NCBI RefSeq assembly: GCF_018771565.1
Contig: NZ_CP076326.1
Span: 496,001-560,000, forward strand
Direction: 5' to 3'
Length of the DNA stretch: 64,000 bases
DNA from: Thermoflexus hugenholtzii
GTDB taxonomy: Bacteria > Chloroflexota > Anaerolineae > Thermoflexales > Thermoflexaceae
In this document: piece by piece, positions 1 to 64,000 of the stretch
How positions within the stretch are numbered: the first letter of the stretch is position 1
Layout: each line of letters starts with the position of its first letter
Position numbers and translations under genes: made by a program
Notes under the pieces: model-generated
Seen by the model: only the letters and a program-made list of their open reading frames with translations
The model's database searches: none
Told to the model about the DNA's origin: nothing

Positions 1-517
1 TGTAGTCCGCCAGGGGCATCCCCACCGGCGCCTCCGGGTCCAGCAGGATGATCCCCTCGTGGTCCTCGGAGATCCCCAGCTCTTTCTCTGAGCAGACCAT
101 GGCGTCGGAATAGATCCCGCGGATGGCCCGGCCCTGGAGGGTCATCTTCACCCAGCCCGGCTGGTGGCCGTCGTAGAGGGTGGCCCCTTCCAGGGCGAAG
201 GCCACCTTAAGAGGGCGCTCCGGCGGACGTTCCAGGAAAGGGAACAGGTTAGGCGCGCCGGTGACCACCACCTTCGGCTCCCCCCGGCCGTAGTCCACCG
301 TGGCCAGGAGCAGGCGGTCGGCGTTGGGATGGCGCTCCACCCGGAGGATCTGCCCGACGACGATCCGCTCCCGGTCCCATTCCAGGGGAGCGCCGGGGAC
401 CCCGAACCGCTCGATGGCGGTCACCTCCAGGCCGGCCAGGGTCAGGCGCTCGGCCAGCTCCTCCGGCGGCAGATCGATCCTCACGTATTCCTGTAGCCAG
501 CGCAGCGGAACCCGCAT
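1..517 (-). CDS. pheT: Phenylalanine--tRNA ligase beta subunit, N-terminal part (cut by window edge)
   Basis: This is the beginning of the beta chain of phenylalanyl-tRNA synthetase, which with PheS attaches phenylalanine to tRNA-Phe in the cytoplasm. The first 172 codons are present. The chain starts MRVPLRWLQEYV, typical of PheT, and continues into the tRNA-binding (EMAP/OB-fold) region with VERHPNADRLLLATVDYG and a later SDAMVCSEKELG stretch. The start at 517 is the ATG before MRVPLRWL. It lies 48 bases after the stop of the MntA-HepT gene, so pheS, that gene and pheT appear to form one operon behind a T-box leader. The remainder lies beyond base 1. Family assignment is firm. Confidence 0.95.
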   Translation of the reverse strand, partial: MRVPLRWLQEYVRIDLPPEELAERLTLAGLEVTAIERFGVPGAPLEWDRERIVVGQILRVERHPNADRLLLATVDYGRGEPKVVVTGAPNLFPFLERPPERPLKVAFALEGATLYDGHQPGWVKMTLQGRAIRGIYSDAMVCSEKELGISEDHEGIILLDPEAPVGMPLADY

Positions 518-565
518 GTCCTGTGTCCTCCTCGCTGGGATCTGGAAGCCATGGGGCCCTTCGGC

Positions 566-1435
566 CTACTTTCCGGAGCGAAGCCCCGTTGCGACCCCGA
601 TGGCCTGGACGAAGTCCTCGATGTCCTGCATCGCCTGGGGGATTGCTTGAAAGACGAGGCGATCATCCACTTCCCAATATCGATGAACCAGCCGATGGCG
701 CATGCGAATCAGGTCGGAGAGACGCTGCGCGAGCGCCTCGTGGAGCACTCCATGCTCCTGGAGCACTTGAAGCGCCTCACTGTAGGTTTCCGGGGGGCGC
801 CAGCGGTTCTGAGCGATCAGGTGCTGGGCGATATCCACAATGGCTTCCGCTGCCAGCACCAGGTGATACCGGGCGCTGCCTCGTCGGTGTGGGTCGGCTA
901 AGAAATCCGCCTCGGGCATCCGGGCGAGGGAATCGAGGGCCCGCTGGCTTTCAAACAGTGCGGAGAGCAGGTTGCGCATGCGATCGCTTTGATAGCGGAT
1001 CATCTGGAAGACACCTCGCAGGTAAGCTTCGTGCAGGCGGCGGACCTCGAAGTATTCGGTCCAGGTCGAGGCCTCGAAGTCGGCGCGGCGGCCCTCGTCG
1101 CGGCAGAGGAGAATGCGGCGGGGCCGGATGGCGGCGAAGCGGAAGGCCGGTGGCGCGGCGTTCAGGGCCCGCACGTCCACCGGGAAGGGGAGGCCGGCCC
1201 GGCGCAGCGTCGCCTCCAGGCGGGCGGCCAGCTCCGCTTCCCGGGGCCAGGCCGGCGTGGGAAAAGGATCCAGGAACACCGCGACGTCGATGTCCCGGAA
1301 GACTTCCCCCTCGACGAAGGAGCCGTGCAGGTAAGCGAAGACTACATCGGGCTCCCCAGCCAGGGCCCCGGCCAGGCGCTCTTCCACACGGCCCTTTTCT
1401 TCCTCATGGACCCGCCAGGTCTTGATCGGCTCCAT
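566..1435 (-). CDS. Single-chain MntA-HepT protein: MNT nucleotidyltransferase fused to HEPN (DUF86) domain
   Basis: A 289-residue chain joins the two halves of an MntA/HepT (MNT-HEPN) toxin-antitoxin pair. Residues about 25-110 form a minimal nucleotidyltransferase: G38-S39, D48 and D50 make a GSx8DxD motif, and D87 in FPVDVRALN is a likely third carboxylate. Residues about 125-285 are a HepT/DUF86 HEPN domain with the RNase motif Rx4HxY at R246, H251 and Y253. In characterised two-gene systems MntA transfers AMP to the tyrosine of that motif and silences the HEPN RNase; here both would act in one polypeptide. The gene begins nine bases after pheS, with GAGGGCGGAG just before the ATG, and pheT follows. 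Toxicity, antitoxicity and the RNA target are inferred. Other functions, such as a housekeeping nucleotidyltransferase, are possible. Confidence 0.85.
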   Translation of the reverse strand: MEPIKTWRVHEEEKGRVEERLAGALAGEPDVVFAYLHGSFVEGEVFRDIDVAVFLDPFPTPAWPREAELAARLEATLRRAGLPFPVDVRALNAAPPAFRFAAIRPRRILLCRDEGRRADFEASTWTEYFEVRRLHEAYLRGVFQMIRYQSDRMRNLLSALFESQRALDSLARMPEADFLADPHRRGSARYHLVLAAEAIVDIAQHLIAQNRWRPPETYSEALQVLQEHGVLHEALAQRLSDLIRMRHRLVHRYWEVDDRLVFQAIPQAMQDIEDFVQAIGVATGLRSGK

Positions 1436-1444
1436 CTCCGCCCT

Positions 1445-2479
1445 CTAATCGAACTGCTCTAAGAAGCGCAGGTCGTTGGCCCAGAAATATCGAATATCGT
1501 CGATGCGATGTTTGAGCATAGTGATCCGTTGCGGCCCCATGCCGAAGGCGAAGCCGGTGAAGCGGCGGGGATCGTAGCCGCCGTTTTGCAGGACCACGGG
1601 GTGCACCATCCCGGCGCCGGCGATCTCGAGCCAGCCGGTGTGCTTGCAGACCCGGCAGCCTCGCCCCTCGCAGAGGATGCAGTCGATATCCACCTCCACG
1701 CTGGGCTCGGTGAAGGGGAAATACGAGGCGCGGAAGCGGACCTTGCGCTCGGGTCCGAACATCCGGCGGGCGAAGTCCGCCAGGGTGCCCTTAAGGTCGC
1801 TCATGGTCACCCCGGGGCCCACGGCCAGTCCCTCCACCTGGTGGAACATGATCTCGGAGCGGGCGGTGATCTGCTCATAACGATAACACATCCCGGGCAG
1901 GATCACCCGGATGGGCTCCGGGCAGAAGGCCCGCATGGCATGGATCTGTCCCGGGGAGGTGTGGGTGCGCAGGATCACTCCCTCCCGGTCGGTGTAGAAC
2001 GTGCTCCACATATCCCGGGCGGGGTGATGGGGTGGGATGTTGAGCAGCTGGAAGTTGTATTCATCGGTCTCCACGTCCCGGCTGGTGAAGACCTGGAAGC
2101 CCATCTCGGCGAAGATGGCGACGATCTCCCGGAGGGTGCGGGTGGCCGGGTGAAGCCGGCCGGCGCGGACCGGACGGCCGGGCAAGGTGACGTCCAGGGG
2201 CGGCGCCTCCAGCTCGCGGCGCAGGGCGGCCTGGCGCAGGGCCTCCCGCCGCGCGGCGTAGGCTGCCTCGAGGGCCTCTTTGACCTCGTTGGCCTTGCGC
2301 CCGATGGCCGGCCGCAGCTCCCGGGGGAGAGTCCCCAGGGCGGCGAAGGCCTCCATCAGTCGGCTGCGCCGGCCCAGATAGCCGGCATACCAGGCCTGGA
2401 GGGCCTCCTCGGTGTCCAGCCCTTCCAGCTCCCGTAACGCCTCCTCACGCAATCGTTCCAGCTCGTCCACGGTGACCAT
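1445..2479 (-). CDS. pheS: Phenylalanine--tRNA ligase alpha subunit
   Basis: This 344-residue protein is the catalytic alpha subunit of the alpha2-beta2 phenylalanyl-tRNA synthetase. The N-terminal third is a helical coiled-coil arm (about residues 1-90). It is followed by the class II aminoacylation core with HPATRTLREIVAIFAEMGF, motif 2 around RTHTSPGQIHAM and VILPGMCYRYE, and motif 3 in GFAFGMGPQRITMLKH near the C terminus. Length is normal for bacterial PheS. The ATG at 2479 has AGGAGG upstream. It is the first gene downstream of a T-box leader and is followed closely by the MntA-HepT gene and pheT. Phe starvation should therefore raise expression of the whole group if the T-box works in the usual way. 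Confidence 0.97.
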   Translation of the reverse strand: MVTVDELERLREEALRELEGLDTEEALQAWYAGYLGRRSRLMEAFAALGTLPRELRPAIGRKANEVKEALEAAYAARREALRQAALRRELEAPPLDVTLPGRPVRAGRLHPATRTLREIVAIFAEMGFQVFTSRDVETDEYNFQLLNIPPHHPARDMWSTFYTDREGVILRTHTSPGQIHAMRAFCPEPIRVILPGMCYRYEQITARSEIMFHQVEGLAVGPGVTMSDLKGTLADFARRMFGPERKVRFRASYFPFTEPSVEVDIDCILCEGRGCRVCKHTGWLEIAGAGMVHPVVLQNGGYDPRRFTGFAFGMGPQRITMLKHRIDDIRYFWANDLRFLEQFD

Positions 2480-2485
2480 GCCGGC

Positions 2486-2825
2486 GTGCCTCCTAATAGG
2501 GGTCGATGAGAATCCCGGGAAATAACCACGCCCTCATCCCGGCCAGGGACGAGGGCGTGGGCTCCCCCGCGGTACCACCCTGCTTGGCCTGCGGCGCGCA
2601 GGCCCGCTCTTCGCCGGAGGCAAGGGTCTCCGGCGGCCCGGATAACGGTGGGCCCTCCGGGAACGGCTACTGGGGAGAGGGCTTCCGGAGGCCTCTCCGG
2701 TTCGCCGTTCCGGCTCCGGGGCGAACTTCAGCCGGCGGTCGCCGAGCGGGGCTCTCAGCCGCGGCCCCGCCGCTCTGGCGGCGCCGTCCCGGCCTACTCC
2801 TCCCCTTCTTCGCCGTTCGGAAAAA
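2486..2825 (-). promoter_or_regulatory. T-box riboswitch leader of pheS, probably tRNA-Phe specific
   Basis: The minus-strand leader contains the canonical T-box sequence AGGGTGGTACCGCGG at 2581-2567, followed by a GC-rich hairpin before pheS. T-box leaders pair with uncharged tRNA through a specifier codon in Stem I and through the tRNA acceptor end at the T-box bulge. Upstream, GGGGAGGAGTAG near 2800 and a GAGA element near 2755 resemble the Stem I base. A TTC triplet at 2725-2723 in the context TGAAGTTCGCC is a plausible Phe specifier. The T-box itself is certain from sequence; the Stem I fold and specifier are proposals. No clear promoter is visible, but it should lie near 2830-2870. Confidence 0.9.
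2526..2560 (-). terminator. T-box terminator hairpin
   Basis: A perfect 10-bp stem, CCACGCCCTC against GAGGGCGTGG, encloses a 15-base loop and is followed on the minus strand by TTATTTCC. It lies six bases after the T-box sequence, the position expected for the terminator that competes with the tRNA-stabilised antiterminator. The U-tract is short, so termination may be modest. Confidence 0.75.
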
Positions 2826-2837
2826 AGATCAGGCTAT

Positions 2838-3929
2838 TCACGGATCTTCGGAGCCCCCAGACGCTTCCAGGGTCCAGGGTTGGGGGGCGACCAGCTCCCC
2901 CTGGGCTTGTAGCAGAAGGCCGATGCGGGCCTCTCGCGCGAGCTCCAACGCCCGACGATCCAGAACCACCCCGAAGATCAGGGGCAGCACAGGGCCTCGC
3001 ACGCCATATGCGCGCAGAGCTTCCTGCACGGCGGCGTTGCGCAGCAGGTCCGCGAAATCGTGGACCGCGCGGGGCCCGAGACGGGCCTTTACGGAGATGA
3101 GAAGCCAGGCCTCTTCGCCGTCGGGCCCGCGCACCCGGGCGATCCCGTCCAGCTCCCCAATCCGGTCAATGGCCAGGGTGGCGATCGGCTCCAGGAGGAC
3201 GTAACCGCGCTCCGCCAGATAGCGCTGCACGGCTTCCACCATCTGGCCTTCCACGGTCACGCCGACGGTCTGGCCGAACCGGTCCAGGGTGCGCTGGAAC
3301 TGTTCCTGGCGTAGAAGGACCTGCCGCAGGGTCTCCTCTGTGCGGCGCTGGGCCTCGGCGAGTTCGGCGAATCGGCGCTCGGTCTCGGCGCGGTATTCCA
3401 GGAACTCCTGACGATGCGCTACGAACTCCTGGCGGTGGGCGGCGAACTCTTCGTAGTGGCGGCGCTGGGCTTCGGCGAGTTCGGCGAATCGGCGCTCGGT
3501 CTCGGCGCGGTATTCCAGGAACTCCTGACGATGCGCTACGAACTCCTGGCGGTGGGCGGCGAACTCTTCGTAGTGGCGGCGCTGGGCTTCGGCGAGTTCG
3601 GCGAAACGCCGGTCAGTCTCGGCACGGTATTCCAGGAACTCCTGGCGGTGGGCCGTGAAAGTCTCGCTCAGGTTGCGAAGGGCCTCGGCGAGCTCGGCGA
3701 AGCGGCGGTCGGTTTCGGCCCGGTGGGCGGCCAGGGCTTCCTCGGTGCGGCGCTGGGCCTCGGCGAGTTCAGCGAAACGCCGGTCGACCAGCTTGTGGAG
3801 CTCCCGGAATGCGTTCGGAAGATTCAACAGCTCATCCGTCAGGAGCAAGCGGCGCAGCTCCTTCCGCCACTCCTCGTGTTGCTCCAGCAGTCGAACCAGA
3901 TCATGGAAATCCGTGATGGTGAACGCCAT
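2838..3929 (-). CDS. Coiled-coil protein with 39-residue tandem repeats and a C-terminal PD-(D/E)XK-like domain
   Basis: A 363-residue protein of uncertain function. Residues about 40-215 are almost all charged helix of the type RRFAELAEAQRR/HYEEFAAHRQEF, a long coiled coil containing two exact 39-residue repeats plus degenerate copies. The C-terminal 130 residues (from VGVTVEGQMVEAVQRYLAERG) resemble the nuclease-like fold of DUF3782-type proteins. In the ELDGIARV ... LLISVKARL region, however, the usual E-x-K is S-V-K, so catalysis is doubtful. The start is placed at the internal ATG (3929, MAFTITDFHDLV) with GAGGG upstream; an in-frame ATG at 3953 is the alternative. It is transcribed toward the pheS T-box leader. 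Such proteins are common in Chloroflexota and Cyanobacteria, and no role is established. Confidence 0.7.
   Translation of the reverse strand: MAFTITDFHDLVRLLEQHEEWRKELRRLLLTDELLNLPNAFRELHKLVDRRFAELAEAQRRTEEALAAHRAETDRRFAELAEALRNLSETFTAHRQEFLEYRAETDRRFAELAEAQRRHYEEFAAHRQEFVAHRQEFLEYRAETERRFAELAEAQRRHYEEFAAHRQEFVAHRQEFLEYRAETERRFAELAEAQRRTEETLRQVLLRQEQFQRTLDRFGQTVGVTVEGQMVEAVQRYLAERGYVLLEPIATLAIDRIGELDGIARVRGPDGEEAWLLISVKARLGPRAVHDFADLLRNAAVQEALRAYGVRGPVLPLIFGVVLDRRALELAREARIGLLLQAQGELVAPQPWTLEASGGSEDP
3364..3597 (-). repeat. Two identical 117-bp tandem repeats inside the coiled-coil gene
   Basis: Bases 3364-3480 and 3481-3597 read identically, and the period is a multiple of three, so reading frame is kept and each unit adds 39 residues. 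Flanking copies continue in diverged form. Identity at the DNA level, including third codon positions, points to recent duplication or gene conversion. Confidence 0.9.
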
Positions 3930-3993
3930 CGAGCCCTCGCGGTGAATCCTCAACTGGATTTTATCACACGTGCGCTCCGCCTCAGAGGATCCG

Positions 3994-5127
3994 TCACCGG
4001 GGCCGGGCGGGGGGATCGCCTAAGGGATCCTCCAGCAGCCCGCCCAGGATGGCCTTGCGCACCGCGGCGGCGCGGGTGTGAACGCCCAGCTTGCTCAGGA
4101 TGCTGTCGACCTGTTTCTTAACCGTGTTGGGGGAGACCACGAGCCGTTCGGCGATCTCCTTGTTGGTCAGCCCGTGGGCCATCCAGCGCAGGACCTCCCG
4201 CTCCCGGGGGGTGAGGGAGGCCAGGGCGGCCTGGTCCTCCGGCGAGAGCGCCCCGGCGGGGCGAGCGGGGGCCGGCCGGGGGCGCCCAGCGAAGGCCTGC
4301 CGGACAAACTGCAGGAAGTTCTGCCGGTTGAAGGCGGCTTTGTCCAGGAAGGCCATGACCCCCAGGCTCTGGTAGGCCATCTCCACCTCATCGGCGGAGG
4401 CGGTGGCGCTGACGGCGATGGTGGGCAATCCTCGTCGCCGGGCCACCCGCAGCAGCCGCAGGCCGTCCCGATTGCCGAAGGGATCCATCGAGCTGGCCAG
4501 CTGGAGGTCGACGATGAGCAGGGCGAAGGATCCCTGCTCCAGCCAGGCCAGGGCCTCGCCGTAGGAGGAGGCCGTCTCCACCGCCAGGCCGATCTCCCCC
4601 AGCAACTCCCGGTAAAGATCCTGCCAGCCCGGGTCGTCCTCCACCACCAGGGCTCGGGGGCCCGGATGCGATGCCGACGGGGCCCCGGCGGGAGCAGACG
4701 GGGAAGGCGAAGGCGCGGAGGGGAGGAGCTCCCGCTGAAGGAGACGAGCGGCGACCTCCCGAAAGGCTCGACGTCGGAAGGTCTCCTTCCGCAGGAAATC
4801 GGCCGCCCGATGACGGGTCAGAGCCTCCACGGCCATCTCGACGGTGGCGTAGCCGGTCAGGGCGATGGCCGGGACCAACGGGCTTCGCTCGGCCAGGGCG
4901 TCCAGGACGCGGAACCCACCCCGATCCCGGTGATCCCCGGGGTCGAGGGAGATGTCCACCACGGCCAGCGTGTAGGGACGCTCCTGTAACCAGGCCAGGG
5001 CGGTGGGGACGTCCGGGGCGGCATCGACCTGCAGCCCCAGCTCCTCGAGCTCCTCGGCGAGCAGCTGCCGCCAGGCCGGGTCATCCTCCACGATCAGCGC
5101 GCGCATCGGCGTGCGCTCCGGGATCAT
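3994..5127 (-). CDS. Response regulator with two receiver domains and a LuxR-type DNA-binding domain
   Basis: This 377-residue regulator has the order REC-REC-HTH. The first receiver (about residues 8-130) has acidic residues E14-D15-D16, probable phosphoacceptor D58 in VVDIS, and K114. The second (about 157-280) has E163-D164-D165, D207 in IVDLQ, and K263. Both carry extra residues after the phosphoacceptor strand. A proline/alanine linker leads to a NarL/FixJ-type helix-turn-helix (about 303-370) containing LTPREREVLRWMAHG and NKEIAERLVVSPNTVKKQV. The ATG overlaps the stop of the upstream GAF histidine kinase (ATGA), so the two are translationally coupled and very likely partners. Two receivers could integrate two phosphate inputs. 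Targets are unknown. Confidence 0.93.
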   Translation of the reverse strand: MIPERTPMRALIVEDDPAWRQLLAEELEELGLQVDAAPDVPTALAWLQERPYTLAVVDISLDPGDHRDRGGFRVLDALAERSPLVPAIALTGYATVEMAVEALTRHRAADFLRKETFRRRAFREVAARLLQRELLPSAPSPSPSAPAGAPSASHPGPRALVVEDDPGWQDLYRELLGEIGLAVETASSYGEALAWLEQGSFALLIVDLQLASSMDPFGNRDGLRLLRVARRRGLPTIAVSATASADEVEMAYQSLGVMAFLDKAAFNRQNFLQFVRQAFAGRPRPAPARPAGALSPEDQAALASLTPREREVLRWMAHGLTNKEIAERLVVSPNTVKKQVDSILSKLGVHTRAAAVRKAILGGLLEDPLGDPPARPR

Positions 5128-7310
5128 CGGCTCGTTCCCTCCTTTCCCTCAAGGCGTGAAGGCATCCCGCCCGGATCCATCGGGGCGCGGGGCAGGCGGA
5201 TGTGGAAGGCTGTGCCCTGGCCCGGGGCGCTTTCCACCCGGATCTCCCCGCCGAACCGCTGGATGAGCAACTTCACCCACCACAGGCCGAAGCCCAGCTT
5301 CTTCGGCGCGCGCTTGGTGGAGAAATCCAGCTCGAAGATCCGCTCCTGGATCTCCGGGGGGATCCCCGGCCCGTTGTCCCGGACGGTGAGGATCACGTCC
5401 TGGGGGCCGGCCGCTCCCTCGATGCGGATCCAGCCGCTCTCCCCCAGGGCCTCCACCGCGTTCTCGATCAGGTTGAAGAAGACCAGGGCCAGCTGGGGCT
5501 CCCCGGCCATCACCGGTGGCAGATCCTCCAGCCCGACGACCTCCAGCCGGATCCCCTCCGGGATCCGCAGATCTCGCAGGGCCATCTCCAGGCAGGGGAG
5601 GACCGGGATAGGGCGGGGGGCCATCGGCCGCAGGTAGACCATCGCCTCCCGCACCGCGTCCATCGCCGCCCGGGCCCGGCTTTCGATCTCCTGCAGGATC
5701 GCGTGGAGATAAGCGTCTTCGAGGAGGGCCGGCCGCTTCTCCCGCAGCCCCTCCAGGCGCACCGGGATCAGGCCGATGTAGTTGTTCAGGCGGTGGAGGA
5801 GATTGGCGGCGATGTCGCCGACGGCGGCGAAGGCCTCCATGATCGCCTGACGCTCCCGGGCCTCCTGAAGGGCCCGGACGTGTTCGGCCAGCTGGACGGC
5901 CAGGGCGGCGTGGTTGGCCAGGATGATCAGCAGGCGCTGGTCGCGCTCGGTGAAGGTGCGCGGGCGGGAGGAATGGACCACAAACACCCCCCGGACGGCG
6001 CCGGTGGGGTCCAGCATCGGCACAGCCAGGGCCCATCCCCCGGTCTCGAAGGAGAGGGGGCGGCGGGCCCGGCACACCGCCTCGGCCAGCCCGGCGGTCC
6101 CGGCCATGGTGGGGTGGGTGGCGAAGGCGAGGGCCGGCGGGCCCTCGGGGTGGATCAGCCAGATGGCGCCGTCGGAGGCCTGGAGCAGCTCACAGGCCAG
6201 GGCGACGGCGCGGGCGAAGAGGGCCTCGCGGCCGGCATGAAGGAGCTGCCCGGTGATCTCCTGCATGCCTCGCAGCAGCCGCATCTCCTGGAGGGCGATC
6301 ACCGCCCGGGCGGCCAGCATCTCCAGCAACCGCTGGTCGGCCTCCGTGAAGGCTCCGGGCTCCGGGCTTTCCAGGTTCAGCACGCCCTCCGCCTCCCCGC
6401 CGGCCCCGATCAGCGGCACGGCCAGCTCGGCGCGGATCTCCTGGCCGGCCAGCCAGGGCCGGTAGATCGAGGCCCAGGGCGAGGTGTGCAGGTCATCGAT
6501 ACGCAGCGAGCGACCGTGGACGGCCACCCATCCGACGATGCTGGTCTCGTCCAGGTCCAGCTCGGGCGCTACATTGGGGAGCAGAGGGCGGCCGATCACC
6601 GCGCCCAGCACCAGACGCCGGCGCCCGCGGTCCACCAGGCGCAGCGTGCCGAAACGGGCGCCGGTCAGCTCCAGGGCGATCCGCAGGATGGCCTCCAGCA
6701 CCTCCTGGGGGTCGGCCCGGGCGCTGAGGAGGTGGTCCATGCGCCGCAGCTCCTCCAGTTCGCGGGTGGCCCGACCCAGCGCCTGTCGGAGGCGTTCCAT
6801 GGCCCGTGCCCGCTGCAGGGCGAGGGCGGCCAGGCCGGTGAAGGCCTCGATGGCTTCGATCTCCTCTTCGGTGAAGGGGCGCTCCTCCCGGCATGAGAGG
6901 TAGAGCACCCCCACCGGCCCCTCGGCGGTCAGCAGGGGCCAGCACCCCACGCTGCGGGCGCCCGCCGCCTGTTTCGCGGGATGGATGGGGATGTCCGGCG
7001 CCTCCCAGGAGAGGACGCGCCGTCGATGGAGAAGCGCATGGGCGGCCATCCCATCCGGCCGGGGCCAGTCCGGCCCGGTGAGCTCCCCGGTCTTCCCCAC
7101 GGCCACGCGGGAGGCTGGATCGAGGCTGCTCTGTTCCGGATCGTAGCAGAACAGGATGGCGGCGGGCGCCTCCCGCCCCTCCAGCAGGCGGAGGGCCTCC
7201 TCCCCGATGCGGCGCATGCATTCGGGGAGCGGCGTTTCAGGGGGGAGGCCGGCCAGGCGCTCCCCCGCCGCCTTCAGGCGCTGGCACAGCTCGCGCATCG
7301 CCGGGGTCAT
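5124..7310 (-). CDS. Multi-GAF sensor histidine kinase
   Basis: A soluble kinase of about 728 residues with no membrane segment. It has an N-terminal helix, then three GAF-like sensory domains (roughly 25-165, 200-350 and 365-480). A dimerisation helix carries the likely phospho-histidine in NLLHRLNNYIG, an H-x-L-N-N form rather than the classic HELRTPL box. The C-terminal HATPase shows FFNLIENAVEAL, DNGPGIP and GFGLWWVK. The stop overlaps the ATG of the REC-REC-LuxR gene, its presumed substrate. The start is set at 7310 (MTPAMRELCQ) because a TATAAT box lies at 7379-7374, so the upstream in-frame ATG at 7382 would precede the transcription start. The ligand is unknown. Confidence 0.9.
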   Translation of the reverse strand: MTPAMRELCQRLKAAGERLAGLPPETPLPECMRRIGEEALRLLEGREAPAAILFCYDPEQSSLDPASRVAVGKTGELTGPDWPRPDGMAAHALLHRRRVLSWEAPDIPIHPAKQAAGARSVGCWPLLTAEGPVGVLYLSCREERPFTEEEIEAIEAFTGLAALALQRARAMERLRQALGRATRELEELRRMDHLLSARADPQEVLEAILRIALELTGARFGTLRLVDRGRRRLVLGAVIGRPLLPNVAPELDLDETSIVGWVAVHGRSLRIDDLHTSPWASIYRPWLAGQEIRAELAVPLIGAGGEAEGVLNLESPEPGAFTEADQRLLEMLAARAVIALQEMRLLRGMQEITGQLLHAGREALFARAVALACELLQASDGAIWLIHPEGPPALAFATHPTMAGTAGLAEAVCRARRPLSFETGGWALAVPMLDPTGAVRGVFVVHSSRPRTFTERDQRLLIILANHAALAVQLAEHVRALQEARERQAIMEAFAAVGDIAANLLHRLNNYIGLIPVRLEGLREKRPALLEDAYLHAILQEIESRARAAMDAVREAMVYLRPMAPRPIPVLPCLEMALRDLRIPEGIRLEVVGLEDLPPVMAGEPQLALVFFNLIENAVEALGESGWIRIEGAAGPQDVILTVRDNGPGIPPEIQERIFELDFSTKRAPKKLGFGLWWVKLLIQRFGGEIRVESAPGQGTAFHIRLPRAPMDPGGMPSRLEGKEGTSR

Positions 7311-7373
7311 CCGGAACCGCCGAGGCCCGGCAGGGCGATGGCGCCCATCCGCCCTGCCGGATTTTGAAGGGGA

Positions 7374-7401
7374 ATTATACAAAGCGGAGCCCTCGCTGCA
7401 A
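7374..7401 (-). promoter_or_regulatory. Putative sigma-A promoter for the GAF kinase/regulator operon
   Basis: On the minus strand, TATAAT (7379-7374) lies 16 bases after a weak -35 TTGCAG (7401-7396). It sits between the end of the helicase-loader gene and the kinase. A start site near 7367 would leave a leader of about 57 bases before the ATG at 7310. Confidence 0.55.
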
Positions 7402-7416
7402 CTTCCCGCTACTCGC

Positions 7417-8808
7417 TCAGATCCTGCGGCGGGACTCGGGGCGGGGGAGAGGAGTGCGGTAGGGAGGGATCTCCAGGGTGATCACCGTCACCCGGGTCTC
7501 ATCGCTCAGTCGTGAGGCGATGCGCGGATCCAGCTTCTCCAGCTGATCCAGGGGGATGGCCGTGGTGATCACCGTGGGCAGCTTCGCCAGGTAGCGGAAG
7601 TTGAGCAGCTGATACAGCTTCTCCCGGGCCCACGGGGTGGCGCTCTCCAGCCCCAGGTCGTCCAGGACCAGGAAGGGGACGAGCTTGGCCTCGTCGAAGC
7701 GTCGGTCGTAGGGCGCGTCGCTCCGGGGGTGGAAGGCGGCGCGCAGCCAGTCCAGGAGGTCGGGGACCGCCACGAAGAGGACGGGGGTCCCGCGGGCGGC
7801 TACGGCGTTGGCGATGGCCGCCGCCAGGTGCGTTTTGCCGGCGCCGTAGCGGCCGAACAGCACCAGCCAGCCGTGGGGGTGCTCCGCGTAGGCCCGGGCG
7901 ATGCGGATCGCCTCCCGCAGGTTGTCGCGCTCGCGAGGCGAGAGCTCCGGCCGCTCCCGGAAGGTCTCGAAGGTCATCTCCTGGAGCAGGGGGAGGAGGT
8001 TCAGATCGGGCCCCGCGGTGGGACCGCCCCGCCGGAAATCGGGGGCCAGGATGTGCACGATCTCCACCAGCCGGGCGTCCTGGAGGCGGGAACGCAGGCG
8101 GGGCTCGAAGGCCTCCAGGGAGAGATTGGTGGTGATCACCGTGGGCAGGCGGGCGTTGTATCGCCAGTCCAGGAGCTGGAACAGCTTCTCCTGAGCCCAT
8201 GGCGTGCTTTGCTGCGCCCCCAGGTCGTCCAGGATCAGGACGGGGGCTTCCCGCAGCTGCCAGAACCGTTCCTCATAGGAGACCTCGGCCTCCGGATGGA
8301 AGGCCGCCCGCAGCTCGTCCAGCAAGTCGGGGACGGGGATGAAGAGGGCGGCGACCCCCCGCTCCAGCAGGCGATGGGCGATGGCGGCGGCCAGATGCGT
8401 CTTGCCGCACCCGGTCCCGCCCCGCAGCACCAGCCAGCCCTGCGGGTCCTCGGCGAAGGCCCTCGCCCGCTCATACGCGCGCCGCAGGCTCCGGGCCTGG
8501 TCCGGGGGGAGGCCCAGCCCGTCCGGGAGGAAGTTTTCGAAGCGCTTGTCCTGGAGGGCCCGCAGGGGGCCGGCCGCCTGGATCCGCTGGCGGAACTCTG
8601 CGGCCTGGCGCTCCGTCTGGCAGGCGCAGGGGATCGCCCGGCCGAACAAAGGATGGCCGGGTGGCACGTCGTAAGAGATGTAGCCCAGCCCGCCGCAGAT
8701 CGGGCAGGCCTCTGAGCTCTCCAACGATGGAGCGCCCGGGAGCTCATCCCGGGTCTCATCGCCGGCGCTTTTTCCAGGTTTCGGCAGCACGTCGCCAATA
8801 TGCTTCAT
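7417..8808 (-). CDS. DnaC/DnaI-like helicase loader with two tandem AAA+ domains
   Basis: A 463-residue ATPase that looks like two DnaC/IstB-type loaders joined head to tail. An N-terminal CPIC...CAC cluster (C35, C38, C61, C63) is a probable zinc site as in DnaI. AAA+ domain 1 has Walker A GGTGCGKT (130-137), Walker B LILDDL (191-196) and sensor TTN (226-228). Domain 2 has GRYGAGKT (319-326), LVLDDL (380-385) and TTA (415-417). Usual loaders are 240-330 residues with one domain. The gene overlaps the DnaD-domain gene by 53 bases, with GGAGG before its ATG, and follows dnaB, so a role in placing DnaB on DNA is strongly suggested by context. An IstB transposition role is less likely because no transposase is nearby. 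Confidence 0.88.
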   Translation of the reverse strand: MKHIGDVLPKPGKSAGDETRDELPGAPSLESSEACPICGGLGYISYDVPPGHPLFGRAIPCACQTERQAAEFRQRIQAAGPLRALQDKRFENFLPDGLGLPPDQARSLRRAYERARAFAEDPQGWLVLRGGTGCGKTHLAAAIAHRLLERGVAALFIPVPDLLDELRAAFHPEAEVSYEERFWQLREAPVLILDDLGAQQSTPWAQEKLFQLLDWRYNARLPTVITTNLSLEAFEPRLRSRLQDARLVEIVHILAPDFRRGGPTAGPDLNLLPLLQEMTFETFRERPELSPRERDNLREAIRIARAYAEHPHGWLVLFGRYGAGKTHLAAAIANAVAARGTPVLFVAVPDLLDWLRAAFHPRSDAPYDRRFDEAKLVPFLVLDDLGLESATPWAREKLYQLLNFRYLAKLPTVITTAIPLDQLEKLDPRIASRLSDETRVTVITLEIPPYRTPLPRPESRRRI

Positions 8809-9448
8809 CCAGGCCTCCGGTCTCCCGGCCTTCGGTTGCCCAGCGCTCCAGGATGCGGCGGACGTAGGACCAGCGGCGGACGTTGCGGGAGACGGCGATG
8901 CGGAGGGCCTCCTCGATCCACTCCGCCGGATAGGTCCGGGCGGCCTCCTCCAGCTCCTGGGCGATCAATGGGGTGAGGGGTCCGATGTTCTGTTCGTAAA
9001 GGGCGAAAAGGTTCGGCCGGTCGGCGACCAGGACAGCGGACTCGCCGAGCTCGAGGGAGGCCGGGCGCTCGCCCCGTCGGATGGCCTCGTAGGCCAGACG
9101 CCCTCGTGGCGTGTTCAGGAAGTAGAGGTCATCCGTCCGCCCATCCTCCTCGATCCGCACATGCAGCAGGGTGCCCCGGGCGACCGCCCGGTTCAGGCCC
9201 TCGCGGATCTCGTGGGCGGGGAGGGCGGCGGTCAGGGCGGGGTCGGCCTCCAGCTCCGAGCGCCGGGCGTAGCGCAGGGGGCCGCTGCGGCGGGCCATAT
9301 GATAGAAGCAGACCAGGGTCACCCGCAGCTCCCCCGGGTGATCGATGCGAGGGAGCAGCTCGGTGAAGAAAGCCTCCGGGATGGGCACCGTGCGGGTTTT
9401 GCCGCCCGGGAAGCCGGCGAAAGGCCTCGCCTCATTCCCCCTCGTCAC
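8756..9448 (-). CDS. DnaD-domain replication protein
   Basis: A 230-residue protein with an N-terminal winged-helix-like half and a C-terminal DnaB_2/DnaD domain (about residues 145-210). The latter is marked by LFALYEQNIGPLTPLIAQELEEA and YPAEWIEEALRIAVSRNVRRWSYVRRIL. In Firmicutes DnaD helps remodel origin DNA and recruit the helicase loader. The start is the GTG at 9448, whose GTGA overlaps the dnaB stop codon; the longer open frame further upstream is only a shadow of dnaB. It lies between dnaB and the double-AAA+ loader and overlaps both, so the three products probably act together in loading the replicative helicase. Confidence 0.88.
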   Translation of the reverse strand: MTRGNEARPFAGFPGGKTRTVPIPEAFFTELLPRIDHPGELRVTLVCFYHMARRSGPLRYARRSELEADPALTAALPAHEIREGLNRAVARGTLLHVRIEEDGRTDDLYFLNTPRGRLAYEAIRRGERPASLELGESAVLVADRPNLFALYEQNIGPLTPLIAQELEEAARTYPAEWIEEALRIAVSRNVRRWSYVRRILERWATEGRETGGLDEAYWRRAAETWKKRRR

Positions 9449-10800
9449 AGCCGGATCTCCTGCTTGTGCAGATCGACGAACTGGGCTTGCTGTGGTCGGA
9501 AATACAGCTCGACGGTCCCGATCGGCCCGTTGCGGTGCTTGGCCACGATGATCTCCGCGATGTTCTTGCGATCCGTTTCCGGATTGTAGATCTCGTCCCG
9601 GTAGATGAAGATCACCACGTCCGAGTCCTGCTCGATGCTGCCGCTCTCGCGTAGATCGGCCAGGATCGGCCGTTTGTCGTGGCGTTGCTCCACGGCCCGG
9701 GAGAGCTGGGAGGCGGCGACCACGGGGATGTTGAGCTCCCGGGCCAGGCTCTTGAGGGCGCGGGAGATGTAGGAGATCTCCTGCACCCGGTTCTCCGCCC
9801 GGATGTCCGCCGTCATCAGCTGCAGGTAATCCACGATCAGGAGATCGAGCCCGTGCTCGGCGTAGAGGCGCCGGGCCTTGGCCCGCAGCTGCAGGGCGGA
9901 GATGGCCGGGGTGTCGTCGATCCAGATGGGGAGCTCCGAGAGGGTGCTCACCGCGTGCACGAAGCGCGGCCACTCGTCCTCCCGCAGCTCCCCCAGCCGC
10001 AGGCGCTGGCCCTCGATCCCCGTCTCCTGGGTCACCAGCCGGTGCACCACCTGCTCCGCCGACATCTCCAGGGAGAAGATGGCCACCCGCTGGCGGTAAC
10101 GCTTGGCGGCGTTGAGGGCAAAGGAGAGCAGCAGCGACGTCTTCCCCACCCCGGGCCGGGCGGCCACGATCACCAGGTCGGAGCGCTGCAGCCCCCCCAG
10201 CAGTCGGTCCAGGTCCCGGAAGCCGGTGGGGATGCCCAGGGGCTCCCCCCGGTGCTCGTAGAGATACTCAATGTGCTCGTAATAGGCCCGCAGGAGGTCG
10301 CGGATCGATTGAACGTCGCGGATCAGGCGGCGCTGGGCCACGGCGAAGAGGGCCGCCTCCGCCCGGTCCAGCAGCTCGTCGACTTCGCCGGACGGCTCCT
10401 CGTAGGCCATGCGGGCGATCTGGGTGGCGGCCTCCAGCAGGCGCCGCCGGATGGCGTCCCGCTCCACCAGGCGGGCGTAATCCAGGGCGTGCACTGTGGT
10501 GGGGACGCGGGCGGCCAGCCCGATGAGGAAGCCCCGTCCGCCCACCTCCTGGAGGCGTCCCTGGCGTTCCAGCTCGTCGGCCACCGTGACCGGATCGATG
10601 GCCTCCCGCCGGTCGTGGAGGGCCAGATAGGCCTCCCAGATCCAGCGGTGCTTCTCCAGGAAGAAATCCTCCGGCCGCAGCATGGTCGCCAGCGTGTGGA
10701 TGAGCTCGGGGTCCAGGAGGACCGCCCCCAGGACGGCCTCCTCGGCCTCCAGGTTGTGGGGAGCCAGGGGCACCCGCTCGGCCAGCTCCGGTGTGGTCAT
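9445..10800 (-). CDS. dnaB: Replicative DNA helicase DnaB
   Basis: A 451-residue hexameric helicase that unwinds DNA at the replication fork. The N-terminal helical domain starts PLAPHNLEAEEAVLGAVLLDP. The RecA-like C-terminal domain shows Walker A ARPGVGKTSLLL, FSLEMS, Walker B DLLIVDYLQLM and RESGSIEQDSDVVIF. Length is normal and no intein is present. The start at 10800 (MTTPELAERV) is chosen because AGGAGGAAGGG lies immediately upstream; in-frame codons before it have no support. The stop overlaps the DnaD-domain gene. It heads the minus-strand operon dnaB, DnaD-domain gene, double-AAA+ loader. Confidence 0.97.
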   Translation of the reverse strand: MTTPELAERVPLAPHNLEAEEAVLGAVLLDPELIHTLATMLRPEDFFLEKHRWIWEAYLALHDRREAIDPVTVADELERQGRLQEVGGRGFLIGLAARVPTTVHALDYARLVERDAIRRRLLEAATQIARMAYEEPSGEVDELLDRAEAALFAVAQRRLIRDVQSIRDLLRAYYEHIEYLYEHRGEPLGIPTGFRDLDRLLGGLQRSDLVIVAARPGVGKTSLLLSFALNAAKRYRQRVAIFSLEMSAEQVVHRLVTQETGIEGQRLRLGELREDEWPRFVHAVSTLSELPIWIDDTPAISALQLRAKARRLYAEHGLDLLIVDYLQLMTADIRAENRVQEISYISRALKSLARELNIPVVAASQLSRAVEQRHDKRPILADLRESGSIEQDSDVVIFIYRDEIYNPETDRKNIAEIIVAKHRNGPIGTVELYFRPQQAQFVDLHKQEIRL

Positions 10801-11133
10801 CCCTTCCTCCTGCCGGGTGGCAATGGCGCATGGGGGGATTTTCAGCTCCCTCCAGCACCCTTTCATCGGGCTCGTCGGCGCGGCCCGAGGGTCTCCCGTT
10901 GCGGTGCTCCGGGCGGGGAGGCCGGGCGCGCGCACGACACGGGACGCCGGCGGTCGAGACGCGAACCGGCCGCCCGCTCTCCCCCCGAATCCGGGTGTCT
11001 GGGACCCTGAGGGTCTGCGGACGCTCGGGAAAGCCGGGGGTTGCGGTTCCGCGCGGTCCGGCCTTCGGGTGCGGGGAAAGAGGCGGCGGCCTGGTCCCCG
11101 GGGGAGCGGCCCGGGCGATCTCCGGCGGGGCCC
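10801..11133. other. Gap of 333 bases upstream of dnaB with no recognised gene
   Basis: This very GC-rich stretch lies between the DUF151 gene and dnaB. Frames are open on both strands, but none has a convincing start, ribosome site or recognisable product. Near dnaB it holds the AGGAGG ribosome site (about 10804-10809) and a small GACCCTCAGGGTC palindrome near 11010. No clear promoter is seen, so dnaB may be read through from the DUF151 gene. Confidence 0.5.
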
Positions 11134-11652
11134 TCACTCCTCCCCGCCCTCGCCCAGGTCGTCCAGATCGAGGGATTCGATCAGATCGCGGAAGGGAGAT
11201 TCCTCGAGCTTCGCCTCGGGGCTCTCCAGGCTCTCGCTCTCGATCTCCTCCTCCCGCGGGTTGACCCCCGCCCGCTCCATCACGTCCTCATCCACATAGA
11301 TAGGCACGCGGGCCCGGACCGCGAGGGCGATGGCGTCGCTGGGACGGGAGTCGATCTCCAGGCGCCGGGAGTCCATCTGGATCACGATGCGGGCGTAGAA
11401 GGTGTCGTTGCGGAGATCGTTGACCACCACGTAGAGGACCGTCCCCCCCATCTCGGTGATCACGTTCTTGAGGAGATCGTGGGTGAGGGGGCGGGCCACC
11501 TCGATCTGTTGCAGCTCGATGTTGATGGCCTCCGCCTCATAGGGGCCGATCCAGATCGGAAGGTAACGGTCGCTCTCCCGCTCCCGCAGGATGATCACCC
11601 GGTGCTGGGACATCAGGCTGGCGCGGATGCTGTCGATCACCACCTCAATCAT
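11134..11652 (-). CDS. DUF151 / bifunctional nuclease (BFN) domain protein
   Basis: A 172-residue protein matching the BFN/DUF151 family. It has an N-terminal MIEVVIDSIRASLMSQHRVIILRE, then LPIWIGPYEAEAI, RPLTHDLLKNVITEMGG and SRPSDAIALAVRARVPIYVDEDVM. The last 40 residues are acidic and variable. Plant BFN members have DNase and RNase activity, while bacterial members are largely uncharacterised; the catalytic role here is an inference. A TATAAT box lies about 60 bases upstream of the ATG. It precedes dnaB on the same strand. Confidence 0.9.
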   Translation of the reverse strand: MIEVVIDSIRASLMSQHRVIILRERESDRYLPIWIGPYEAEAINIELQQIEVARPLTHDLLKNVITEMGGTVLYVVVNDLRNDTFYARIVIQMDSRRLEIDSRPSDAIALAVRARVPIYVDEDVMERAGVNPREEEIESESLESPEAKLEESPFRDLIESLDLDDLGEGGEE

Positions 11653-11708
11653 CGCAGCCTCCCCCGGCTCGTTCCGCCGACGCCATCTCGTTCAGGGTTC
11701 TTAACTCG

Positions 11709-11714
11709 ATTATA
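11709..11714 (-). promoter_or_regulatory. TATAAT -10 element upstream of the DUF151 gene
   Basis: Minus-strand TATAAT at 11714-11709 lies 57 bases upstream of the ATG at 11652. A TTGACC hexamer at 11727-11722 is only seven bases away, too close to be its -35, and no good -35 is seen at the usual distance. Confidence 0.45.
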
Positions 11715-11848
11715 CCACCAGGGTCAAGGAGGGAAGGGAACGCCGCGGGGCCGCGCCCCGACGGTCGAGATCCCGTTCCCTCTCTCCGAAGGGAAAGCCG
11801 GGCTACCATAGAGGGGCAGGGATCCCCGAAGGACAGGAGGCCGTGTCG

Positions 11849-13417
11849 ATGACGGCGCTGGAGCTGGACGGCGAACATCTCACCCTGGAGGATGTGGTGG
11901 CGGTAGCCCGGGGACGGCGCCCGGTGGCCCTGGCCCCCGAGGCCTGGGCTCGGGTCCGACGAAGCCGGGAGGCGGTGGAGCGATTGCTCGCCCGGGGGGC
12001 GGTGATCTACGGGGTGACCACCGGGTTCGGACATCTGCGGAACATCCGCATCTCCCCGGAGCAGGCGTCGCTTCTGCAGCACAACCTGTTGCAGAGCCAC
12101 GCGGTCGGGGTGGGACCGGAGCTCTCGGAGGAGCAGGTGCGGGCGATGATGGTGGCCCGGCTGAACTCCCTGGCCCGGGGCCACTCCGGGGTCCGCCCGG
12201 AGGTCCTCCAGCTGCTCATCGAGATGCTCAACCGGGGGGTCCATCCCGTGGTCCCGGCCCAGGGCTCCCTGGGGGCCAGCGGGGACCTGGCGCCGCTGGC
12301 CCATATGGCGTTGCCGATGATCGGCCTGGGGGAGGCCATCGTGGAGGGCCGGCGGCTGCCCGGGGCGGCCGCCCTGGAGGCGGCGGGGCTGCGGCCGCTT
12401 CGGCTGGAGGCCAAGGAGGGCCTGGCCCTGATCAACGGGACGGCCTTCATGGCCGGGATCGGCGCCTTGGTCACTTACGACGCCGAGATCCTGGTGCAGA
12501 CCGCGGACGTGGTGGGGGCGATGACCTTGGAGGCCCTGGAGGGATCCGCTGTCCCCTTCGACGAGCGCCTCCACCGGGTGCGGCCCCATCCCCGGCAGAT
12601 GGACTGCGCGGCGTTCCTGCGGGCGCTGTTAGAGGGCAGCGAGCTGCTGAGCGATCCCCAGCGCCCCTCCCGGGTGCAGGATGCTTACTCCCTGCGCTGC
12701 ATGCCCCAGGTGCACGGCGCAGTGCGGGACGTGGTGGCCTACGCCCGCTGGGCTTTAGAGATCGAGCTGAACAGCGCCACGGACAACCCGCTCATCTTCT
12801 GGGAGGAAGGGGAAGCGGAGCCCACGGTCCTGTCGGGGGGGAATTTCCACGGCGAGCTGATCGCCCTGGCCATGGATTACCTGGCCATCGGGTTGGCGGA
12901 GCTGGCCAACATCTCGGAGCGGCGCCTCAACCGGCTGCTGGATCCGGCGGAGAACGAAGGGCGGTATCCTCCCTTCCTGGCCCTGGAGCCGGGGCTGCAT
13001 TCCGGCTTCATGCTGGTGCAGTATACGGCGGCGGCCCTGGCCTCGGAGAACAAAGTGCTGGCCCACCCGGCCAGCGTGGACACGATCCCCTCCTCGGCGA
13101 ACACGGAGGATCACGTGAGCATGGGCGCCACGGCCGTGCGCCACGCGGAGATGGTGTTGCGCAACGCCCAGCGGGTGGTGGCTGCGGAGCTGTTCGCGGC
13201 GGGCCAGGCCATCGACCTGCGCCGGCGGCAGGCCGGTCGTCCGCTGCGGATGGGGAAGGGGACGGCGGCGGCCTACGCCCTCCTCCGCCAGCACGTGCCC
13301 TTCCTGGAGGCCGACACGGTGATGGCGCCGTGGATGGAACGGGCCTGCCGGCTGGTGGCGGAAGGATACCTCCTGCGCGCCGCCCAGGAGGGCATCGCCG
13401 GCCTGCATGCCGAATGA
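11849..13417 (+). CDS. hutH: Histidine ammonia-lyase
   Basis: This 522-residue enzyme converts L-histidine to trans-urocanate and ammonia, the first step of histidine breakdown. The A-S-G triad that cyclises to the MIO electrophile lies at residues 143-145 in GSLGASGDLAPLAHMALPMIG. The active-site tyrosine loop YGVTTGFG and the later NATDNPL-type ELNSATDNPLIF stretch are present. Start at the ATG at 11849: AGGAGG (11835-11840) is eight bases upstream, while the in-frame GTG at 11843 is only two bases from it. No hutU or hutI is nearby. The last codons and stop lie inside the first unit of a hairpin repeat array, so the C-terminal tail may have been set by repeat insertion. A tyrosine or phenylalanine lyase/aminomutase is a less likely alternative. 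Confidence 0.93.
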   Translation: MTALELDGEHLTLEDVVAVARGRRPVALAPEAWARVRRSREAVERLLARGAVIYGVTTGFGHLRNIRISPEQASLLQHNLLQSHAVGVGPELSEEQVRAMMVARLNSLARGHSGVRPEVLQLLIEMLNRGVHPVVPAQGSLGASGDLAPLAHMALPMIGLGEAIVEGRRLPGAAALEAAGLRPLRLEAKEGLALINGTAFMAGIGALVTYDAEILVQTADVVGAMTLEALEGSAVPFDERLHRVRPHPRQMDCAAFLRALLEGSELLSDPQRPSRVQDAYSLRCMPQVHGAVRDVVAYARWALEIELNSATDNPLIFWEEGEAEPTVLSGGNFHGELIALAMDYLAIGLAELANISERRLNRLLDPAENEGRYPPFLALEPGLHSGFMLVQYTAAALASENKVLAHPASVDTIPSSANTEDHVSMGATAVRHAEMVLRNAQRVVAAELFAAGQAIDLRRRQAGRPLRMGKGTAAAYALLRQHVPFLEADTVMAPWMERACRLVAEGYLLRAAQEGIAGLHAE

Positions 13418-14030
13418 ATTCGGCCTCAAGAGGCCTTCGGCCGACGGTCGGCCTGCGCCGACCGGGAGGTATCTTTTGCGTCGGCGAAGGCCGACGCCCG
13501 GCGCGCCAGCGCCTTGGAAGGCCGATTTCAATCGGCGCGAAGGCCTTCGGCCGGCGGTTAGCTTGTGCGCCGAATGAATTCGGCCTCAAGAGGCCTTCGG
13601 CCGACGGTCGGCCTGCGCCGACCGGGAGGTATCTTTTGCGTCGGCGAAGGCCGACGCCCGGCGCGCCAGCGCCTTGGAAGGCCGATTTCAATCGGCGCGA
13701 AGGCCTTCGGCCGGCGGTTAGCTTGTGCGCCGAATGAATTCGGCCTCCAGGGGCCTTTGGCCGACGGTCGGCCTGCGCCGACCGAAAAACATTCCCTGCG
13801 TCGGCGGAGGCCGACGCGGGGCGCGGAGCGCCTAAGAGGGCCGATTTCAATCGGCGCGAAGGCCTTCAGCCGATGGTCAGCTTGTGCGCCGAATGAATTC
13901 GGCCTCCAGGGGCCTTCGGCCGACGGTCGGCCTGCGCCGACCGGGAGGGGGTTTGGGCGTCGGCGGAGGCCGACGCCTGGCGCGGAGCGCCTGAGGAGTC
14001 TGATTTCAATCGGCGCGAAGGCCTTCGAAA
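13409..14030 (+). repeat. Hairpin repeat array 1: four about 160-bp units
   Basis: Four tandem units begin at 13409, 13569, 13729 and 13888 with GCCGAATGAATTCGGC. Units 1 and 2 are essentially identical; 3 and 4 diverge mainly in loops and linkers. Each unit is a chain of short palindromes built on GCCGA/TCGGC: GCCGAATGAATTCGGC, GGCCTTCGGCC, GCCGACGGTCGGC, GGTCGGCCTGCGCCGACC, GCGTCGGCGAAGGCCGACGC, GGCGC-loop-GCGCC and GCCGATTTCAATCGGC. The same family recurs at 39.4-40.2 kb. Frames are open on both strands because stops are rare in this sequence, but the 160-base period is not a multiple of three, so it is not a coding repeat. The strand label is arbitrary. The array fills most of the gap between hutH and the next kinase gene. 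Confidence 0.93.
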
Positions 14031-14259
14031 GCCCCGGATGTTGCGGCAGGGGGGATTCCGCTCCATACTGGAGGACAAACCATGCGTCGCCCATCGCCTG
14101 GGGAACGCGCCGTCGGCGCGCCGGCTTTTCCACAGGAAGGTGTGCCCGCGGGAAACGACCCCCATCGGCGGGGGCGGCTTCAGGACGTCGGGCGGCCGTT
14201 GAGGAGGGAGAAGGTTCCCTTCGTGGGTTCCGGCCATCGCGATGGCGGAGGTCCTCCCC

Positions 14260-17200
14260 ATGGATGCAGCACCTGATCAGCTTCATGGGGAACTCCTGCG
14301 GCGTCTGGAGGAGCTGGAAGACCGGCTCCGGCGGCTGCAACGGCTCCAGGAGCTGCTCCACCCCCTGGATCAGGCCTGGACCGCAGAGGCTCCCCTCGCC
14401 CATGCCCTGGAGATCTGCCGCCGCGCGTGGGGAGCAGACGGCGCCCTCTGGGTCCGCCTGGATTCCCAGGGGCAGCCGATACGCTGGCACGAGGCTCCCC
14501 CGGGCAAGCCTCCCTCGGATCTCCTCCCCAGACTGCTCCCTGCCGTCCCGATCGGGATCCTCGGGGCGGCGGAGCGCCTTCCGCAGGCGTTGCGGTTCGC
14601 GGAGCCCATCCCCCTGGATCCAGAGGGCAAACGGGTCATCCGCGAGGCGCTGGTCCTTCCCCTTCCGGATCCGTGGGGCGGGGCCAGCGGGCTGATCCTC
14701 TGGCGGGAATCGGGGGAAGGGTTCTCCGAGGAGGAGCGGGAGCTGGCTCGCCTCGCCGCCGAGCCCCTCGCCTCGCGGTTCCATCACCTCCACGCCCTGG
14801 AGCAGCAGCGCTACCTGAGCCGCACCGTGTTGATCCTCTTCCGGGTCGCCCGGGCCATGGCCGCCAGCCCCGATCTCTCCCGCACCCTCCCCGAGGTGGT
14901 CCGCATCATCCGCGAGGAGGCCGGATGGCCGCGGGTGGCCATCTTCGTCCACGAGCCGGCCGCCGGGCAGCTGCGGGCCTGGGCCCGAGAGGGGCACAGC
15001 CCGGAGTCGGAGCACTATCCCTGGGTCCTCCCCATCGACCGCGGCATCACCGGGCGGGCGTTCCGGACCGGAGAGCCCCAGCGGGTGCCGGACGTCTCCC
15101 GCGATCCGGATTACGTGGTGGGCGATCCGACCACCCGCTCCGAGCTGGCCGTCCCCATCTTCGAAATCGAAGGGGAGAGGCCATGGGGGGTTCTGGACGC
15201 CCAGAGCCCCGAACCGTATGCCTTCACGCCGGACGACGAGACCCTGATGCTGGCGGTGGCGGGGACCATCGGCCTGGGCCTGGAAGCGGCGCAGACCTAC
15301 GAGAGGGTCCGTCAGGAGCGGGCCCGCCTGATCGCCCTCTACGAGGCTTATCTCGCCATTCAGCAACACCCGGAGCCGGAGGAGGCCCTTCAGGAAGTGG
15401 CGGAGGCCTTCGTCCGGCTGGGATGGCGCGCGGCGCGCTGCTGGGCTTTCGATGAGTCCGGGAACGTGCTGGCGCAGGGGGAGAGCCGCGGCGCAGCGTC
15501 GCTGCGCCATCTGGATCTCGAGCCGTGGTTGCGTAACGATCCTCATCTGGAGCGATACCGGCAGGGTGACTGGCTCTATCTCTTCCCGGCGGAGGGAGCC
15601 CCTTCCGCCGGCCGCGCGGTCCTGCCCCTTCGGGACGCCTCCGGCGCCCTGATGGCCCTAATGGAGCTGGAGGCCCCGGCGGAGGCGCAGGCCCTGGGGG
15701 AGGCGCTCCGGCGGCCGACGGAGCTGCTGGCGACGCTGCTGCGCATCGCCTTCGATCGCGGCCGTCTGCTCCGGCGCTACGCCCGCAACCTTCGAGAACA
15801 AACGATGCTCTACCGGGCGGTGAGCGCCCTGCTGCGCTCCGACGAGCCCGGCCCCATCCTCACCGAGATCGCCGCCGCCCTCTGCGAAGCCCTGGAGGGG
15901 ACCAGCGCTTACTTCCTCACCGTGGATCTGGAGCGGAGGATCATGCAGGTGGCTGCCGAGTATTACGCGCCGACGGCCAACCCTCTGGAGCGGGTCTCCG
16001 ACCTGGGGGTGATCTATCGCCGGGAGGAGATCCCTGCCGAGTGGGCGGCCTTAGAGGCGCGGCAGCCCCGCGTGCTCTACGCAGACGACCCGCCGGATCC
16101 GTTCGAGGAAGAGCGGGTCCTCCTCCGTCGCTACGGGGGCTGGTCGGTCCTGATGATCCCGCTGTTTGCGGAAGAGGAGCCCCTGGGCGTGGTGGAGGTG
16201 TGGGACAGCCGGCGACGCCGGGCCTTTGACGCGGGGGAGCGCGCCATCGCCCAGGCCATCGCCCAGCACGCGGCCCTGGCGCTGCAGCGCGCGCAGCTGC
16301 GCGCCCGGCTCCAGCAGGCGAACCGTCGCCTGGAGGCCATCCTCTCCACGATGGAGGACGCCGTGCTCCTCCTGGACGCCCAGGGGCAGATCCTCCAATG
16401 GAACGCGGCGGCGCAGCGTCTGCTCGCGGAGGCGGTGGGTTTTCCGCCCGGGAGGACGTTGCCGGATCTCCTGCGCGCGCTGGGGCGGCGGGCCCCCGGG
16501 GCCGCCCGGGCCCTCCTTCAGGGCATCCGGCAGCTCCGCCAGGGTCGGGAGGGCTTCCGCATCGAGATCTCCTGGCCCGGGGCCCAGGGCTCCCGGGCCT
16601 TCGCCGTCCTCTGCGCCCCGGTCCGGGAGGAGCTCCCGGGGACGGGGAGCGGATGGCTGTTGCTGTTCCGGGACATCACTGCGGAGCGGGAACGGGATGC
16701 GTTGCGGGAGGAGATGATCCGGATGCTCATGCACGATCTGCAGAACCCCCTGGGGCCGATCCGCCTGGCCCTGGAGGAGCTGCGCTCCCTCCCCGAGTTG
16801 AACCCCGAGGCCCGGCCCCTGGTCCAGGTCGCGCTGCGGGGGCTGGGACGGTTGCATGGCCTGATCGACAGCCTGCTGGACCTCGCCCGCCTGGAGGCGG
16901 GGCGCATGCCCCTGGAGCGCCAGCCGCTGGATCTGGGGGAGCTGGCCCGGGAGGCCGTGGAGGAATGGAGCCCGGCCTTCCGACATCGGCGGCTCCGGGT
17001 GACCCTGGAGCTCCCCCCGGAGCGGCCCCCGGTGTGGGCGGACCGACAGCTGATGGCGCGGACGCTGTGGAACTTGCTCTCCAACGCGGAGAAGTTCACC
17101 CCCGTCGGCGGGGAGATCCGCATCCGCATGGAAGTTCAGGCGGACGCGGTGGTCCTCGCCGTCTTCAACAGCGGCTCCTACATCCCGCCGGAGCAGCGGG

Positions 17201-17385
17201 AGCGGATCTTCAGCCGGTTCGAGACGCTGCTGGGCCGTCGGGGCCACGGCCTGGGGCTGGCCTTCGCCCGGCTGGCGGTGGAAGCCCACGGCGGGCGCAT
17301 CGAGGTCGAGAGCGACGCCCGGGGCACCACCTTCGCCATCCGCTTGCCCTTGCGCCCGCCGGACATCGGAGCGGTCCCCGGATGA
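14260..17385 (+). CDS. Large GAF/PAS hybrid sensor histidine kinase
   Basis: A soluble kinase of about 1041 residues. After a leucine-rich coiled-coil start come an N-terminal GAF-like module (about 30-180), a clear GAF domain (about 205-350), further GAF-like regions (about 365-505 and 525-680), a PAS domain beginning RLEAILSTMEDAVLLLDAQGQILQWN (about 690-800), a HisKA helix with MHDLQNPLGPIRLALEEL (histidine near 825) and an HATPase domain with LWNLLSNAEKFTP and GHGLGLAFAR. No receiver domain is attached, and no regulator is adjacent. GGAGGT lies seven bases before the ATG at 14260; an in-frame ATG at 14242 has no ribosome site. The stop overlaps the glycoside hydrolase start (ATGA). The signal is unknown. 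Confidence 0.9.
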   Translation: MDAAPDQLHGELLRRLEELEDRLRRLQRLQELLHPLDQAWTAEAPLAHALEICRRAWGADGALWVRLDSQGQPIRWHEAPPGKPPSDLLPRLLPAVPIGILGAAERLPQALRFAEPIPLDPEGKRVIREALVLPLPDPWGGASGLILWRESGEGFSEEERELARLAAEPLASRFHHLHALEQQRYLSRTVLILFRVARAMAASPDLSRTLPEVVRIIREEAGWPRVAIFVHEPAAGQLRAWAREGHSPESEHYPWVLPIDRGITGRAFRTGEPQRVPDVSRDPDYVVGDPTTRSELAVPIFEIEGERPWGVLDAQSPEPYAFTPDDETLMLAVAGTIGLGLEAAQTYERVRQERARLIALYEAYLAIQQHPEPEEALQEVAEAFVRLGWRAARCWAFDESGNVLAQGESRGAASLRHLDLEPWLRNDPHLERYRQGDWLYLFPAEGAPSAGRAVLPLRDASGALMALMELEAPAEAQALGEALRRPTELLATLLRIAFDRGRLLRRYARNLREQTMLYRAVSALLRSDEPGPILTEIAAALCEALEGTSAYFLTVDLERRIMQVAAEYYAPTANPLERVSDLGVIYRREEIPAEWAALEARQPRVLYADDPPDPFEEERVLLRRYGGWSVLMIPLFAEEEPLGVVEVWDSRRRRAFDAGERAIAQAIAQHAALALQRAQLRARLQQANRRLEAILSTMEDAVLLLDAQGQILQWNAAAQRLLAEAVGFPPGRTLPDLLRALGRRAPGAARALLQGIRQLRQGREGFRIEISWPGAQGSRAFAVLCAPVREELPGTGSGWLLLFRDITAERERDALREEMIRMLMHDLQNPLGPIRLALEELRSLPELNPEARPLVQVALRGLGRLHGLIDSLLDLARLEAGRMPLERQPLDLGELAREAVEEWSPAFRHRRLRVTLELPPERPPVWADRQLMARTLWNLLSNAEKFTPVGGEIRIRMEVQADAVVLAVFNSGSYIPPEQRERIFSRFETLLGRRGHGLGLAFARLAVEAHGGRIEVESDARGTTFAIRLPLRPPDIGAVPG

Positions 17386-18548
17386 GGGCGCGCGGGAAAA
17401 GCGCGGGCCGGAGATCCCGGATCGGGGGGCGGGCCGCGCTCTGGGCGGCTTTCCTGATGACGCTGGGGAGCATCCCCGCATCGAGCGGGCCGCCCCGGCT
17501 CCGCCTGGATCCGCCTCACGCGCCGGCCCCCCGGCCTTCCGTCGTGGGGGTCCACACGCGGGTGACCGATGAGGCGAATCCCGCGCGCATCTACCGCACG
17601 TTTCAGATGGCCCGGGCCATGGGCGCGGACTGGGTGGTGGAGTTCTTCCCGTGGCCCTATCTGGAGCCGGCCCCCGGCCGCTTCGATTGGTCCCACAGCG
17701 ACCTGCGGATCTTCCTGGCCCGGCGGGAGGGGTTGCGGGTCATCGCCCGGCTGGGGATGGTGCCGGCCTGGGCCCGCCCCTGGCGCGCCCCGGCCACCTA
17801 CCTGGGGCCGGAGGCGGTCCTCCCCTTCGCCCGGTTCGCCGCCGCCTTCGCCGCCCGCTATCGGGATCAGGTGGCCGCCCTGGTGATCTGGAACGAGCCC
17901 AATCTCTACATCGAGTGGGGCGATCGGCCGCCGGACCCCGCCTTCTTCGTGGCGGTGATGCGGGCCGTCTACCGGGAGGTGAAGGCGGCCGCGCCGGAGG
18001 TGCCGGTGCTGGCCGGCGGGCCGGCGCCCACCCTGGAGGACTCCCCGCGCGCAATGAACGACCTGCGGTTCCTGCGGGAGGTCTACGCGCAGGGCATCGC
18101 GGCGTATCTCGACGGCTGGGCGATGCATCCCTACGGGTTCGGGAACCCGCCGGAGGAGCCGCCGGACCCCGGGCGCCTGAACTTCCGTCGTGTGGAGCTG
18201 ATGCGGGCCCTCATGCGGGCCTACGGGGACGATCGGCCGATTTACATCACGGAGGCCGGCTGGAACGAAGCGCCCGAATACGATCACGGCCTCCCGCCGG
18301 AGGTGCGGGCGGATTACACGGTGCGCGCCTATGAATACGCGCGCCGGAACTGGCCGTGGTGCCCGGTGGTGGCCATGTGGGCGCTGCGCTATCCCTGGCG
18401 GGAGGACCCCATCCTGGAGGGCTACGCCTTCCTGGACCTGGACTTCCGACCCCGGCCGACCTACGAGGCGGTCCGCCGCTACACCCAGGCCCTGCGCGAA
18501 GCCGACGAAAGGGGCGCGCCGTCCGGGCCTACGCCGGGCGCTCCGTGA
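17382..18548 (+). CDS. Secreted glycoside hydrolase of clan GH-A (GH39/GH5-like)
   Basis: A 388-residue protein with an N-terminal signal sequence (basic start, then ALWAAFLMTLGSIPASSG), so it is probably exported. The remainder is a TIM-barrel hydrolase with the two catalytic glutamates of clan GH-A: E172 in VIWNEPNLY (acid/base) and E291 in YITEAGWNE (nucleophile). FFPWPYLEPAPGRFDWS near residue 90 is typical of GH39/GH5-like enzymes. The substrate cannot be read from sequence. The ATG overlaps the stop of the upstream kinase, implying coupled translation. The 3' end overlaps the convergent DUF433 gene by 20 bases. Confidence 0.85.
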   Translation: MRARGKSAGRRSRIGGRAALWAAFLMTLGSIPASSGPPRLRLDPPHAPAPRPSVVGVHTRVTDEANPARIYRTFQMARAMGADWVVEFFPWPYLEPAPGRFDWSHSDLRIFLARREGLRVIARLGMVPAWARPWRAPATYLGPEAVLPFARFAAAFAARYRDQVAALVIWNEPNLYIEWGDRPPDPAFFVAVMRAVYREVKAAAPEVPVLAGGPAPTLEDSPRAMNDLRFLREVYAQGIAAYLDGWAMHPYGFGNPPEEPPDPGRLNFRRVELMRALMRAYGDDRPIYITEAGWNEAPEYDHGLPPEVRADYTVRAYEYARRNWPWCPVVAMWALRYPWREDPILEGYAFLDLDFRPRPTYEAVRRYTQALREADERGAPSGPTPGAP

Positions 18549-18777
18549 GGGGCACGAACGAGATGTCCGCCAGGGCCTTCGCTGCGAACAGCAGGCACGC
18601 CCGGATATCCTCCCGGGTCAGCCCCGGATATTCCCGAAGGATCTCCTCCACGGTCGCTCCGCTGGCCAGCAGACTTAGGATGTGCTCCACCGTGAGCCGG
18701 GTCCCCCGGATCACCGGCTTCCCCGTCATCACCCGTGGATCCACAGCGATCCGCGCCAGCAACTCCTCTTCCGTCAT
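18529..18777 (-). CDS. DUF433 domain protein (antitoxin-like)
   Basis: An 82-residue DUF433 protein with the signature RIAVDPRVMTGKPVIRGTRLTVEHILSLLASG and YPGLTREDIRACLLFAAKALAD. Many DUF433 proteins are antitoxins paired with a PIN-like DUF5615 toxin, but no such partner is adjacent, so this may be an orphan. The start at 18777 has AGGAGG seven bases upstream; a longer frame to 18840 lacks support. It overlaps the 3' end of the convergent glycoside hydrolase gene by 20 bases. Confidence 0.82.
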   Translation of the reverse strand: MTEEELLARIAVDPRVMTGKPVIRGTRLTVEHILSLLASGATVEEILREYPGLTREDIRACLLFAAKALADISFVPLTERPA

Positions 18778-18929
18778 TCCTGTCCTCCTGAGCACGGCTC
18801 GCACTGGTTCCACAAAGAGGACCTGCCGGGTCGTCCCCACCGGTCGGCAGGCCGGATCCTCGAAGCCGCGCCCTCGGCGGTCATGTTACACTCGTTTCCA
18901 CAACCCCTTTCCTGAGGAGGTCTTCGACG

Positions 18930-19973
18930 ATGGCCCTGGTTCAGCGGGTGGCGTTGATCGGGTTCGGGGCGGTGGGGCGCGCCTTCGCCCGGCTGCTCCT
19001 GCGCAAGCGCGAGGAGATCCTCCAGCGCTATGCGGTGGACATGCGGGTCACCGGGATCATCACCGCCCGCCGGGGGGCGGCCTGGGATCCCGAGGGGCTG
19101 GATCTGGCCGCGGCCCTGGAAGTGACCGAAGGGGGCGGGGATCTGAGCGCCCTGAGCCGGAGCCCGGCGCCCCGGGAGACCCTGGACTTCATCGAGAAGT
19201 GCCCCGCCGACGTGGTGGTGGAGATCACCGTCCTGGATCCCCGCGCCGGGCAGCCGGCCACCGATCACGTGCGGGCCGCCCTGCGCGCCGGCCGCCACGT
19301 GGTCACCGCCAACAAGGGCCCCCTGGCCTTCGCCTACCGGGAGCTGCGGGACCTCGCCCGCTCCCGCGGTCGGGCCTTTCTCTTCGAGTCCACGGTCATG
19401 GACGGCGCCCCGCTCTTCAGCCTGGTCCGCGAGGGGCTGCCGGCCACCCACATCCTGGGCTTCCGCGCCATCCTCAACAGCACCACCAATTTCATCCTCA
19501 CCCGGATGGAGGAGGGGATCCCCTTTGAGGAGGCTGTGCGGCAGGCCCAGGCCATCGGCATCGCCGAGGCCGATCCATCGAACGATATCGATGGATGGGA
19601 CGCGGCGGTCAAGACCTGCGTGCTGGCCAACGTGTGGATGGACGCGGACTTGCGGCCGGATGCGGTGGAGCGGACCGGCATCCGGGGGATCGGGCCGGAG
19701 GACCTGGCGGCGGCGCGGCGGGAGGGGCGGCGGATCAAGCTGGTGTGCACGGCGGAGCGTTCGGCGGACGGGGCGGTGCGGGCCCGGGTGGCCCCGGAGG
19801 CCGTCCCTCTGGAGGACCTGCTGGCCCACGTGCGGGGGACCTCCTCCGTGATCACCCTGCGCACGGACACCCTGAAGCAGCTCACCCTCATCGAGCACGA
19901 GCCTGAGCCGGCCCAGACGGCCTTCGGCATCCTGGCCGACCTCATCGCCATCGCGCAAGGTCGCTGGGCGTAA
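18930..19973 (+). CDS. hom: Homoserine dehydrogenase
   Basis: This 347-residue enzyme reduces aspartate-4-semialdehyde to homoserine, the branch point to threonine and methionine. It has an N-terminal NAD(P) fold with VALIGFGAVGRAF and VVTANKGPLAFAYREL. The catalytic domain has RAILNSTTNFIL, the EADPSNDIDGWDAAVK motif with conserved acidic and lysine residues, and a C-terminal part without an ACT domain, so allosteric threonine control through ACT is not expected. TGAGGAGGT lies about 10 bases before the ATG. No thrB, thrC or aspartokinase gene is nearby. The short, ACT-less form is common in thermophiles and archaea. Confidence 0.93.
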   Translation: MALVQRVALIGFGAVGRAFARLLLRKREEILQRYAVDMRVTGIITARRGAAWDPEGLDLAAALEVTEGGGDLSALSRSPAPRETLDFIEKCPADVVVEITVLDPRAGQPATDHVRAALRAGRHVVTANKGPLAFAYRELRDLARSRGRAFLFESTVMDGAPLFSLVREGLPATHILGFRAILNSTTNFILTRMEEGIPFEEAVRQAQAIGIAEADPSNDIDGWDAAVKTCVLANVWMDADLRPDAVERTGIRGIGPEDLAAARREGRRIKLVCTAERSADGAVRARVAPEAVPLEDLLAHVRGTSSVITLRTDTLKQLTLIEHEPEPAQTAFGILADLIAIAQGRWA

Positions 19974-20145
19974 GGCAGGAGGTGAACGCAGGCCAGTGCG
20001 GCTCGTGATTCGAAGGTTCAGCCGCCCGGCCTCGTCCTGAAGTCCATGGGCAACCGGGTTACAATTTCCATCTGGACCCCTTCGTCGGGTTGTGAGAATG
20101 GATACAGCGATCGGCCCATCTGTATGGAATGAGAGGGGGAAAGCG

Positions 20146-20454
20146 ATGCGAGATCGGATGCATCGGGTGCAGATCCGACTCACCCCAGAGCAGCATCGAC
20201 GCCTCCGGATGCTGGCGGACCAGCAGCGGCGCAGCCTTTCCGATCTGGTGCGAGAGCTCCTGGACCAGGCGCTGGCCGTTCACAAGCCCTTTGCACGCGA
20301 CGTGCAAGATCGGCTGGAACGCATCGAGCAAGCTCACAGGATCGCCACGCGTGTCCTGCATGAGCGAGGCGGTCTTCCGATCGAAGCGGATATCAGTGCT
20401 TTGATCCGTGAGATTAGGGAGGAACGATTCAATGACCTCGACAGCAGTTATTGA
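20146..20454 (+). CDS. Ribbon-helix-helix antitoxin-like protein
   Basis: A 102-residue protein with an N-terminal ribbon-helix-helix (MHRVQIRLTPEQHRRLRMLADQQRRSLSDLVRELLDQAL) that should bind operator DNA as a dimer. Its C-terminal half probably masks the PIN toxin. It overlaps the PIN gene by 23 bases, the classic antitoxin-first arrangement. GAGAGGGGGA precedes the ATG at 20146; an in-frame ATG at 20092 is less likely. Autoregulation by the RHH domain is expected from the family but no operator was identified. Confidence 0.85.
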   Translation: MRDRMHRVQIRLTPEQHRRLRMLADQQRRSLSDLVRELLDQALAVHKPFARDVQDRLERIEQAHRIATRVLHERGGLPIEADISALIREIREERFNDLDSSY

Positions 20455-20857
20455 TGCGAACATCGCAATCTATGCAGTGCTTCCTAGTCCTTTTCATCAG
20501 GCTGCTATCTCGCTATTGCGGCGTCTGGTGGAAGAAGGGATTGTCATTTATGTTCCTCACTTATGGCTTTGTGAAGTGGGAAGCGGAATTCGCAAGATTG
20601 CTACCCTTACTCGGTTGCCTGAGGAGCAAAAGATCCTTCAAGCCGCTTTTGATTTGCCTGTGGAGATCGCTGATGAGGATTATGATCTCTATTTTTCGGC
20701 GTATACAATTGCAAAAGAATTAAATCAGAAAACGATATATGATGCTATTTACATCGCATTGGCAAATCGAGTTAACGGTGTATTCTTCACCGCTGACCGT
20801 TCTCTTTATCATAATTGCAGGAATAAAAGGATTGGGAATGTCTATCTTCTGGAATAA
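20432..20857 (+). CDS. PIN-domain toxin, VapC-like
   Basis: A 141-residue PIN-domain ribonuclease. The four acidic residues expected at the metal site are present: D8 in AVIDANIAIY, E48 in LWLCEVGSG, D104 in TIYDAIYIALA and D122 in FFTADRSLY. VapC toxins cut tRNA or rRNA; the target here is unknown. AGGGAGGA precedes the ATG at 20432, inside the antitoxin gene. The gene is clearly richer in A and T than its neighbours (for example the stretch 20700-20860), which suggests recent acquisition of the pair. Confidence 0.9.
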   Translation: MTSTAVIDANIAIYAVLPSPFHQAAISLLRRLVEEGIVIYVPHLWLCEVGSGIRKIATLTRLPEEQKILQAAFDLPVEIADEDYDLYFSAYTIAKELNQKTIYDAIYIALANRVNGVFFTADRSLYHNCRNKRIGNVYLLE

Positions 20858-20938
20858 AGGTTGAGAGTTCTTGGGCGAGATTGTCTTTGTGGAGCTCGAA
20901 TGTCGTTAAGATATTCCGGGTTTGTGATTTCATTTGCT

Positions 20939-22498
20939 TTATCTGGGCCTGCGTGGTCCTCGAACGTGGCTTCCTCGACGTGAAGGCTGGGATGACCCGC
21001 CGGGTCGCCCCTGTCGGATCCGCCACACCTGGGCCCGCGCCCCTTCGAACTCCTTCTCCCAGCGGGGATCTTCCTCCAGGGCCCGGGCCAGCTCCTCCTG
21101 CAGAACTTTGTCGATCAGCAGGCGATCGACCCCGTAGCGTGTGAGCCGCTCGTGGTAGCGGGACGCGTGAGAGATGCGGACGTAGTCCAGCCACAGCTCG
21201 TAGGGGTAGAGCTCCACCCGGGGGTCCACGAAAACTTTCTGCTCCGGCATGGCCCAGATCAGATAGCTGCCATAGCCCATCTCGTTGAACAGGCGCCCGC
21301 CGGGGTGCGCCCGGAGGTATTCCACCGCGTCCACCGGCGTCTCGACCCCGACCAGGGGCCCGACGGGGTGCCCCCGCCACACCTGTCGCCAGTAGGCCTC
21401 CGGCAGGGGGATCCGCTCCACCCACCAGGGCTGCACGGCGAGGACCGGCAGGAAGAGCAGGGCGGCGAGGAGGGCGTTCAGCGGGCGGGGCGGGGGGCTG
21501 GGCCAGGGCCACGGCGGCAGGGCCCCGGCCAGCAGCCGGGCCAGGATGGGGGCGGCCACCATCCCGAACCAGATCACATAGCGCTGGCCGTTCCAGGCCA
21601 GCCAGAGGAAGGCGACGATCAGCAACGCCTCGGTGGGGGAGAGACGGTAACGGGAGCAGGCGAGGGCCAGCAGCAACACCAGGATGCTCCCGTAAAACGT
21701 GACGTTGGCGATCCCGTGGGGTGTGGGGGAGGCCCATTCCACCACCAGGGTCTGGCTGGGCCGGTCGGTGAGCAGGCGGTGGACGTAGCCCAGGATCCCG
21801 ATGCCCTGCGGGTTGAGGAGCAGGGCCAGCAAGGCGAGAGCGGCGGCGCCCGCCAGGGGGCGCAGGGTGGAGAGCGGGCGCTGCCCGAGGAGCGCCTCCA
21901 GGGCTCCGCCGGCGAGGAAGAGGAGCAGCAAGGCCGGGCCCAGGATGAAGGCCCCATGGACGTTGACCCAGAAGGCCATCAGCGGGGGGAGGGCGAGGAG
22001 AGCCTTCGGGCGCAGGGCGCCCTCCCGGAAGCGGGACAGGAGGAGATAGAAAACCGCGAAGGGCACCCAGGACCAGATCTGGGGGCGCAGCACCAGGTTG
22101 TTGAGGGACATGCCGGCGGCCAGCGTGAGGGCCAGGGCGGCCAGGCGGCCGGAGCCGCCCCGCCGCCTCGCCTCCCATCCGATGAGGGCGAAGGCCGCGA
22201 GGGCCAGCAGGTTGCGGGCGAAGGTGGGGAGCGGAAGCCCCCCGGCCCGATACAGCAGGGCGAGGAGCGCCTCCCCCAGCCAGGCCCCGTAGGTGAAAGG
22301 CGCATCCGGCGGCAGGGTCCAGCCGAACATGTTCGTGGCCGGGATGCGCCGCTCGTCGAGGATGAGCGTCCCGATCTTCAGATGCCACCAGAAATCGTTC
22401 GGGGGCAGCGGCACCAGCGAGACCAGCACCCCGAAGGCCGCCAGAACCACCATCAGCCAGAGGAGGTCGATGGAAGCGCTCATCCTGTGGGCCTGCAT
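20939..22498 (-). CDS. Polytopic membrane protein, GT-C glycosyltransferase-like
   Basis: A 519-residue protein with about ten hydrophobic segments and a soluble C-terminal part of about 130 residues. The first periplasmic loop NDFWWHLKIGTLILDERRIPATNMFGWT has the acidic residue after the first membrane helix that is typical of lipid-linked sugar (GT-C) transferases. The tail has FNEMGYGSYLIWAMPEQKVFVDPRVELYP, seen in related uncharacterised Chloroflexota membrane proteins. It is the last gene of the long minus-strand glycosyltransferase run; the next gene upstream ends 17 bases before its start. AGGAAA lies before the ATG at 22498. The sugar donor and acceptor are unknown. Confidence 0.7.
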   Translation of the reverse strand: MQAHRMSASIDLLWLMVVLAAFGVLVSLVPLPPNDFWWHLKIGTLILDERRIPATNMFGWTLPPDAPFTYGAWLGEALLALLYRAGGLPLPTFARNLLALAAFALIGWEARRRGGSGRLAALALTLAAGMSLNNLVLRPQIWSWVPFAVFYLLLSRFREGALRPKALLALPPLMAFWVNVHGAFILGPALLLLFLAGGALEALLGQRPLSTLRPLAGAAALALLALLLNPQGIGILGYVHRLLTDRPSQTLVVEWASPTPHGIANVTFYGSILVLLLALACSRYRLSPTEALLIVAFLWLAWNGQRYVIWFGMVAAPILARLLAGALPPWPWPSPPPRPLNALLAALLFLPVLAVQPWWVERIPLPEAYWRQVWRGHPVGPLVGVETPVDAVEYLRAHPGGRLFNEMGYGSYLIWAMPEQKVFVDPRVELYPYELWLDYVRISHASRYHERLTRYGVDRLLIDKVLQEELARALEEDPRWEKEFEGARAQVWRIRQGRPGGSSQPSRRGSHVRGPRRPR

Positions 22499-22515
22499 AG
22501 CGTTTCCTTTTCTCC

Positions 22516-23655
22516 TTACTCCGGAGGATACTTCGGCATCGCAGCGCCGCGTTGGGCCAGGAGGGCCCAGCCCAGCAGCGCTGAGCCTGCCCAGAAGTAG
22601 AAGATCTGAGACATGGAGGTAAACAGGAGGACCCCGTCCAGGATCCCATATGCCAGAATCAGTCTGAGGCGTCGGGGCGCAGGAGAATGCGAAATCAGAT
22701 GGTAGAAGGCGGGGATCAGACCGACGAGCGCCAGCGTGAGGTCGAAGGTCCAGCCGTATGCCGCCGTTGCCAGGGAGATCAGCGTCCACAAGGGGATCTC
22801 CGGGATGGAAGGGCGATAGCGCAGCCAGAGCCCCAGGCCGACGAGCGGGGGAAGGAACTGGAGGACCACATACGAGGGGCCGATCAGCAATCTCAGAAAG
22901 CCCCCCAGGGTCGCGGTGGCCCAATCGGCGGGCGGGTAATGTCGCCAGGCGTGGAGATACTGGGCGAAGACCGGGGGGTGCAGGAGCCCGGAGAGGGCGG
23001 AGGCCCCGGCCGCGGCGGCGAACAGCCCGAGGGCGAAGCCGGGCTTCCGCTGCCGGACGGATTCGGCCAGCAGCGTCAGGAGCACAAGATAGACCAGGTG
23101 GGGCTTCACCAGCAGGAGGGCGGACCAGAGTCCGGCCCGGAAAGGATGGCGCGGGAACGCGCGCATCGCCTCAACCAGGGCGGGCAGCATCAGCGGCGTG
23201 ATCTGCCCGGCTTTGAGGGCGTGGAGCGCCGGCGCGAAGGTGAAGACCAGGGCCCAGACCCCCCACGGCCGCGCGAGCGCGATGCGGAGGGAGCGACTCA
23301 GTTGCGTTCCGCCCCATGCGAGGGCTGCCATCTGAAGGAGAAACCATAGGCTGCGGGCGAGAGGATAGGGCAACGCGCCGAAGGGGGCGAGGAGCGCCAG
23401 GACCCATGGGGGGTTCCACAGCATGACGGCTTCCTCCAGCGGGCGTCCGGCTTCCCGTTCGAGGCGGAGCACCTGTTCCGGATCGTAGGGGTTGCCGCCG
23501 GCGAGGGTCAGACGGCCGGCCGCCCAGTATTCCACGAAATCATCCACCCGGATGAAGCCGGGCGAGGTGAGGACACGTCCCAGGAGGATGACCCATGCGA
23601 TCCCCGCCATGAGCAGGAGGGGCCAGCGGATCACGCGGTAGATTCGAAGCGCCAT
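22516..23655 (-). CDS. GT87-like (DUF2029) membrane glycosyltransferase
   Basis: A 379-residue integral membrane protein. The loop after the first helix, RVDDFVEYWAAGRLTLAGGNPYDPEQV, carries the conserved acidic pair and G-NPYDP of GT87/DUF2029 transferases, which move a mannose or similar sugar from a polyprenyl phosphate donor on the outer face of the membrane. LLVKPHLVYLVLL is the conserved K-P helix. GGAGG precedes the ATG at 23655. It follows a paralogue with the same KPHLVYLVLL motif, which suggests tandem duplication. The substrate is unknown. Confidence 0.8.
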   Translation of the reverse strand: MALRIYRVIRWPLLLMAGIAWVILLGRVLTSPGFIRVDDFVEYWAAGRLTLAGGNPYDPEQVLRLEREAGRPLEEAVMLWNPPWVLALLAPFGALPYPLARSLWFLLQMAALAWGGTQLSRSLRIALARPWGVWALVFTFAPALHALKAGQITPLMLPALVEAMRAFPRHPFRAGLWSALLLVKPHLVYLVLLTLLAESVRQRKPGFALGLFAAAAGASALSGLLHPPVFAQYLHAWRHYPPADWATATLGGFLRLLIGPSYVVLQFLPPLVGLGLWLRYRPSIPEIPLWTLISLATAAYGWTFDLTLALVGLIPAFYHLISHSPAPRRLRLILAYGILDGVLLFTSMSQIFYFWAGSALLGWALLAQRGAAMPKYPPE

Positions 23656-23711
23656 AGCGATCCGCCTCCGGGCAGGTTTCCACGATCCGCGGCGCGCAGG
23701 GCGTCCTCGCT

Positions 23712-24932
23712 TCAGCTTACAAACGCATTTTTCATTTTCCTGTATGTTAGAAACCTGCGAAACATGAGATATTTTATGGATATAATCCACGGCATCCAGA
23801 TTTGGCTGACATCTCCCCAGAAATATGGGTAGGCGAAGAGATACGTGAAAAATCCAAGCAGGTTGATCCCGATCATTGACGCCGCATATCCGCCGATTGC
23901 AAAGGCGGGTTTCGATGCCTGAGCGATGGCTGCGGCTACCTGAAGGAGGGGCCACATCATCAGCACCCAATCGAAGCTCCATCCGTAGGGCGATGTGAGG
24001 ATCGAGGCGATGATCAGCGGGGGCATCTCGTCCATCCAGCTCCAGCGCGCTCGCCGGGCGCGCCAGCGCCAGGCCGCCCAGGCCATGCCCGGGATCATGG
24101 GGAGGAAGCTCAGCCAGGCGCGATCCAGGCCCAGCAGCAGCCGCAGCATGAAGCCGGTGGTCGGGGTTGCCCACCCCAGAGGCGCGTGAGAGCGCATGGC
24201 CTGGAGATAATGTGGAAGAACATGGGGATTCAGGATCCATGCAATGGCGGTGGCGATCCCCAATCCCAGCGCGGAGATCCCCACGGCTGCCCCGAAACGC
24301 TGGCGCCACGCCCATAGCAGGTAGACCAGCAATACCAGATAAACCAGGTGGGGTTTCAACAGGAGCGGAAGGAGGGCAAGGCCGGCGCCGATGGGAGAGT
24401 TTCTTTCCAGAGAGATCACCAGCCCGATCAACCCGAGCAGGATCAGCCATCCGATCTGACCTTTAAGCCACATCGTCAGCGTGGGGAAAAAGAAGAACCC
24501 CAACACCCATGCGATCCATATCCTGGAAGATGGGCCGGCATAGCGTCTCCAGATCCATGCGAAGCTCGCCGCAAGGGAGATCAGGCTGAGCCAGAACCAG
24601 AGGGCGCGAGCGATGGGATACGGTAGAAGGGCGAAGGGAAAGAGCGCGGCAAAGGCATATGGGGCATACCACATGAGCGCCACGGCTTCCTGGGGGATCG
24701 GCTCGTGGCCGATATCCTTGAGGATGCGGTTGAGATCCCCGAGGGAATAAGGGTTCCCTCCGGTTCGGTGGAGGTAGGCCGATCCCCACAGGATACCGAA
24801 GTCGTCGTCTCTCCGCAGGGCGGGCGCGTCGAACAGCGAGGCCGTGGCCCCGACCAGGATGGCGAGGCCCGCGGCGACCAGGAGCAGCTTCAGCAGCCCG
24901 CCCATCCGCATCGACACGCGCAGGTTGTTCAT
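23712..24932 (-). CDS. GT87-like (DUF2029) membrane glycosyltransferase
   Basis: A 406-residue paralogue of the next gene downstream. Its first outer loop is RRDDDFGILWGSAYLHRTGGNPYSLGDL, and LLLKPHLVYLVLLVYLLWAW forms the K-P helix. Many tryptophans and about ten hydrophobic segments mark an integral membrane protein. The ATG at 24932 overlaps the stop of the upstream gene by four bases (ATGA), so translation is coupled. The last 60 codons are richer in A and T than the body of the gene. GT-C family membership is well supported; the specific sugar is not known. Confidence 0.8.
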   Translation of the reverse strand: MNNLRVSMRMGGLLKLLLVAAGLAILVGATASLFDAPALRRDDDFGILWGSAYLHRTGGNPYSLGDLNRILKDIGHEPIPQEAVALMWYAPYAFAALFPFALLPYPIARALWFWLSLISLAASFAWIWRRYAGPSSRIWIAWVLGFFFFPTLTMWLKGQIGWLILLGLIGLVISLERNSPIGAGLALLPLLLKPHLVYLVLLVYLLWAWRQRFGAAVGISALGLGIATAIAWILNPHVLPHYLQAMRSHAPLGWATPTTGFMLRLLLGLDRAWLSFLPMIPGMAWAAWRWRARRARWSWMDEMPPLIIASILTSPYGWSFDWVLMMWPLLQVAAAIAQASKPAFAIGGYAASMIGINLLGFFTYLFAYPYFWGDVSQIWMPWIISIKYLMFRRFLTYRKMKNAFVS

Positions 24933-26122
24933 CCGCCCACCTCTTCGCGAAGCGAACGCTTCACCTCGCCTCCGGCCGCGGTGAGGGCTGGCAGCGTCCA
25001 TTGTATCCCCCAGCCGATGCGGCGGGCCATCCAGGCGGTGAGGGGCGCTCCGAGGAAGAAGGCGATCCAGACCAGGGCGAAGGCCGCGCGCAGGGCCGGG
25101 CGGGCGGCGGGGGCGTGCTCCCAAAGCAGGAGGGCCGGGAGCAGCAGGATGGACCAGTCGTAGATCATCGCGTGCGGGGTCAGATACACGGTGAGGACCA
25201 CCGCGGCGGCAAAGCGCAGGGGGTCCTCCCGATGGCGACGCCAGAAGCGGAAGGCAGCCCCGGCCGCCATCAGGGCGGAGAGGAGGGCGAGGGCATCGGC
25301 CAGGCGGGGCTGCCCCGGCAGCAGCAGCCGCCAGAACCCCCGTGGGCTGTGCAGATGCCAGAGGGGGAATTCCTTCCAGCCCGGAAGGTCCGGGTAGACC
25401 GATTGGACCAGGTCCAGATACGCGCGGGTGGCCTCCGGGAGCAGGAGCCCGGAGAGGGCGGCGAGGGCGGCTCCGGTGAGGAAGAGCCCGAGCAGGGCGC
25501 GGCGGCCCCGGGGGCCTTCCGCCAGGTAGAAAAGCAGAAGCCCGAGGAGCAGGTGGGGCTTATACAGCAGCAGGCCGGAGAGGGCGCCGGCGGCCATCGG
25601 GCGGTTTCGCTGCCACAGGAGCCAGACCCCGGTGAGGAGGGCCAGGCTGAGGAGCCCGTTCTGCCCGAAGCTCACCGAGGCGAAGACCGGGAGGAAGGTG
25701 AGGGCCCAGGCGGTGGCCTGAAGAAAGCCGGCGGGCCGGAGGGCTCGCAGGCTGAGGGCGAGCAGCAGGAGCTGCAGGGCGCTCCAGATCGCGAAGCTGA
25801 TCGGGTAAGGCGGAAGGGAGAGCGGAACGAAGAGGAGGGCGAAGAAGGGCGGGTTGAGGAAGGCGTGATAGGCCGGGAGGTGGGGCCCGATGATCGCCCG
25901 CTCGGCGGCCAGCTGGGCCTCCGGATCGTAGAGGCGGGCCGCCTGCCCATAGCGGATCATCCATCCAGCGGCATAAAACTGGAGGTAATCCGTCCCGATC
26001 ACCTGGCCGGCGAGGTCCAGGTTTCCGGAGCCGCCGAGCCCGCTCAGGAGCCATCCGCCCCACAGGGCGATCCCGGCGATCCAGGCGTAGCGCAGGCGGG
26101 CAGGGATCAGAAGCCGGGCCAT
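24929..26122 (-). CDS. GT87-like (DUF2029) membrane glycosyltransferase
   Basis: A 397-residue member of the same tandem family. The signature loop is GTDYLQFYAAGWMIRYGQAARLYDPEAQ and the helix LLLYKPHLLLGLLLFYL holds the K-P pair. FASVSFGQNGLLSLALLTGVWLL is the G-Q-N helix seen in several GT87 proteins. It overlaps its upstream neighbour by 16 bases and the downstream one by four, so the run is translated as a coupled unit. GAGGAGG lies about 10 bases upstream of the ATG. The function is inferred from fold and motif only. Confidence 0.8.
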   Translation of the reverse strand: MARLLIPARLRYAWIAGIALWGGWLLSGLGGSGNLDLAGQVIGTDYLQFYAAGWMIRYGQAARLYDPEAQLAAERAIIGPHLPAYHAFLNPPFFALLFVPLSLPPYPISFAIWSALQLLLLALSLRALRPAGFLQATAWALTFLPVFASVSFGQNGLLSLALLTGVWLLWQRNRPMAAGALSGLLLYKPHLLLGLLLFYLAEGPRGRRALLGLFLTGAALAALSGLLLPEATRAYLDLVQSVYPDLPGWKEFPLWHLHSPRGFWRLLLPGQPRLADALALLSALMAAGAAFRFWRRHREDPLRFAAAVVLTVYLTPHAMIYDWSILLLPALLLWEHAPAARPALRAAFALVWIAFFLGAPLTAWMARRIGWGIQWTLPALTAAGGEVKRSLREEVGG

Positions 26123-27339
26123 GGGGGAGGGGTCCTCCTCAGATTGGGTTGGAGAAGGCCCTCTCGGGCCATCGCGATCAGCACCCCGATGGGCAGCAGG
26201 GAGGGGAGGGCAAGGCGGGTGAGGGCACCGAGGAACGGCATGAAGAGTCCCCCCAGGTACACTCCGATCGCTGTCTGGAGCCACCGAGGGGAAGGACGGG
26301 CAGCGGCCCACAGGGCCAGGATGGGCGCGAGCAACATCAGATCATGCAGCAGGGCATACGGAAAGGCCAGGAGTGGGTAAAGGAGGGCAAGCATCCAGGC
26401 GGGGGCCTGTTGCTCCCGGGGCAGGTTCCGCAATGGGGCGGCGATGCGGGCGAGCCCGAGCCCCATCAACAGGAGCCCGAGGGCGGAAGCAGCCTGCAAA
26501 GCCGGCTGGGCCTCGGAGGGCAGGAGGGTGGCAAGCAGGCCATACGGTGTGATGAGGGCGAACGCCGGGAAGCCCTCCACCCACGGGAGCGAGAGCAGGA
26601 GGGAACTTCGAGCCAGGTATTCTCCATAGAGCGGACCTCCTCCGCTGAGGAGGCTCAGCCCGAGCCACAGGGAGGCCATCGCCCCGAAGGCGGCGAGGGC
26701 CCGAAGCTCCTTCCACGTGATCCACAGGATCAGGAACCCGATCACGAACTGGGGCTTGTAAAGCATCAGCCCGGCAATCAGGCCGGCGAGCGCCGGCCGT
26801 CCAGCCTGACTGCTGATCAGCAGCCATGTTGCCAGCCAGAGCGTAAGCCCGTGGTTCTGCCCCACCCGCCAGCCGGCCACGAACGGGAAGAAAGAAAGCA
26901 ACAGCACGGGGATGGGCGGGAGGGCGCTTGCAGCCTGACGGACATCCTCCGGGAGCAGCTTTCGGAGGCCCGCGGCGGCGTGCAACGTCCAGGCCAAGGT
27001 GAGCCCGTTCCACAGGACGAAAGCGCTCTTCAGGGGGAGGAGCGTGAGGAGGCCGCAGGCCATGGCGACATAGGGCGGGCTGATGAATGGGTTCAGGCCC
27101 GGATAGGGGGTCGGGGCGATCAGCATCGCCTGGATCTGGGCTTGGAACATCGGATCATACAGGCGCGTCGGGTGGTGACGGTAGAGGAGCCCCGCGCCGT
27201 AGAGGGTGATGAAATCGCTGCCCAGGATCGGACCCAGACCGCTCTGCCAGCCCTGACGGGTGAGGACCTCTCCAGCCCATACCCCCCACAGGGCAGCGCC
27301 GATCAACCATGGATACACCCGCAAACGTTTCCCGCTCAC
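26107..27339 (-). CDS. GT87-like (DUF2029) membrane glycosyltransferase
   Basis: A member of about 410 residues. The loop GSDFITLYGAGLLYRHHPTRLYDPMFQ and the helix LMLYKPQFVIGFLILWI (K-P-Q variant) identify the family, and WRVGQNHGLTLWLATWLL is the G-Q-N helix. The start is set at the GTG at 27339, which overlaps the preceding stop as GTGA and fits the four-base overlaps elsewhere in the run. The in-frame ATG at 27378 would overlap the upstream frame by 43 bases and add 13 residues. It is followed by a 16-base overlap with the next paralogue. Confidence 0.78.
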   Translation of the reverse strand: MSGKRLRVYPWLIGAALWGVWAGEVLTRQGWQSGLGPILGSDFITLYGAGLLYRHHPTRLYDPMFQAQIQAMLIAPTPYPGLNPFISPPYVAMACGLLTLLPLKSAFVLWNGLTLAWTLHAAAGLRKLLPEDVRQAASALPPIPVLLLSFFPFVAGWRVGQNHGLTLWLATWLLISSQAGRPALAGLIAGLMLYKPQFVIGFLILWITWKELRALAAFGAMASLWLGLSLLSGGGPLYGEYLARSSLLLSLPWVEGFPAFALITPYGLLATLLPSEAQPALQAASALGLLLMGLGLARIAAPLRNLPREQQAPAWMLALLYPLLAFPYALLHDLMLLAPILALWAAARPSPRWLQTAIGVYLGGLFMPFLGALTRLALPSLLPIGVLIAMAREGLLQPNLRRTPPPWPGF

Positions 27340-28109
27340 CAGGCCATCCTTTGAGCTGTGCCTCGCGTTCCCATCCATTGCGTTCCCACGCAGGTCAGGC
27401 GCAGGATCTCCACGTCTTCATCGGCGTATTCGAGGCGGGCGCAACGGGGGGCGAAGCGAACGCGGAGGAATTCGTCGCTGCGCCGCACCCAGCCTCCCGG
27501 GTCGTGGTTCAGGAGCCATTTCATGGTGCCGTGATGGATCCAGAGATGGGTGATTCTCATCTGAGCCAGACGGCGAGCGGCTGCCTCCGGATCGAAGTTC
27601 GTTGCCCATACGATGCGCGGCCAGGTGAAATGATCAGTCTCCGGGAAGCACTGGCTCGGGCAATAGTAATGGCGCGTGTCGCCGATCAACAGGACCCGTT
27701 CCTCCGGGCTCAGGCGAGCGCGCGCCCATTCCATCGCCCGGTAGCCGCTGAGGCTCCGGCGCAGATAATCCGCCCGGCTCTCCGTGCCGAGGGCCACGGC
27801 CCATGGGCGGGAGGCCATCATCACGATCTGCCCTCCCATCACCAGCAGGGCCAGCAGCGCCAGCTGCCCATAGATCATCGCTCCCGCGCCGAGACGATGC
27901 AGCCGGCTCCGGTTCGGATGAGAGGATACGGCCGCCGCGATCCCGATGCCCCAGAGGGCCAATGAGGGGAGGAGGTAGCGGATCCCTGGTGGCCCAAGAA
28001 CCCACAGCAGCGCCCGCGCCCCGGCCAGCCCGATCACTTCCGTCGGCATCCACCTTGCGAACAGAGCGCTGATGAACAGTCCTGGGAGTGCGATCCACGG
28101 TAAAGTCAC
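27336..28109 (-). pseudogene. 3' part of a frameshifted membrane glycosyltransferase
   Basis: This open frame of 257 codons has three hydrophobic segments and a soluble tail ending in QRMAW. It begins only as the continuation of the frame at 28129-29379. If one T is removed from the T8 run at 28138-28131, the joined protein reads KFLIWSFFDPEKIDYVTLPWIALPG without a stop, exactly linking the two frames. The GTG at 28109 (V of DYVTLPW) is therefore probably not a real start. Intact, the protein would be about 680 residues with a C-terminal soluble domain. The break could be a sequencing error, a true mutation or a slippage site. Confidence 0.8.
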
Positions 28110-28128
28110 ATAATCGATTTTTTCTGGA

Positions 28129-29379
28129 TCAAAAAAAAGACCAAATCAGAAATTTTAATCTATAAACCCCATACTGCCCCCTTGAATTTATGTATTCATT
28201 ATATAAATAATTCCAAAAATTGATCTCCGGATCGTTCGATTTAAGACCTGCTGGGAACAGAGGAGTTCCAAACCAGACGGCGTTTTTGAGATACCAGGGA
28301 GCTGCCAGGAGCAGGGTCAGGATCAGATAGCGCATCAGCCTCTTCATCCGACCTGGGAGATCGGCAGGGAAGCCCCGCCAGAGCCAGAACCCGTTCCCCG
28401 CCACCAGGACCGGCAGAGAGGAGAACTTGGCTCCTATGGCCAGCCCCGTCCAGATCCCGGCGGCGTGGAGCCATCCCGGATCCCGCCGCTCGGAGGATCG
28501 GAGCAGGGCGCCGAAGGCCATCAGCTCCAGGCATGCAGCGGGGATATCCGCCAGAGCGGATGGCATCAACCGGAAGGTCAGGGCCGGCATGGTCAGCAGA
28601 AAGGCGGGGGCGGTCCATGCCAGCGCTCCGGCATACGTTCGGGCCAGGCAGCAGGCGAGGCCCAGGAAAGCGACGCCAAAGGTCCAGTGCAGAAGCTGGG
28701 GGACGGTGTCGTCTCCCAGAGCCATAGGGATCGCATACAGCATGCTGGGCGCGAAAGCGTAGTTGGCCGGCCAGTTATGCGGATCCGGGTAAACGCGCCC
28801 GGCCATCAGAAACTGTCGCGGCGCTTCCAGATGATACCATAGAGCATCATAATGAGTAGGCGGGGCCAGTGCGAGCAGGAAACTGAACCCCAGCAGGGTG
28901 ATCATCAGCCAGCCCCCCCATCGCGCCGTCGAGGGAGCTTTCCCCAAACCGGCGAGCGCGATGCGGAGCGCTCCGATGATCTCCCGGGCGGCCGCCTCCA
29001 TGTCCTGGCGCAGATACAAGGCCAGCCCCAGGATCAACCCGGCGATGATCGGCGGGCGGAGCAGGCCCAGCAACCCCAGGACATATACGGGATACCCCAG
29101 CAGGATCAGCCCGGTCGGTATGCTCCAGAGCAGCCGCTCTCCCTCGGGCAGATCCGACAGCCGGAGCCGCCGGAGCCCATGCGCTCCCAGCGCAGTGCCC
29201 TCCAGGGTCAGATATCCCCAAAGCAGAAGGGCGAACCCCGTGTCCGCCAGGGCCGCCAGTCCGGTATGGGTGGAGGGAGCGGGCGGCAGCGGCCGCTGAA
29301 GCCCCCACGCCGCCAGCCCGCCTCCCACAAGGAGAGGCCAGACGCGTATCCAGCGGCGAACTCTCATAACGGCCTTCAT
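28129..29379 (-). pseudogene. 5' part of a frameshifted GT39/GT-C-like membrane glycosyltransferase
   Basis: A 416-codon frame with many hydrophobic helices, ending at TGA just after a T8 run. PPTHYDALWYHLEAPRQFLMAGRVYPDPHNWPANY resembles the first-loop and DxxxYHL region of large GT39-type proteins in Chloroflexota, and MPSALADIPAACLELMAFGALL is a typical helix. AGGAGC precedes the ATG at 29379, which overlaps the previous stop (ATGA). The coding sequence runs on in another frame at 28109-27336. The region just before the break (28130-28230) is unusually rich in A and T. The N-terminal fragment alone would lack the last membrane helices and the soluble tail. Confidence 0.8.
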
Positions 29380-30629
29380 GTGCTTGCTCCTGATCCGTTG
29401 TTCGCTCGGAGCTCCGAAGCGGCCCGGAGGAACAGCCCGATGAGGAACAGCCGTGTGAAGCTCAGAAGCAGGGCGACGCTCATGTAAGGAGCGCTGCTCG
29501 CCGTGAGAGCGCCATAACTGAGGGCGATGGTGAGCGGGAAGATCCCGATCCCGAACATCCAGCGGGTCAGCGGGCGAAGCCGGTCGCTCTGGAGGGCGAG
29601 GGCCAGCAGGGGCATGAACAGATAGATGTGATAGTTGATCCATGAGACCGGCCAGAGAAGCAGCCCCAGGCTGAGCCAGAAGCCGCACTCAATCAGCAGC
29701 GGCAGCGTCCGCTGCCGTCGGACCCATACCCCAGCAAAGAGCAGGAGGAGCAGTGCGACCGGGAGATAGATCAGACGCGGGGGCAGAATAAGCTGCGGAT
29801 ACAGAAGCCCGTAGAACCAGATCCCCTTCTCATCCAGCACCGGTGGCCCTGCCAGGGCCCACAGCCCGGCCAGTAGAGAGTTATTGGCAGGCATGAACAT
29901 TTCCATGGCCCTTTCGTAGTCAGGAAGATGCCGGAGCAGGAAGATCCAGCCCTCCAGGCCCACCCACAGGGTTCCCCAGAGCCCGCTGAGGAGAAGCCCC
30001 GCAGCCAGGCCCTCCGCCACCGGTCGGCCCTCTCGTCTCAGCCAGGGCACCGCGGCGAAGATGAGGAAGCCTTTCAGGGCCACGGCCCAGCCGAGCCAGA
30101 ACCCTCCCCAGCGCGGCCGACCCTCCAGCAGGGCGACGAGGCTCAGGTTCATCAGCGCCCAGGCCAGGAGGTCCACGTTGCCCAGCAGCAGCACGTGCCA
30201 TATCGCCGGCCACAGCCCGAGGGCGAACCAAACCGGCAGAGGAGACGTCCCCAGCGCCCGCGCGATCCGCCAGCCCGTCCACCCGATCAGCAGCAGGCTC
30301 AGGGCCAGCCACATCGCATACGCGATAGACATAGGAAAGAGAGCCAGCGCCCGGAAGAGAGGCAGGACGATGGGCTGATAGAGCAGCAGGGGGGCGGTGC
30401 GTTCCAGGCCCGGCGGCAACCGGAGGCCCAAGGCCGATCCGATCTGCATTGGCCAGGAGGGATCCGTGAACCGTCCTCCTTGCTGAAGGAAGCGGGCCAG
30501 GAAGTCATGCTGGAAGAAATCCACCGCTTGATATGGGAACAGGCTGAGCTTGTAGCCGGCCAGGATCGCTTCCCAGCCGATCAGGACGCTGAGCAGGAGT
30601 CGGAAGATCCAGCGCTCCCATGCGCTCAT
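29376..30629 (-). CDS. GT87-like membrane glycosyltransferase
   Basis: A 417-residue integral membrane protein with an acidic first loop AVDFFQHDFLARFLQQGGRFTDPSW and a helix VALKGFLIFAAVPWL in place of the usual K-P helix. LLLGNVDLLAWALMNLSLVALL matches the G-N/Q helix of the family. The ATG at 30629 overlaps the stop of the upstream gene (ATGA), and its own stop overlaps the following ATG, so it is embedded in the coupled run. It is more diverged from the other copies than they are from one another. The sugar specificity is unknown. Confidence 0.75.
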   Translation of the reverse strand: MSAWERWIFRLLLSVLIGWEAILAGYKLSLFPYQAVDFFQHDFLARFLQQGGRFTDPSWPMQIGSALGLRLPPGLERTAPLLLYQPIVLPLFRALALFPMSIAYAMWLALSLLLIGWTGWRIARALGTSPLPVWFALGLWPAIWHVLLLGNVDLLAWALMNLSLVALLEGRPRWGGFWLGWAVALKGFLIFAAVPWLRREGRPVAEGLAAGLLLSGLWGTLWVGLEGWIFLLRHLPDYERAMEMFMPANNSLLAGLWALAGPPVLDEKGIWFYGLLYPQLILPPRLIYLPVALLLLLFAGVWVRRQRTLPLLIECGFWLSLGLLLWPVSWINYHIYLFMPLLALALQSDRLRPLTRWMFGIGIFPLTIALSYGALTASSAPYMSVALLLSFTRLFLIGLFLRAASELRANNGSGAST

Positions 30630-31897
30630 GGACGCCTCCGGATCCGCAGGAAAGGCACGATCGTCCATCCGAGCACGATCAGGTGGAGGATGAAAAACAG
30701 CCGTCCGGCCAGGAAGCTGACCACGCCGCCCTCCGGAAGCGGAACCCGCAGGGCCTCCAGGAGGATCACCAGGAAGGGCAGGGCGGCCGGGAGAAGGCCC
30801 CAGGCCAGCAAGAACGAACGGGGCAGGGATCCTTCTCGGACGGCGCGCAACAGGGAGGGCATCAGGCCCATGGCGGTATGGGCGTGGGCGTGCCAGGAGG
30901 CGGTGAACGTGGCGGCGAGGGTGCCGGCCAGAAGCCGGGCGCTCCGGTCCTCCCCGACCTCCCCGGCCCGCCGCCAGGCGATCAGGACCGGCAAGGCGGT
31001 CAGCGCCATCGCGAGGCCGATCCCGGTCCAGAGCAGCGTGTCCGGCAGGGCGCCGCGTAGCCACACGCCGAGGGCCCGCCAGTTCATCATCGTCTCCGCG
31101 CCCACCACAGCGGCGGCCAGGGCAGGATGGGGCGCGGCGAACCCGCTGATCCATCCCCACCATTCCCGAAGGCCCGAAGGCCCGCTGAGGGCGAGGGAGA
31201 GCAGGAGGATCAGGCCGGCGGAGGCGCCGAATCCTATCAGCGTCTTCCACCGGCCGGCGAGGGCGAGGCCGGGCAGCAGCAGCACCAGCGTCTGCGGCTT
31301 CAGCAGGAGCCACCCCAGCCAGAGGCCGCTGCGGAAATCCGCCCGGGCTTCCTGATGGATCTGGAAGCGGGCGAGTCCCAGCGAAAGCCAGGCGTTCACC
31401 TGCCCCCACAGCACGTTCATGAAACTCGGATAGGCGAGCAACATCAGGGCCAGCAGCGGCCCTCGCTCCGTCGGCGGGAAGGATCGGAGGATGGGGCGCA
31501 GGGCCAGGAAGAGGAGGAGCAGGCTGCTGATGGACCAGAGGGCGAAGGCGACCTCGGGGGGGAGGAGGGTGAGAGGGATGACCGGAAGGAGGAAGGCGGG
31601 CAGGAACACCATCGGGATGAACACGCATGGGGCCTGGGAGCCGGCTCTGCGACAGATGGCCTCCTGAAAGGGAAGGGCGCGCTCCGGATCATAAATGGCT
31701 GAGAACCCATGCGCCCGGGCCACCTGGGCAGCGGCGTAAATGGCCCGGAAGTCTCCCCCGAGGATCGGGAACAGACCGACGATCCGGAGGCCCCCGATGA
31801 AGTAAAGGGCCTCCAGGAGGGCGAGGGCGAACAAGGCCAGGGAGAGCGCCCGGGCTGAGGGGGATGAACGACGAGGCACTTCCTCACCCCGGTTCAT
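30626..31897 (-). CDS. GT87-like (DUF2029) membrane glycosyltransferase
   Basis: A 423-residue member of the cluster family. The first loop is GGDFRAIYAAAQVARAHGFSAIYDPERA, the G-Q-N-type helix is NVLWGQVNAWLSLGLARF and the K-P helix is WLLLKPQTLVLLLPGLALAG. SWHAHAHTAMGLMPSLL is a His-rich periplasmic segment typical of the C-terminal half. AGGGGGAT precedes the ATG at 31897, which overlaps the upstream stop by four bases. It probably uses a polyprenyl-phosphate sugar; the acceptor is unknown. Confidence 0.8.
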   Translation of the reverse strand: MNRGEEVPRRSSPSARALSLALFALALLEALYFIGGLRIVGLFPILGGDFRAIYAAAQVARAHGFSAIYDPERALPFQEAICRRAGSQAPCVFIPMVFLPAFLLPVIPLTLLPPEVAFALWSISSLLLLFLALRPILRSFPPTERGPLLALMLLAYPSFMNVLWGQVNAWLSLGLARFQIHQEARADFRSGLWLGWLLLKPQTLVLLLPGLALAGRWKTLIGFGASAGLILLLSLALSGPSGLREWWGWISGFAAPHPALAAAVVGAETMMNWRALGVWLRGALPDTLLWTGIGLAMALTALPVLIAWRRAGEVGEDRSARLLAGTLAATFTASWHAHAHTAMGLMPSLLRAVREGSLPRSFLLAWGLLPAALPFLVILLEALRVPLPEGGVVSFLAGRLFFILHLIVLGWTIVPFLRIRRRP

Positions 31898-33135
31898 CGC
31901 AATCCCCCTGTTTGCCGGCACGGGCTCTCTCTCAACACGAAGCATCCTCCTATCAACGCCAGGTTGCCCAGGATGACGCTCCAGTTCGTACCCAGGGCGA
32001 ACCGCTCGATCAGCCAGAGGAGGGGAAACCCCAGGGCGATCCCCTCGAAGGCCCGAAGGAGGCCGGAGGCCGGGCGGGCGCCTCGAAGATACGCGTAGCC
32101 CGCGATCCCCGGGAGGGCCAGCAGCAACCCATCCTGTGGGTTCGCATGGGGGCTGAGGAAAAGGCCCAGGGCCATGGCGCCGCTGAACTGGCGGTCGAAG
32201 TCCGCTTCCCCGGCCGGTCGCGATCCCCGCCCGAGGGCGACGATCGCAACCATCCCAAGGGCCAGGCCGAGGGCGGAGAGGGCGTTGATCCACACGCCGT
32301 GGCCCGGCCCCAGCAGGCGCGTCAGGGTGCCTTTCAGGTTGACCATGGCCTCCGGGTCGATCCCCTGACGCCCGAAGGCGGTCGCCGCTTTCCCGAGCAC
32401 AATGAGGTAATCCGCCCAGATCGCCGGGCCCAGGGCCCATGCGGAGATCCCGACCAGCAGTGCCACGGCCCCGAGGAAGGTGCTTAGGGCCCGCCATTTC
32501 CGTATTGTGAACAACAGTAACGCGGGGAACAAAACAGCCTGAGGTCGCACACTGGCCAGCGCCAGATAGAAACCGGCTGCTCCCTCCCGTCCCGTCCGGA
32601 GGGCCCGGTAAAACCCCCACAACGCGACCACTGTCCACACCGTGGAGGCTCCCAGCAGGAACGAGAAGAGCACGCCCGGGAGGGCGGCCACGGCGCTCAC
32701 GGTCAGGGCCCGGGCGGTTCCGCCCCACGGGCGGGCCCATCGGCCCAGGTCCCACAGGAACCCTGCCCAGATCAGGGCGTTCAGCGCCGTCCAGACTCCG
32801 AAGGCGACGGGGAGCGGCAACGCGGCGAGGGGACTCAGCAGCAAGGCCCCATACGGCGGGTGATGATAGGGCAACAGGCCGTCGTAGAGATGCCGGCCGC
32901 TCAGGAGGGCGCGCTGCCGCCGGCCCTGCAGGTCCAGGTCATACAGCGCCGCGCCGTGCCCCTCCCGGATCAGGAGAGCGCCCGTATAGTAGTCGGTGAA
33001 GTCCGCTCGCCAGGTCTCCCCCCGGGCGAAGGCCATCCCCACCAGCCCGGCGTAGCTCAGGGCCAGGCCCAGGTGAACGGCCAGGATCAGCGCATGGATG
33101 CGTGGGGGGCGCGGTCGGACGGGCAGGCGCTTCAT
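31894..33135 (-). CDS. GT87-like (DUF2029) membrane glycosyltransferase
   Basis: A 413-residue polytopic membrane protein. RADFTDYYTGALLIREGHGAALYDLDLQ is the family's first outer loop, ALASVRPQAVLFPALLLF replaces K-P with R-P, and SPHANPQDGLLLALPGIAGYAYL is the C-terminal H-x-x-x-x-D segment. The ATG at 33135 lies one base after the stop of the PIG-V-like gene, and the stop overlaps the next gene. Translational coupling along this run implies fixed ratios of the paralogues. Confidence 0.8.
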   Translation of the reverse strand: MKRLPVRPRPPRIHALILAVHLGLALSYAGLVGMAFARGETWRADFTDYYTGALLIREGHGAALYDLDLQGRRQRALLSGRHLYDGLLPYHHPPYGALLLSPLAALPLPVAFGVWTALNALIWAGFLWDLGRWARPWGGTARALTVSAVAALPGVLFSFLLGASTVWTVVALWGFYRALRTGREGAAGFYLALASVRPQAVLFPALLLFTIRKWRALSTFLGAVALLVGISAWALGPAIWADYLIVLGKAATAFGRQGIDPEAMVNLKGTLTRLLGPGHGVWINALSALGLALGMVAIVALGRGSRPAGEADFDRQFSGAMALGLFLSPHANPQDGLLLALPGIAGYAYLRGARPASGLLRAFEGIALGFPLLWLIERFALGTNWSVILGNLALIGGCFVLRESPCRQTGGLR

Positions 33136-33136
33136 G

Positions 33137-34276
33137 TTATGGAACCCATGCCTCCAGGACGTATGGGATGACGAGGAAGAACAACCCGGGCGCCTCCACC
33201 ATCGGGACCACGTGGAGCAGGCGCGGGCGTGCCCGCGCCAGGCCCAGGAAGACCGGGAAGGCAACCCCCATGTGGCGGGGCAACCCCATATACGGGTGCA
33301 CCGGCCCCGTATGATAACTCAGGGCGCTCACGACGACAGCCAGCGTGTAGAGCCGCTCCCCCCCATCCATCCCCTTCCAGGCCAGCGCTGTCAGCGTCAG
33401 GAACCCGGCGGCCAGGATCAGGTTGATCCCCAGGTCGACATCCGGGGCCTCCCCGAAGCGACGCAGGGCCAGGGCGAGGGCCTCCCAGGGCCAGCGGAAG
33501 GCCTGCACGTGGACGACCTGATGTGCATGGGGGGAGAACAGGAGGGCGTAAAGAAAGGCGTTGAAGCCCCCTCCGAGGGGCGGGAGGCCTTCGACGGCCA
33601 CGATCCGATAGGCGTGCCAGCCCAGGGGCGGGAGGAGCGCGGCCGCCAGGGCGGGGACCCACCGGGGCCCCCTGCGTTCCCGTCCCAGGGCCCAGGCCAG
33701 CGGGAGCAAGAGAAAGAGCCCCTGGGGCCGGGCCAGGGCGGCCAGCCCGGCCAGGCCGCCGGCCAGCGTGCCGCGCTGGCGCCGGAGGGCGTGGAAGCAC
33801 CCGATGGCCGCCATCAGGAAGACCCCCTCGGCGTAGGGCGCGAAGAGAATGAAAGCGGTTGGGAAGAGCATGAACGCGGCGGCGGCCCGGCGCGCCCGGA
33901 TCGGATCCATCTCCTCTCGGGCCAGGCGTTCGAATCGGAGGACAGCCCCCAGCCCGGCGGCGAGGCCCACCACGGTCAACGCCGTAAGGGGCGGGACCCC
34001 CAGGCGGGCCAGCGGCATGGCCAGCAGCGGGTAGAGCGGATAGAACTGCGTGGTGCCGTCCCCCGCCTGATAGCCGTGGGCCACAATGCGGGCATACCAG
34101 AGGGCGTCCCAGCGCGCCCAGGGCGCGATGAGCACCCGTTCCAGCCAGGTGAGGAGGGGGACCGTCGGGGGCCAGAGGGGCGCCTCCCGCTCCAGCGCCG
34201 TCAGCGGTCGCAGGGGCGAAAGCCAGGCCGCCTCGATGCGGGTTAAGATCAGCACCAGCAACCCGAGCGCGATCAT
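33137..34276 (-). CDS. PIG-V-like mannosyltransferase
   Basis: A 379-residue membrane protein resembling the PIG-V/GT76 mannosyltransferases: APWARWDALWYARIVAHGYQAGDGTTQFYPLYPLLAM holds the RWD...Y and FYPLYP motifs. SYHTGPVHPYMGLPRHMGVAFPVFLGLA is the conserved C-terminal segment with N/H-P-Y and PR. Such enzymes add mannose from dolichyl- or polyprenyl-phosphate-mannose. It differs from the GT87 copies that follow. It starts 31 bases after the DUF362 gene with no strong ribosome site. The acceptor is unknown, possibly a cell-surface glycan or glycoprotein. Confidence 0.8.
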   Translation of the reverse strand: MIALGLLVLILTRIEAAWLSPLRPLTALEREAPLWPPTVPLLTWLERVLIAPWARWDALWYARIVAHGYQAGDGTTQFYPLYPLLAMPLARLGVPPLTALTVVGLAAGLGAVLRFERLAREEMDPIRARRAAAAFMLFPTAFILFAPYAEGVFLMAAIGCFHALRRQRGTLAGGLAGLAALARPQGLFLLLPLAWALGRERRGPRWVPALAAALLPPLGWHAYRIVAVEGLPPLGGGFNAFLYALLFSPHAHQVVHVQAFRWPWEALALALRRFGEAPDVDLGINLILAAGFLTLTALAWKGMDGGERLYTLAVVVSALSYHTGPVHPYMGLPRHMGVAFPVFLGLARARPRLLHVVPMVEAPGLFFLVIPYVLEAWVP

Positions 34277-34307
34277 CCGTATCTGATCCGTGAGGAAGGT
34301 CCCCTCT

Positions 34308-35324
34308 CTATTTCGGGGGACGCTGATACCGACGGCCCAGGGCCTCGAGGGAGGCCCCTCGCACCTCGATGTGAACCCCCTGGCCGACCCCCGCCCAGAT
34401 CCCCCAATGCAGATGTTCGATCTCCTCCGGCTCGAAGCCCATCAGCCGGGCGCCGATGACGTCGACGGCCAGGGGATCAGCCCCCACGAGCAGCACCCCG
34501 TGGGGCACCGGCGTCCCGAACAGCGGCCCATCCCCCTCCATCCCCACGATGCCGTCGATGACGCTGACGACGGGGGGCATGCTCTGGCGCAGGCCCAGGA
34601 TGCTGGGCGTGAGGCCGTTGACGTGCAGCATGTTCTTGGGCCATCCGTAACGGATCCCGGGGACCACCCCGAACAGGTTCTTGAGGCTCAGGGTGACGCC
34701 GGCCCAGTGATGGGTCTTGAGCTTGGCGGCGGAGACGATGAGATCGGCCTCGACGACGTGACGGGGGAGCCACAGGCGCGGCTGCCCGGGGAACCAGCCG
34801 TCCCGCGCGGGGACCGGCCGGGGATCATCGTAGTTGAGGTCGATGAAGGGGATCCCCCGGCGGGCCAGGACGGCGGCCAGGCCGCTGTGCTCGACCACCG
34901 GCCCGGCGTCCCGTCGGAACCCGGGGCCCTCCCCGACGACGATCTCCGCCGCCCCCCGGGCCCGCAGCACATCGAGGATCGCTCCCACCACCTCGGGGGC
35001 GGTGACCAGGGGACGTCCTTCGATCCACTCGATCAGGTTCGGCTTCACCAGCACCCGCTTCCCGGCCACATCGGGCATGCCGGCCTGATCCCACAGCGCC
35101 ATCAGGGCGTCCCGGAGCAGGGCCTCGTCGTAGGAGAGGGAAGCGCCCAGGGCCACCGTCGCCGGCGGCTCCACCCGCCGCCGCCAGCCCCGCAGCAGCC
35201 AGGTCAGGAACTGCCGCAGGCCCGCCGGCTGGGTCCGGCGCTCGGCGAAGGCCAGCCCGCCCCCGATGCCGGCCAGGAGCAGCAGGCGCAGGAAGGCCCG
35301 TCGGGTCAGCCGCGGGGCGCCCAT
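34308..35324 (-). CDS. DUF362 domain protein with a twin-arginine-like signal
   Basis: A 338-residue protein. The start MGAPRLTRRAFLRLLLLAGIGGG has the RR-x-F-L pattern of a Tat signal followed by a hydrophobic stretch, so export or membrane anchoring is likely. The remainder is DUF362: VLVKPNLIEW, VGEGPGFRRD, LIVSAAKLKTHHWAGVTLSLKNLFGVVPG and HGVLLVGADPLAVDVIGARLMGF. No 4Fe-4S cysteine cluster is present in this copy. DUF362 function is unknown. It overlaps the prenyltransferase-repeat gene by 19 bases, and the two probably work together. The ATG at 35324 follows the Tat context best. Confidence 0.85.
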   Translation of the reverse strand: MGAPRLTRRAFLRLLLLAGIGGGLAFAERRTQPAGLRQFLTWLLRGWRRRVEPPATVALGASLSYDEALLRDALMALWDQAGMPDVAGKRVLVKPNLIEWIEGRPLVTAPEVVGAILDVLRARGAAEIVVGEGPGFRRDAGPVVEHSGLAAVLARRGIPFIDLNYDDPRPVPARDGWFPGQPRLWLPRHVVEADLIVSAAKLKTHHWAGVTLSLKNLFGVVPGIRYGWPKNMLHVNGLTPSILGLRQSMPPVVSVIDGIVGMEGDGPLFGTPVPHGVLLVGADPLAVDVIGARLMGFEPEEIEHLHWGIWAGVGQGVHIEVRGASLEALGRRYQRPPK

Positions 35325-36208
35325 GGCCAGCCTCCGTTCAGGGCCAGCGCCGACAGGGCGGTGACGTAAGGGCTGCTTTCCCAGCTTCCATCCGGCGCTT
35401 GTTGCCTTTGCAGCCGCTCCCGGGCCTCCGGCTCCTCGATCCCTATGGCCGTCAGGGCGAGCTGCCCCAGGGCCAGGGCCATGGCCCCGCCGTCCCGATA
35501 CATCTCCGCGCGCAACGCCGTGACGTCTTCCGGGCGGATCGCCTGGGGGGAGAGGATCCGGAGGGCGAGGAGCGCCCAGGCGGTGGGATGGGGGCGGGGG
35601 GGCAGGTTCGCTCCCAGCATGAAGGGGTTGCCGAAGTTCCAGCCGCCGCCGACGCACCGCCGGTCCACGAGATAGCCCACCGCCTCCGCGATCCGATCCC
35701 GATGCGTCTCCACAACGGAGGCGGCATCAAGGGCGAGCAGGGCTAGGGCGGTGGGTTCCACCCAGGAGGCCTCCCCGGGCCGCCATGGCCAGCCCCGCAG
35801 CCTGGGATCGATCCGCAGCGTCCGGCTTACCTCGGCGGTCAGCTCCGCGGCCTCGATTCGGATGACGGGGAGCTCGATCAGCCAGCGGACGCCCCGGGCG
35901 ACCTCGGGGGCGTGGGGGTTCAGACGGGCCAGCCCGAGGATCCCCCATGCGGTCATCCAGTGGCTTTCGGGGTCCTCGCGACTCAGGCCCCAGCCCCCAT
36001 CCGGGCGTTGCGCCGCTTCCAGCCATCGCCGGGCCCGTTCTACGGCCGGCGCGGCCTCGGGGTCCGGGCCCAGGGCCACGAGGGCCGCCCCGGTGGGCTC
36101 CGTCGCCGAAGGGGATCCGGGCCGGTAGCCCCATCCCCCGTCCGGGTTCTGGGATCGGGTCAGGAAGGCCCGGGCGTTTCGGGCCGAAGGCTCTCCCGGC
36201 ATGCCCAT
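35306..36208 (-). CDS. Prenyltransferase / squalene-oxidase repeat protein
   Basis: A 300-residue protein made of alpha-alpha-barrel repeats of the squalene cyclase/prenyltransferase type, with repeated Q-x-x-x-GGW signatures: SQNPDGGWGYRPGS, AQRPDGGWGLSRED, RRCVGGGWNFGNP and QQAPDGSWESSPYV. At 300 residues it is much shorter than a squalene-hopene cyclase and lacks its DxDD motif, so it is not a triterpene cyclase. A role binding a polyprenyl lipid used by the glycosyltransferases downstream is an attractive guess only. It is the first gene of the long minus-strand run, with GGGGAG before the ATG. No clear promoter was found upstream. Confidence 0.82.
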   Translation of the reverse strand: MGMPGEPSARNARAFLTRSQNPDGGWGYRPGSPSATEPTGAALVALGPDPEAAPAVERARRWLEAAQRPDGGWGLSREDPESHWMTAWGILGLARLNPHAPEVARGVRWLIELPVIRIEAAELTAEVSRTLRIDPRLRGWPWRPGEASWVEPTALALLALDAASVVETHRDRIAEAVGYLVDRRCVGGGWNFGNPFMLGANLPPRPHPTAWALLALRILSPQAIRPEDVTALRAEMYRDGGAMALALGQLALTAIGIEEPEARERLQRQQAPDGSWESSPYVTALSALALNGGWPWAPRG

Positions 36209-36309
36209 CCGCTCCCCGCGCGGCGGAAGTCCTTACTCTCAGGAAGCTTTGATGACTCGTGGGGTGCCTTTTTGATTCTACCTGCGAGCGTGGACGTGGA
36301 GGACTTCAG

Positions 36310-36354
36310 AAAAAGGCCGGGATCCTGTTCTCATGGCGGAACAGGATCCCGGCC
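36310..36354 (-). terminator. Strong intrinsic terminator after the first Flp pilin
   Basis: A perfect 16-bp stem, GGCCGGGATCCTGTTC with its complement around an eight-base loop (36315-36354), is followed on the minus strand by five T residues (36314-36310). It lies 21 bases after the pilin stop and separates the pilin from the glycosyltransferase run downstream. Confidence 0.9.
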
Positions 36355-36375
36355 CTCGAGGGGAGAAAGGGCGCT

Positions 36376-36549
36376 TTACGAACCGCCCAGGGCGCTGGCG
36401 ATCCGGGAGAACACGGTGCTGACCTGGGTGCCCAGGACGGTGAGGATGACGATGACCACGACGGCGATCAGCACCAGGATCAGGGCATACTCCACCAGCC
36501 CCTGCCCCTTCTCCCGCAGCCACAGCCACGCTTGAAGCAACCGGACCAT
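36376..36549 (-). CDS. Flp-type pilin, copy 1
   Basis: A 57-residue pilin. It starts MVRLLQAWLWLREKGQGLVEYALI and continues through a long hydrophobic helix (LVLIAVVVIVILTVLGTQV) to a short tail SRIASALGGS. This is the type IVb Flp/Fap layout: a short basic leader, G before Q-x-L-V-E-Y with the conserved Glu and Tyr of mature pilin, then the hydrophobic assembly helix. The peptidase site is probably after G15 or G17. AAGGAGGTG lies just before the ATG. A motif with a T-A-G-G-A-C-T-T-T-G-G-T-C core lies 65 bases upstream and a terminator follows. No tad assembly genes are in the window. Confidence 0.92.
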   Translation of the reverse strand: MVRLLQAWLWLREKGQGLVEYALILVLIAVVVIVILTVLGTQVSTVFSRIASALGGS

Positions 36550-36613
36550 TGTGCACCTCCTTGGGTTTAAGGTTTCTGACCCATAGTGTAAGCCGTTTGC
36601 GCCCGGAGGGGAG

Positions 36614-36626
36614 TAGGACTTTGGTC
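36614..36626 (-). promoter_or_regulatory. Operator-like motif upstream of pilin copy 1
   Basis: TAGGACTTTGGTC on the plus strand (GACCAAAGTCCTA on the coding strand), 65 bases before the ATG. The same 13 bases occur 61 bases before pilin copy 2. In both, a -10-like hexamer (here TACACT) lies 23 bases further on. This copy keeps one full half-site of the palindrome and only GTC of the other. Confidence 0.65.
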
Positions 36627-36761
36627 ATGGGGGGTTGGGAGCCCGTTGGCCTCTGCGCCGGGATCCTCCACGAATGCGTTGGGGGTCTCTGGAATTCGAA
36701 CCGGGCGGCGGCTGCCGGGCCTGCCGGACCTTCCTCTCGATCCGAGGCCGGGATCAAGGGC

Positions 36762-36935
36762 TCACGAGCCCTGCAGGGTGCTGGCGATCGTGCTGAACAC
36801 TTGGCTGACCTGGGTGCCCAGGACGGTGAGGATGACGATGACCACGACGGCGATCAGCACCAGGATCAGGGCATACTCCACCAGCGCCTGGCCCCTCTCC
36901 CGCAACCACAGCCACGCTTGAAGCAACCGGACCAT
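36762..36935 (-). CDS. Flp-type pilin, copy 2
   Basis: A 57-residue pilin nearly identical to copy 1. The first 12 residues and the segment VEYALILVLIAVVVIVILTVLGTQVS are the same, and differences lie at positions 14-17 (RGQA versus KGQG) and in the tail (QVFSTIASTLQGS). Nucleotide identity is also high, indicating recent tandem duplication. AGGAGGTG precedes the ATG. Its upstream region carries a complete palindromic operator-like site and a TATATT box. No strong terminator separates it from copy 1, so copy 1 may also be transcribed from this promoter. Confidence 0.92.
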   Translation of the reverse strand: MVRLLQAWLWLRERGQALVEYALILVLIAVVVIVILTVLGTQVSQVFSTIASTLQGS

Positions 36936-36995
36936 CGCGCACCTCCTGATTCAGAATTCTCACTTAAATATACGCTCGAAACCCGCACAGGAGAA

Positions 36996-37011
36996 TAGGA
37001 CTTTGGTCCTA
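36996..37011 (-). promoter_or_regulatory. Palindromic operator-like site upstream of pilin copy 2
   Basis: TAGGACTTTGGTCCTA is a 6-4-6 inverted repeat (TAGGAC, TTTG, GTCCTA), 61 bases before the ATG. It resembles sites of NarL/FixJ-family regulators such as DosR, whose boxes contain GGGACT-type half-sites around T-rich centres. TATATT lies 23 bases downstream on the coding strand. This position fits an activator site just upstream of the -35 region. Confidence 0.7.
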
Positions 37012-37178
37012 ATATGCCAGGTTAAGACGCTTTAACCAGATGGATTATAAGAGAATCCATGACGCTCTCTTAAAGGTGAGGCTTGCGGATGAACTCGGGG
37101 GGAGATCGGAGGGGTGGAGGGGAAGCGGGGGCGGGGCGGACCGCTCATCCGCCCCGCCCCCACGAGGGCGCGCTGCGT

Positions 37179-38126
37179 TCAGCGGGGGGTGGCCGCCGTG
37201 GGGATCCCCCGGTGCTCCAGCTCGGCCAGGAACTTCTCCGCCTCCATGGCGGCCATGGCCCCGAAGCCGGCCGAGGTGATGGCCTGTCGGAACCAGCGGT
37301 CGTGCACCTCGCCGGCGGCGAAAACCCCCGGGACGCTGGTGTGCAGCCGCTCGTTCACCCGGATGTAGCCCGCCTCGTCCAGCTCGAGCTGCCCCCGGAA
37401 CAGGGCGGTGTTGGGCTCGTAGCCGATGAAGATGAACACGCCGTCGGTGGGGAACTCCCGCTCCTCCCCCGTCTTCACGTTCCGCAGGCGCACCGCCCGC
37501 ACCCGGCCCTCGCCCAGGATGGCGGTGACGATGGTGTCGGTGATGAACCCGATCTTCGGGTTGTGACGCGCGCGCTCCTGCAGGATGGGCTGCGCGCGGA
37601 ACTGATCCCGCCGGTGGATGATGGTCACCCGACGGGCGTAGCGGGTGAGGAAGAGGCCTTCCTGGAAGGCGCTGTCGCCCCCGCCCACCACCACCACGTC
37701 TTTGTCCGTGAAGAAGAAGCCGTCGCAGGTGGCGCACACCGAGACGCCGCGCCCCCAGAACTCCTGCTCCCCGGGGACGTTCAGGCGGCGCGGGGTGGCC
37801 CCGGTGGCGACGATCACCGCCTTCGCCTCGTATTCCCCTCCATAAGTCCGGATCCGGAAGGGATGCCGTCGGAAATCCACCTCCACGGCCTCGTCGAACT
37901 CGAAGCGGGCCCCGAAGCGCTCGGCCTGCTGCTTCATGCGCTCAGCCAGCTCCGCCCCCCCGATGGGCTCCGGGAAGCCGGGGAAGTTCTCGACGATGTC
38001 GGTGGTGGCGATCTGCCCGCCGACGCTGTTGCCGGTGATCACCAGCGGCGAGAGGTTCGCCCGCGCCGCGTAGAGGGCCGCCGTCAGCCCCGCCGGCCCC
38101 GCGCCCAGGATGATCAGGTTCTCCAT
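37179..38126 (-). CDS. trxB: Thioredoxin reductase
   Basis: A 315-residue FAD flavoprotein that passes electrons from NADPH to thioredoxin. The FAD-binding site is [18 protein letters not shown] at the N terminus, the redox pair is C131 and C134 in VCATCDG, the NADPH motif is [14 protein letters not shown], and the C-terminal FAD motif is [23 protein letters not shown], with E in place of the usual D in A-G-D. Length is normal. It is preceded closely by the Uma2-family gene on the same strand. No thioredoxin gene is adjacent. Confidence 0.95.
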
Positions 38127-38142
38127 CGTGACCCTCCGTTTC

Positions 38143-38712
38143 TCATAGATCTCGGAACAAGTCCTCCAGGTCGACCTCCAGGCCCGGGATCAGGCCGCTG
38201 CGCACCCGACCCCTCTCCCGGGCGGTATCGGCCAGCACGAATCGATCTCCCTCCAGACGGTAAACCTCCACCCGCCGGGTGTCGGGATCGACCACCCAAT
38301 ACTCCTGCACCCCGGCCTGGGCGTAGTCGTAGCGCTTCTCCAGCAGGTCCAGATGGGCGGTCGAAGGGGACAGGATCTCCACGATGAGGTCCGGCGCCCC
38401 CTCGATATGGGTCTCCCGCAGGCGGTCCGCGTGTTCCCTCAGGACGACCAGGAGGTCGGGCTGGTAGACGGTGTCCTCCCGCAGCTTCACGTCCAGGGGC
38501 GCGTCGTAGACCCATCCGATCCCGGTTCGACGCACGGCCTCGACGAGCAAGAGCTCTAATCGCAGGGAGACTTCCTGATGCCTTCGGGACGGCGATGGGC
38601 TCGGCATGGGCACCCCCCGGACGAGGATCCAGTAGCCGGGTTGAGTCTCCGTCCACCGTCGGAAGTCCTCGTAGCGTTCGAACCGCAGGCCCTCGACGGC
38701 CGCGCGCGCCAT
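38143..38712 (-). CDS. Uma2 family (DUF820) PD-(D/E)XK nuclease-like protein
   Basis: A 189-residue Uma2/DUF820 protein. The family signature is present: [17 protein letters not shown], then [11 protein letters not shown] with the acidic residue, [41 protein letters not shown], and VYRLEGDRF. The D ... E-I-L-S pattern is the PD-(D/E)XK-like core. Such genes are abundant in Chloroflexota and Cyanobacteria, often dispersed and variable; nuclease activity and role are unproven. The stop is 16 bases from trxB and the start 18 bases from def. Confidence 0.93.
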
Positions 38713-38730
38713 TCTCTCCCCCTTTCGGTT

Positions 38731-39243
38731 TCAGGAAACCGGCTCCGGGACGGGCTGGGCGCGCCAGATCCGGGTGGGATCCTGGATGCGGTCCGGGAAC
38801 AGGATGCCGTCCAGGTGGTCGATCTCGTGCTGGAAGACCCGGGCTACCAGCCCCTCGGCCCGGATGCGGACCCGCCGCCCCTCCGGGTTGAGGCCGCGCA
38901 CGATGACCCACCGGGCGCGGGGGACCCAGCCATACCATCCGGGGATGGAGAGGCAGCCCTCCACCCCTTCCTCGATCTCCGGGGAGGCCTCGACGATCTC
39001 CGGGTTGATCACCGCGTAGAGCACCCCGCTGCCCGGCACCTCTTCGTCCTCGGGGACCTCGACGATGATCACCCGCAGGGGCTCTCCCACCTGGGGGGCG
39101 GCCAGGCCGATCCCCTCCGCCGCCCGCATGGTCTCGACCATGTCCGCGATGAGGCGGCGCAGGGCCGGGGTGATCCGCGTCACCGGCTCGGCCTTCCGCC
39201 GCAGGATGGGCTGGTCCGCCATCACGATAGGCCGCACCGCCAT
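38731..39243 (-). CDS. def: Peptide deformylase
   Basis: This 170-residue metalloenzyme removes the formyl group from the first methionine of new proteins. All three motifs are intact: GIGLAAPQ (residues 44-51), EGCLSIP (95-101, C97 binds the metal) and QHEIDHLDG (138-146, with H139, catalytic E140 and H143). AGGAGG lies 10 bases before the ATG at 39243. Longer open frames extending upstream run into the hairpin repeat array and are not coding. The gene begins about 130 bases from that array. Confidence 0.96.
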   Translation of the reverse strand: MAVRPIVMADQPILRRKAEPVTRITPALRRLIADMVETMRAAEGIGLAAPQVGEPLRVIIVEVPEDEEVPGSGVLYAVINPEIVEASPEIEEGVEGCLSIPGWYGWVPRARWVIVRGLNPEGRRVRIRAEGLVARVFQHEIDHLDGILFPDRIQDPTRIWRAQPVPEPVS

Positions 39244-39378
39244 CGGTTCGTTCCCTCCTGATCCCATGCGGATTGGATGCAGATCCCTGCGGCGCGTGAC
39301 ATCCCGGGAGCCTGGTCGTCCCGCCGCGCGTGTTCTCATTTTAAACGGAGTCCCCTCGTTTTTGCGATCCCGGGGGGT

Positions 39379-40235
39379 CGAATGAATTTGACCTGGGGAG
39401 GCCTTCGGCCGACGGTCGGCCTGTGCGCCGAATGAATTCGGCCTCGAGGGGCCTTCGGCCGACGGTCGACCTGTGCCGACCGAAAAGCGTTCCCTGCGTC
39501 GGCGGAGGCCGACGCCTGGCGCGGAGCGCCTTGAGGGGCCGATTTCAATCGGCACAAAAGCCTTCGGCCAACGGTCGGCCTGTGCCGACCGAAAAGCGTT
39601 CCCTGCGTCGGCGGAGGCCGACGCTTGGCGCGGAGCGCCTTGAGGGGCCGATTTCAATCGGCACAAAAGCCTTCGGCCGACGGTCGGCCTGCGCGCCGAA
39701 TGAATTCGGCCTCGAGAGGCCTTCGGCCGATGGTCGGCCTGCGCCGACCGGGAGGGGGTTCTTTGCGTCGGCGGAGGCCGACGCTTGGCGCGGAGCACCT
39801 TGAGAGGCCGATTTCAATCGGCACAAAAGCCTTCGGCCAACGGTCGGCCTGTGCGCCGAATGAATTCGGCCTCGAGGGGCCTTCGGCCGACGGTCGGCCT
39901 GTGCCGACCGAAAAGCGTTCCCTGCGTCGGCGGAGGCCGACGCCTGGCGCGGAGCGCCTTGAGGGGCCGATTTCAATCGGCCAAAAGCCTTCGGCCGACG
40001 GTCGGCCTGTGCCGACCGAAAAGCGTTCCCTGCGTCGGCGGAGGCCGACGCCTGGCGCGGAGCGTCTTGAGAGGCCGATTTCAATCGGCACAGAAGCCTT
40101 CGGCCGACGGTCGGCCTGCGCCGACCGGGAGGGGGTTCTTTGCGTCGGCGGAGGCCGACGCCTGGCGCGGAGCGCCCTGGGAGGCCGATTTCAATCGGCG
40201 TGAAAAGGCCGACGCGGGGCGCGGAGCACGCCGAA
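39379..40235 (+). repeat. Hairpin repeat array 2: modular palindromic repeats
   Basis: A second array of the family seen at 13.4-14.0 kb. The hairpin GCCGATTTCAATCGGC occurs six times, at about 39538, 39648, 39808, 39967, 40074 and 40181. Spacings fall into two classes, 107-110 and 159-160 bases. The longer spacing contains an extra module of about 52 bases beginning GCCGAATGAATTCGGCCTC; the shorter lacks it. Each unit also has GGTCGGCCTGTGCCGACC, GCGTCGGCGGAGGCCGACGC and GGCGCGGAGCGCC hairpins. A decayed copy with GCCGAAATGAATTTCGGC lies at about 40330. No unit encodes a protein. The strand label is arbitrary. Confidence 0.93.
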
Positions 40236-40362
40236 GGAATTCGCCCTTGGTCGGACGCATTCGTGTGCTCGTGTCTCTATTTGTGGACAGCCCGCCGCGA
40301 CCGGTGAGGCCCCGGTAGGCTGCTGGCAGGCCGAAATGAATTTCGGCTTACATCTTACATCT

Positions 40363-40391
40363 TTGACCGTTCGTCGCCCCCGCGGTATGCT
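40363..40391 (+). promoter_or_regulatory. Putative promoter of the PEP/pyruvate-binding-domain gene
   Basis: TTGACC (40363-40368) is separated by 17 bases from TATGCT (40386-40391), and the ATG follows at 40427. It lies just beyond the repeat array, so the array is probably upstream of, not inside, this transcript. Confidence 0.55.
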
Positions 40392-40426
40392 CAGATCTCG
40401 AAAACCCGTCGGTTGGGGACGCCGCC

Positions 40427-42775
40427 ATGGATGGGGAGCGCGGGTATCCCTGGCATCTGCCGCCGGCCCTGGCCCTGCATCTCGAGATCCTCCGCTACCC
40501 GATCCTGGCCCGCCGGATCCGGGAGCGGATGCGCCAGGAGCTCTTCGCCCGCGGCATCATCACCCCCGAGGCCTTCGAGGCCGAGGTCCGGGAGAAGGCC
40601 CTGATCTCCCAGCGCCTGGAGGGGCTCACCGATCCCTTCGGCCAGGAGTCGGCGGAGGAATGGGAGGAGCGGCTGGCCCAGATCCGGGACCAGCTGACGG
40701 AGTTCTATTTCGCCTACAACCTCCCCCACAGCCTGTTCGTGGAGATCGTCCGCTCGGTGCTGGAGGAGCGGGCGCCGGGGCACCGCCCGGTGCTGACCTT
40801 CAACCCGGAGCTGGCCCCGGTGGAGGCCCTCTTCGCCCAGGCCGAGGCCTACGAGGCCGCGCCCCCGGAGCAGCGCAAGGCCGTGCTCCCCCATCTGAAG
40901 GAAATCCGCGTGGTGCTCATCAAGAGCATCATCAGCGATCAGCTGGCCTTCGTGGGGATCGCCCGGGAGCACTTCACGTCGGCGGACCTGCGGGCCATCT
41001 ACGAGCGGCGCATCGGGCAGGGGAAGATCGGGGGCAAGGCGGCGGGGATGATGCTGGCCTGGCGGGTGCTCCAGACTCCTGACCCGGAGGATCCCTTCCC
41101 CCTGGCCGAGCGGGTGGGCATCCCGGACTCCTGGTTCATCGGCGCGGACGTCTTCTACGAGTTCATGGAGCGCAACGGGCTGCTCCCCTACCTCAACCAG
41201 AAATACAAAACCGAGGAGGAGATCCGGGCGGAGTTCCCCGAGGTGCAGCACGCCTTCCTGGAGGGCCGCTTCCCGGGCTGGTTCGTCCAGCGGCTGCGGG
41301 ACCTGCTCCGGGAGATCGGGCCGCACCCTCTGATCGTGCGGTCCTCCAGCCTCCTGGAGGACAACTTCGGCGCTTCCTTCGCCGGCAAATACGAGAGCCA
41401 CTTCTGCCCCAACCAGGGCTCTCTGGAGGAGAACCTGGAGGCGCTGCTGACGGCCATCAAACGGGTTTACGCCAGCGTCTTCCACCCGGACCCCCTGATC
41501 TACCGGCGGCACGTGGGGCTGCTGGATTACGACGAGCGGATGGCCATCCTGCTCCAGAAGGTGGAGGGGATGCGCTACGGGCGCTACTTCTTCCCGCCCG
41601 TCGCGGGTGTCGCCTACTCCCGCAACCCCTTCCGCTGGAGCCCGCGCATCCGGCGGGAGGATGGCTTCGTGCGGATGGTGGTGGGCCTGGGCACCCGGGC
41701 GGTGGAGCGGGTGGCCCACGATTACCCCCGCATGGTCGCCCTCAGCCACCCGGGCCTGCGCCCGGAGAAGGACCCCCAGGCCATCGCCCGCTACGCCCAG
41801 CACTTCATCGACGTCATCGACCTGGAGGAGAACACCTTCCGCACCCTGCCGGTCCACGAGGTGCTGGCAGGGGATTACCCCGGCCTGGCTTACCTGGCCG
41901 TGGTCCACAAGGGGGACTACCTCCAGCCCCTCATCGGCCGCAACGTGGACCCCCGCGCCCTGGTGCTCACCTTCGATCGCCTGCTCCAGGAGACGGACTT
42001 CGCGCCGCTGATGCGGGCGGTGCTGCGCAAGCTGGAGCGCTACTACGGCCGCCCGGTGGACGTGGAGTTCGCGGTCCTTCTGGGGGAGGGCCGGCCGCCC
42101 CGGCCGATGCTGCGGCTGCTCCAGTGCCGCCCGCAGACCGACCGGGAGCAGGCGGCCCGCCCCCGCATCCCCCGGGACGTCCCGGCGGAGGATGTCCTGT
42201 TCACTTCGTATCAGATGGTGCCCCACGGGGCGGTGTATAACATCCGCTACGTCGTCTACGTGGACCCGATGGCCTACACCCGCATCCCGGAGCTGAGCGC
42301 GCGTCTGGAGATCGCCCGGGTGATCGGGCGGCTGAACCGTCGGCTGGCGGGGGAGCGGTTCATCCTCATCGGCCCCGGGCGCTGGGGGAGCGTGAACCCG
42401 TATCTGGGGGTGAAGGTGGGCTACGCGGACATCTACAACGCCCGGGCCCTGGTGGAGATCGGGCTGCGGGGCGCTCAGGGGGCGCCCGAGCCCTCCTACG
42501 GCACGCATTTCTTCCGCGATCTCATCGAGGCGCAGATCTATCCCCTCGCCCTGATCCCGGACGACGAGCGGGCGGCCTTCCGGGCCGATTTCTTCCTCCG
42601 GGCGCCCAACATCCTCGCCGCGCTGCTGCCGGAGGAGGCCTCCCATGCGGGGGTGGTGAAGGTCATCGACATCCCCGCCGTGGCCAGCGGCCGGTATCTC
42701 CACCTGGTGATGGACGGCGATCAGGAAGAGGCCATGGCCTACCTGGGGCCGAAGGTGGAGGATCCGGGCGCCTGA
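40427..42775 (+). CDS. PEP synthase/PPDK-type ATP- and pyruvate-binding domain protein
   Basis: A 782-residue protein related to the N-terminal nucleotide-binding part of PEP synthase and pyruvate phosphate dikinase. The phosphate-binding segment LIVRSSSLLEDNFGASFAGKYES (about 302-325) is conserved, and QGKIGGKAAGMMLAW (about 205) is the G-G-K-A/G loop that starts the domain. RPMLRLLQCRPQ (about 565) is the usual end of the ATP-grasp unit. The phosphohistidine swivel domain and the PEP-binding barrel of true PEP synthase are not seen; the last 200 residues are different. It may act on a partner or be regulatory. It is followed by tgt. Confidence 0.8.
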   Translation: MDGERGYPWHLPPALALHLEILRYPILARRIRERMRQELFARGIITPEAFEAEVREKALISQRLEGLTDPFGQESAEEWEERLAQIRDQLTEFYFAYNLPHSLFVEIVRSVLEERAPGHRPVLTFNPELAPVEALFAQAEAYEAAPPEQRKAVLPHLKEIRVVLIKSIISDQLAFVGIAREHFTSADLRAIYERRIGQGKIGGKAAGMMLAWRVLQTPDPEDPFPLAERVGIPDSWFIGADVFYEFMERNGLLPYLNQKYKTEEEIRAEFPEVQHAFLEGRFPGWFVQRLRDLLREIGPHPLIVRSSSLLEDNFGASFAGKYESHFCPNQGSLEENLEALLTAIKRVYASVFHPDPLIYRRHVGLLDYDERMAILLQKVEGMRYGRYFFPPVAGVAYSRNPFRWSPRIRREDGFVRMVVGLGTRAVERVAHDYPRMVALSHPGLRPEKDPQAIARYAQHFIDVIDLEENTFRTLPVHEVLAGDYPGLAYLAVVHKGDYLQPLIGRNVDPRALVLTFDRLLQETDFAPLMRAVLRKLERYYGRPVDVEFAVLLGEGRPPRPMLRLLQCRPQTDREQAARPRIPRDVPAEDVLFTSYQMVPHGAVYNIRYVVYVDPMAYTRIPELSARLEIARVIGRLNRRLAGERFILIGPGRWGSVNPYLGVKVGYADIYNARALVEIGLRGAQGAPEPSYGTHFFRDLIEAQIYPLALIPDDERAAFRADFFLRAPNILAALLPEEASHAGVVKVIDIPAVASGRYLHLVMDGDQEEAMAYLGPKVEDPGA

Positions 42776-42819
42776 GATCGACCCAGCCGGAAACCTGACG
42801 GAGCTCGGGGGACGAGGCG

Positions 42820-43953
42820 ATGCGCGTGGAGCCCATCCGGTTCACCCTCCTCGCCCGGGACGGCCGGGCGCGGGCGGGTTTCCTGGACACCCCTCACGGC
42901 CGGATCCCGACGCCGTGCTTCGCCCCGGTGGGCACCCAGGGGGCGGTCAAGACGGTGCCGGCGTGGGACCTGGAGGCCCTGGGGGCGAAGCTCATCCTGG
43001 CCAACACCTATCACCTCTACCTGCGGCCCGGGGACGAGCGGATCGCCCGCCTGGGGGGCCTGCACCGCTTCATGGGCTGGAACGGCCCCATCCTCACCGA
43101 CAGCGGCGGCTTCCAGATCTTCAGCCTCCAGGGGCTGCGGGAGGTGGACGACGACGGGGTGACCTTCCGCTCCCACCTGGACGGCTCCCTCCACCGCTTC
43201 ACCCCGGAGAAGGCGATCCGCATCCAGGAGAACCTGGGGGCGGATCTGATCATGTGCCTGGACGAGTGCCCGCCTCCCATGGATTACGATTACAACGTGC
43301 GGGCTCTGGAGCGGACCCACCGGTGGGCGGAGCGGTGCCGGGCGGCCCACACCCGCCCGGATCAGGCCCTCTTCGGCATCGTGCAGGGCGGGGTCTTCGA
43401 GGACTTGCGGGCCCGGAGCGCCCGCTTCCTGATCGGCCTGGATTTCCCGGGCTACGCCATCGGCGGGCTCTCGGTGGGCGAGCCCAAAGCCCTCACCTAC
43501 CGGGTCCTGGAGCTCATGGACGCCCTGCTGCCGGAGGAGAAGCCCCGTTACCTGATGGGCGTGGGGACCCTTCTGGATTTCGTGGAGGCGGTGGCGCGGG
43601 GGGTGGACCTCTTCGATTGCGTGATGCCCACCCGGGTGGCCCGCCACGGGACGGCGATCACGCGAACGGGGCGCCTGAACCTGCGCAACGCCCTCTACGC
43701 GGAGGACCCCCGGCCCATCGATGAGGCGTGCGGCTGCCCCACCTGCGGGCGCTTCTCCCGGGCCTACCTGCGCCACCTGTTCAACGTCGGGGAGCCCCTG
43801 GCGATGTATCTCACCACCCTGCACAACCTCTACACGATGTTCCGGTTCATGGAGGACATGCGGCAGGCCATCCTCGAAGGACGCTTCGCCGGGTTCCGGG
43901 CCGCCGTCCTGGAGGCCCACGCCGCCCTGGCCCCGGAGGAGGCCGACGGATGA
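42820..43953 (+). CDS. tgt: Queuine tRNA-ribosyltransferase
   Basis: This 377-residue enzyme exchanges guanine 34 for preQ1 in tRNAs with GUN anticodons, an early step of queuosine formation. Catalytic and substrate motifs are present: LTDSGGFQIFSL (about residue 93), CLDECPPPMDYDYN, GIVQGGVFEDLR, GYAIGGLSVGEP and DCVMPTRVARHGTAI. The zinc site is CGCPTCGRFSRAYLRHL with a later His in TTLHNLYTM. Length is normal. The ATG at 42820 is the first in frame after the upstream gene. Its stop overlaps the HAD phosphatase start (ATGA). No other queuosine gene is in the window. Confidence 0.96.
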   Translation: MRVEPIRFTLLARDGRARAGFLDTPHGRIPTPCFAPVGTQGAVKTVPAWDLEALGAKLILANTYHLYLRPGDERIARLGGLHRFMGWNGPILTDSGGFQIFSLQGLREVDDDGVTFRSHLDGSLHRFTPEKAIRIQENLGADLIMCLDECPPPMDYDYNVRALERTHRWAERCRAAHTRPDQALFGIVQGGVFEDLRARSARFLIGLDFPGYAIGGLSVGEPKALTYRVLELMDALLPEEKPRYLMGVGTLLDFVEAVARGVDLFDCVMPTRVARHGTAITRTGRLNLRNALYAEDPRPIDEACGCPTCGRFSRAYLRHLFNVGEPLAMYLTTLHNLYTMFRFMEDMRQAILEGRFAGFRAAVLEAHAALAPEEADG

Positions 43954-44735
43954 GCGCCGCGCCGCGGGCCCCGGAGATCGCGGCGGTCCTCCTCGATCTC
44001 GACGGCACCCTCTACACCGCGGAGGGACCGATCCCGGGCGCCGCCGAGGCGGTGCGGGCCCTCCGGGCGCGCGGGGTGGCCGTCCGTTTCGTCACCAACA
44101 CCACCACCCGCAGCCGCCGCGCCCTGGCGGAGCGGCTGAACCGCATGGGCTTCCCGGCCGCCCCGGAGGAGATCTACAGCCCGCCCTGGGCGGCAGGCCG
44201 TTTCCTGCGAGCCCGGGGCGCCCGGGCCTTCCTGCTGGTGCCGGAGAGCGCGCGGGAGGACTTCGCGGGCGTCCCGGAGGACGACCAGCGGCCGGATTAC
44301 GTGGTGGTGGGGGATCTGGGGGAGGACTGGACCTTCGAGCGCCTGAACTGGGCCTTCCGGCTGATCCTGGAGGGGGGCGCCGGCCTCATCGGCCTGGGAC
44401 GGACCCGCTACTGGCGGGCGGCCGATGGGCTCCGGCTGGACGTGGGGCCTTTCCTCGCGGCCCTGGAGGAGGCCACCGGGCGGAAGGCCCTCATCCTGGG
44501 GAAGCCGGACCCCGCTTTCTTCCGGATGATCCTGGAGGATCTGGGGGTGCCGCCGGAGCGGGCGGCGATGGTGGGGGACGACATCGAGATCGACGTCGGC
44601 GGGGCCCAGGGGGTTGGGATGCGGGGCCTCCTGGTGCGGACCGGCAAGTTCCGCCCGGCGGACCTGGAGGGATCGATCCGCCCGGACGCCGTGCTAGGCT
44701 CCGTGGCCGAGCTGCCCGCGTGGCTGTTCGGGTAA
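43950..44735 (+). CDS. HAD-superfamily phosphatase, class IIA
   Basis: A 261-residue HAD hydrolase of the NagD/HDHD2-like group. The nucleophile motif is LLDLDGTLYTAEGPIPGAAEAV (D-x-D near residue 17), motif 2 is RFVTNTTTRSRRAL, motif 3 lysine lies in LILGKPDPAFF, and motif 4 is AAMVGDDIEIDVGGAQGVGM. The cap between motifs 2 and 3 is the class IIA alpha/beta type. Substrates in this group vary, including nucleotides, phosphoglycolate and pyrophosphate-like compounds. It overlaps tgt by four bases and is followed by a bidirectional hairpin. Confidence 0.88.
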   Translation: MSAAPRAPEIAAVLLDLDGTLYTAEGPIPGAAEAVRALRARGVAVRFVTNTTTRSRRALAERLNRMGFPAAPEEIYSPPWAAGRFLRARGARAFLLVPESAREDFAGVPEDDQRPDYVVVGDLGEDWTFERLNWAFRLILEGGAGLIGLGRTRYWRAADGLRLDVGPFLAALEEATGRKALILGKPDPAFFRMILEDLGVPPERAAMVGDDIEIDVGGAQGVGMRGLLVRTGKFRPADLEGSIRPDAVLGSVAELPAWLFG

Positions 44736-44740
44736 CCTCA

Positions 44741-44773
44741 CCGGCGGGGGCGCCCGGTCAGCGCCCCCGCCGG
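44741..44773. terminator. Hairpin between convergent genes, probably bidirectional terminator
   Basis: A perfect 13-bp stem, CCGGCGGGGGCGC with GCGCCCCCGCCGG, encloses a seven-base loop. It lies six bases after the HAD stop and 14 bases from the stop of the convergent secreted-protein gene. T-tracts are minimal on either side, so efficiency is uncertain. Confidence 0.6.
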
Positions 44774-44786
44774 CGTTTCGCGAGGC

Positions 44787-46295
44787 TCACTTGCCCTTTC
44801 CCTTCTCCTGGCCGGGCGGCGTCTCCGGCCGCTTCTCCTGCCCGGGCGGGGTCTCAGGCCGCTGCTCCTGGTTGGGCTTGCTCTCGGGCCGGTTCTCCAG
44901 CCCGGGCGGCATCTCCGGCCGCTTCTCCAGCCCGGGCGGGGTCTCGGGCCGTCCGAGGCCCTTCTTCAGCGGCGTCGCCGGCCCGGCCTCCACGTTCTCA
45001 CAATGCGGGACGCCCATCATCCCTTCGTTGAAGGCCGCCAGGACCTCCGCCCAATGGATCAGGGTCTGGCCCTCCGGCGACGAGGCCGGGACGCCGGGGC
45101 TGTGGCTCCCGAACCAGGCCGTGGCGTCACTGATCACTGCCGCCACGGCCGGAGGCGGCGTCGCCCCGTTCGCCACGTTCAACACCGCCGCGATGTATTG
45201 ATGGGCCAGGATGTAATACGCGTCCCCGCGAGGCGCCGTCCAGAGGACCTCCAGCCAGGTCTTCCCGCTGGAGAAGAAGGGATCATTCGGGGAGTGGCCC
45301 TCCGGCCAGGCGTTCGGGTGGGTCTTCCAGAAGCCCTGGGTGAGGACGCAGCCGACCGGGCACGGTGGGGCCGTCAGGTGCACCACCGCCTCCGCCGTGC
45401 GGGTTTCATGGGTGTCCCCTTCGGTCAGGGTGGCGACGTTGTGGAGCTCCGCCGTGGCGTCGCAGACGCTCTCGTTGGTGATGGTCTTGTGGAAGGAGAC
45501 GGAGCCGGAGTCGTGGAAGGTCCACGGCCCGGTCTCGCTGGGCGCGCAGGTGAAGCCGGCAGGGCAGTGCTCCTCATCGCTCACCGAGGCGGATTCGTCC
45601 ACCTCGACCACCGTGGGCGAATTCGGCAGGGAGAAGCCCTCCTTGGGCTCCGGCCCGAAGGGCTCGCCGAGGTGCCCGGAGTGATTGGTGATGGTGACGA
45701 TGGCGTGGTTGCGATACAGGGCGCCCGGGATCGGGGTGAAGGGGATCTCGTAGGCATAACAGTGGGACTTGCCGGGCTCGAGCACCGGCTTTTCGCTGAC
45801 GTCTACCGTCACCGTGAGGAAGGGGGTGAAGTCCGTCACCGCAGGAGGATTCTTGTATTCCACGACGTCGGTGATCGCCAGGCCTTCGGTGGCCACCTCC
45901 CCCGTGTTGGTGACGCAGATGGTGCCGCGCACGCCGGCGGATTCGTGCTCCCCGACCTTCTGCCGGGTTGCCGCGATGGTATACGTCACCTCGCCGCTCT
46001 CCCCGCGGGCGAGGGTCAGGGAATCTGGAGACACCGACTTGGTGAGGGACCAGTCATAGGTGATGATCCGGGTCCAGAAGCCCTCCGCGGTTTTGTCGGC
46101 CTCAATCGAGGTGCCGGACTGGTCCTGCTGGGGGTCCGCGCGGGGCGGGGCGATCTCCCGACCTCCTGTCCATCCGGAGACCACGGCGGCGAGGCCAGAG
46201 GAGCTTCCGGCCGCCGCCATCGCGGTGCCGAAGGCCACCAGGGCCAGGGCCGCCACGCCGATCACGACGGTCAGCCTCAACCATCCGCTTCGCAT
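44787..46295 (-). CDS. Secreted protein with a WKTHP motif and a 10-residue repeat tail
   Basis: A 502-residue exported protein. The start MRSGWLRLTVVIGVAALALVAFG ... AMAAAG is a signal peptide. The middle (about 75-300) looks like bacterial Ig-like/DUF11-type beta domains with repeated cysteines and segments such as CVTNTGEVATEGLAITDVV. Residues about 310-345 contain CPVGCVLTQGFWKTHPNAWP, a motif found in uncharacterised surface proteins. The C terminus is five 10-residue repeats of the type RPETPPGQEK and a GKGK end. It is possibly cell-wall associated through the basic, proline-rich tail. AGGAGGTGACC precedes the ATG, and a TATAAT box is at 46378. The function is unknown. Confidence 0.8.
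   Translation of the reverse strand: MRSGWLRLTVVIGVAALALVAFGTAMAAAGSSSGLAAVVSGWTGGREIAPPRADPQQDQSGTSIEADKTAEGFWTRIITYDWSLTKSVSPDSLTLARGESGEVTYTIAATRQKVGEHESAGVRGTICVTNTGEVATEGLAITDVVEYKNPPAVTDFTPFLTVTVDVSEKPVLEPGKSHCYAYEIPFTPIPGALYRNHAIVTITNHSGHLGEPFGPEPKEGFSLPNSPTVVEVDESASVSDEEHCPAGFTCAPSETGPWTFHDSGSVSFHKTITNESVCDATAELHNVATLTEGDTHETRTAEAVVHLTAPPCPVGCVLTQGFWKTHPNAWPEGHSPNDPFFSSGKTWLEVLWTAPRGDAYYILAHQYIAAVLNVANGATPPPAVAAVISDATAWFGSHSPGVPASSPEGQTLIHWAEVLAAFNEGMMGVPHCENVEAGPATPLKKGLGRPETPPGLEKRPEMPPGLENRPESKPNQEQRPETPPGQEKRPETPPGQEKGKGK
44802..44951 (-). repeat. Five 30-bp tandem repeats encoding the proline-rich tail
   Basis: Five in-frame 30-base units encode the 10-residue repeats of the secreted protein: three are close to RPETPPGxEK, one is RPEMPPGLEN and one RPESKPNQEQ. 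The DNA is also repetitive, so copy number may vary between strains. Confidence 0.88.
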
Positions 46296-46372
46296 GGGTC
46301 ACCTCCTCTCCATTGCTGAGGCGTTTTCTGCCTGAAATACCGTTTGATGCCGCTCGAAGGATACGGTTATGG

Positions 46373-46378
46373 ATTATA
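46373..46378 (-). promoter_or_regulatory. TATAAT box with flanking CCATAAC repeats upstream of the secreted-protein gene
   Basis: Minus-strand TATAAT (46378-46373) lies 77 bases before the ATG in a notably AT-rich island (46360-46405). Two direct CCATAAC copies bracket it on the same strand and could be regulator sites. No good -35 is visible, which would fit an activated promoter. Confidence 0.5.
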
Positions 46379-46474
46379 TAACCTAAGTTATGGAATTTTT
46401 ACTTTTGAGGCGGACGGATCCAACCATCGATTTCGGGGTTCCGGGCGGGGGGAAGGGGTGGGGCGGTTTCGGTT

Positions 46475-46520
46475 CCCGCCCGGAGGGCGGGGTTAGGGAC
46501 CGTTCCGTCCTCCGGGCGGG
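46475..46520 (-). terminator. GC-rich hairpin after the glutamate dehydrogenase gene
   Basis: CCCGCCCGGAGG and CCTCCGGGCGGG form a 12-bp stem around a 22-base loop, 17 bases after the stop. A smaller CCCGCCC-GGA-GGGCGGG hairpin lies within. There is no T-run, so it may protect the 3' end rather than terminate by itself. Confidence 0.4.
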
Positions 46521-46537
46521 TGTCGGTGGGGTTGGCC

Positions 46538-47872
46538 TCAGGGGTAGATCCCCCGGATGAGGGTGGCCTGGGCGACGCGCCAGATGGCCAGGGCCTGGGC
46601 CGCCGTGCGGTAGTCGCCGCGCTGGAGGCCGTAGGGGCGCAGCTCCTCCTCCTTGGCCAGCACCTCGTAGAAGGCCCGCTTCAGGATCCGCTCCATTCGG
46701 CTGTTGATCTCCTCCTCCGTCCAGAAGAACGACTGCAGGTCCTGCACCCACTCGAAGTAGGAAGCGATCACCCCGCCGGCGTTGCACAGGATGTCCGGGA
46801 TGATGAAAACCCCCTTCTCGATTAGGATCTCGTCGGCCTCCGGGGTGGTGGGGCCGTTGGCGCCCTCGGCCAGGATGCGGGCCTGGACGGAGGGGGCGTT
46901 CTCCGCGGTGATCTGGTTCTCCAGGGCGGCGGGGATGAGCACATCCACCTTCAGTGTGAGCAGCACCGCGTTGGAGATAGGTTCCCCTTCGGGGAACCCC
47001 ACCACGGTCCGGTTCCGGCGGACGTGCTCCATCAGCCGGGGGATGTCCAGCCCCTTCGGGTGGTAGACGCCGCCGTGGACGTCGCTGACGGCCACCACCT
47101 TCGCTCCCATCTGGTGGGCGGTGAGGGCGGCGTGGGAGCCCACGTTCCCGAAGCCCTGGACGGCGATCGTCGCCTGCTCGATGGGGATGCGGTTCACCCT
47201 CAGGGCCTCGGCCACCACCATCATCACCCCGCGGCCGGTGGCCTCCACCCGCCCCACCGTCCCCCCGATCTCCAGGGGTTTCCCGGTGACCACGGCGGGC
47301 TGGGTGAAGCCGGTGTGCGTGGAGTAGGTGTCCATGATCCAGGCCATGACCTGGGGGTTGGTCCCCACGTCCGGCGCGGGGACGTCCCCGCCGGGGTGCA
47401 TCAGCAGGCTGATCTCGGTGGCGTAGCGGCGGGTGAGGCGCTCCAGCTCCCGCGGGGAAAGGGAGTTGGGGTCCACGGCCACGCCGCCTTTGGCGCCTCC
47501 GTAGGGGATGTTCACCAGGGCGCACTTCCAGGTCATCCACATGGCCAGGGCCCGCACCTCCTCCAGGGTGACGTCCGGGTGGTAGCGGATGCCGCCCTTG
47601 GTGGGGCCGCGGACGGCGTTGTGGTGCACCCGGTAGCCGGTGAACATGCGAATGGAGCCATCGTCCATCTGGACGGGGAAGTTGACGATCAGCTCCCGTT
47701 TGGGGCGGCGCAGGAACTCGATCAGCCCCCGCTTGAGGGGGTGGCCGGAGGCTTCCAGGATGTGGGCGGCCTTGTCGAACTGGGCCAGGGCGGCCTGCCA
47801 GGCCTGCAGCCCCTTTCGGATGGCCTCCGGGGAAGCGTAAGAATGGGATGGGCTGTAGATCGGCGCTTCCAT
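46538..47872 (-). CDS. Glutamate dehydrogenase (Glu/Leu/Phe/Val family)
   Basis: A 444-residue NAD(P)-dependent dehydrogenase interconverting glutamate with 2-oxoglutarate and ammonia. The substrate-binding domain has [23 protein letters not shown] and the catalytic lysine region [36 protein letters not shown] follows, then the Rossmann fold with [13 protein letters not shown]. The C-terminal part has [18 protein letters not shown] and [14 protein letters not shown]. The ATG at 47872 ([12 protein letters not shown]) is preferred because GGGAGG lies seven bases upstream; in-frame ATGs at 47887 and 47914 are alternatives. It is transcribed alone. Cofactor choice was not assessed. Confidence 0.93.
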
Positions 47873-48098
47873 GCGATCGCCTCCCATAACCCCTCCTTGC
47901 GCACGGATGCTCATAAATTCCGGAGGGCCAGCCGATGCTGGCCCTCCGGGAACCGTCGGGTTCGGGATGGAAGTTTACACCCAGCCCCGCAACCGCTTTC
48001 ATTCTACCCGGAAGAGGCCGCTCCGTCAACCCGGCGCGCCCGGCGAATCGCCTCGCCCCGGGCTTTCCCATTCGGGAGACGGGGCGATCGCTGAACGC

Positions 48099-48127
48099 TT
48101 GACCGCGCGACCGGTAAGAATTAATAT
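48099..48127 (+). promoter_or_regulatory. Putative promoter upstream of the GAF kinase
   Basis: TTGACC (48099-48104), a 17-base spacer and TAATAT (48122-48127), in a locally AT-rich stretch with AACATTAACGG following. The kinase ATG is about 410 bases downstream, implying a long leader. Confidence 0.5.
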
Positions 48128-48289
48128 AACATTAACGGTTTCGGAAGGGATGTGAGGAAGGGACCCCGATGGAAGGCGTGGCGCTGCGTAGCCGGATCCA
48201 TCCCCTGAGAATGGAGGGGCAGGCCCTTCGGATTCCCTCGCTTCGGATTGCCTGGAGCGAAGGCCTCGTCCGCCGGATCGGATTTAAAC

Positions 48290-48312
48290 TTACCCCCTCC
48301 CCGGGGGGGTAA
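48290..48312 (+). other. Stable hairpin in the leader of the GAF kinase
   Basis: TTACCCCC (48290-48297) and GGGGGTAA (48305-48312) pair around a seven-base loop. It lies between the promoter candidate and the coding region. No T-run follows, so it could be an RNA stability or attenuation element. Confidence 0.4.
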
Positions 48313-48545
48313 ATCGCCCTCCCTTCGTGCCCTCCGACGTCCTCGTCAGGTGTGGCGGTCCCCGCTTGCCCGGGCGATCCCGGTGGGCTTCCCCGCGCTT
48401 TCCGAGCCCCTTCGGGAATGCAGGGGGCATCTTCCTGAATCCCCTGGCGGTATCTCAGAGGGAGCGGTGTGCCGCCCCCCGACGTCGGGGATCCGGGTGG
48501 AGGGGGGCACCGAAGGGGCGATCCTGGAAACCTTAGGGAGGGGGA

Positions 48546-51341
48546 ATGGTGATACAGGAGCCTTCTCCGGCGAGCTGGGGGTTTCAGCCGATGGAGATCC
48601 CTCCGACGATCCGGGATCCCCTGCTGGAGTGGGTGGACCGCCTCCTGCGGTCGGCGGATCCCGAGGAGGTGCTCCGGGAGGCGGCAGCGGCGCTGGGCTC
48701 CCCGGGGCATGCGGTCGCCCTGGGGCTGTGGCTCCCGGATCCGGAGGGGGCCCGTCTCCGGCTGGTGATCGGGACGGGGGCGCTGGCGGCCGCCGCCGGG
48801 ATCCTGGAGCGGCCCCTCTCCGGCGAGCCCTCCTGCGGGGCCGTGTGGTCCTATCGTTCCGGCCGGCCCTCGATCGAGACGTTTGACGCCTCGGCTATGC
48901 CGGCCGTCCGCCTGAATCTCCCCCTGCGCGCCCGGGAGGACGGGGAGCCCATGGGCGTGCTCACCGCCGAGGGGTCCCCCGCCTTGCGGACGGCGGAGGC
49001 GCAGCAACGGTTGCTCCTGCTGGCCCGCCGGCTGGCCGGGCTCCTGCAGGCGGGCGCCGCTGGAGCGGCCGGGCCGCTGATGGTCGGACTGAACCGTCTG
49101 GCCCGCATGGTCAACGAGGAGATCGCCCTGGAGCCCCTGCTGGCCCGCATCGTCCGGGAGCTGGTGGAGCTGCTCCGGGGCGATCGGGGGGCGATCGCCC
49201 TGATGGCGGAGGAAGGGGATCACCTGGTGGTGGTGGCCGAACACAACCCGGCGGGCACGCCCTCCGGGTTGGGCGTGAAGATCCCCATCGCGGGGAACCC
49301 TTCGATGGCGTGGATCCTGCGGGAGCGCCGGCCCCTGGCCATCCCGGACGTCCGGGATCCGATCCTGGGGCCGGTCGGGCCGGTTCTGGGGACCATGGGG
49401 ATCCGCTCGCTGTTGATCGTCCCCCTGGTGGTGGGAGAGCGGGTCATCGGGACCATCGGGGTGGACAGCGTGGGGCGCCCTCGTGTCTTCACGGAGGCGG
49501 AGCAGCAGCTGGCCCAGGTCGTCGCGGCCCAGGTGGCGGGCGCGGTGGAGCGCGCGCGGCTGCTCGCGGAGGCGCAGCGTCGGGCGGCCCATTTGGAGGT
49601 CCTGCACGCGGTGCTCCGGGAGGCGACGGCCGCGCCGGATCTGAACGCGCTGATGGAGCGGGCCCTCACGCAGCTTCGCGGGGCCCTGGAGGCCCCGATG
49701 GGGGCGATCTATCTGCCCGGCCGCGCGGTGGTGCACGGGCTCCCGATGGAAGCGAGGCGGCTCCTCGCCGAGGCGGCGCGGGCGGCGGGCCTGGCCCTTC
49801 GGGAGCCCATCGCGGTGAGCGACTGGCAGGCGCTCCCGTCGGATCATCCGGCGCGGCCGCTGGGGCCGGTGATGGCGCGATTGGGGATTCGGGCCTCGGT
49901 GACCGTGCCGATCGGGCGGGCGGAGGCGCCCCTCGGCGGCCTCAGCCTGGCCGTTCCGGAGCCCCGGGTGTGGAGGCCCGAGGAGATCGCGCTGATGGAG
50001 GCGGTGGGACGGGAGCTCGGCGCCGTGATGGAACGGCTGCAGCTGCTGGAGCGGCTGCGCGCCCAGACGGAGCGGCTCCACATACTGTATCAAACCGCCC
50101 GGGCGCTGGCCCACGGGGAGGAGGTGTCCGAGCTGCTGGACCGGGTCTTGGGGGAGATCCGGGTCCATCTCAGGGCTGATGCGGTGAGCGTCCATGGGAG
50201 GGAGGCGACGGGCTCCGGGCTCCGGCGCATGGCCGCCCAAGGGTTCTCCCCGATGCCCTGGGTGGAGCAGGGGGAGGACGCCGGGACGATCACCGGCCGT
50301 GTCGGGGCGATCGGGGAGGCCCTCTGGGTGGAGGACTGCGCGGCATATCCGTATCCGCCGGAGACCCGGGCTCTGATCGAGCGGGAAGGGATCCGCGCCC
50401 ACGCCGCGCTGCCCTTGCGCCATCAGGGGGAGATCCTGGGGGTGCTCAACGTGCTCTGGCGTCGGCCCCGCGCGCTGGATCCGGAGATCCGGGATCTGCT
50501 GCAGAGCCTGGCGGATCTGCTGGCCACGGGGCTCCATCGGGCCCAGCTGCTGGAGCAGGCGCGTCGGGAGGCGGCGGAGCGGGCCGCCCTCAACCGGGCC
50601 CTGGGGGAGGCGCTGCGGTTGCGGGAGGAGATGATCCAGAACGTCTCCCACGAGCTGCGCACGCCGCTCACGGTGGCCATGGGCTATCTGGAGTTGCTCG
50701 CGGAGGGGGCGCTGGGCCCCTTGAACGCGGCCCAGCGGGAGGCTGTGGAGATCAGCCGCGGGCGCCTGCAGGAGCTGCACCGGTATGTGGAGCTGCTGCT
50801 GACCATGCAGGTGGCGCGGGCAGGGGAAGGGCGTCGGCAGCCCCTGGACCTGGCCGATCTGGTCCGGGAGGCGGCGCGGCGCCTTCAGGCCCGCCTGGAT
50901 CCGGCCCGCCACGCGCTTCAGGTGGAGATCCCTGAGGAACCCGTGTGGATGGTGGGGGATCCCGAGGGGCTGGCCCGCGCCCTCGGGGAGGTGCTGGATA
51001 ACGCGGTGAAGTTCTCCCCCGCGGGGGGTCAGATTGGGATCGCCCTCACGGTGGAGGGTGGGGAGATCCTCCTGCGGGTGTGGGATGAAGGGATCGGCAT
51101 CCCGCCGGAACATCTGTCGCGGGTGGGACAACCGTTCTATCAGGTGGAGGGGGGAACCACGCGCCGCTTCGGCGGGATGGGGATCGGCCTGGCCGCCGTC
51201 CGGGCGATCCTCGAGGCCCACGGCGGCGCCTTCCACATCCGACCCCGCACCCCCCGCGGCACCGAAGTCCTCCTGCGACTCCCCCTGCACCGGGATCCGG
51301 AGCCCCAGACGTCCTCGCCGGATCCCGATCCCCGGAGCTGA
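48546..51341 (+). CDS. Multi-GAF sensor histidine kinase
   Basis: A soluble kinase of 931 residues. Four GAF-like modules occupy roughly 20-165, 175-330, 345-490 and 500-660. The second is the clearest, with IPIAGNPSMAWILRERRPLAIPDV and SLLIVPLVVGERVIGTIGVDS. Then come a HisKA helix with IQNVSHELRTPLTVAMGYLELL (histidine near 702) and an HATPase with LGEVLDNAVKFSPAGGQIG, DEGIGIPPEHLSRV and GGMGIGLAAVR. No transmembrane helix or receiver is present and no regulator lies nearby, so its partner is elsewhere. AGGGAGGGGGA precedes the ATG. The ligand is unknown. Confidence 0.92.
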   Translation: MVIQEPSPASWGFQPMEIPPTIRDPLLEWVDRLLRSADPEEVLREAAAALGSPGHAVALGLWLPDPEGARLRLVIGTGALAAAAGILERPLSGEPSCGAVWSYRSGRPSIETFDASAMPAVRLNLPLRAREDGEPMGVLTAEGSPALRTAEAQQRLLLLARRLAGLLQAGAAGAAGPLMVGLNRLARMVNEEIALEPLLARIVRELVELLRGDRGAIALMAEEGDHLVVVAEHNPAGTPSGLGVKIPIAGNPSMAWILRERRPLAIPDVRDPILGPVGPVLGTMGIRSLLIVPLVVGERVIGTIGVDSVGRPRVFTEAEQQLAQVVAAQVAGAVERARLLAEAQRRAAHLEVLHAVLREATAAPDLNALMERALTQLRGALEAPMGAIYLPGRAVVHGLPMEARRLLAEAARAAGLALREPIAVSDWQALPSDHPARPLGPVMARLGIRASVTVPIGRAEAPLGGLSLAVPEPRVWRPEEIALMEAVGRELGAVMERLQLLERLRAQTERLHILYQTARALAHGEEVSELLDRVLGEIRVHLRADAVSVHGREATGSGLRRMAAQGFSPMPWVEQGEDAGTITGRVGAIGEALWVEDCAAYPYPPETRALIEREGIRAHAALPLRHQGEILGVLNVLWRRPRALDPEIRDLLQSLADLLATGLHRAQLLEQARREAAERAALNRALGEALRLREEMIQNVSHELRTPLTVAMGYLELLAEGALGPLNAAQREAVEISRGRLQELHRYVELLLTMQVARAGEGRRQPLDLADLVREAARRLQARLDPARHALQVEIPEEPVWMVGDPEGLARALGEVLDNAVKFSPAGGQIGIALTVEGGEILLRVWDEGIGIPPEHLSRVGQPFYQVEGGTTRRFGGMGIGLAAVRAILEAHGGAFHIRPRTPRGTEVLLRLPLHRDPEPQTSSPDPDPRS

Positions 51342-51542
51342 GGGGTCGGGCTGCTGCGAGCCGTTGCCTGACCAGCGCGAGGCCCAGGGCGCTTATTGAA
51401 GACCGGAAAACTCCGCTCTTCCTCGGGCTCTCCCGCTCTTTCAGGGCGGGGGCCGTATCGGACCCATAGATCCAGAACCCATTCAGCGTCCGGATCCATC
51501 CCACGCCTGGCAAGGCCGGAAGGCCCAGCCCCCTCCGCCCCC

Positions 51543-51570
51543 TTGACAAGCGATTGATTTTGAATACAAT
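51543..51570 (+). promoter_or_regulatory. Sigma-A type promoter of the L-rhamnose operon
   Basis: A consensus -35 TTGACA (51543-51548), a 16-base spacer and a near-consensus -10 TACAAT (51565-51570) lie 37 bases before the DeoR-family ATG. This is the strongest promoter match in the window. A start near 51577 places the tandem operator-like repeats at the beginning of the transcript. Confidence 0.85.
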
Positions 51571-51582
51571 TGGAGCCAAAGA

Positions 51583-51602
51583 ATTCGAAACCATTCGAAA
51601 CC
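51583..51602 (+). promoter_or_regulatory. Tandem 10-bp direct repeat, likely operator
   Basis: ATTCGAAACC occurs twice back to back (51583-51592 and 51593-51602), between the -10 box and the DeoR-family start codon. One helical turn spacing and TTCGAAA half-palindromes suit cooperative binding of a DeoR-family repressor, most simply autoregulation by the adjacent gene product. This role is inferred from position. Confidence 0.6.
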
Positions 51603-51606
51603 CCCC

Positions 51607-52371
51607 ATGCGGTATCCGTATGAGCGGCGGCAGGCGATCCTGCGGATTTTGGAGGCTGAGGGGCGGGTCTCGGTGGCGGATCTCAGCCGCCGGTTTGCGC
51701 TCTCGGAGGTGACGATTCGGAAGGACCTGGCGTGGCTGGAGGCGCAGGGGTTGCTGATCCGCACGCATGGGGGGGCCCTGCCGGCGGATCGCAACCCGGC
51801 CGAACTGGCCTTTGAAGTGCGGGAGCGCCTGAACCGGGAGGAGAAGATCCGCATCGGGCAGGCGGCGGCGTCTCTGGTTCAGGATGGGGACAGCATCGCC
51901 CTGGATGCCAGCACGACGGCCATGTATCTGGCGCGGTTCCTTCGGGATCGTCGGGAGCTCACCGTGCTCACCAACGGCATCCGGGTGGCGATGGAGTTCG
52001 CCGGGCGGCCGGGGATCACCGTGCTGATGCCCGGGGGCATGTTGCGCTGGGAAGCTTTCTCCCTGGTTGGAACGTGGGGCGAGGACCTCCTGCGGCGGAT
52101 GCACATCCACAAGGCCTTCGTCGGCGCCAAAGGCTTGACTCTGGAGGAAGGGCTGACCGATGTGAATCCGGAGGAGGTCCGCCTCAAGCAGGCGATTGTG
52201 GAGGCGGCCAAGGAGGTGATCGCCATTGTGGATCACACCAAGTGGGGCCGGGTGGCTTTCGCGACGTTCTGTCCTCTGGATCGAATCCGGTTGGTGATCA
52301 CGGATGTGCAGGCACCGCCCGAGCTGGTCGAAGCCGTTCGGCGACGGGGAGTGGAGGTCTGGCAGGTCTGA
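51607..52371 (+). CDS. DeoR/GlpR-family transcriptional regulator of the rhamnose operon
   Basis: A 254-residue regulator with an N-terminal DeoR helix-turn-helix (RRQAILRILEAEGRVSVADLSRRFALSEVTIRKDLAWLEAQG) and a C-terminal sugar-phosphate sensor domain. The latter contains HGGALPADRN, DSIALDASTTAMYLARFL, TVLTNGIRVA, FVGAKGLTLEEGLTDVNPEEVRLKQ and AIVDHTKWGRVAFATF, typical of the family. A phosphorylated sugar, possibly rhamnulose 1-phosphate, is the likely effector. It is the first gene of the operon, with a TTGACA/TACAAT promoter and a tandem repeat directly upstream, consistent with negative autoregulation. The leader is short and a ribosome site is not obvious. Confidence 0.93.
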   Translation: MRYPYERRQAILRILEAEGRVSVADLSRRFALSEVTIRKDLAWLEAQGLLIRTHGGALPADRNPAELAFEVRERLNREEKIRIGQAAASLVQDGDSIALDASTTAMYLARFLRDRRELTVLTNGIRVAMEFAGRPGITVLMPGGMLRWEAFSLVGTWGEDLLRRMHIHKAFVGAKGLTLEEGLTDVNPEEVRLKQAIVEAAKEVIAIVDHTKWGRVAFATFCPLDRIRLVITDVQAPPELVEAVRRRGVEVWQV

Positions 52372-52401
52372 GCCCGTGATCCTTGTGACGGAGGGGCAGC
52401 G

Positions 52402-52797
52402 ATGGCGCGGCGGCGCTCTCGTCAGAACCATGGGCGGAGGATCTGGTATATCCCGGACGGCTATCTGCCCCCGCTGTCCTCCGGGCCATCCGAGCTGGTC
52501 AGTCATGAGTCTCTCTGTCTGCTGAACCCTTCCCCGCAAGAAGCTCACGTCACCCTCACGGTTTACTTTGAGGATCGCGATCCCCTTCGCGGGATCTCCC
52601 TGAAGGTGCCGCCCGAGCGCACCTGGCATGTCCGGCTGGATCGGCCGGAGCAGCTGGGCGGCCATATGATCCCCCGGGGTGTCCCCTACGCGTTGAAGGT
52701 GGAGAGCGATGTGCCCATCGTGGTGCAGCTCTCACGCATGGATGTGACGCAGCCGAACCTCGCCCTGATGACCACGATGGGCTATCCAGCGGAATGA
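52402..52797 (+). CDS. ASRT-family (sensory rhodopsin transducer-like) protein
   Basis: A 131-residue beta-rich protein matching the family of the Anabaena sensory rhodopsin transducer (PF07100). It has RRIWYIPDGYLPP, SHESLCLLNPSPQEAHVTLTVYFEDRDP, VPPERTWHVRLDR and VPYALKVESDVPIVVQLSRMD. No rhodopsin gene is present; most bacteria with this family lack one, and a sugar-binding role has been proposed for the fold. Its place between the DeoR regulator and the ABC ATPase supports a carbohydrate role, but this is unproven. GGAGGGGCAGCG lies before the ATG at 52402. Confidence 0.85.
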   Translation: MARRRSRQNHGRRIWYIPDGYLPPLSSGPSELVSHESLCLLNPSPQEAHVTLTVYFEDRDPLRGISLKVPPERTWHVRLDRPEQLGGHMIPRGVPYALKVESDVPIVVQLSRMDVTQPNLALMTTMGYPAE

Positions 52798-52808
52798 AGG
52801 AGCGGGAG

Positions 52809-54335
52809 ATGGATGCGCCTCTCCTCGCCCTTCGGAACATCTATAAGGCTTTCCCGGGGGTTCAGGCGCTGGCCGGGGTTTCCCTGGACCTCTACGCGGG
52901 GGAGGTGCACGCCCTGGTGGGGGAGAACGGAGCGGGGAAATCGACGCTGATCAAGATCGCCGCGGGGGTTCATGAGCCGGACGCCGGGGAGATCCTGATC
53001 GGAGGGCGGCCGGTGCGGCTTCAGGGGCCCCGCCATGCGACGGCCCTGGGCATCGCAGTGATCCATCAGGAGCCCTATCTCTTCCCCACCCTCTCGGTGC
53101 TGGAGAACCTGTTCGTGGGTTTTCATCCGCGCAGGGGGCCGCTGGGCCTGGTGGATTGGCGGGCGATGGCCCGGCGGGCGGAGGGCGTGTTCCGGGAGCT
53201 GGGGATCTCGTTGCCGCTGGATCGCCCGGCCGGGGAGCTCAGCGCCGCCCAGCAACAGCTGCTCCAGATCGCCCGTTCCCTCCTTCAGGACGCGCGGGTC
53301 CTGATCATGGACGAGCCCACTTCGTCCCTCTCCCAGAAAGAGGTGGAGATCCTTTTCGGGATCATCGGGCGCCTGCGCCAGCGTGGGGTAGGCGTTCTTT
53401 ATATTTCCCACCGTCTGGAGGAGGTGTTCGCGCTGGCCGATCGGGTGACCGTGCTGCGGGATGGCCAGTGGGTGGGGACCTATCCGATCTCCGCGGTCAC
53501 GCCGGAGGCCTTGATCGCCCGCATGGTGGGCCGGGAGCTCACCCAGATGTTCCCCCATACGCCCCATCCCCCCGGCGAGGTCCGGTTGCGGGTCCAGGCT
53601 CTGGGTCGCCCTGGCCTCTTCGAGGGGATCTCCTTTGAGTTGCGGGCAGGGGAGATCGTGGGGATGGCCGGTCTGGTGGGGGCCGGTCGTTCGGAGGTTG
53701 CCCAGGCCATCTTCGGCATCCTCCCCCCGGAGGAGGGCTGGATCGAGGTGGATGGACGCCGGATGGTCCCCCGGGCGCCCTGGGAGGCGATGGCCGCGGG
53801 GATTTTCTACATCCCGGAGGACCGTCACCGGCAGGGGATCGTCGCGCCGCTCTCAGTGCGGGCCAACCTGACCCTGGCGATCCTGCGCCGGCTGGCCCGT
53901 TTCGGCTGGATTGATCGCCGCGCGGAGGACGCGCTGGTGGACGCCTATCGGGAGCGCCTGCGGATCCGCGTGGCGGATCCGGAGCAGCCCGTGGGCACCC
54001 TCTCCGGTGGCAACCAGCAAAAGGTGGTGGTGGCTCGTGGGCTGGCCACCCAGCCCCGCGTTCTGATCCTGGACGAGCCCACCCGGGGCATCGATGTGGG
54101 GACCAAGGCGGAGATCCACCGGCTGATGGATGAGCTGGCGGGGCAGGGGATGGCGATCCTGATGATCTCCTCGGAGTTGCCGGAGATCCTGGGGATGTCG
54201 GATCGCATCCTGGTGATGCGGGCCGGCCGTCTGATGGGCGAGTTGCGGCGGGAGGAGGCCACGCCGGAGCAGGTGATGGCGCTGGCCATGGGCCTGACCT
54301 CCAATGGCGGGGTCCAGGCCCCGGAGGTGCGCTGA
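52809..54335 (+). CDS. rhaT: Sugar ABC transporter ATP-binding protein, two ABC domains (RbsA/RhaT type)
   Basis: A 508-residue double ATPase of the CUT2 sugar importer class. Domain 1 has Walker A LVGENGAGKSTLIK, the signature region LSAAQQQLLQIARSLL, Walker B VLIMDEPTSSLS and LYISHRLEEV. Domain 2 has the degenerate P-loop GLVGAGRSEVAQAIFG, LSGGNQQKVVVARGLA and LILDEPTRGIDVG. The start is set at 52809, with AAGGAG six bases upstream; the ATG at 52794 overlaps the previous stop and is the alternative. Two permeases and a binding protein follow. Rhamnose specificity is inferred from the operon. Confidence 0.92.
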   Translation: MDAPLLALRNIYKAFPGVQALAGVSLDLYAGEVHALVGENGAGKSTLIKIAAGVHEPDAGEILIGGRPVRLQGPRHATALGIAVIHQEPYLFPTLSVLENLFVGFHPRRGPLGLVDWRAMARRAEGVFRELGISLPLDRPAGELSAAQQQLLQIARSLLQDARVLIMDEPTSSLSQKEVEILFGIIGRLRQRGVGVLYISHRLEEVFALADRVTVLRDGQWVGTYPISAVTPEALIARMVGRELTQMFPHTPHPPGEVRLRVQALGRPGLFEGISFELRAGEIVGMAGLVGAGRSEVAQAIFGILPPEEGWIEVDGRRMVPRAPWEAMAAGIFYIPEDRHRQGIVAPLSVRANLTLAILRRLARFGWIDRRAEDALVDAYRERLRIRVADPEQPVGTLSGGNQQKVVVARGLATQPRVLILDEPTRGIDVGTKAEIHRLMDELAGQGMAILMISSELPEILGMSDRILVMRAGRLMGELRREEATPEQVMALAMGLTSNGGVQAPEVR

Positions 54336-54347
54336 GGGGGGAGCCCG

Positions 54348-55328
54348 ATGGGGTGGAAAGGACGGGAGCCGTTTCTGTTGATCGTTAACGCGCTGCTGAT
54401 CGTGATCTTGGCGGCCACCACGCCCTTTATGGTGCGGCCGGACGCGGCGGGCGGCCGCGTGCTGGACCTGAGCGCGTTGCGCCTGCTACTGGACAACTAC
54501 GCGGCGACGTTCATCGGGGCGGTGGGGATGACGCTGGTCATCCTGGCCGGCCAGATCGACCTCTCGGTGGGCTCCGCCCTGGCCTTGTGTGCGGTGGTCG
54601 CTGCCCAGGTCTCCCAGATGGGATGGCCGGTTCCCCTGGCTTTCCTGGCTCCGATCCTGGTGGGGACGCTCATCGGACTGATCAACGGCGCTATCGTCGC
54701 CTACGGGCGGATCCACGCCATCCTGGTGACGCTGGGGATGATGACCCTCCTGCGCGGCCTGGTGGTTCACCTGGTCCCGGCGGGCTGGGTGGCGACCAGC
54801 GATGCCTTCAAGGGGGTGGGCCTGGCCCGGCCGCTGGGGGTTTCCACCTCAATCTGGATCGCTGCGGCCTTCGCCCTGGCGATGGCCCTGGCCGCCCGTT
54901 ACACGCGCTGGGGACGGGAGGTCTATGCCGTGGGGAGCAACCCGAACGCCGCGGCCATCGTGGGGATCCGCCCCCACCGCATCTGGTTCACCGTCCTTCT
55001 TTTCAACGGATTTGCCATCGGGCTGGCCAGCGCCGTCCACGCCTCCCGCTTCGGGGTGATCCAGAACAACATCGGGCAGGGATTTGAGCTGCTGCTCATC
55101 ACCGCAGTGGTCATCGGAGGGACCAGCATCTTCGGCGGCTATGGGAGCGTGGGAGGGACTCTCCTGGGGGTCCTGTTCCTGGCGCTGGTTCGTTCGGCAC
55201 TGATTTACTTCCGTATCCCTGCGCTCTGGGAACAGGCCGTTTACGGCGCCTTTCTGCTCTTCGCGGTGGGTCTGGACATCGCCCGGTCGCGGGCGTGGGC
55301 GCGGGCGTGGCGAGGGGGGACGGCATGA
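54348..55328 (+). CDS. Sugar ABC transporter permease (CUT2 class)
   Basis: A 326-residue inner-membrane permease with about ten hydrophobic segments. The CUT2 signature GMTLVILAGQIDLSVGSALAL is near residue 65, and SNPNAAAIVGIRPHRI with TAVVIGGTSIFGGYGSVGGTLLG is near 200-265. GGGGAGCCC lies before the ATG. It starts 12 bases after the ATPase gene and overlaps the second permease gene by four bases, so the two presumably form a heterodimeric channel for L-rhamnose. Specificity is inferred from context. Confidence 0.92.
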   Translation: MGWKGREPFLLIVNALLIVILAATTPFMVRPDAAGGRVLDLSALRLLLDNYAATFIGAVGMTLVILAGQIDLSVGSALALCAVVAAQVSQMGWPVPLAFLAPILVGTLIGLINGAIVAYGRIHAILVTLGMMTLLRGLVVHLVPAGWVATSDAFKGVGLARPLGVSTSIWIAAAFALAMALAARYTRWGREVYAVGSNPNAAAIVGIRPHRIWFTVLLFNGFAIGLASAVHASRFGVIQNNIGQGFELLLITAVVIGGTSIFGGYGSVGGTLLGVLFLALVRSALIYFRIPALWEQAVYGAFLLFAVGLDIARSRAWARAWRGGTA

Positions 55329-56374
55329 GGGAGATCCGGCGGCCGGGAGCGATCGCCCGGGGATGGACCCGGGAAGGGATCCTGTTGGGGATCGTGGCGG
55401 GATTGCTGATCGCCATCGCCCTGCTGACGCCCAAGTTCCTGACGGCCACCAACTTGCAGATCACCTCCCGCTATCTGGTGGAGGTGGGCCTGGTGGCCAT
55501 CCCGATGACGATGATCATCCTGATCCGTGGGATCGACATCTCCGTGGGCTCCATCGTCGCCCTCGCCACCATCGTCCTGGGGTTCTCGTGGAGCGTGTAT
55601 CGGATCCCCATGGTCGCCGCGATCGCCCTGGCCCTGACGGTGGCGACCCTTTGCGGCCTCCTGAACGGGTTGGCCATCACCCGGTTGCGGGTTCCGGATT
55701 TGGTGGTGACCCTTTCGACCCTGGCGATCTACCGGGGGATCGCCGAGGGCCTCGGGGGTGGGGGGCGGGTCTACCTGTATGAGGATCCGATCATGCGCTT
55801 TCTGGGGGAGGGACAGATCCTGGGGATCCCGGTAGGGCTATGGGTGTTCCTGCCGGTGGTGCTCATCGCCGGGCTGGTGCTGGACCGGACCGCCTGGGGG
55901 AGGTCGCTATATGCCATCGGGCATAACGAGACGGCCGCGCGCTTCGCCGGGATACGGGTGGACCGGATCCGCCTGCTGGTTTACACCCTTTCCGGGCTGG
56001 CCAGCGGGGTGAGCGCGCTCTTCATGGCCGGGCGCCTGGGGACGGCGCGGGCGACCGCCGGCCTGGGCTTGGAGTTCGAGGTCATCACGGCGGTGGTCGT
56101 GGGGGGGACGGCGATCTCCGGCGGGGAAGGGAGCATCTGGGGCAGCTTCCTGGGCGTGGTGATGGTCACCGCCTTGCGGAACGGCCTCAACCTGATCGGA
56201 GTGCCCTCCCCGATTCAGGCCATGATCATCGGCGCGTTGCTGATCCTGACGGTGCTGGTGAACGAGAATCTGCGCGTGCGCATCCGGGGATGGGTGCGCC
56301 CGGCAACGCCGGTGCCCGCGCATGAGGCGGAGCCGGCACCCGCGGCGAACCCGTCTCCCCATGAAAGGAGGTGA
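55325..56374 (+). CDS. Sugar ABC transporter permease (CUT2 class)
   Basis: A 349-residue second permease. The CUT2 motif MTMIILIRGIDISVGSIVAL is near residue 65, and VTLSTLAIYRGIAEGL and TAVVVGGTAISGGEGSIWGSFLGV are also present. A cytoplasmic alanine/proline-rich tail (PATPVPAHEAEPAPAANPSPHERR region) is unusual and probably disordered. The ATG at 55325 overlaps the previous stop (ATGA). The next gene, for the binding protein, begins 83 bases downstream. Confidence 0.92.
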   Translation: MREIRRPGAIARGWTREGILLGIVAGLLIAIALLTPKFLTATNLQITSRYLVEVGLVAIPMTMIILIRGIDISVGSIVALATIVLGFSWSVYRIPMVAAIALALTVATLCGLLNGLAITRLRVPDLVVTLSTLAIYRGIAEGLGGGGRVYLYEDPIMRFLGEGQILGIPVGLWVFLPVVLIAGLVLDRTAWGRSLYAIGHNETAARFAGIRVDRIRLLVYTLSGLASGVSALFMAGRLGTARATAGLGLEFEVITAVVVGGTAISGGEGSIWGSFLGVVMVTALRNGLNLIGVPSPIQAMIIGALLILTVLVNENLRVRIRGWVRPATPVPAHEAEPAPAANPSPHERR

Positions 56375-56457
56375 GACCGCAGCATCCAGAAGCCCGATTC
56401 TTCGCCTTGTTGCGACTGTAATTCAGAACCCCAAATCTCAGGAGGAGGGAGGTTGCC

Positions 56458-57546
56458 ATGAAGCGTCGTCCGTTGCCCTTGCTGATCGTCGGTCTGGTCC
56501 TGGCCCTGATCCTGGCCCAGTGCGCGCCGGCTCCCACGCCTTCGCCGACGCCGGCGGCCCAGCCGCCCGCCACCGCGCCCGCTGCGGCGCCTTCCCCCAC
56601 CGCGGCTCCTTCTCCTACAGCGGCTCCTGCGAAGAAGTTCGTCATCTACCATGTGCCGAAGGCGGTGGGCATCGACTACTTCAAGTCGGCCCATCAGGGC
56701 ATGGAGGAGGCGGCGAAGGAGTTCGGCGACGTCGAGCTCCACTATGAGGGCTCCATCAACGCCAGCGCCGAGGAGCAGATCAAGGTGCTGGAGGACATCA
56801 TCACCAAGAAGCCCGATGCCCTCATCGTCTCCGCCAACGATCCTCAGGCCCTGGTGCCGGTGCTCAAGCGGGCCCGCGAGGCCGGCATCACGGTGGTCAC
56901 GTATGACGCCGACGTGCTGCCGGAGGCCCGCGTCTTCTTCATCAACCAGGCCACCTTCGAGGGCATCGGCAAGGCCCTGATCGACGAGGCGGCCAAGCAG
57001 GTCGGCCCGGAGGCCAAGATCGCCATCATCTCCACCTTCCCCACGGCCCCCAACCAGAGCCGCTGGGTGGAGGAGATGAAGAAGTATATGGCCCAGGCCT
57101 ACCCCAAGATGCAGCTGGTGGACATCCGCTACGGGGAGGACGATCAGGCCAAGAGCCGTCAGCAGGCCACGGACCTCATCGCCGCCCACCCCGAGGTGCA
57201 GTTCCTGATCGTCCCGACCTCGGTGGGCTGCCCCGGCGTGGCTGACGCCCTGGAGGCGGCCGGCAAGGTGGGCCAGATCAAGATGACCTGTCTGGCCACC
57301 CCCAACGGGATGCGGGCCTACGTCAAGCGGGGCACCCTGGAGGCCTTCTACCTGTGGAACGTGGTGGACCTGGGTTACCTGGCGATGTATGTGACCCACG
57401 GGCTGCTGACCGGCGAGATCAAGCCCACGGATAAGACGGTGAAGGCCGGCCGGCTGGGCGAGCGTGAGGTCGGCCCGGACAACGTGATCCTGCTCGGCCC
57501 GCCCTTCCGGTTCGACAAGAACAACATCGATCAGTTCAACTTCTAA
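56458..57546 (+). CDS. rhaS: Rhamnose ABC transporter substrate-binding protein
   Basis: A 362-residue exported binding protein. The signal ends LALILAQC, with Cys22 a probable lipid site although Gln at -1 is atypical. A long Ala/Pro/Thr linker (PTPSPTPAAQPPATAP...) then leads to a periplasmic-binding-protein type 1 fold with YHVPKAVGIDYFKSAHQGMEEAAKEFG, DALIVSANDPQALVPVLKRAREAGI and VGCPGVADALEAAGKVGQIK. This matches RhaS-type binding proteins. GGAGGGAGGTTGCC precedes the ATG. A strong hairpin follows, suggesting separate stabilisation of this abundant mRNA. Confidence in a rhamnose role rests on the catabolic genes alongside. Confidence 0.93.
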   Translation: MKRRPLPLLIVGLVLALILAQCAPAPTPSPTPAAQPPATAPAAAPSPTAAPSPTAAPAKKFVIYHVPKAVGIDYFKSAHQGMEEAAKEFGDVELHYEGSINASAEEQIKVLEDIITKKPDALIVSANDPQALVPVLKRAREAGITVVTYDADVLPEARVFFINQATFEGIGKALIDEAAKQVGPEAKIAIISTFPTAPNQSRWVEEMKKYMAQAYPKMQLVDIRYGEDDQAKSRQQATDLIAAHPEVQFLIVPTSVGCPGVADALEAAGKVGQIKMTCLATPNGMRAYVKRGTLEAFYLWNVVDLGYLAMYVTHGLLTGEIKPTDKTVKAGRLGEREVGPDNVILLGPPFRFDKNNIDQFNF

Positions 57547-57558
57547 ATGCGCGAGCAT

Positions 57559-57585
57559 GGGGGAGGGCCGAAGAGGCCCTCCCCC
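57559..57585 (+). terminator. Hairpin after rhaS, within the operon
   Basis: GGGGGAGGGCC and GGCCCTCCCCC form an 11-bp stem with a GAAGA loop, 12 bases after the rhaS stop. No T-run follows, so it is more likely an mRNA-stabilising or partial stop element that boosts the binding protein over the enzymes downstream. Confidence 0.6.
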
Positions 57586-57628
57586 GGCTCGATAGGGCTT
57601 TCCGTTCGCTCAGACGAGGGGGGAAGCC

Positions 57629-58867
57629 ATGGCGGGGGTGCCTGGATATGAGGCCCTGACGGAAACCCTGGCCCGCCGGGGCGTGGATGTGGAGGCGGTG
57701 AAGGCTGCCCTGAAGCGGCAGCGGATCGAGACGCCCTCCTGGGGTTATGGCAACTCCGGCACTCGTTTTAAGGTGTTTCCATGGCCGGGGGCAGCCCGGA
57801 ACATCTACGAGAAGCTGGCGGACGCGGCGGTGGTGCATCGATTCACAGGCGTGTGTCCCACGGTGGCCATCCACATCCCGTGGGATAAAGTGGAAGATTG
57901 GGAAGGCCTGCGGCAATACGCCGCCAGCCTGGGGCTTCAAATCGGGGCGGTGAACCCCAACCTGTTCCAGGACGACGATTACCGGCTGGGCAGCGTCTGC
58001 CATCCGGATCCCCGGGTTCGGCGTCGGGCGGTGGAGCACATGCTGGAGTGCATCGAGATCGCCGAAAAGGTCGGCTCCTCCATCCTGAGCCTCTGGTTCG
58101 CCGACGGCACCAACTACCCCGGTCAGGACGACTTCCGGGCGCGCAAACATCGCATGCTGGAGGCTCTCTTGGAGGTCTACCGCCGGATGCCGCCGGGGAT
58201 GCGGATGCTGATCGAATATAAGTTCTTCGAGCCGGCCTTCTATCACACCGATTTGGCAGACTGGGGGATGGCCTATGTCATCGCAACCCACCTCGGGCCC
58301 CAGGCCCAGGTCCTGGTGGACACCGGTCACCATCCCCAGGGGACCAACATCGAGCACATCGTGGCCTTCTTGTTGGATGAGGGCCGGTTGGGGGGCTTCC
58401 ATTTCAACAATCGGAAATACGCCGACGACGACCTGATCGTCGGGTCTATCAATCCCTTCGAACTCTTCCTGATCTTCAATGAGCTGGTTGCAGCGGAGCA
58501 GGACCCGCGGACGGCGGAGACGGCCCGGGCGGTGGCTTACATGATCGATCAGTCCCACAACATCGAGCCGAAGATCGAAGCGATGATCCAGTCGGTGGTG
58601 AACATCCAGACGGCCTACGCGAAGGCACTTCTGGTGGATCGACGGAGGCTGCGGGAGGCGCAGGAGGCGGGCGACGTCCTGGAGGCCCACCGGGTTCTCC
58701 TGGAAGCCTACGAGACCGATGTGCGTCCGCTGCTGGCCCAGGTCCGTCTGGAGATGGGACTGGATCCGGACCCGGTGGCCGCTTTCCGACGGAGCGGATA
58801 CGCAGAGAAGGTGGCCCGGGAACGGGGGATCGCCGTTGCGGCCAGCGGCTACCCCGGCGCATCTTAA
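57629..58867 (+). CDS. rhaI: L-rhamnose isomerase (RhaI type)
   Basis: This 412-residue enzyme converts L-rhamnose to L-rhamnulose. It belongs to the xylose-isomerase-like TIM-barrel group, seen in [36 protein letters not shown] (metal and substrate region), [16 protein letters not shown] with the metal-binding Glu, [17 protein letters not shown] and [29 protein letters not shown]. It resembles RhaI of Pseudomonas and Bacillus types rather than E. coli RhaA. It is followed closely by the aldolase/dehydrogenase gene. A GAGGGGGGAAGCC run precedes the ATG. Confidence 0.95.
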
Positions 58868-58934
58868 CCTTGGAATTCAGGGCCGCTCCCTGAGCTCTCG
58901 GCTTCATCTGGATTTGCCTCAGGAGGGATGGAGG

Positions 58935-60995
58935 ATGCCGCGCAACCTCTGGAAGGAAGAGGAAGCGGCGGGCTTGAGCGAGCTGGAGCTTCTGGTCTAC
59001 CGCTCCCGCCTGCTGGGGGCCGATCGAAGCGTGTGCAACATCTTCGGGGGCAACACATCGGCCAAGACGATCGAGCTGGACTTCCGGGGCCGCCCCATTC
59101 GCACGCTGTGGGTGAAGGGCTCCGGATCGGATCTGGCCACGATCACGCTGAAGGGCTTCGCGGCGCTGCGGTTGGACGATGTGTTGCCCCTCATGGAGCG
59201 GGAGAGCCTCTCCGACGAGGAGATGGTGGAGTATCTTTCCCACTGTTATCTGAAGCCGGGGATGCCTCGCCCCTCCATCGAGACGCTGCTGCACGCCTTT
59301 ATCCCCGCCCCCCACGTGGATCACACCCACCCGGACGCTATCGTGAGTCTGGCCACGTCGGAGAACGGACCGGAGCATGTGCGGCGTCTCTTCGGCGACC
59401 GCGCGGTCTGGGTTCCCTATGTGCGGCCGGGGTTCACCCTGAGCAAGTGGATCGCCGAGGCGGTGCGGGCCAACCCGCAGGCGGAGTGCGTGGTGATGGC
59501 CAAGCACGGCCTGGTGACCTGGGGGGAGGACGCCCGTTCCTGCTACGAGAACACCATCCGGATCATCCAGGAGGCGGAGGATTACATCGCCGAGCGGGCG
59601 ATGGGCCGTCGGGTCTTCGGCGGGGTGCGCCTCCCCGCGTTGCCGGAGCGTCGGCGCCGGGAGATCGCGGCGGAGCTGCTGCCGATCCTGCGGGGCGCGG
59701 TGAGCCGGGAGCGCCGACATGTCCTGCGCTACGACGACAGCCCGGAGGTTCTGGATTTCGTGGGCAGCGAGGGGGCCCGGGAGGTCGCTCGAGTGGGCTC
59801 CGCATGCCCGGATCATCTGGTGCACACCAAGCACTGGCCGTTGTTTGTGGAGTGGGATGGCTCTGACGTGGAGGGACTGAAGGCCTCCCTGGTCCGGGAA
59901 GTTGAGCGCTATCGAGAAGAGTATGTCCGTTACTTCGAAGCGCACCGGGGTCCCCAGGACACGATGATGGATCCCTCCCCACGCATCATCCTCATCCCGG
60001 GCCTCGGGCTGATCGCCACCGGGAAGGACGCGTTTATGGCCGGTGTGGCCCGGGATCTCTATCACCGGGCCATCGCGGTGATGCGTGGCGCCACCGCCCT
60101 GGATCGTTTTGTCTCCCTCACGCCGGCGGAAGCCTTCGCGGTGGAATACTGGCCGCTGGAGCTGTATAAGCTGACCCTCCGTCCTCCCGAGCGGGAGCTG
60201 GCGGGCCGGGTGGCAGTGATCACCGGAGGGGCTTCCGGCATCGGCCGTGCGACGGCGTATCGCCTGGCCCAGGAAGGGGCCCACGTGGTGATCCTGGACA
60301 TCAACCGGGAGGGCGCGGAAGCGGTGGCCGCCGACCTCGTCTCCCGCTATGGGGAGGGACGGGGGATGGCCGTGCCCTGTGATGTCACCGATGAGGCTCA
60401 GGTCGCTGAAGCCTTCCGCCGCACGGTTCTGGCATATGGAGGGGTGGATATTGTGATCAACAACGCGGGCATCGCCCACTCAGCCCCGGTTACGGAGACC
60501 TCGACGGCGGATTGGGATCGCCTGTATCACGTGCTGGTGCGGGGCTATTTCCTCGTGGCCCGCGAGGCGTTCCGGATCTGGAAGGCGCAGGGGATCGGGG
60601 GGAGCATGGTCATCGTCGCTTCGAAAAACGCTTTGGTCGCCGGGAAGAACACCGCCGCCTATAGCTCCGCCAAGGCCGCAGAGGTGCATCTGGCCCGCTG
60701 TCTGGCCGAGGAGGGAGGCGAGATCGGGGTTCGTGTGAACGTGGTCTGTCCCGATGCCGTGATCCGGGGTTCCAGCATATGGGACACACGCTGGCGGGAG
60801 GAGCGGGCGCGCACGTATGGGATCGCCCCGGAGCAGCTGGAGGAATATTACCGCCAGCGCACGACCCTCAAGGTCAACGTGTATCCGGAGGACGTGGCCG
60901 AGGCCATCCTCTTCTTCGCCTCCGATCGCTCGGCGAAGACCACCGGCGGGATCCTGACGGTGGATGGAGGGGTTCCCGCGGCCTACGTTCGCTGA
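58935..60995 (+). CDS. Bifunctional rhamnulose-1-phosphate aldolase / lactaldehyde dehydrogenase
   Basis: A 686-residue fusion. Residues about 1-420 are a class II aldolase with zinc ligands in HVDHTHPDAIVSLATS and a later AKHGLVTWGED, cleaving L-rhamnulose 1-phosphate to DHAP and L-lactaldehyde. Residues about 425-686 are a short-chain dehydrogenase with VAVITGGASGIGRATAYRLAQEG, DIVINNAGIAH and the catalytic AAYSSAKAAEVHLAR (Y-x3-K near 575), expected to oxidise lactaldehyde to lactate. The same fusion is known as RhaEW/YuxG in other bacteria. AGGAGG precedes the ATG at 58935; the frame extends upstream but is not supported there. Confidence 0.95.
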   Translation: MPRNLWKEEEAAGLSELELLVYRSRLLGADRSVCNIFGGNTSAKTIELDFRGRPIRTLWVKGSGSDLATITLKGFAALRLDDVLPLMERESLSDEEMVEYLSHCYLKPGMPRPSIETLLHAFIPAPHVDHTHPDAIVSLATSENGPEHVRRLFGDRAVWVPYVRPGFTLSKWIAEAVRANPQAECVVMAKHGLVTWGEDARSCYENTIRIIQEAEDYIAERAMGRRVFGGVRLPALPERRRREIAAELLPILRGAVSRERRHVLRYDDSPEVLDFVGSEGAREVARVGSACPDHLVHTKHWPLFVEWDGSDVEGLKASLVREVERYREEYVRYFEAHRGPQDTMMDPSPRIILIPGLGLIATGKDAFMAGVARDLYHRAIAVMRGATALDRFVSLTPAEAFAVEYWPLELYKLTLRPPERELAGRVAVITGGASGIGRATAYRLAQEGAHVVILDINREGAEAVAADLVSRYGEGRGMAVPCDVTDEAQVAEAFRRTVLAYGGVDIVINNAGIAHSAPVTETSTADWDRLYHVLVRGYFLVAREAFRIWKAQGIGGSMVIVASKNALVAGKNTAAYSSAKAAEVHLARCLAEEGGEIGVRVNVVCPDAVIRGSSIWDTRWREERARTYGIAPEQLEEYYRQRTTLKVNVYPEDVAEAILFFASDRSAKTTGGILTVDGGVPAAYVR

Positions 60996-61073
60996 GGGGC
61001 ACATCTTCCAAACCGGAAATGGCCGGCGCTCAGGTTGCTCAGACCGACGGCACAGGGCACGGAGGGTTGGCGC

Positions 61074-62558
61074 ATGCTTCGTCTGGCGGCCATCGACCTG
61101 GGGGCGGAGAGCGGACGGGTGTTCCTGGGGACGTTCGATGGGGAACGCCTGTCCGTCGAGGAGATCCATCGTTTCCCGAACGTCCCGGTTCGGGTTCAGG
61201 GCACCCTCTATTGGGACATCCTTCGCCTCTTCGAAGGAGTCCGGGAAGGTTTGCTCCGGGCCGCCCGGGTTTCCGGAGGGCGCATCGCTTCGGTGGGGGT
61301 TGACACCTGGGGGGTGGATTTCGCCCTGCTGGACCGCCAGGGCCGGCTGATCGGGAACCCGGTGCATTATCGGGATCGCCGCACCGAAGGGATGATGGAG
61401 CGGGTTTTCCAGCGCATCCCCCGCGAGGAGATCTACCGCCGCACCGGGATCCAGTTCATGCCGATCAACACCCTCTATCAGTTGTTCGCCATGGTGGCGC
61501 GGGAGGATCCCTGGCTGGAGATCGCCCACACTTTCCTGACGATCCCTGACCTTTTCCATTACTGGCTGAGCGGGGTGAAGGCCTGCGAGTTCACCAACGC
61601 CACGACCACGCAATGTTACGATCCCTTGGCTGGGGATTGGGCGCGGGATTTGCTGGGACGTCTGGGGATCCCCACTCACCTTTTCCCCGAGATCCTGCCC
61701 CCGGGGACCATCCTGGGGCCGCTCCAGCCGGAGCTGGCGCAGGAGCTGGGTCTTCCCGAGACTCAGGTGGTCGCGCCGGCCAGCCACGACACCGGCTCCG
61801 CGGTGGCCGCTGTCCCCTTTCAGCATCCCGATGCGGCTTATATCAGCTCGGGGACGTGGTCCTTGGTCGGCGTGGAGGTCAGGGCCCCGGTGATCCGGGA
61901 GGAGGCCCTGGCGGACAACTTCACCAACGAAGGGGGCGTGGGAGGGACCTTCCGGCTGCTGAAGAACGTGATGGGGCTGTGGCTGCTTCAGGAGTGCCGG
62001 CGCACGTGGGCCGCCCAGGGACAGCAATGGGATTATGAGGCTCTGGTTCGTCTGGCGGAAGCGGCCCCTCCGCTCCGATCGCTTATCGATCCGGATGATC
62101 CGCGATTCCTGCCTCCAGGAGAGATGCCCGCACGGATTCAGGCGTTCTGCCAGGAGACCGGCCAGCCTATCCCGGAGGAACCCGCAGAGATCGTCCGCTG
62201 TATCCTGGAGAGCCTCGCCCTGAAGTATCGATGGGTGATCGAGCGCCTGGAGGCCCTGCTCGCACGCCCCATCCCGCTGATCCACGTAGTCGGCGGCGGA
62301 TCCCGCAATGCCCTCCTCTGTCAGTGGACGGCGGACGCCGCCGGACGCCCGGTGCTGGCCGGGCCTGCCGAAGCCACAGCGCTGGGCAACCTCATCGTGC
62401 AGGCGATGGCCCTGGGCCATCTCTCCAACCTCGAGGAGGCTCGCGCGGTGATCCGGCGCTCCTTCGCTCCGCTTCTCTATGAGCCCCGCGCTTCCTCCAC
62501 CTGGGAGGAGGCTTACCAGCGCTTTGTCACCCGGATCCTTCCCGCTGGAAGGAAATGA
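61074..62558 (+). CDS. rhaB: L-rhamnulokinase
   Basis: A 494-residue FGGY-family kinase that phosphorylates L-rhamnulose at O1. The phosphate loop is LAAIDLGAESGRVFLG, the active-site Asp is in SVGVDTWGVDFALLD, and YISSGTWSLVGVE, NFTNEGGVGGTFRLLKNVMGLWLLQE and IHVVGGGSRNALLCQWTADA complete the fold. Length is normal. GGAGGGTTGG precedes the ATG at 61074. It completes the isomerase-kinase-aldolase pathway in the operon. Confidence 0.96.
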   Translation: MLRLAAIDLGAESGRVFLGTFDGERLSVEEIHRFPNVPVRVQGTLYWDILRLFEGVREGLLRAARVSGGRIASVGVDTWGVDFALLDRQGRLIGNPVHYRDRRTEGMMERVFQRIPREEIYRRTGIQFMPINTLYQLFAMVAREDPWLEIAHTFLTIPDLFHYWLSGVKACEFTNATTTQCYDPLAGDWARDLLGRLGIPTHLFPEILPPGTILGPLQPELAQELGLPETQVVAPASHDTGSAVAAVPFQHPDAAYISSGTWSLVGVEVRAPVIREEALADNFTNEGGVGGTFRLLKNVMGLWLLQECRRTWAAQGQQWDYEALVRLAEAAPPLRSLIDPDDPRFLPPGEMPARIQAFCQETGQPIPEEPAEIVRCILESLALKYRWVIERLEALLARPIPLIHVVGGGSRNALLCQWTADAAGRPVLAGPAEATALGNLIVQAMALGHLSNLEEARAVIRRSFAPLLYEPRASSTWEEAYQRFVTRILPAGRK

Positions 62559-62704
62559 GGATAGAGACGACCCAGCAGGTCGCCCCTGCCGGATCGAACG
62601 GCGATCGCCGCTTCCCGGTGCGCCCGATGGAGGCGTGTTGCATGAGGTAAACTGGGGAAGCGGCGGTGATTCGGCGGCCTGATCCGCCCAGAGGAGGAGA
62701 GACG

Positions 62705-64000
62705 ATGAGCGTCCCCAGCCCGGCCTTTCGCGCGCGCATCCGCCAGGGGCTCTCCGATGCCGTCCTCCAGGAGGCGCTGCAGCGGGCCACCCGATCCTTC
62801 CAGATCAGCCGCGAGAAGGCGTTCGCCGACCTCCCGGACGCCGAGGCGGTCCGCGACCGCGCCCGCGCCATCCGCGCCCACACCATCGCCCACCTGGACC
62901 GCTACCTGGAGCAGTTCGCCCGGGAGGTGGAGCGACACGGCGGAAAGGTCTTCTGGGCCGCCACGGCACAGGAGGCGTGCGATTACATCCTGGGCCTGGC
63001 CCGCGCCCGGGGCATCTCCCTGGTCGCCAAGAGCAAGTCCATGGTCAGCGAGGAGATCGGCCTCAACGCCGCCCTGGAAGCCGCCGGGATCCGGGTGGTG
63101 GAGACCGACCTGGGAGAGTTCATCATCCAGCTGGCCGGGGAACGTCCCTCCCATATCATCACCCCGGCCATCCACAAGCGCCGGGAGGACGTCTCCCAGC
63201 TTTTCCAGAAGCATCTCGGAATGCCCCCCACGGATGAGATCCCCGCGATGACCGCCGCGGCCCGCCAGGCCCTGCGCCAGGTCTTCCTGGATGCCCGCAT
63301 GGGGATCAGCGGGGTCAACTTCGGGATCGCCGAGACGGGGACCCTGGTGCTGGTGACCAACGAGGGCAACGGCCGGATGGTGACCACCCTGCCGCCGATC
63401 CACGTGGCCCTGATGGGCATCGAGCGGGTGGTGCCCACGTGGGAAGACGCCGAGATCCTGCTGCGGGTGCTGGCCCGCAGCGCCACCGGCCAGGCCCTCA
63501 CCGCCTACACGTCGTTCCTCACCGGCCCCCGTCGACCCAAGGAGCCCGATGGACCCGAGGAGCTGCACGTGGTGCTGGTGGACAACGGCCGCTCCCGCTG
63601 GCTGGGCACCCCGCTGGAGGAGGCGCTTTACTGCATCCGTTGCGGGGCCTGCCTGAACGCCTGCCCGGTCTACCAGGCCATCGGGGGCCACGCTTACGGC
63701 AGCGTGTATCCCGGCCCCATCGGATCCATCGTCACGCCGATGCTGGGGGAGGGAGCCGGCGCGGAGCTCGCTTACGCCAGCAGCCTGTGCGGGGCCTGCC
63801 AGGAGATCTGCCCGGTGCGCATCGCCATCCCCGATCTTCTGATCCGCTGGCGTCAGATGGAGGCCAGCCGCCTCCTGCCGGCCTGGGAGCGGGCCGCCCT
63901 CTGGGCTTACGCTCGAATCGCCCGCCACCCCGCGGCCTGGGCGCGGCTCGGCCGCTGGGCGATGGCGCTCCTGCGTCGCCTGGGGCGAGGGGGATGGCTG
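62705..64000 (+). CDS. lutB: LutB-like iron-sulfur lactate utilisation protein (runs off window)
   Basis: At least 432 residues, open to the window end. The N-terminal LUD domain includes KSKSMVSEEIGLNAALE, VVETDLGEFIIQLAGE, HIITPAIHKRREDVSQLF and GVNFGIAETGTLVLVTNEGN. Two 4Fe-4S clusters follow in CIRCGACLNACPVYQ and CGACQEICPVRIAIPDL. LutB with LutA and LutC oxidises L-lactate to pyruvate. GGAGGAGAGACG precedes the ATG at 62705. It lies 146 bases after rhaB, and its substrate is the predicted product of rhamnose breakdown, so metabolic linkage is plausible. lutA and lutC would lie outside the window. Confidence 0.93.
   Translation, partial: MSVPSPAFRARIRQGLSDAVLQEALQRATRSFQISREKAFADLPDAEAVRDRARAIRAHTIAHLDRYLEQFAREVERHGGKVFWAATAQEACDYILGLARARGISLVAKSKSMVSEEIGLNAALEAAGIRVVETDLGEFIIQLAGERPSHIITPAIHKRREDVSQLFQKHLGMPPTDEIPAMTAAARQALRQVFLDARMGISGVNFGIAETGTLVLVTNEGNGRMVTTLPPIHVALMGIERVVPTWEDAEILLRVLARSATGQALTAYTSFLTGPRRPKEPDGPEELHVVLVDNGRSRWLGTPLEEALYCIRCGACLNACPVYQAIGGHAYGSVYPGPIGSIVTPMLGEGAGAELAYASSLCGACQEICPVRIAIPDLLIRWRQMEASRLLPAWERAALWAYARIARHPAAWARLGRWAMALLRRLGRGGWL

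Follow-up and report, generated by a model that had tools for sequence, protein, structure and literature searches.

The window analysed here, a stretch of 64,000 nucleotides from Thermoflexus hugenholtzii (contig NZ_CP076326.1, positions 496,001 to 560,000), contains tandem arrays of hairpin-bearing repeats, of which array 2 is flanked by two divergent genes (Table 1). In this array, the hairpin named D (GCCGATTTCAATCGGC) is present in six exact copies, at 39538, 39647, 39807, 39966, 40074, and 40184, with successive spacings of 109, 160, 159, 108, and 110 bp, which confirms the two spacing classes (here 108–110 and 159–160 bp) described in a first-pass annotation of this DNA as 107–110 and 159–160 bases. 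A second hairpin, B (GCCGAATGAATTCGGC), occurs in three exact copies, at 39427, 39695, and 39855. Searches for D and B allowing up to two mismatches returned 26 and 24 matches, respectively, compared with 0.04–0.05 in shuffles. As read from the sequence, the long unit has the order A-B-A-C-D and the short one A-C-D, A being a block of 26 bp (GCCTTCGGCCGACGGTCGGCCTGYGC). The optional module proposed earlier is real, although it measures 50 bp (the 16-bp B, 8 bp, and a second 26-bp A) instead of 52, and array 2 starts about 2 bases before 39379, at a variant B hairpin (GTCGAATGAATTTGAC). In array 1, B is present in each unit, as claimed. Other repeats have been observed in the window: a lone hairpin of a stretched B type (GCCGAAATGAATTTCGGC) lies at 40330–40347, between array 2 and the next gene start; a 30-bp tandem repeat of about five copies occupies the 3' end of a minus-strand gene (44802–44951) and encodes a Pro/Glu-rich tail; and at 3342–3724 about 2.6 tandem copies of a 117-bp repeat overlap a 96-bp repeat.

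Table 1. Features of array 2, its surroundings, and array 1, in window coordinates.
Feature	Coordinates	Strand	Remarks
Array 1	13409..14014	+	four long units, B module in each
Left neighbour gene, peptide deformylase-like by sequence	38731..39243	-	points away from array 2
Array 2	39377..40199	+	unit string B'A-BACD-ACD-ABACD-ABACD-ACD-ACD
Left-end hairpin B' (GTCGAATGAATTTGAC, variant B)	39377..39392	+	left boundary of array 2
B hairpin GCCGAATGAATTCGGC opening optional B-A module	39427..39442	+	exact match
D hairpin 1	39538..39553	+	exact match
Short unit, 109 bp, A-C-D, lacking the B module	39554..39662	+	
Long unit, 160 bp, A-B-A-C-D	39663..39822	+	
Long unit, 159 bp, A-B-A-C-D	39823..39981	+	
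Short unit, 108 bp	39982..40089	+	
Short unit, 110 bp	40090..40199	+	last D hairpin (40184–40199) is the right end of array 2
Degenerate B-like hairpin (GCCGAAGGAATTCGCC)	40230..40245	+	immediately beyond array 2
Right neighbour gene, 782 aa, PEP-synthase/pyruvate phosphate dikinase-like by sequence	40427..42775	+	points away from array 2

The same organization recurs throughout the genome, a single contig of 3.317 Mb in which the D hairpin occurs in 124 exact copies and B in 86. A profile search covering the genome stretches around arrays delimited 36 arrays longer than 100 bp, with a median length of 636 bp and a total of 23.9 kb (0.72% of the genome). Their ends are fixed, with a B-type hairpin on the left in 33 of the 36 and D on the right in 31. 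The two unit lengths recur as well, with modes of the D–D distance at 108–113 bp (36 cases) and 154–163 bp (48 cases), and the commonest strings between successive D hairpins are ABAC (about 45, partial parses counted) and AC (about 37), followed by ACBAC forms and a few doubled modules that show a 50-bp A+B period. These strings support the modular structure, with gain and loss of the module, that had been deduced from the window. It is very unlikely that array 2 is an assembly artefact, because the genome is a single contig, the pattern is found at about 36 separate loci, and a relative whose flanks are about 95% identical has a shorter array at the same site. The repeat has no match in the phage collection searched. 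At one locus (G000:C1:1619395-1620458), D spacings of 273 and 113 bp recur in a higher-order repeat, which indicates that several units were duplicated as one block.

The distribution of the arrays varies among Thermoflexus species, where presence at a given locus is not conserved and the same loci bear either shorter arrays or clean empty sites. The T. hugenholtzii draft assembly (G004) is about 95–97% identical to this genome in most aligned array flanks, and its array at the site orthologous to array 2 has 288 bp versus 822 bp here, although repeat collapse is possible in a draft; the suggestion that the arrays could serve to type strains is thus plausible. Another example is the array at 2378938, present in G004 and absent in G008, G001, G005, and G003, and other loci are similar. 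The target sequence and the exact insertion junction could not be fixed, given that the flanks at empty sites are too diverged. Next to arrays, a tandem stretch with a period of about 138 bp is common to Ca. T. japonica (L119, 6013–6575) and this genome (L094, 1665–3463), and may encode a repeat protein.

A search of the genome with the Y1_Tnp model revealed one transposase gene, tnpA, inside an array (1,827,597–1,828,028). This array (G000:C1:1826938-1829062) lies about 9 kb from dnaA (1,838,122), and its site is empty in G001, G008, G005, G003, and G002; in G004, one unit of 128 bp is found there. Homologues 78–82% identical are located inside arrays of their own repeat variant in Ca. T. japonica (G008) and SKYG36 (G003), so that in three Thermoflexus species tnpA is embedded in an array, each time at another site and next to different genes. 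In SKYG36, a variant B hairpin (GCCGACTAAAGTCG) has been found four times, always around tnpA, and in Ca. T. japonica the tnpA site is one that is empty in G005. The protein has 144 aa and, in an alignment of 19 proteins, the motifs DHLH, KWQG, and YIQRQKEHH; its HUH motif is DHLH in Thermoflexus and DHVH in the others, compared with DH[IV]H in Table 1 of PMC6006769. It matches Pfam Y1_Tnp and passes the IS200 model NF033573 (58.3 bits, cut-off 55), while it fails the NCBIfam model REP_Tyr_transpos (25.4 bits, cut-off 80), and its predicted fold (mean pLDDT 76) matches the IS200/IS608/ISDra2 transposases (Foldseek 2f4f and 2vic). By sequence and predicted structure, TnpA is an IS200-like HUH/Y1 transposase, and it appears to resemble TnpA_Y1 subclass 1.2, a class assignment that comes from motifs only. 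Around the other Y1_Tnp genes of the genus no D-like hairpin was found nearby, and two of the five tested have repeats in their flanks.

Relatives of this gene have been detected, by a scan of named genomes, in Chloroflexota, Armatimonadota, Cyanobacteria, Gemmatimonadota, Acidobacteriota, and others, and in related families the flanks of tnpA keep the order of hairpins with a different sequence. For example, tnpA lies between B-A-A' and C-c-D in the genomes G138, G089, G146, and G053, and the array unit therefore corresponds to the two arms joined without the gene. Units and tnpA run in the same direction in the seven loci read, once the match strand is allowed for. In a comparison of 12 units (11 genomes), covariation was seen in hairpins B, A, A', and C, with 96.8% of cells paired and 13 pairs changed on both sides, a level reached in none of 500 shuffles; for D, covariation was counted manually on selected hairpins, MAFFT having misaligned D in several rows. 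When aligned by hand, B and D prove to be the same hairpin in opposite orientations, with reverse-complementary loops (GA in B, TC in D), and a single strand of the unit can fold as one long hairpin in which the B-A arm pairs with the c-D arm. In 63 tnpA relatives, 236 hairpins (stems of 7 bp or more) lie within 450 bp of the gene; distal flanks, of comparable total length, contain 29, and shuffles 19. Repeats across the gene are inverted in 41 of these 63 and direct in 36. When restricted to the 51 relatives whose flanks are complete, these counts become 34 and 26 near the gene, versus one and one distally. The terminal inverted repeats of the relatives, which are not present at every locus, mostly measure 40–100 bp and are built from two hairpins; in nine loci read closely they span 47–80 bp, mostly with two hairpins each, and in some Abditibacteriaceae, Gemmatimonadetes, and Deltaproteobacteria they are up to 98–100% identical. 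At one locus (G051:C39), a tnpA relative has lost its HUH motif through a short deletion, and unit-like hairpins remain around the gene.

The explanation that we favor, with a probability of roughly 0.8, is that the arrays are tandem MITEs of a Y1-transposase element, mobilized by TnpA. It draws on the dispersal of the units, their fixed ends, the empty sites, the presence of tnpA in arrays, the architecture common to other families, the covariation, the IS200/IS605-type profile and fold of TnpA, and the local homogenization described below. The unit B-A-A'-C-c-D (about 110–130 bp) would correspond to an IS200-like element that has a single gene, tnpA, reduced to its two terminal inverted repeats, which are joined where the gene would lie, between hairpins A' and C. 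The HUH/Y1 transposase would recognize B and D on single-stranded DNA and move units into intergenic sites; within arrays, the units are duplicated locally and homogenized. Three results count against this reading, namely the impossibility of fixing a junction, the units of G004 and G001, and the lack of strand bias. In T. hugenholtzii (G004) and G001 the matching tnpA was not found, despite 30 and 37 D hairpins, so that units persist there without it; the gene may have been lost, or may be missing from the drafts. IS200/IS605 elements are expected to show replication-strand bias, and the arrays of this genome show none (20 versus 16, with the origin assumed at dnaA).

Alternatively, the arrays could be structural or regulatory elements selected by the host (RNA hairpins in the role of a terminator, an mRNA stabilizer, or an insulator of divergent promoters, or else a nucleoid or gyrase site, as has been proposed for BIMEs), their mobility being incidental. 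Compensatory changes that conserve the hairpins would agree with this, as would the intergenic location of the arrays, which fall between tandem (22), divergent (10), and convergent (4) gene pairs against a background of 186, 23, and 22 (231 pairs, orientations from our own gene caller), so that divergent pairs are relatively frequent (10/36 vs 23/231, Fisher p 0.006). This excess, however, may merely reflect longer intergenic regions. Convergent pairs are not enriched (4/36 vs 22/231); given this mostly non-convergent placement and the position of array 2 itself between divergent genes, a terminator role is not favored. Furthermore, the 36 arrays have no consistent orientation relative to genes, no Rfam family matches the repeat, and presence is not conserved locus by locus in the genus, all of which makes selection by the host an unlikely origin.

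A plain minisatellite or VNTR, that is, an intergenic sequence duplicated by chance, grown by replication slippage alone, and spread without a transposase, has also been considered. Two observations would suit it: the length of arrays varies between close relatives, and C-D cores are 86% identical within arrays versus 78.7% between them, a difference attained in none of 1000 permutations. Units are thus locally duplicated and homogenized within arrays, but slippage accounts for growth and not for dispersal. This origin is quite improbable, given that about 36 dispersed loci in one genome have a common unit and are bounded by B and D at fixed ends, that sister species have empty sites, that tnpA is embedded in arrays of three species, and that the architecture around tnpA is the same in other families.

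Within the arrays, exchange at the GCCGA/TCGGC stems, by which the first-pass annotation explained gain and loss of the module, starts from the stems that B and D have in common, but it is hardly credible, since the 25.3 kb of arrays, with 123 exact copies of D and 86 of B, contain no exact B/D hybrid hairpin, A has a single consensus in all three contexts (D-A-B, D-A-C, and B-A-C), and doubled modules show the 50-bp A+B period. Because no hybrid exists and A is identical in every context, the likely point of exchange is the 26-bp A direct repeat. The best-supported cause would be slippage or recombination between copies of A, through which the 50-bp A-B module would come and go.

With TnpA-mobilized MITEs as the preferred reading, several known systems offer likenesses. 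Among these are the REPINs and BIMEs mobilized by RAYT (TnpA_REP), as in Pseudomonas fluorescens SBW25 (PMC3116915, PMC2817692); tandem REPIN clusters have already been described (PMC3116915). Both systems feature short extragenic palindromes in more than 100 copies, a unit made of inverted hairpin pairs, a Y1 transposase gene flanked by the repeats, and tandem clusters; in Thermoflexus, the dispersed palindromes amount to the 124 D and 86 B hairpins already counted. However, the RAYT tyrosine motif is Y---NP, whereas TnpA of Thermoflexus has YIxxQKEHH and does not belong to the REP-associated class; the GT[AG]G foot of REPtron hairpins is absent beside the outer B and D hairpins; and the array unit, with four to six hairpins and 110–160 bp, is unlike a REPIN.

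In the case of IS200/IS605 elements (IS608, ISDra2), the HUH/Y1 fold and the hairpins at the ends are shared, but these elements have direct hairpins and no terminal inverted repeats, while the ends here form inverted repeats in which B and D have opposite orientations, and TnpA differs by its Y---Q--HH motif and its single copy in this genome. Another example is that of the PATEs of Haloquadratum walsbyi, terminal-only IS605 derivatives (PMC3119063). Like the array units, PATEs are short elements without a transposase that derive from Y1-type transposons, have palindromes near their termini, and show core deletions by direct repeats, although they are defined by having no terminal inverted repeats, of which the array units, themselves in tandem arrays, are made. 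In TIRYTs/TIRtrons, a Y1 gene lies between long terminal inverted repeats, and dispersed copies also occur (PMC3733652), a layout similar to that of Thermoflexus; nevertheless, most TIRYTs fall in subclass 2.1, with an HTH at the C terminus and GGGGWSAS motifs (PMC6006769), whereas TnpA is a short IS200-like core. As for MITEs, the units are short and non-coding, and their two arms have matching counterparts in the B-A-A' and C-c-D arms on either side of tnpA in other families, although this genome showed no autonomous copy in which the arms are intact.

The TnpA_Y1 subclass 1.2 has been reported as "REP: no", generally without the typical terminal IS200 structures, and mostly in Cyanobacteria and Bacteroidetes (Quentin et al., 2018, PMC6006769), these absences being a reported trait and not a criterion of the clustering in that work. 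TnpA of Thermoflexus shares with it the Y---Q--HH and WQ motifs, the size (144 aa here, about 148 aa there), the low copy number, and a position close to but distinct from IS200; in contrast to the reported absence of REP, hairpin-rich terminal inverted repeats occur among the relatives, in Chloroflexota as in other phyla, and Thermoflexus also has dispersed miniature arrays. In the literature searched, which did not extend to subscription papers or ISfinder, no report of subclass 1.2-like transposases with such repeats was found. It is possible, if doubtful, that these elements form a separate superfamily of HUH/Y1 elements with subclass 1.2-like TnpA in many phyla, in which double-hairpin terminal inverted repeats let either strand serve as substrate and movement itself builds the tandem miniature arrays, for instance via single-strand circles. 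The arrays provide a clear candidate for the substrate, with hairpins and species-matched pairs, of a group of Y1 transposases reported without cognate DNA, as well as fast-changing markers between closely related Thermoflexus strains. Finally, they work like REPIN/RAYT systems and MITEs without being members of the REP/RAYT group by protein class or foot sequence, and in this way they extend REPIN-like systems beyond the RAYT classes.
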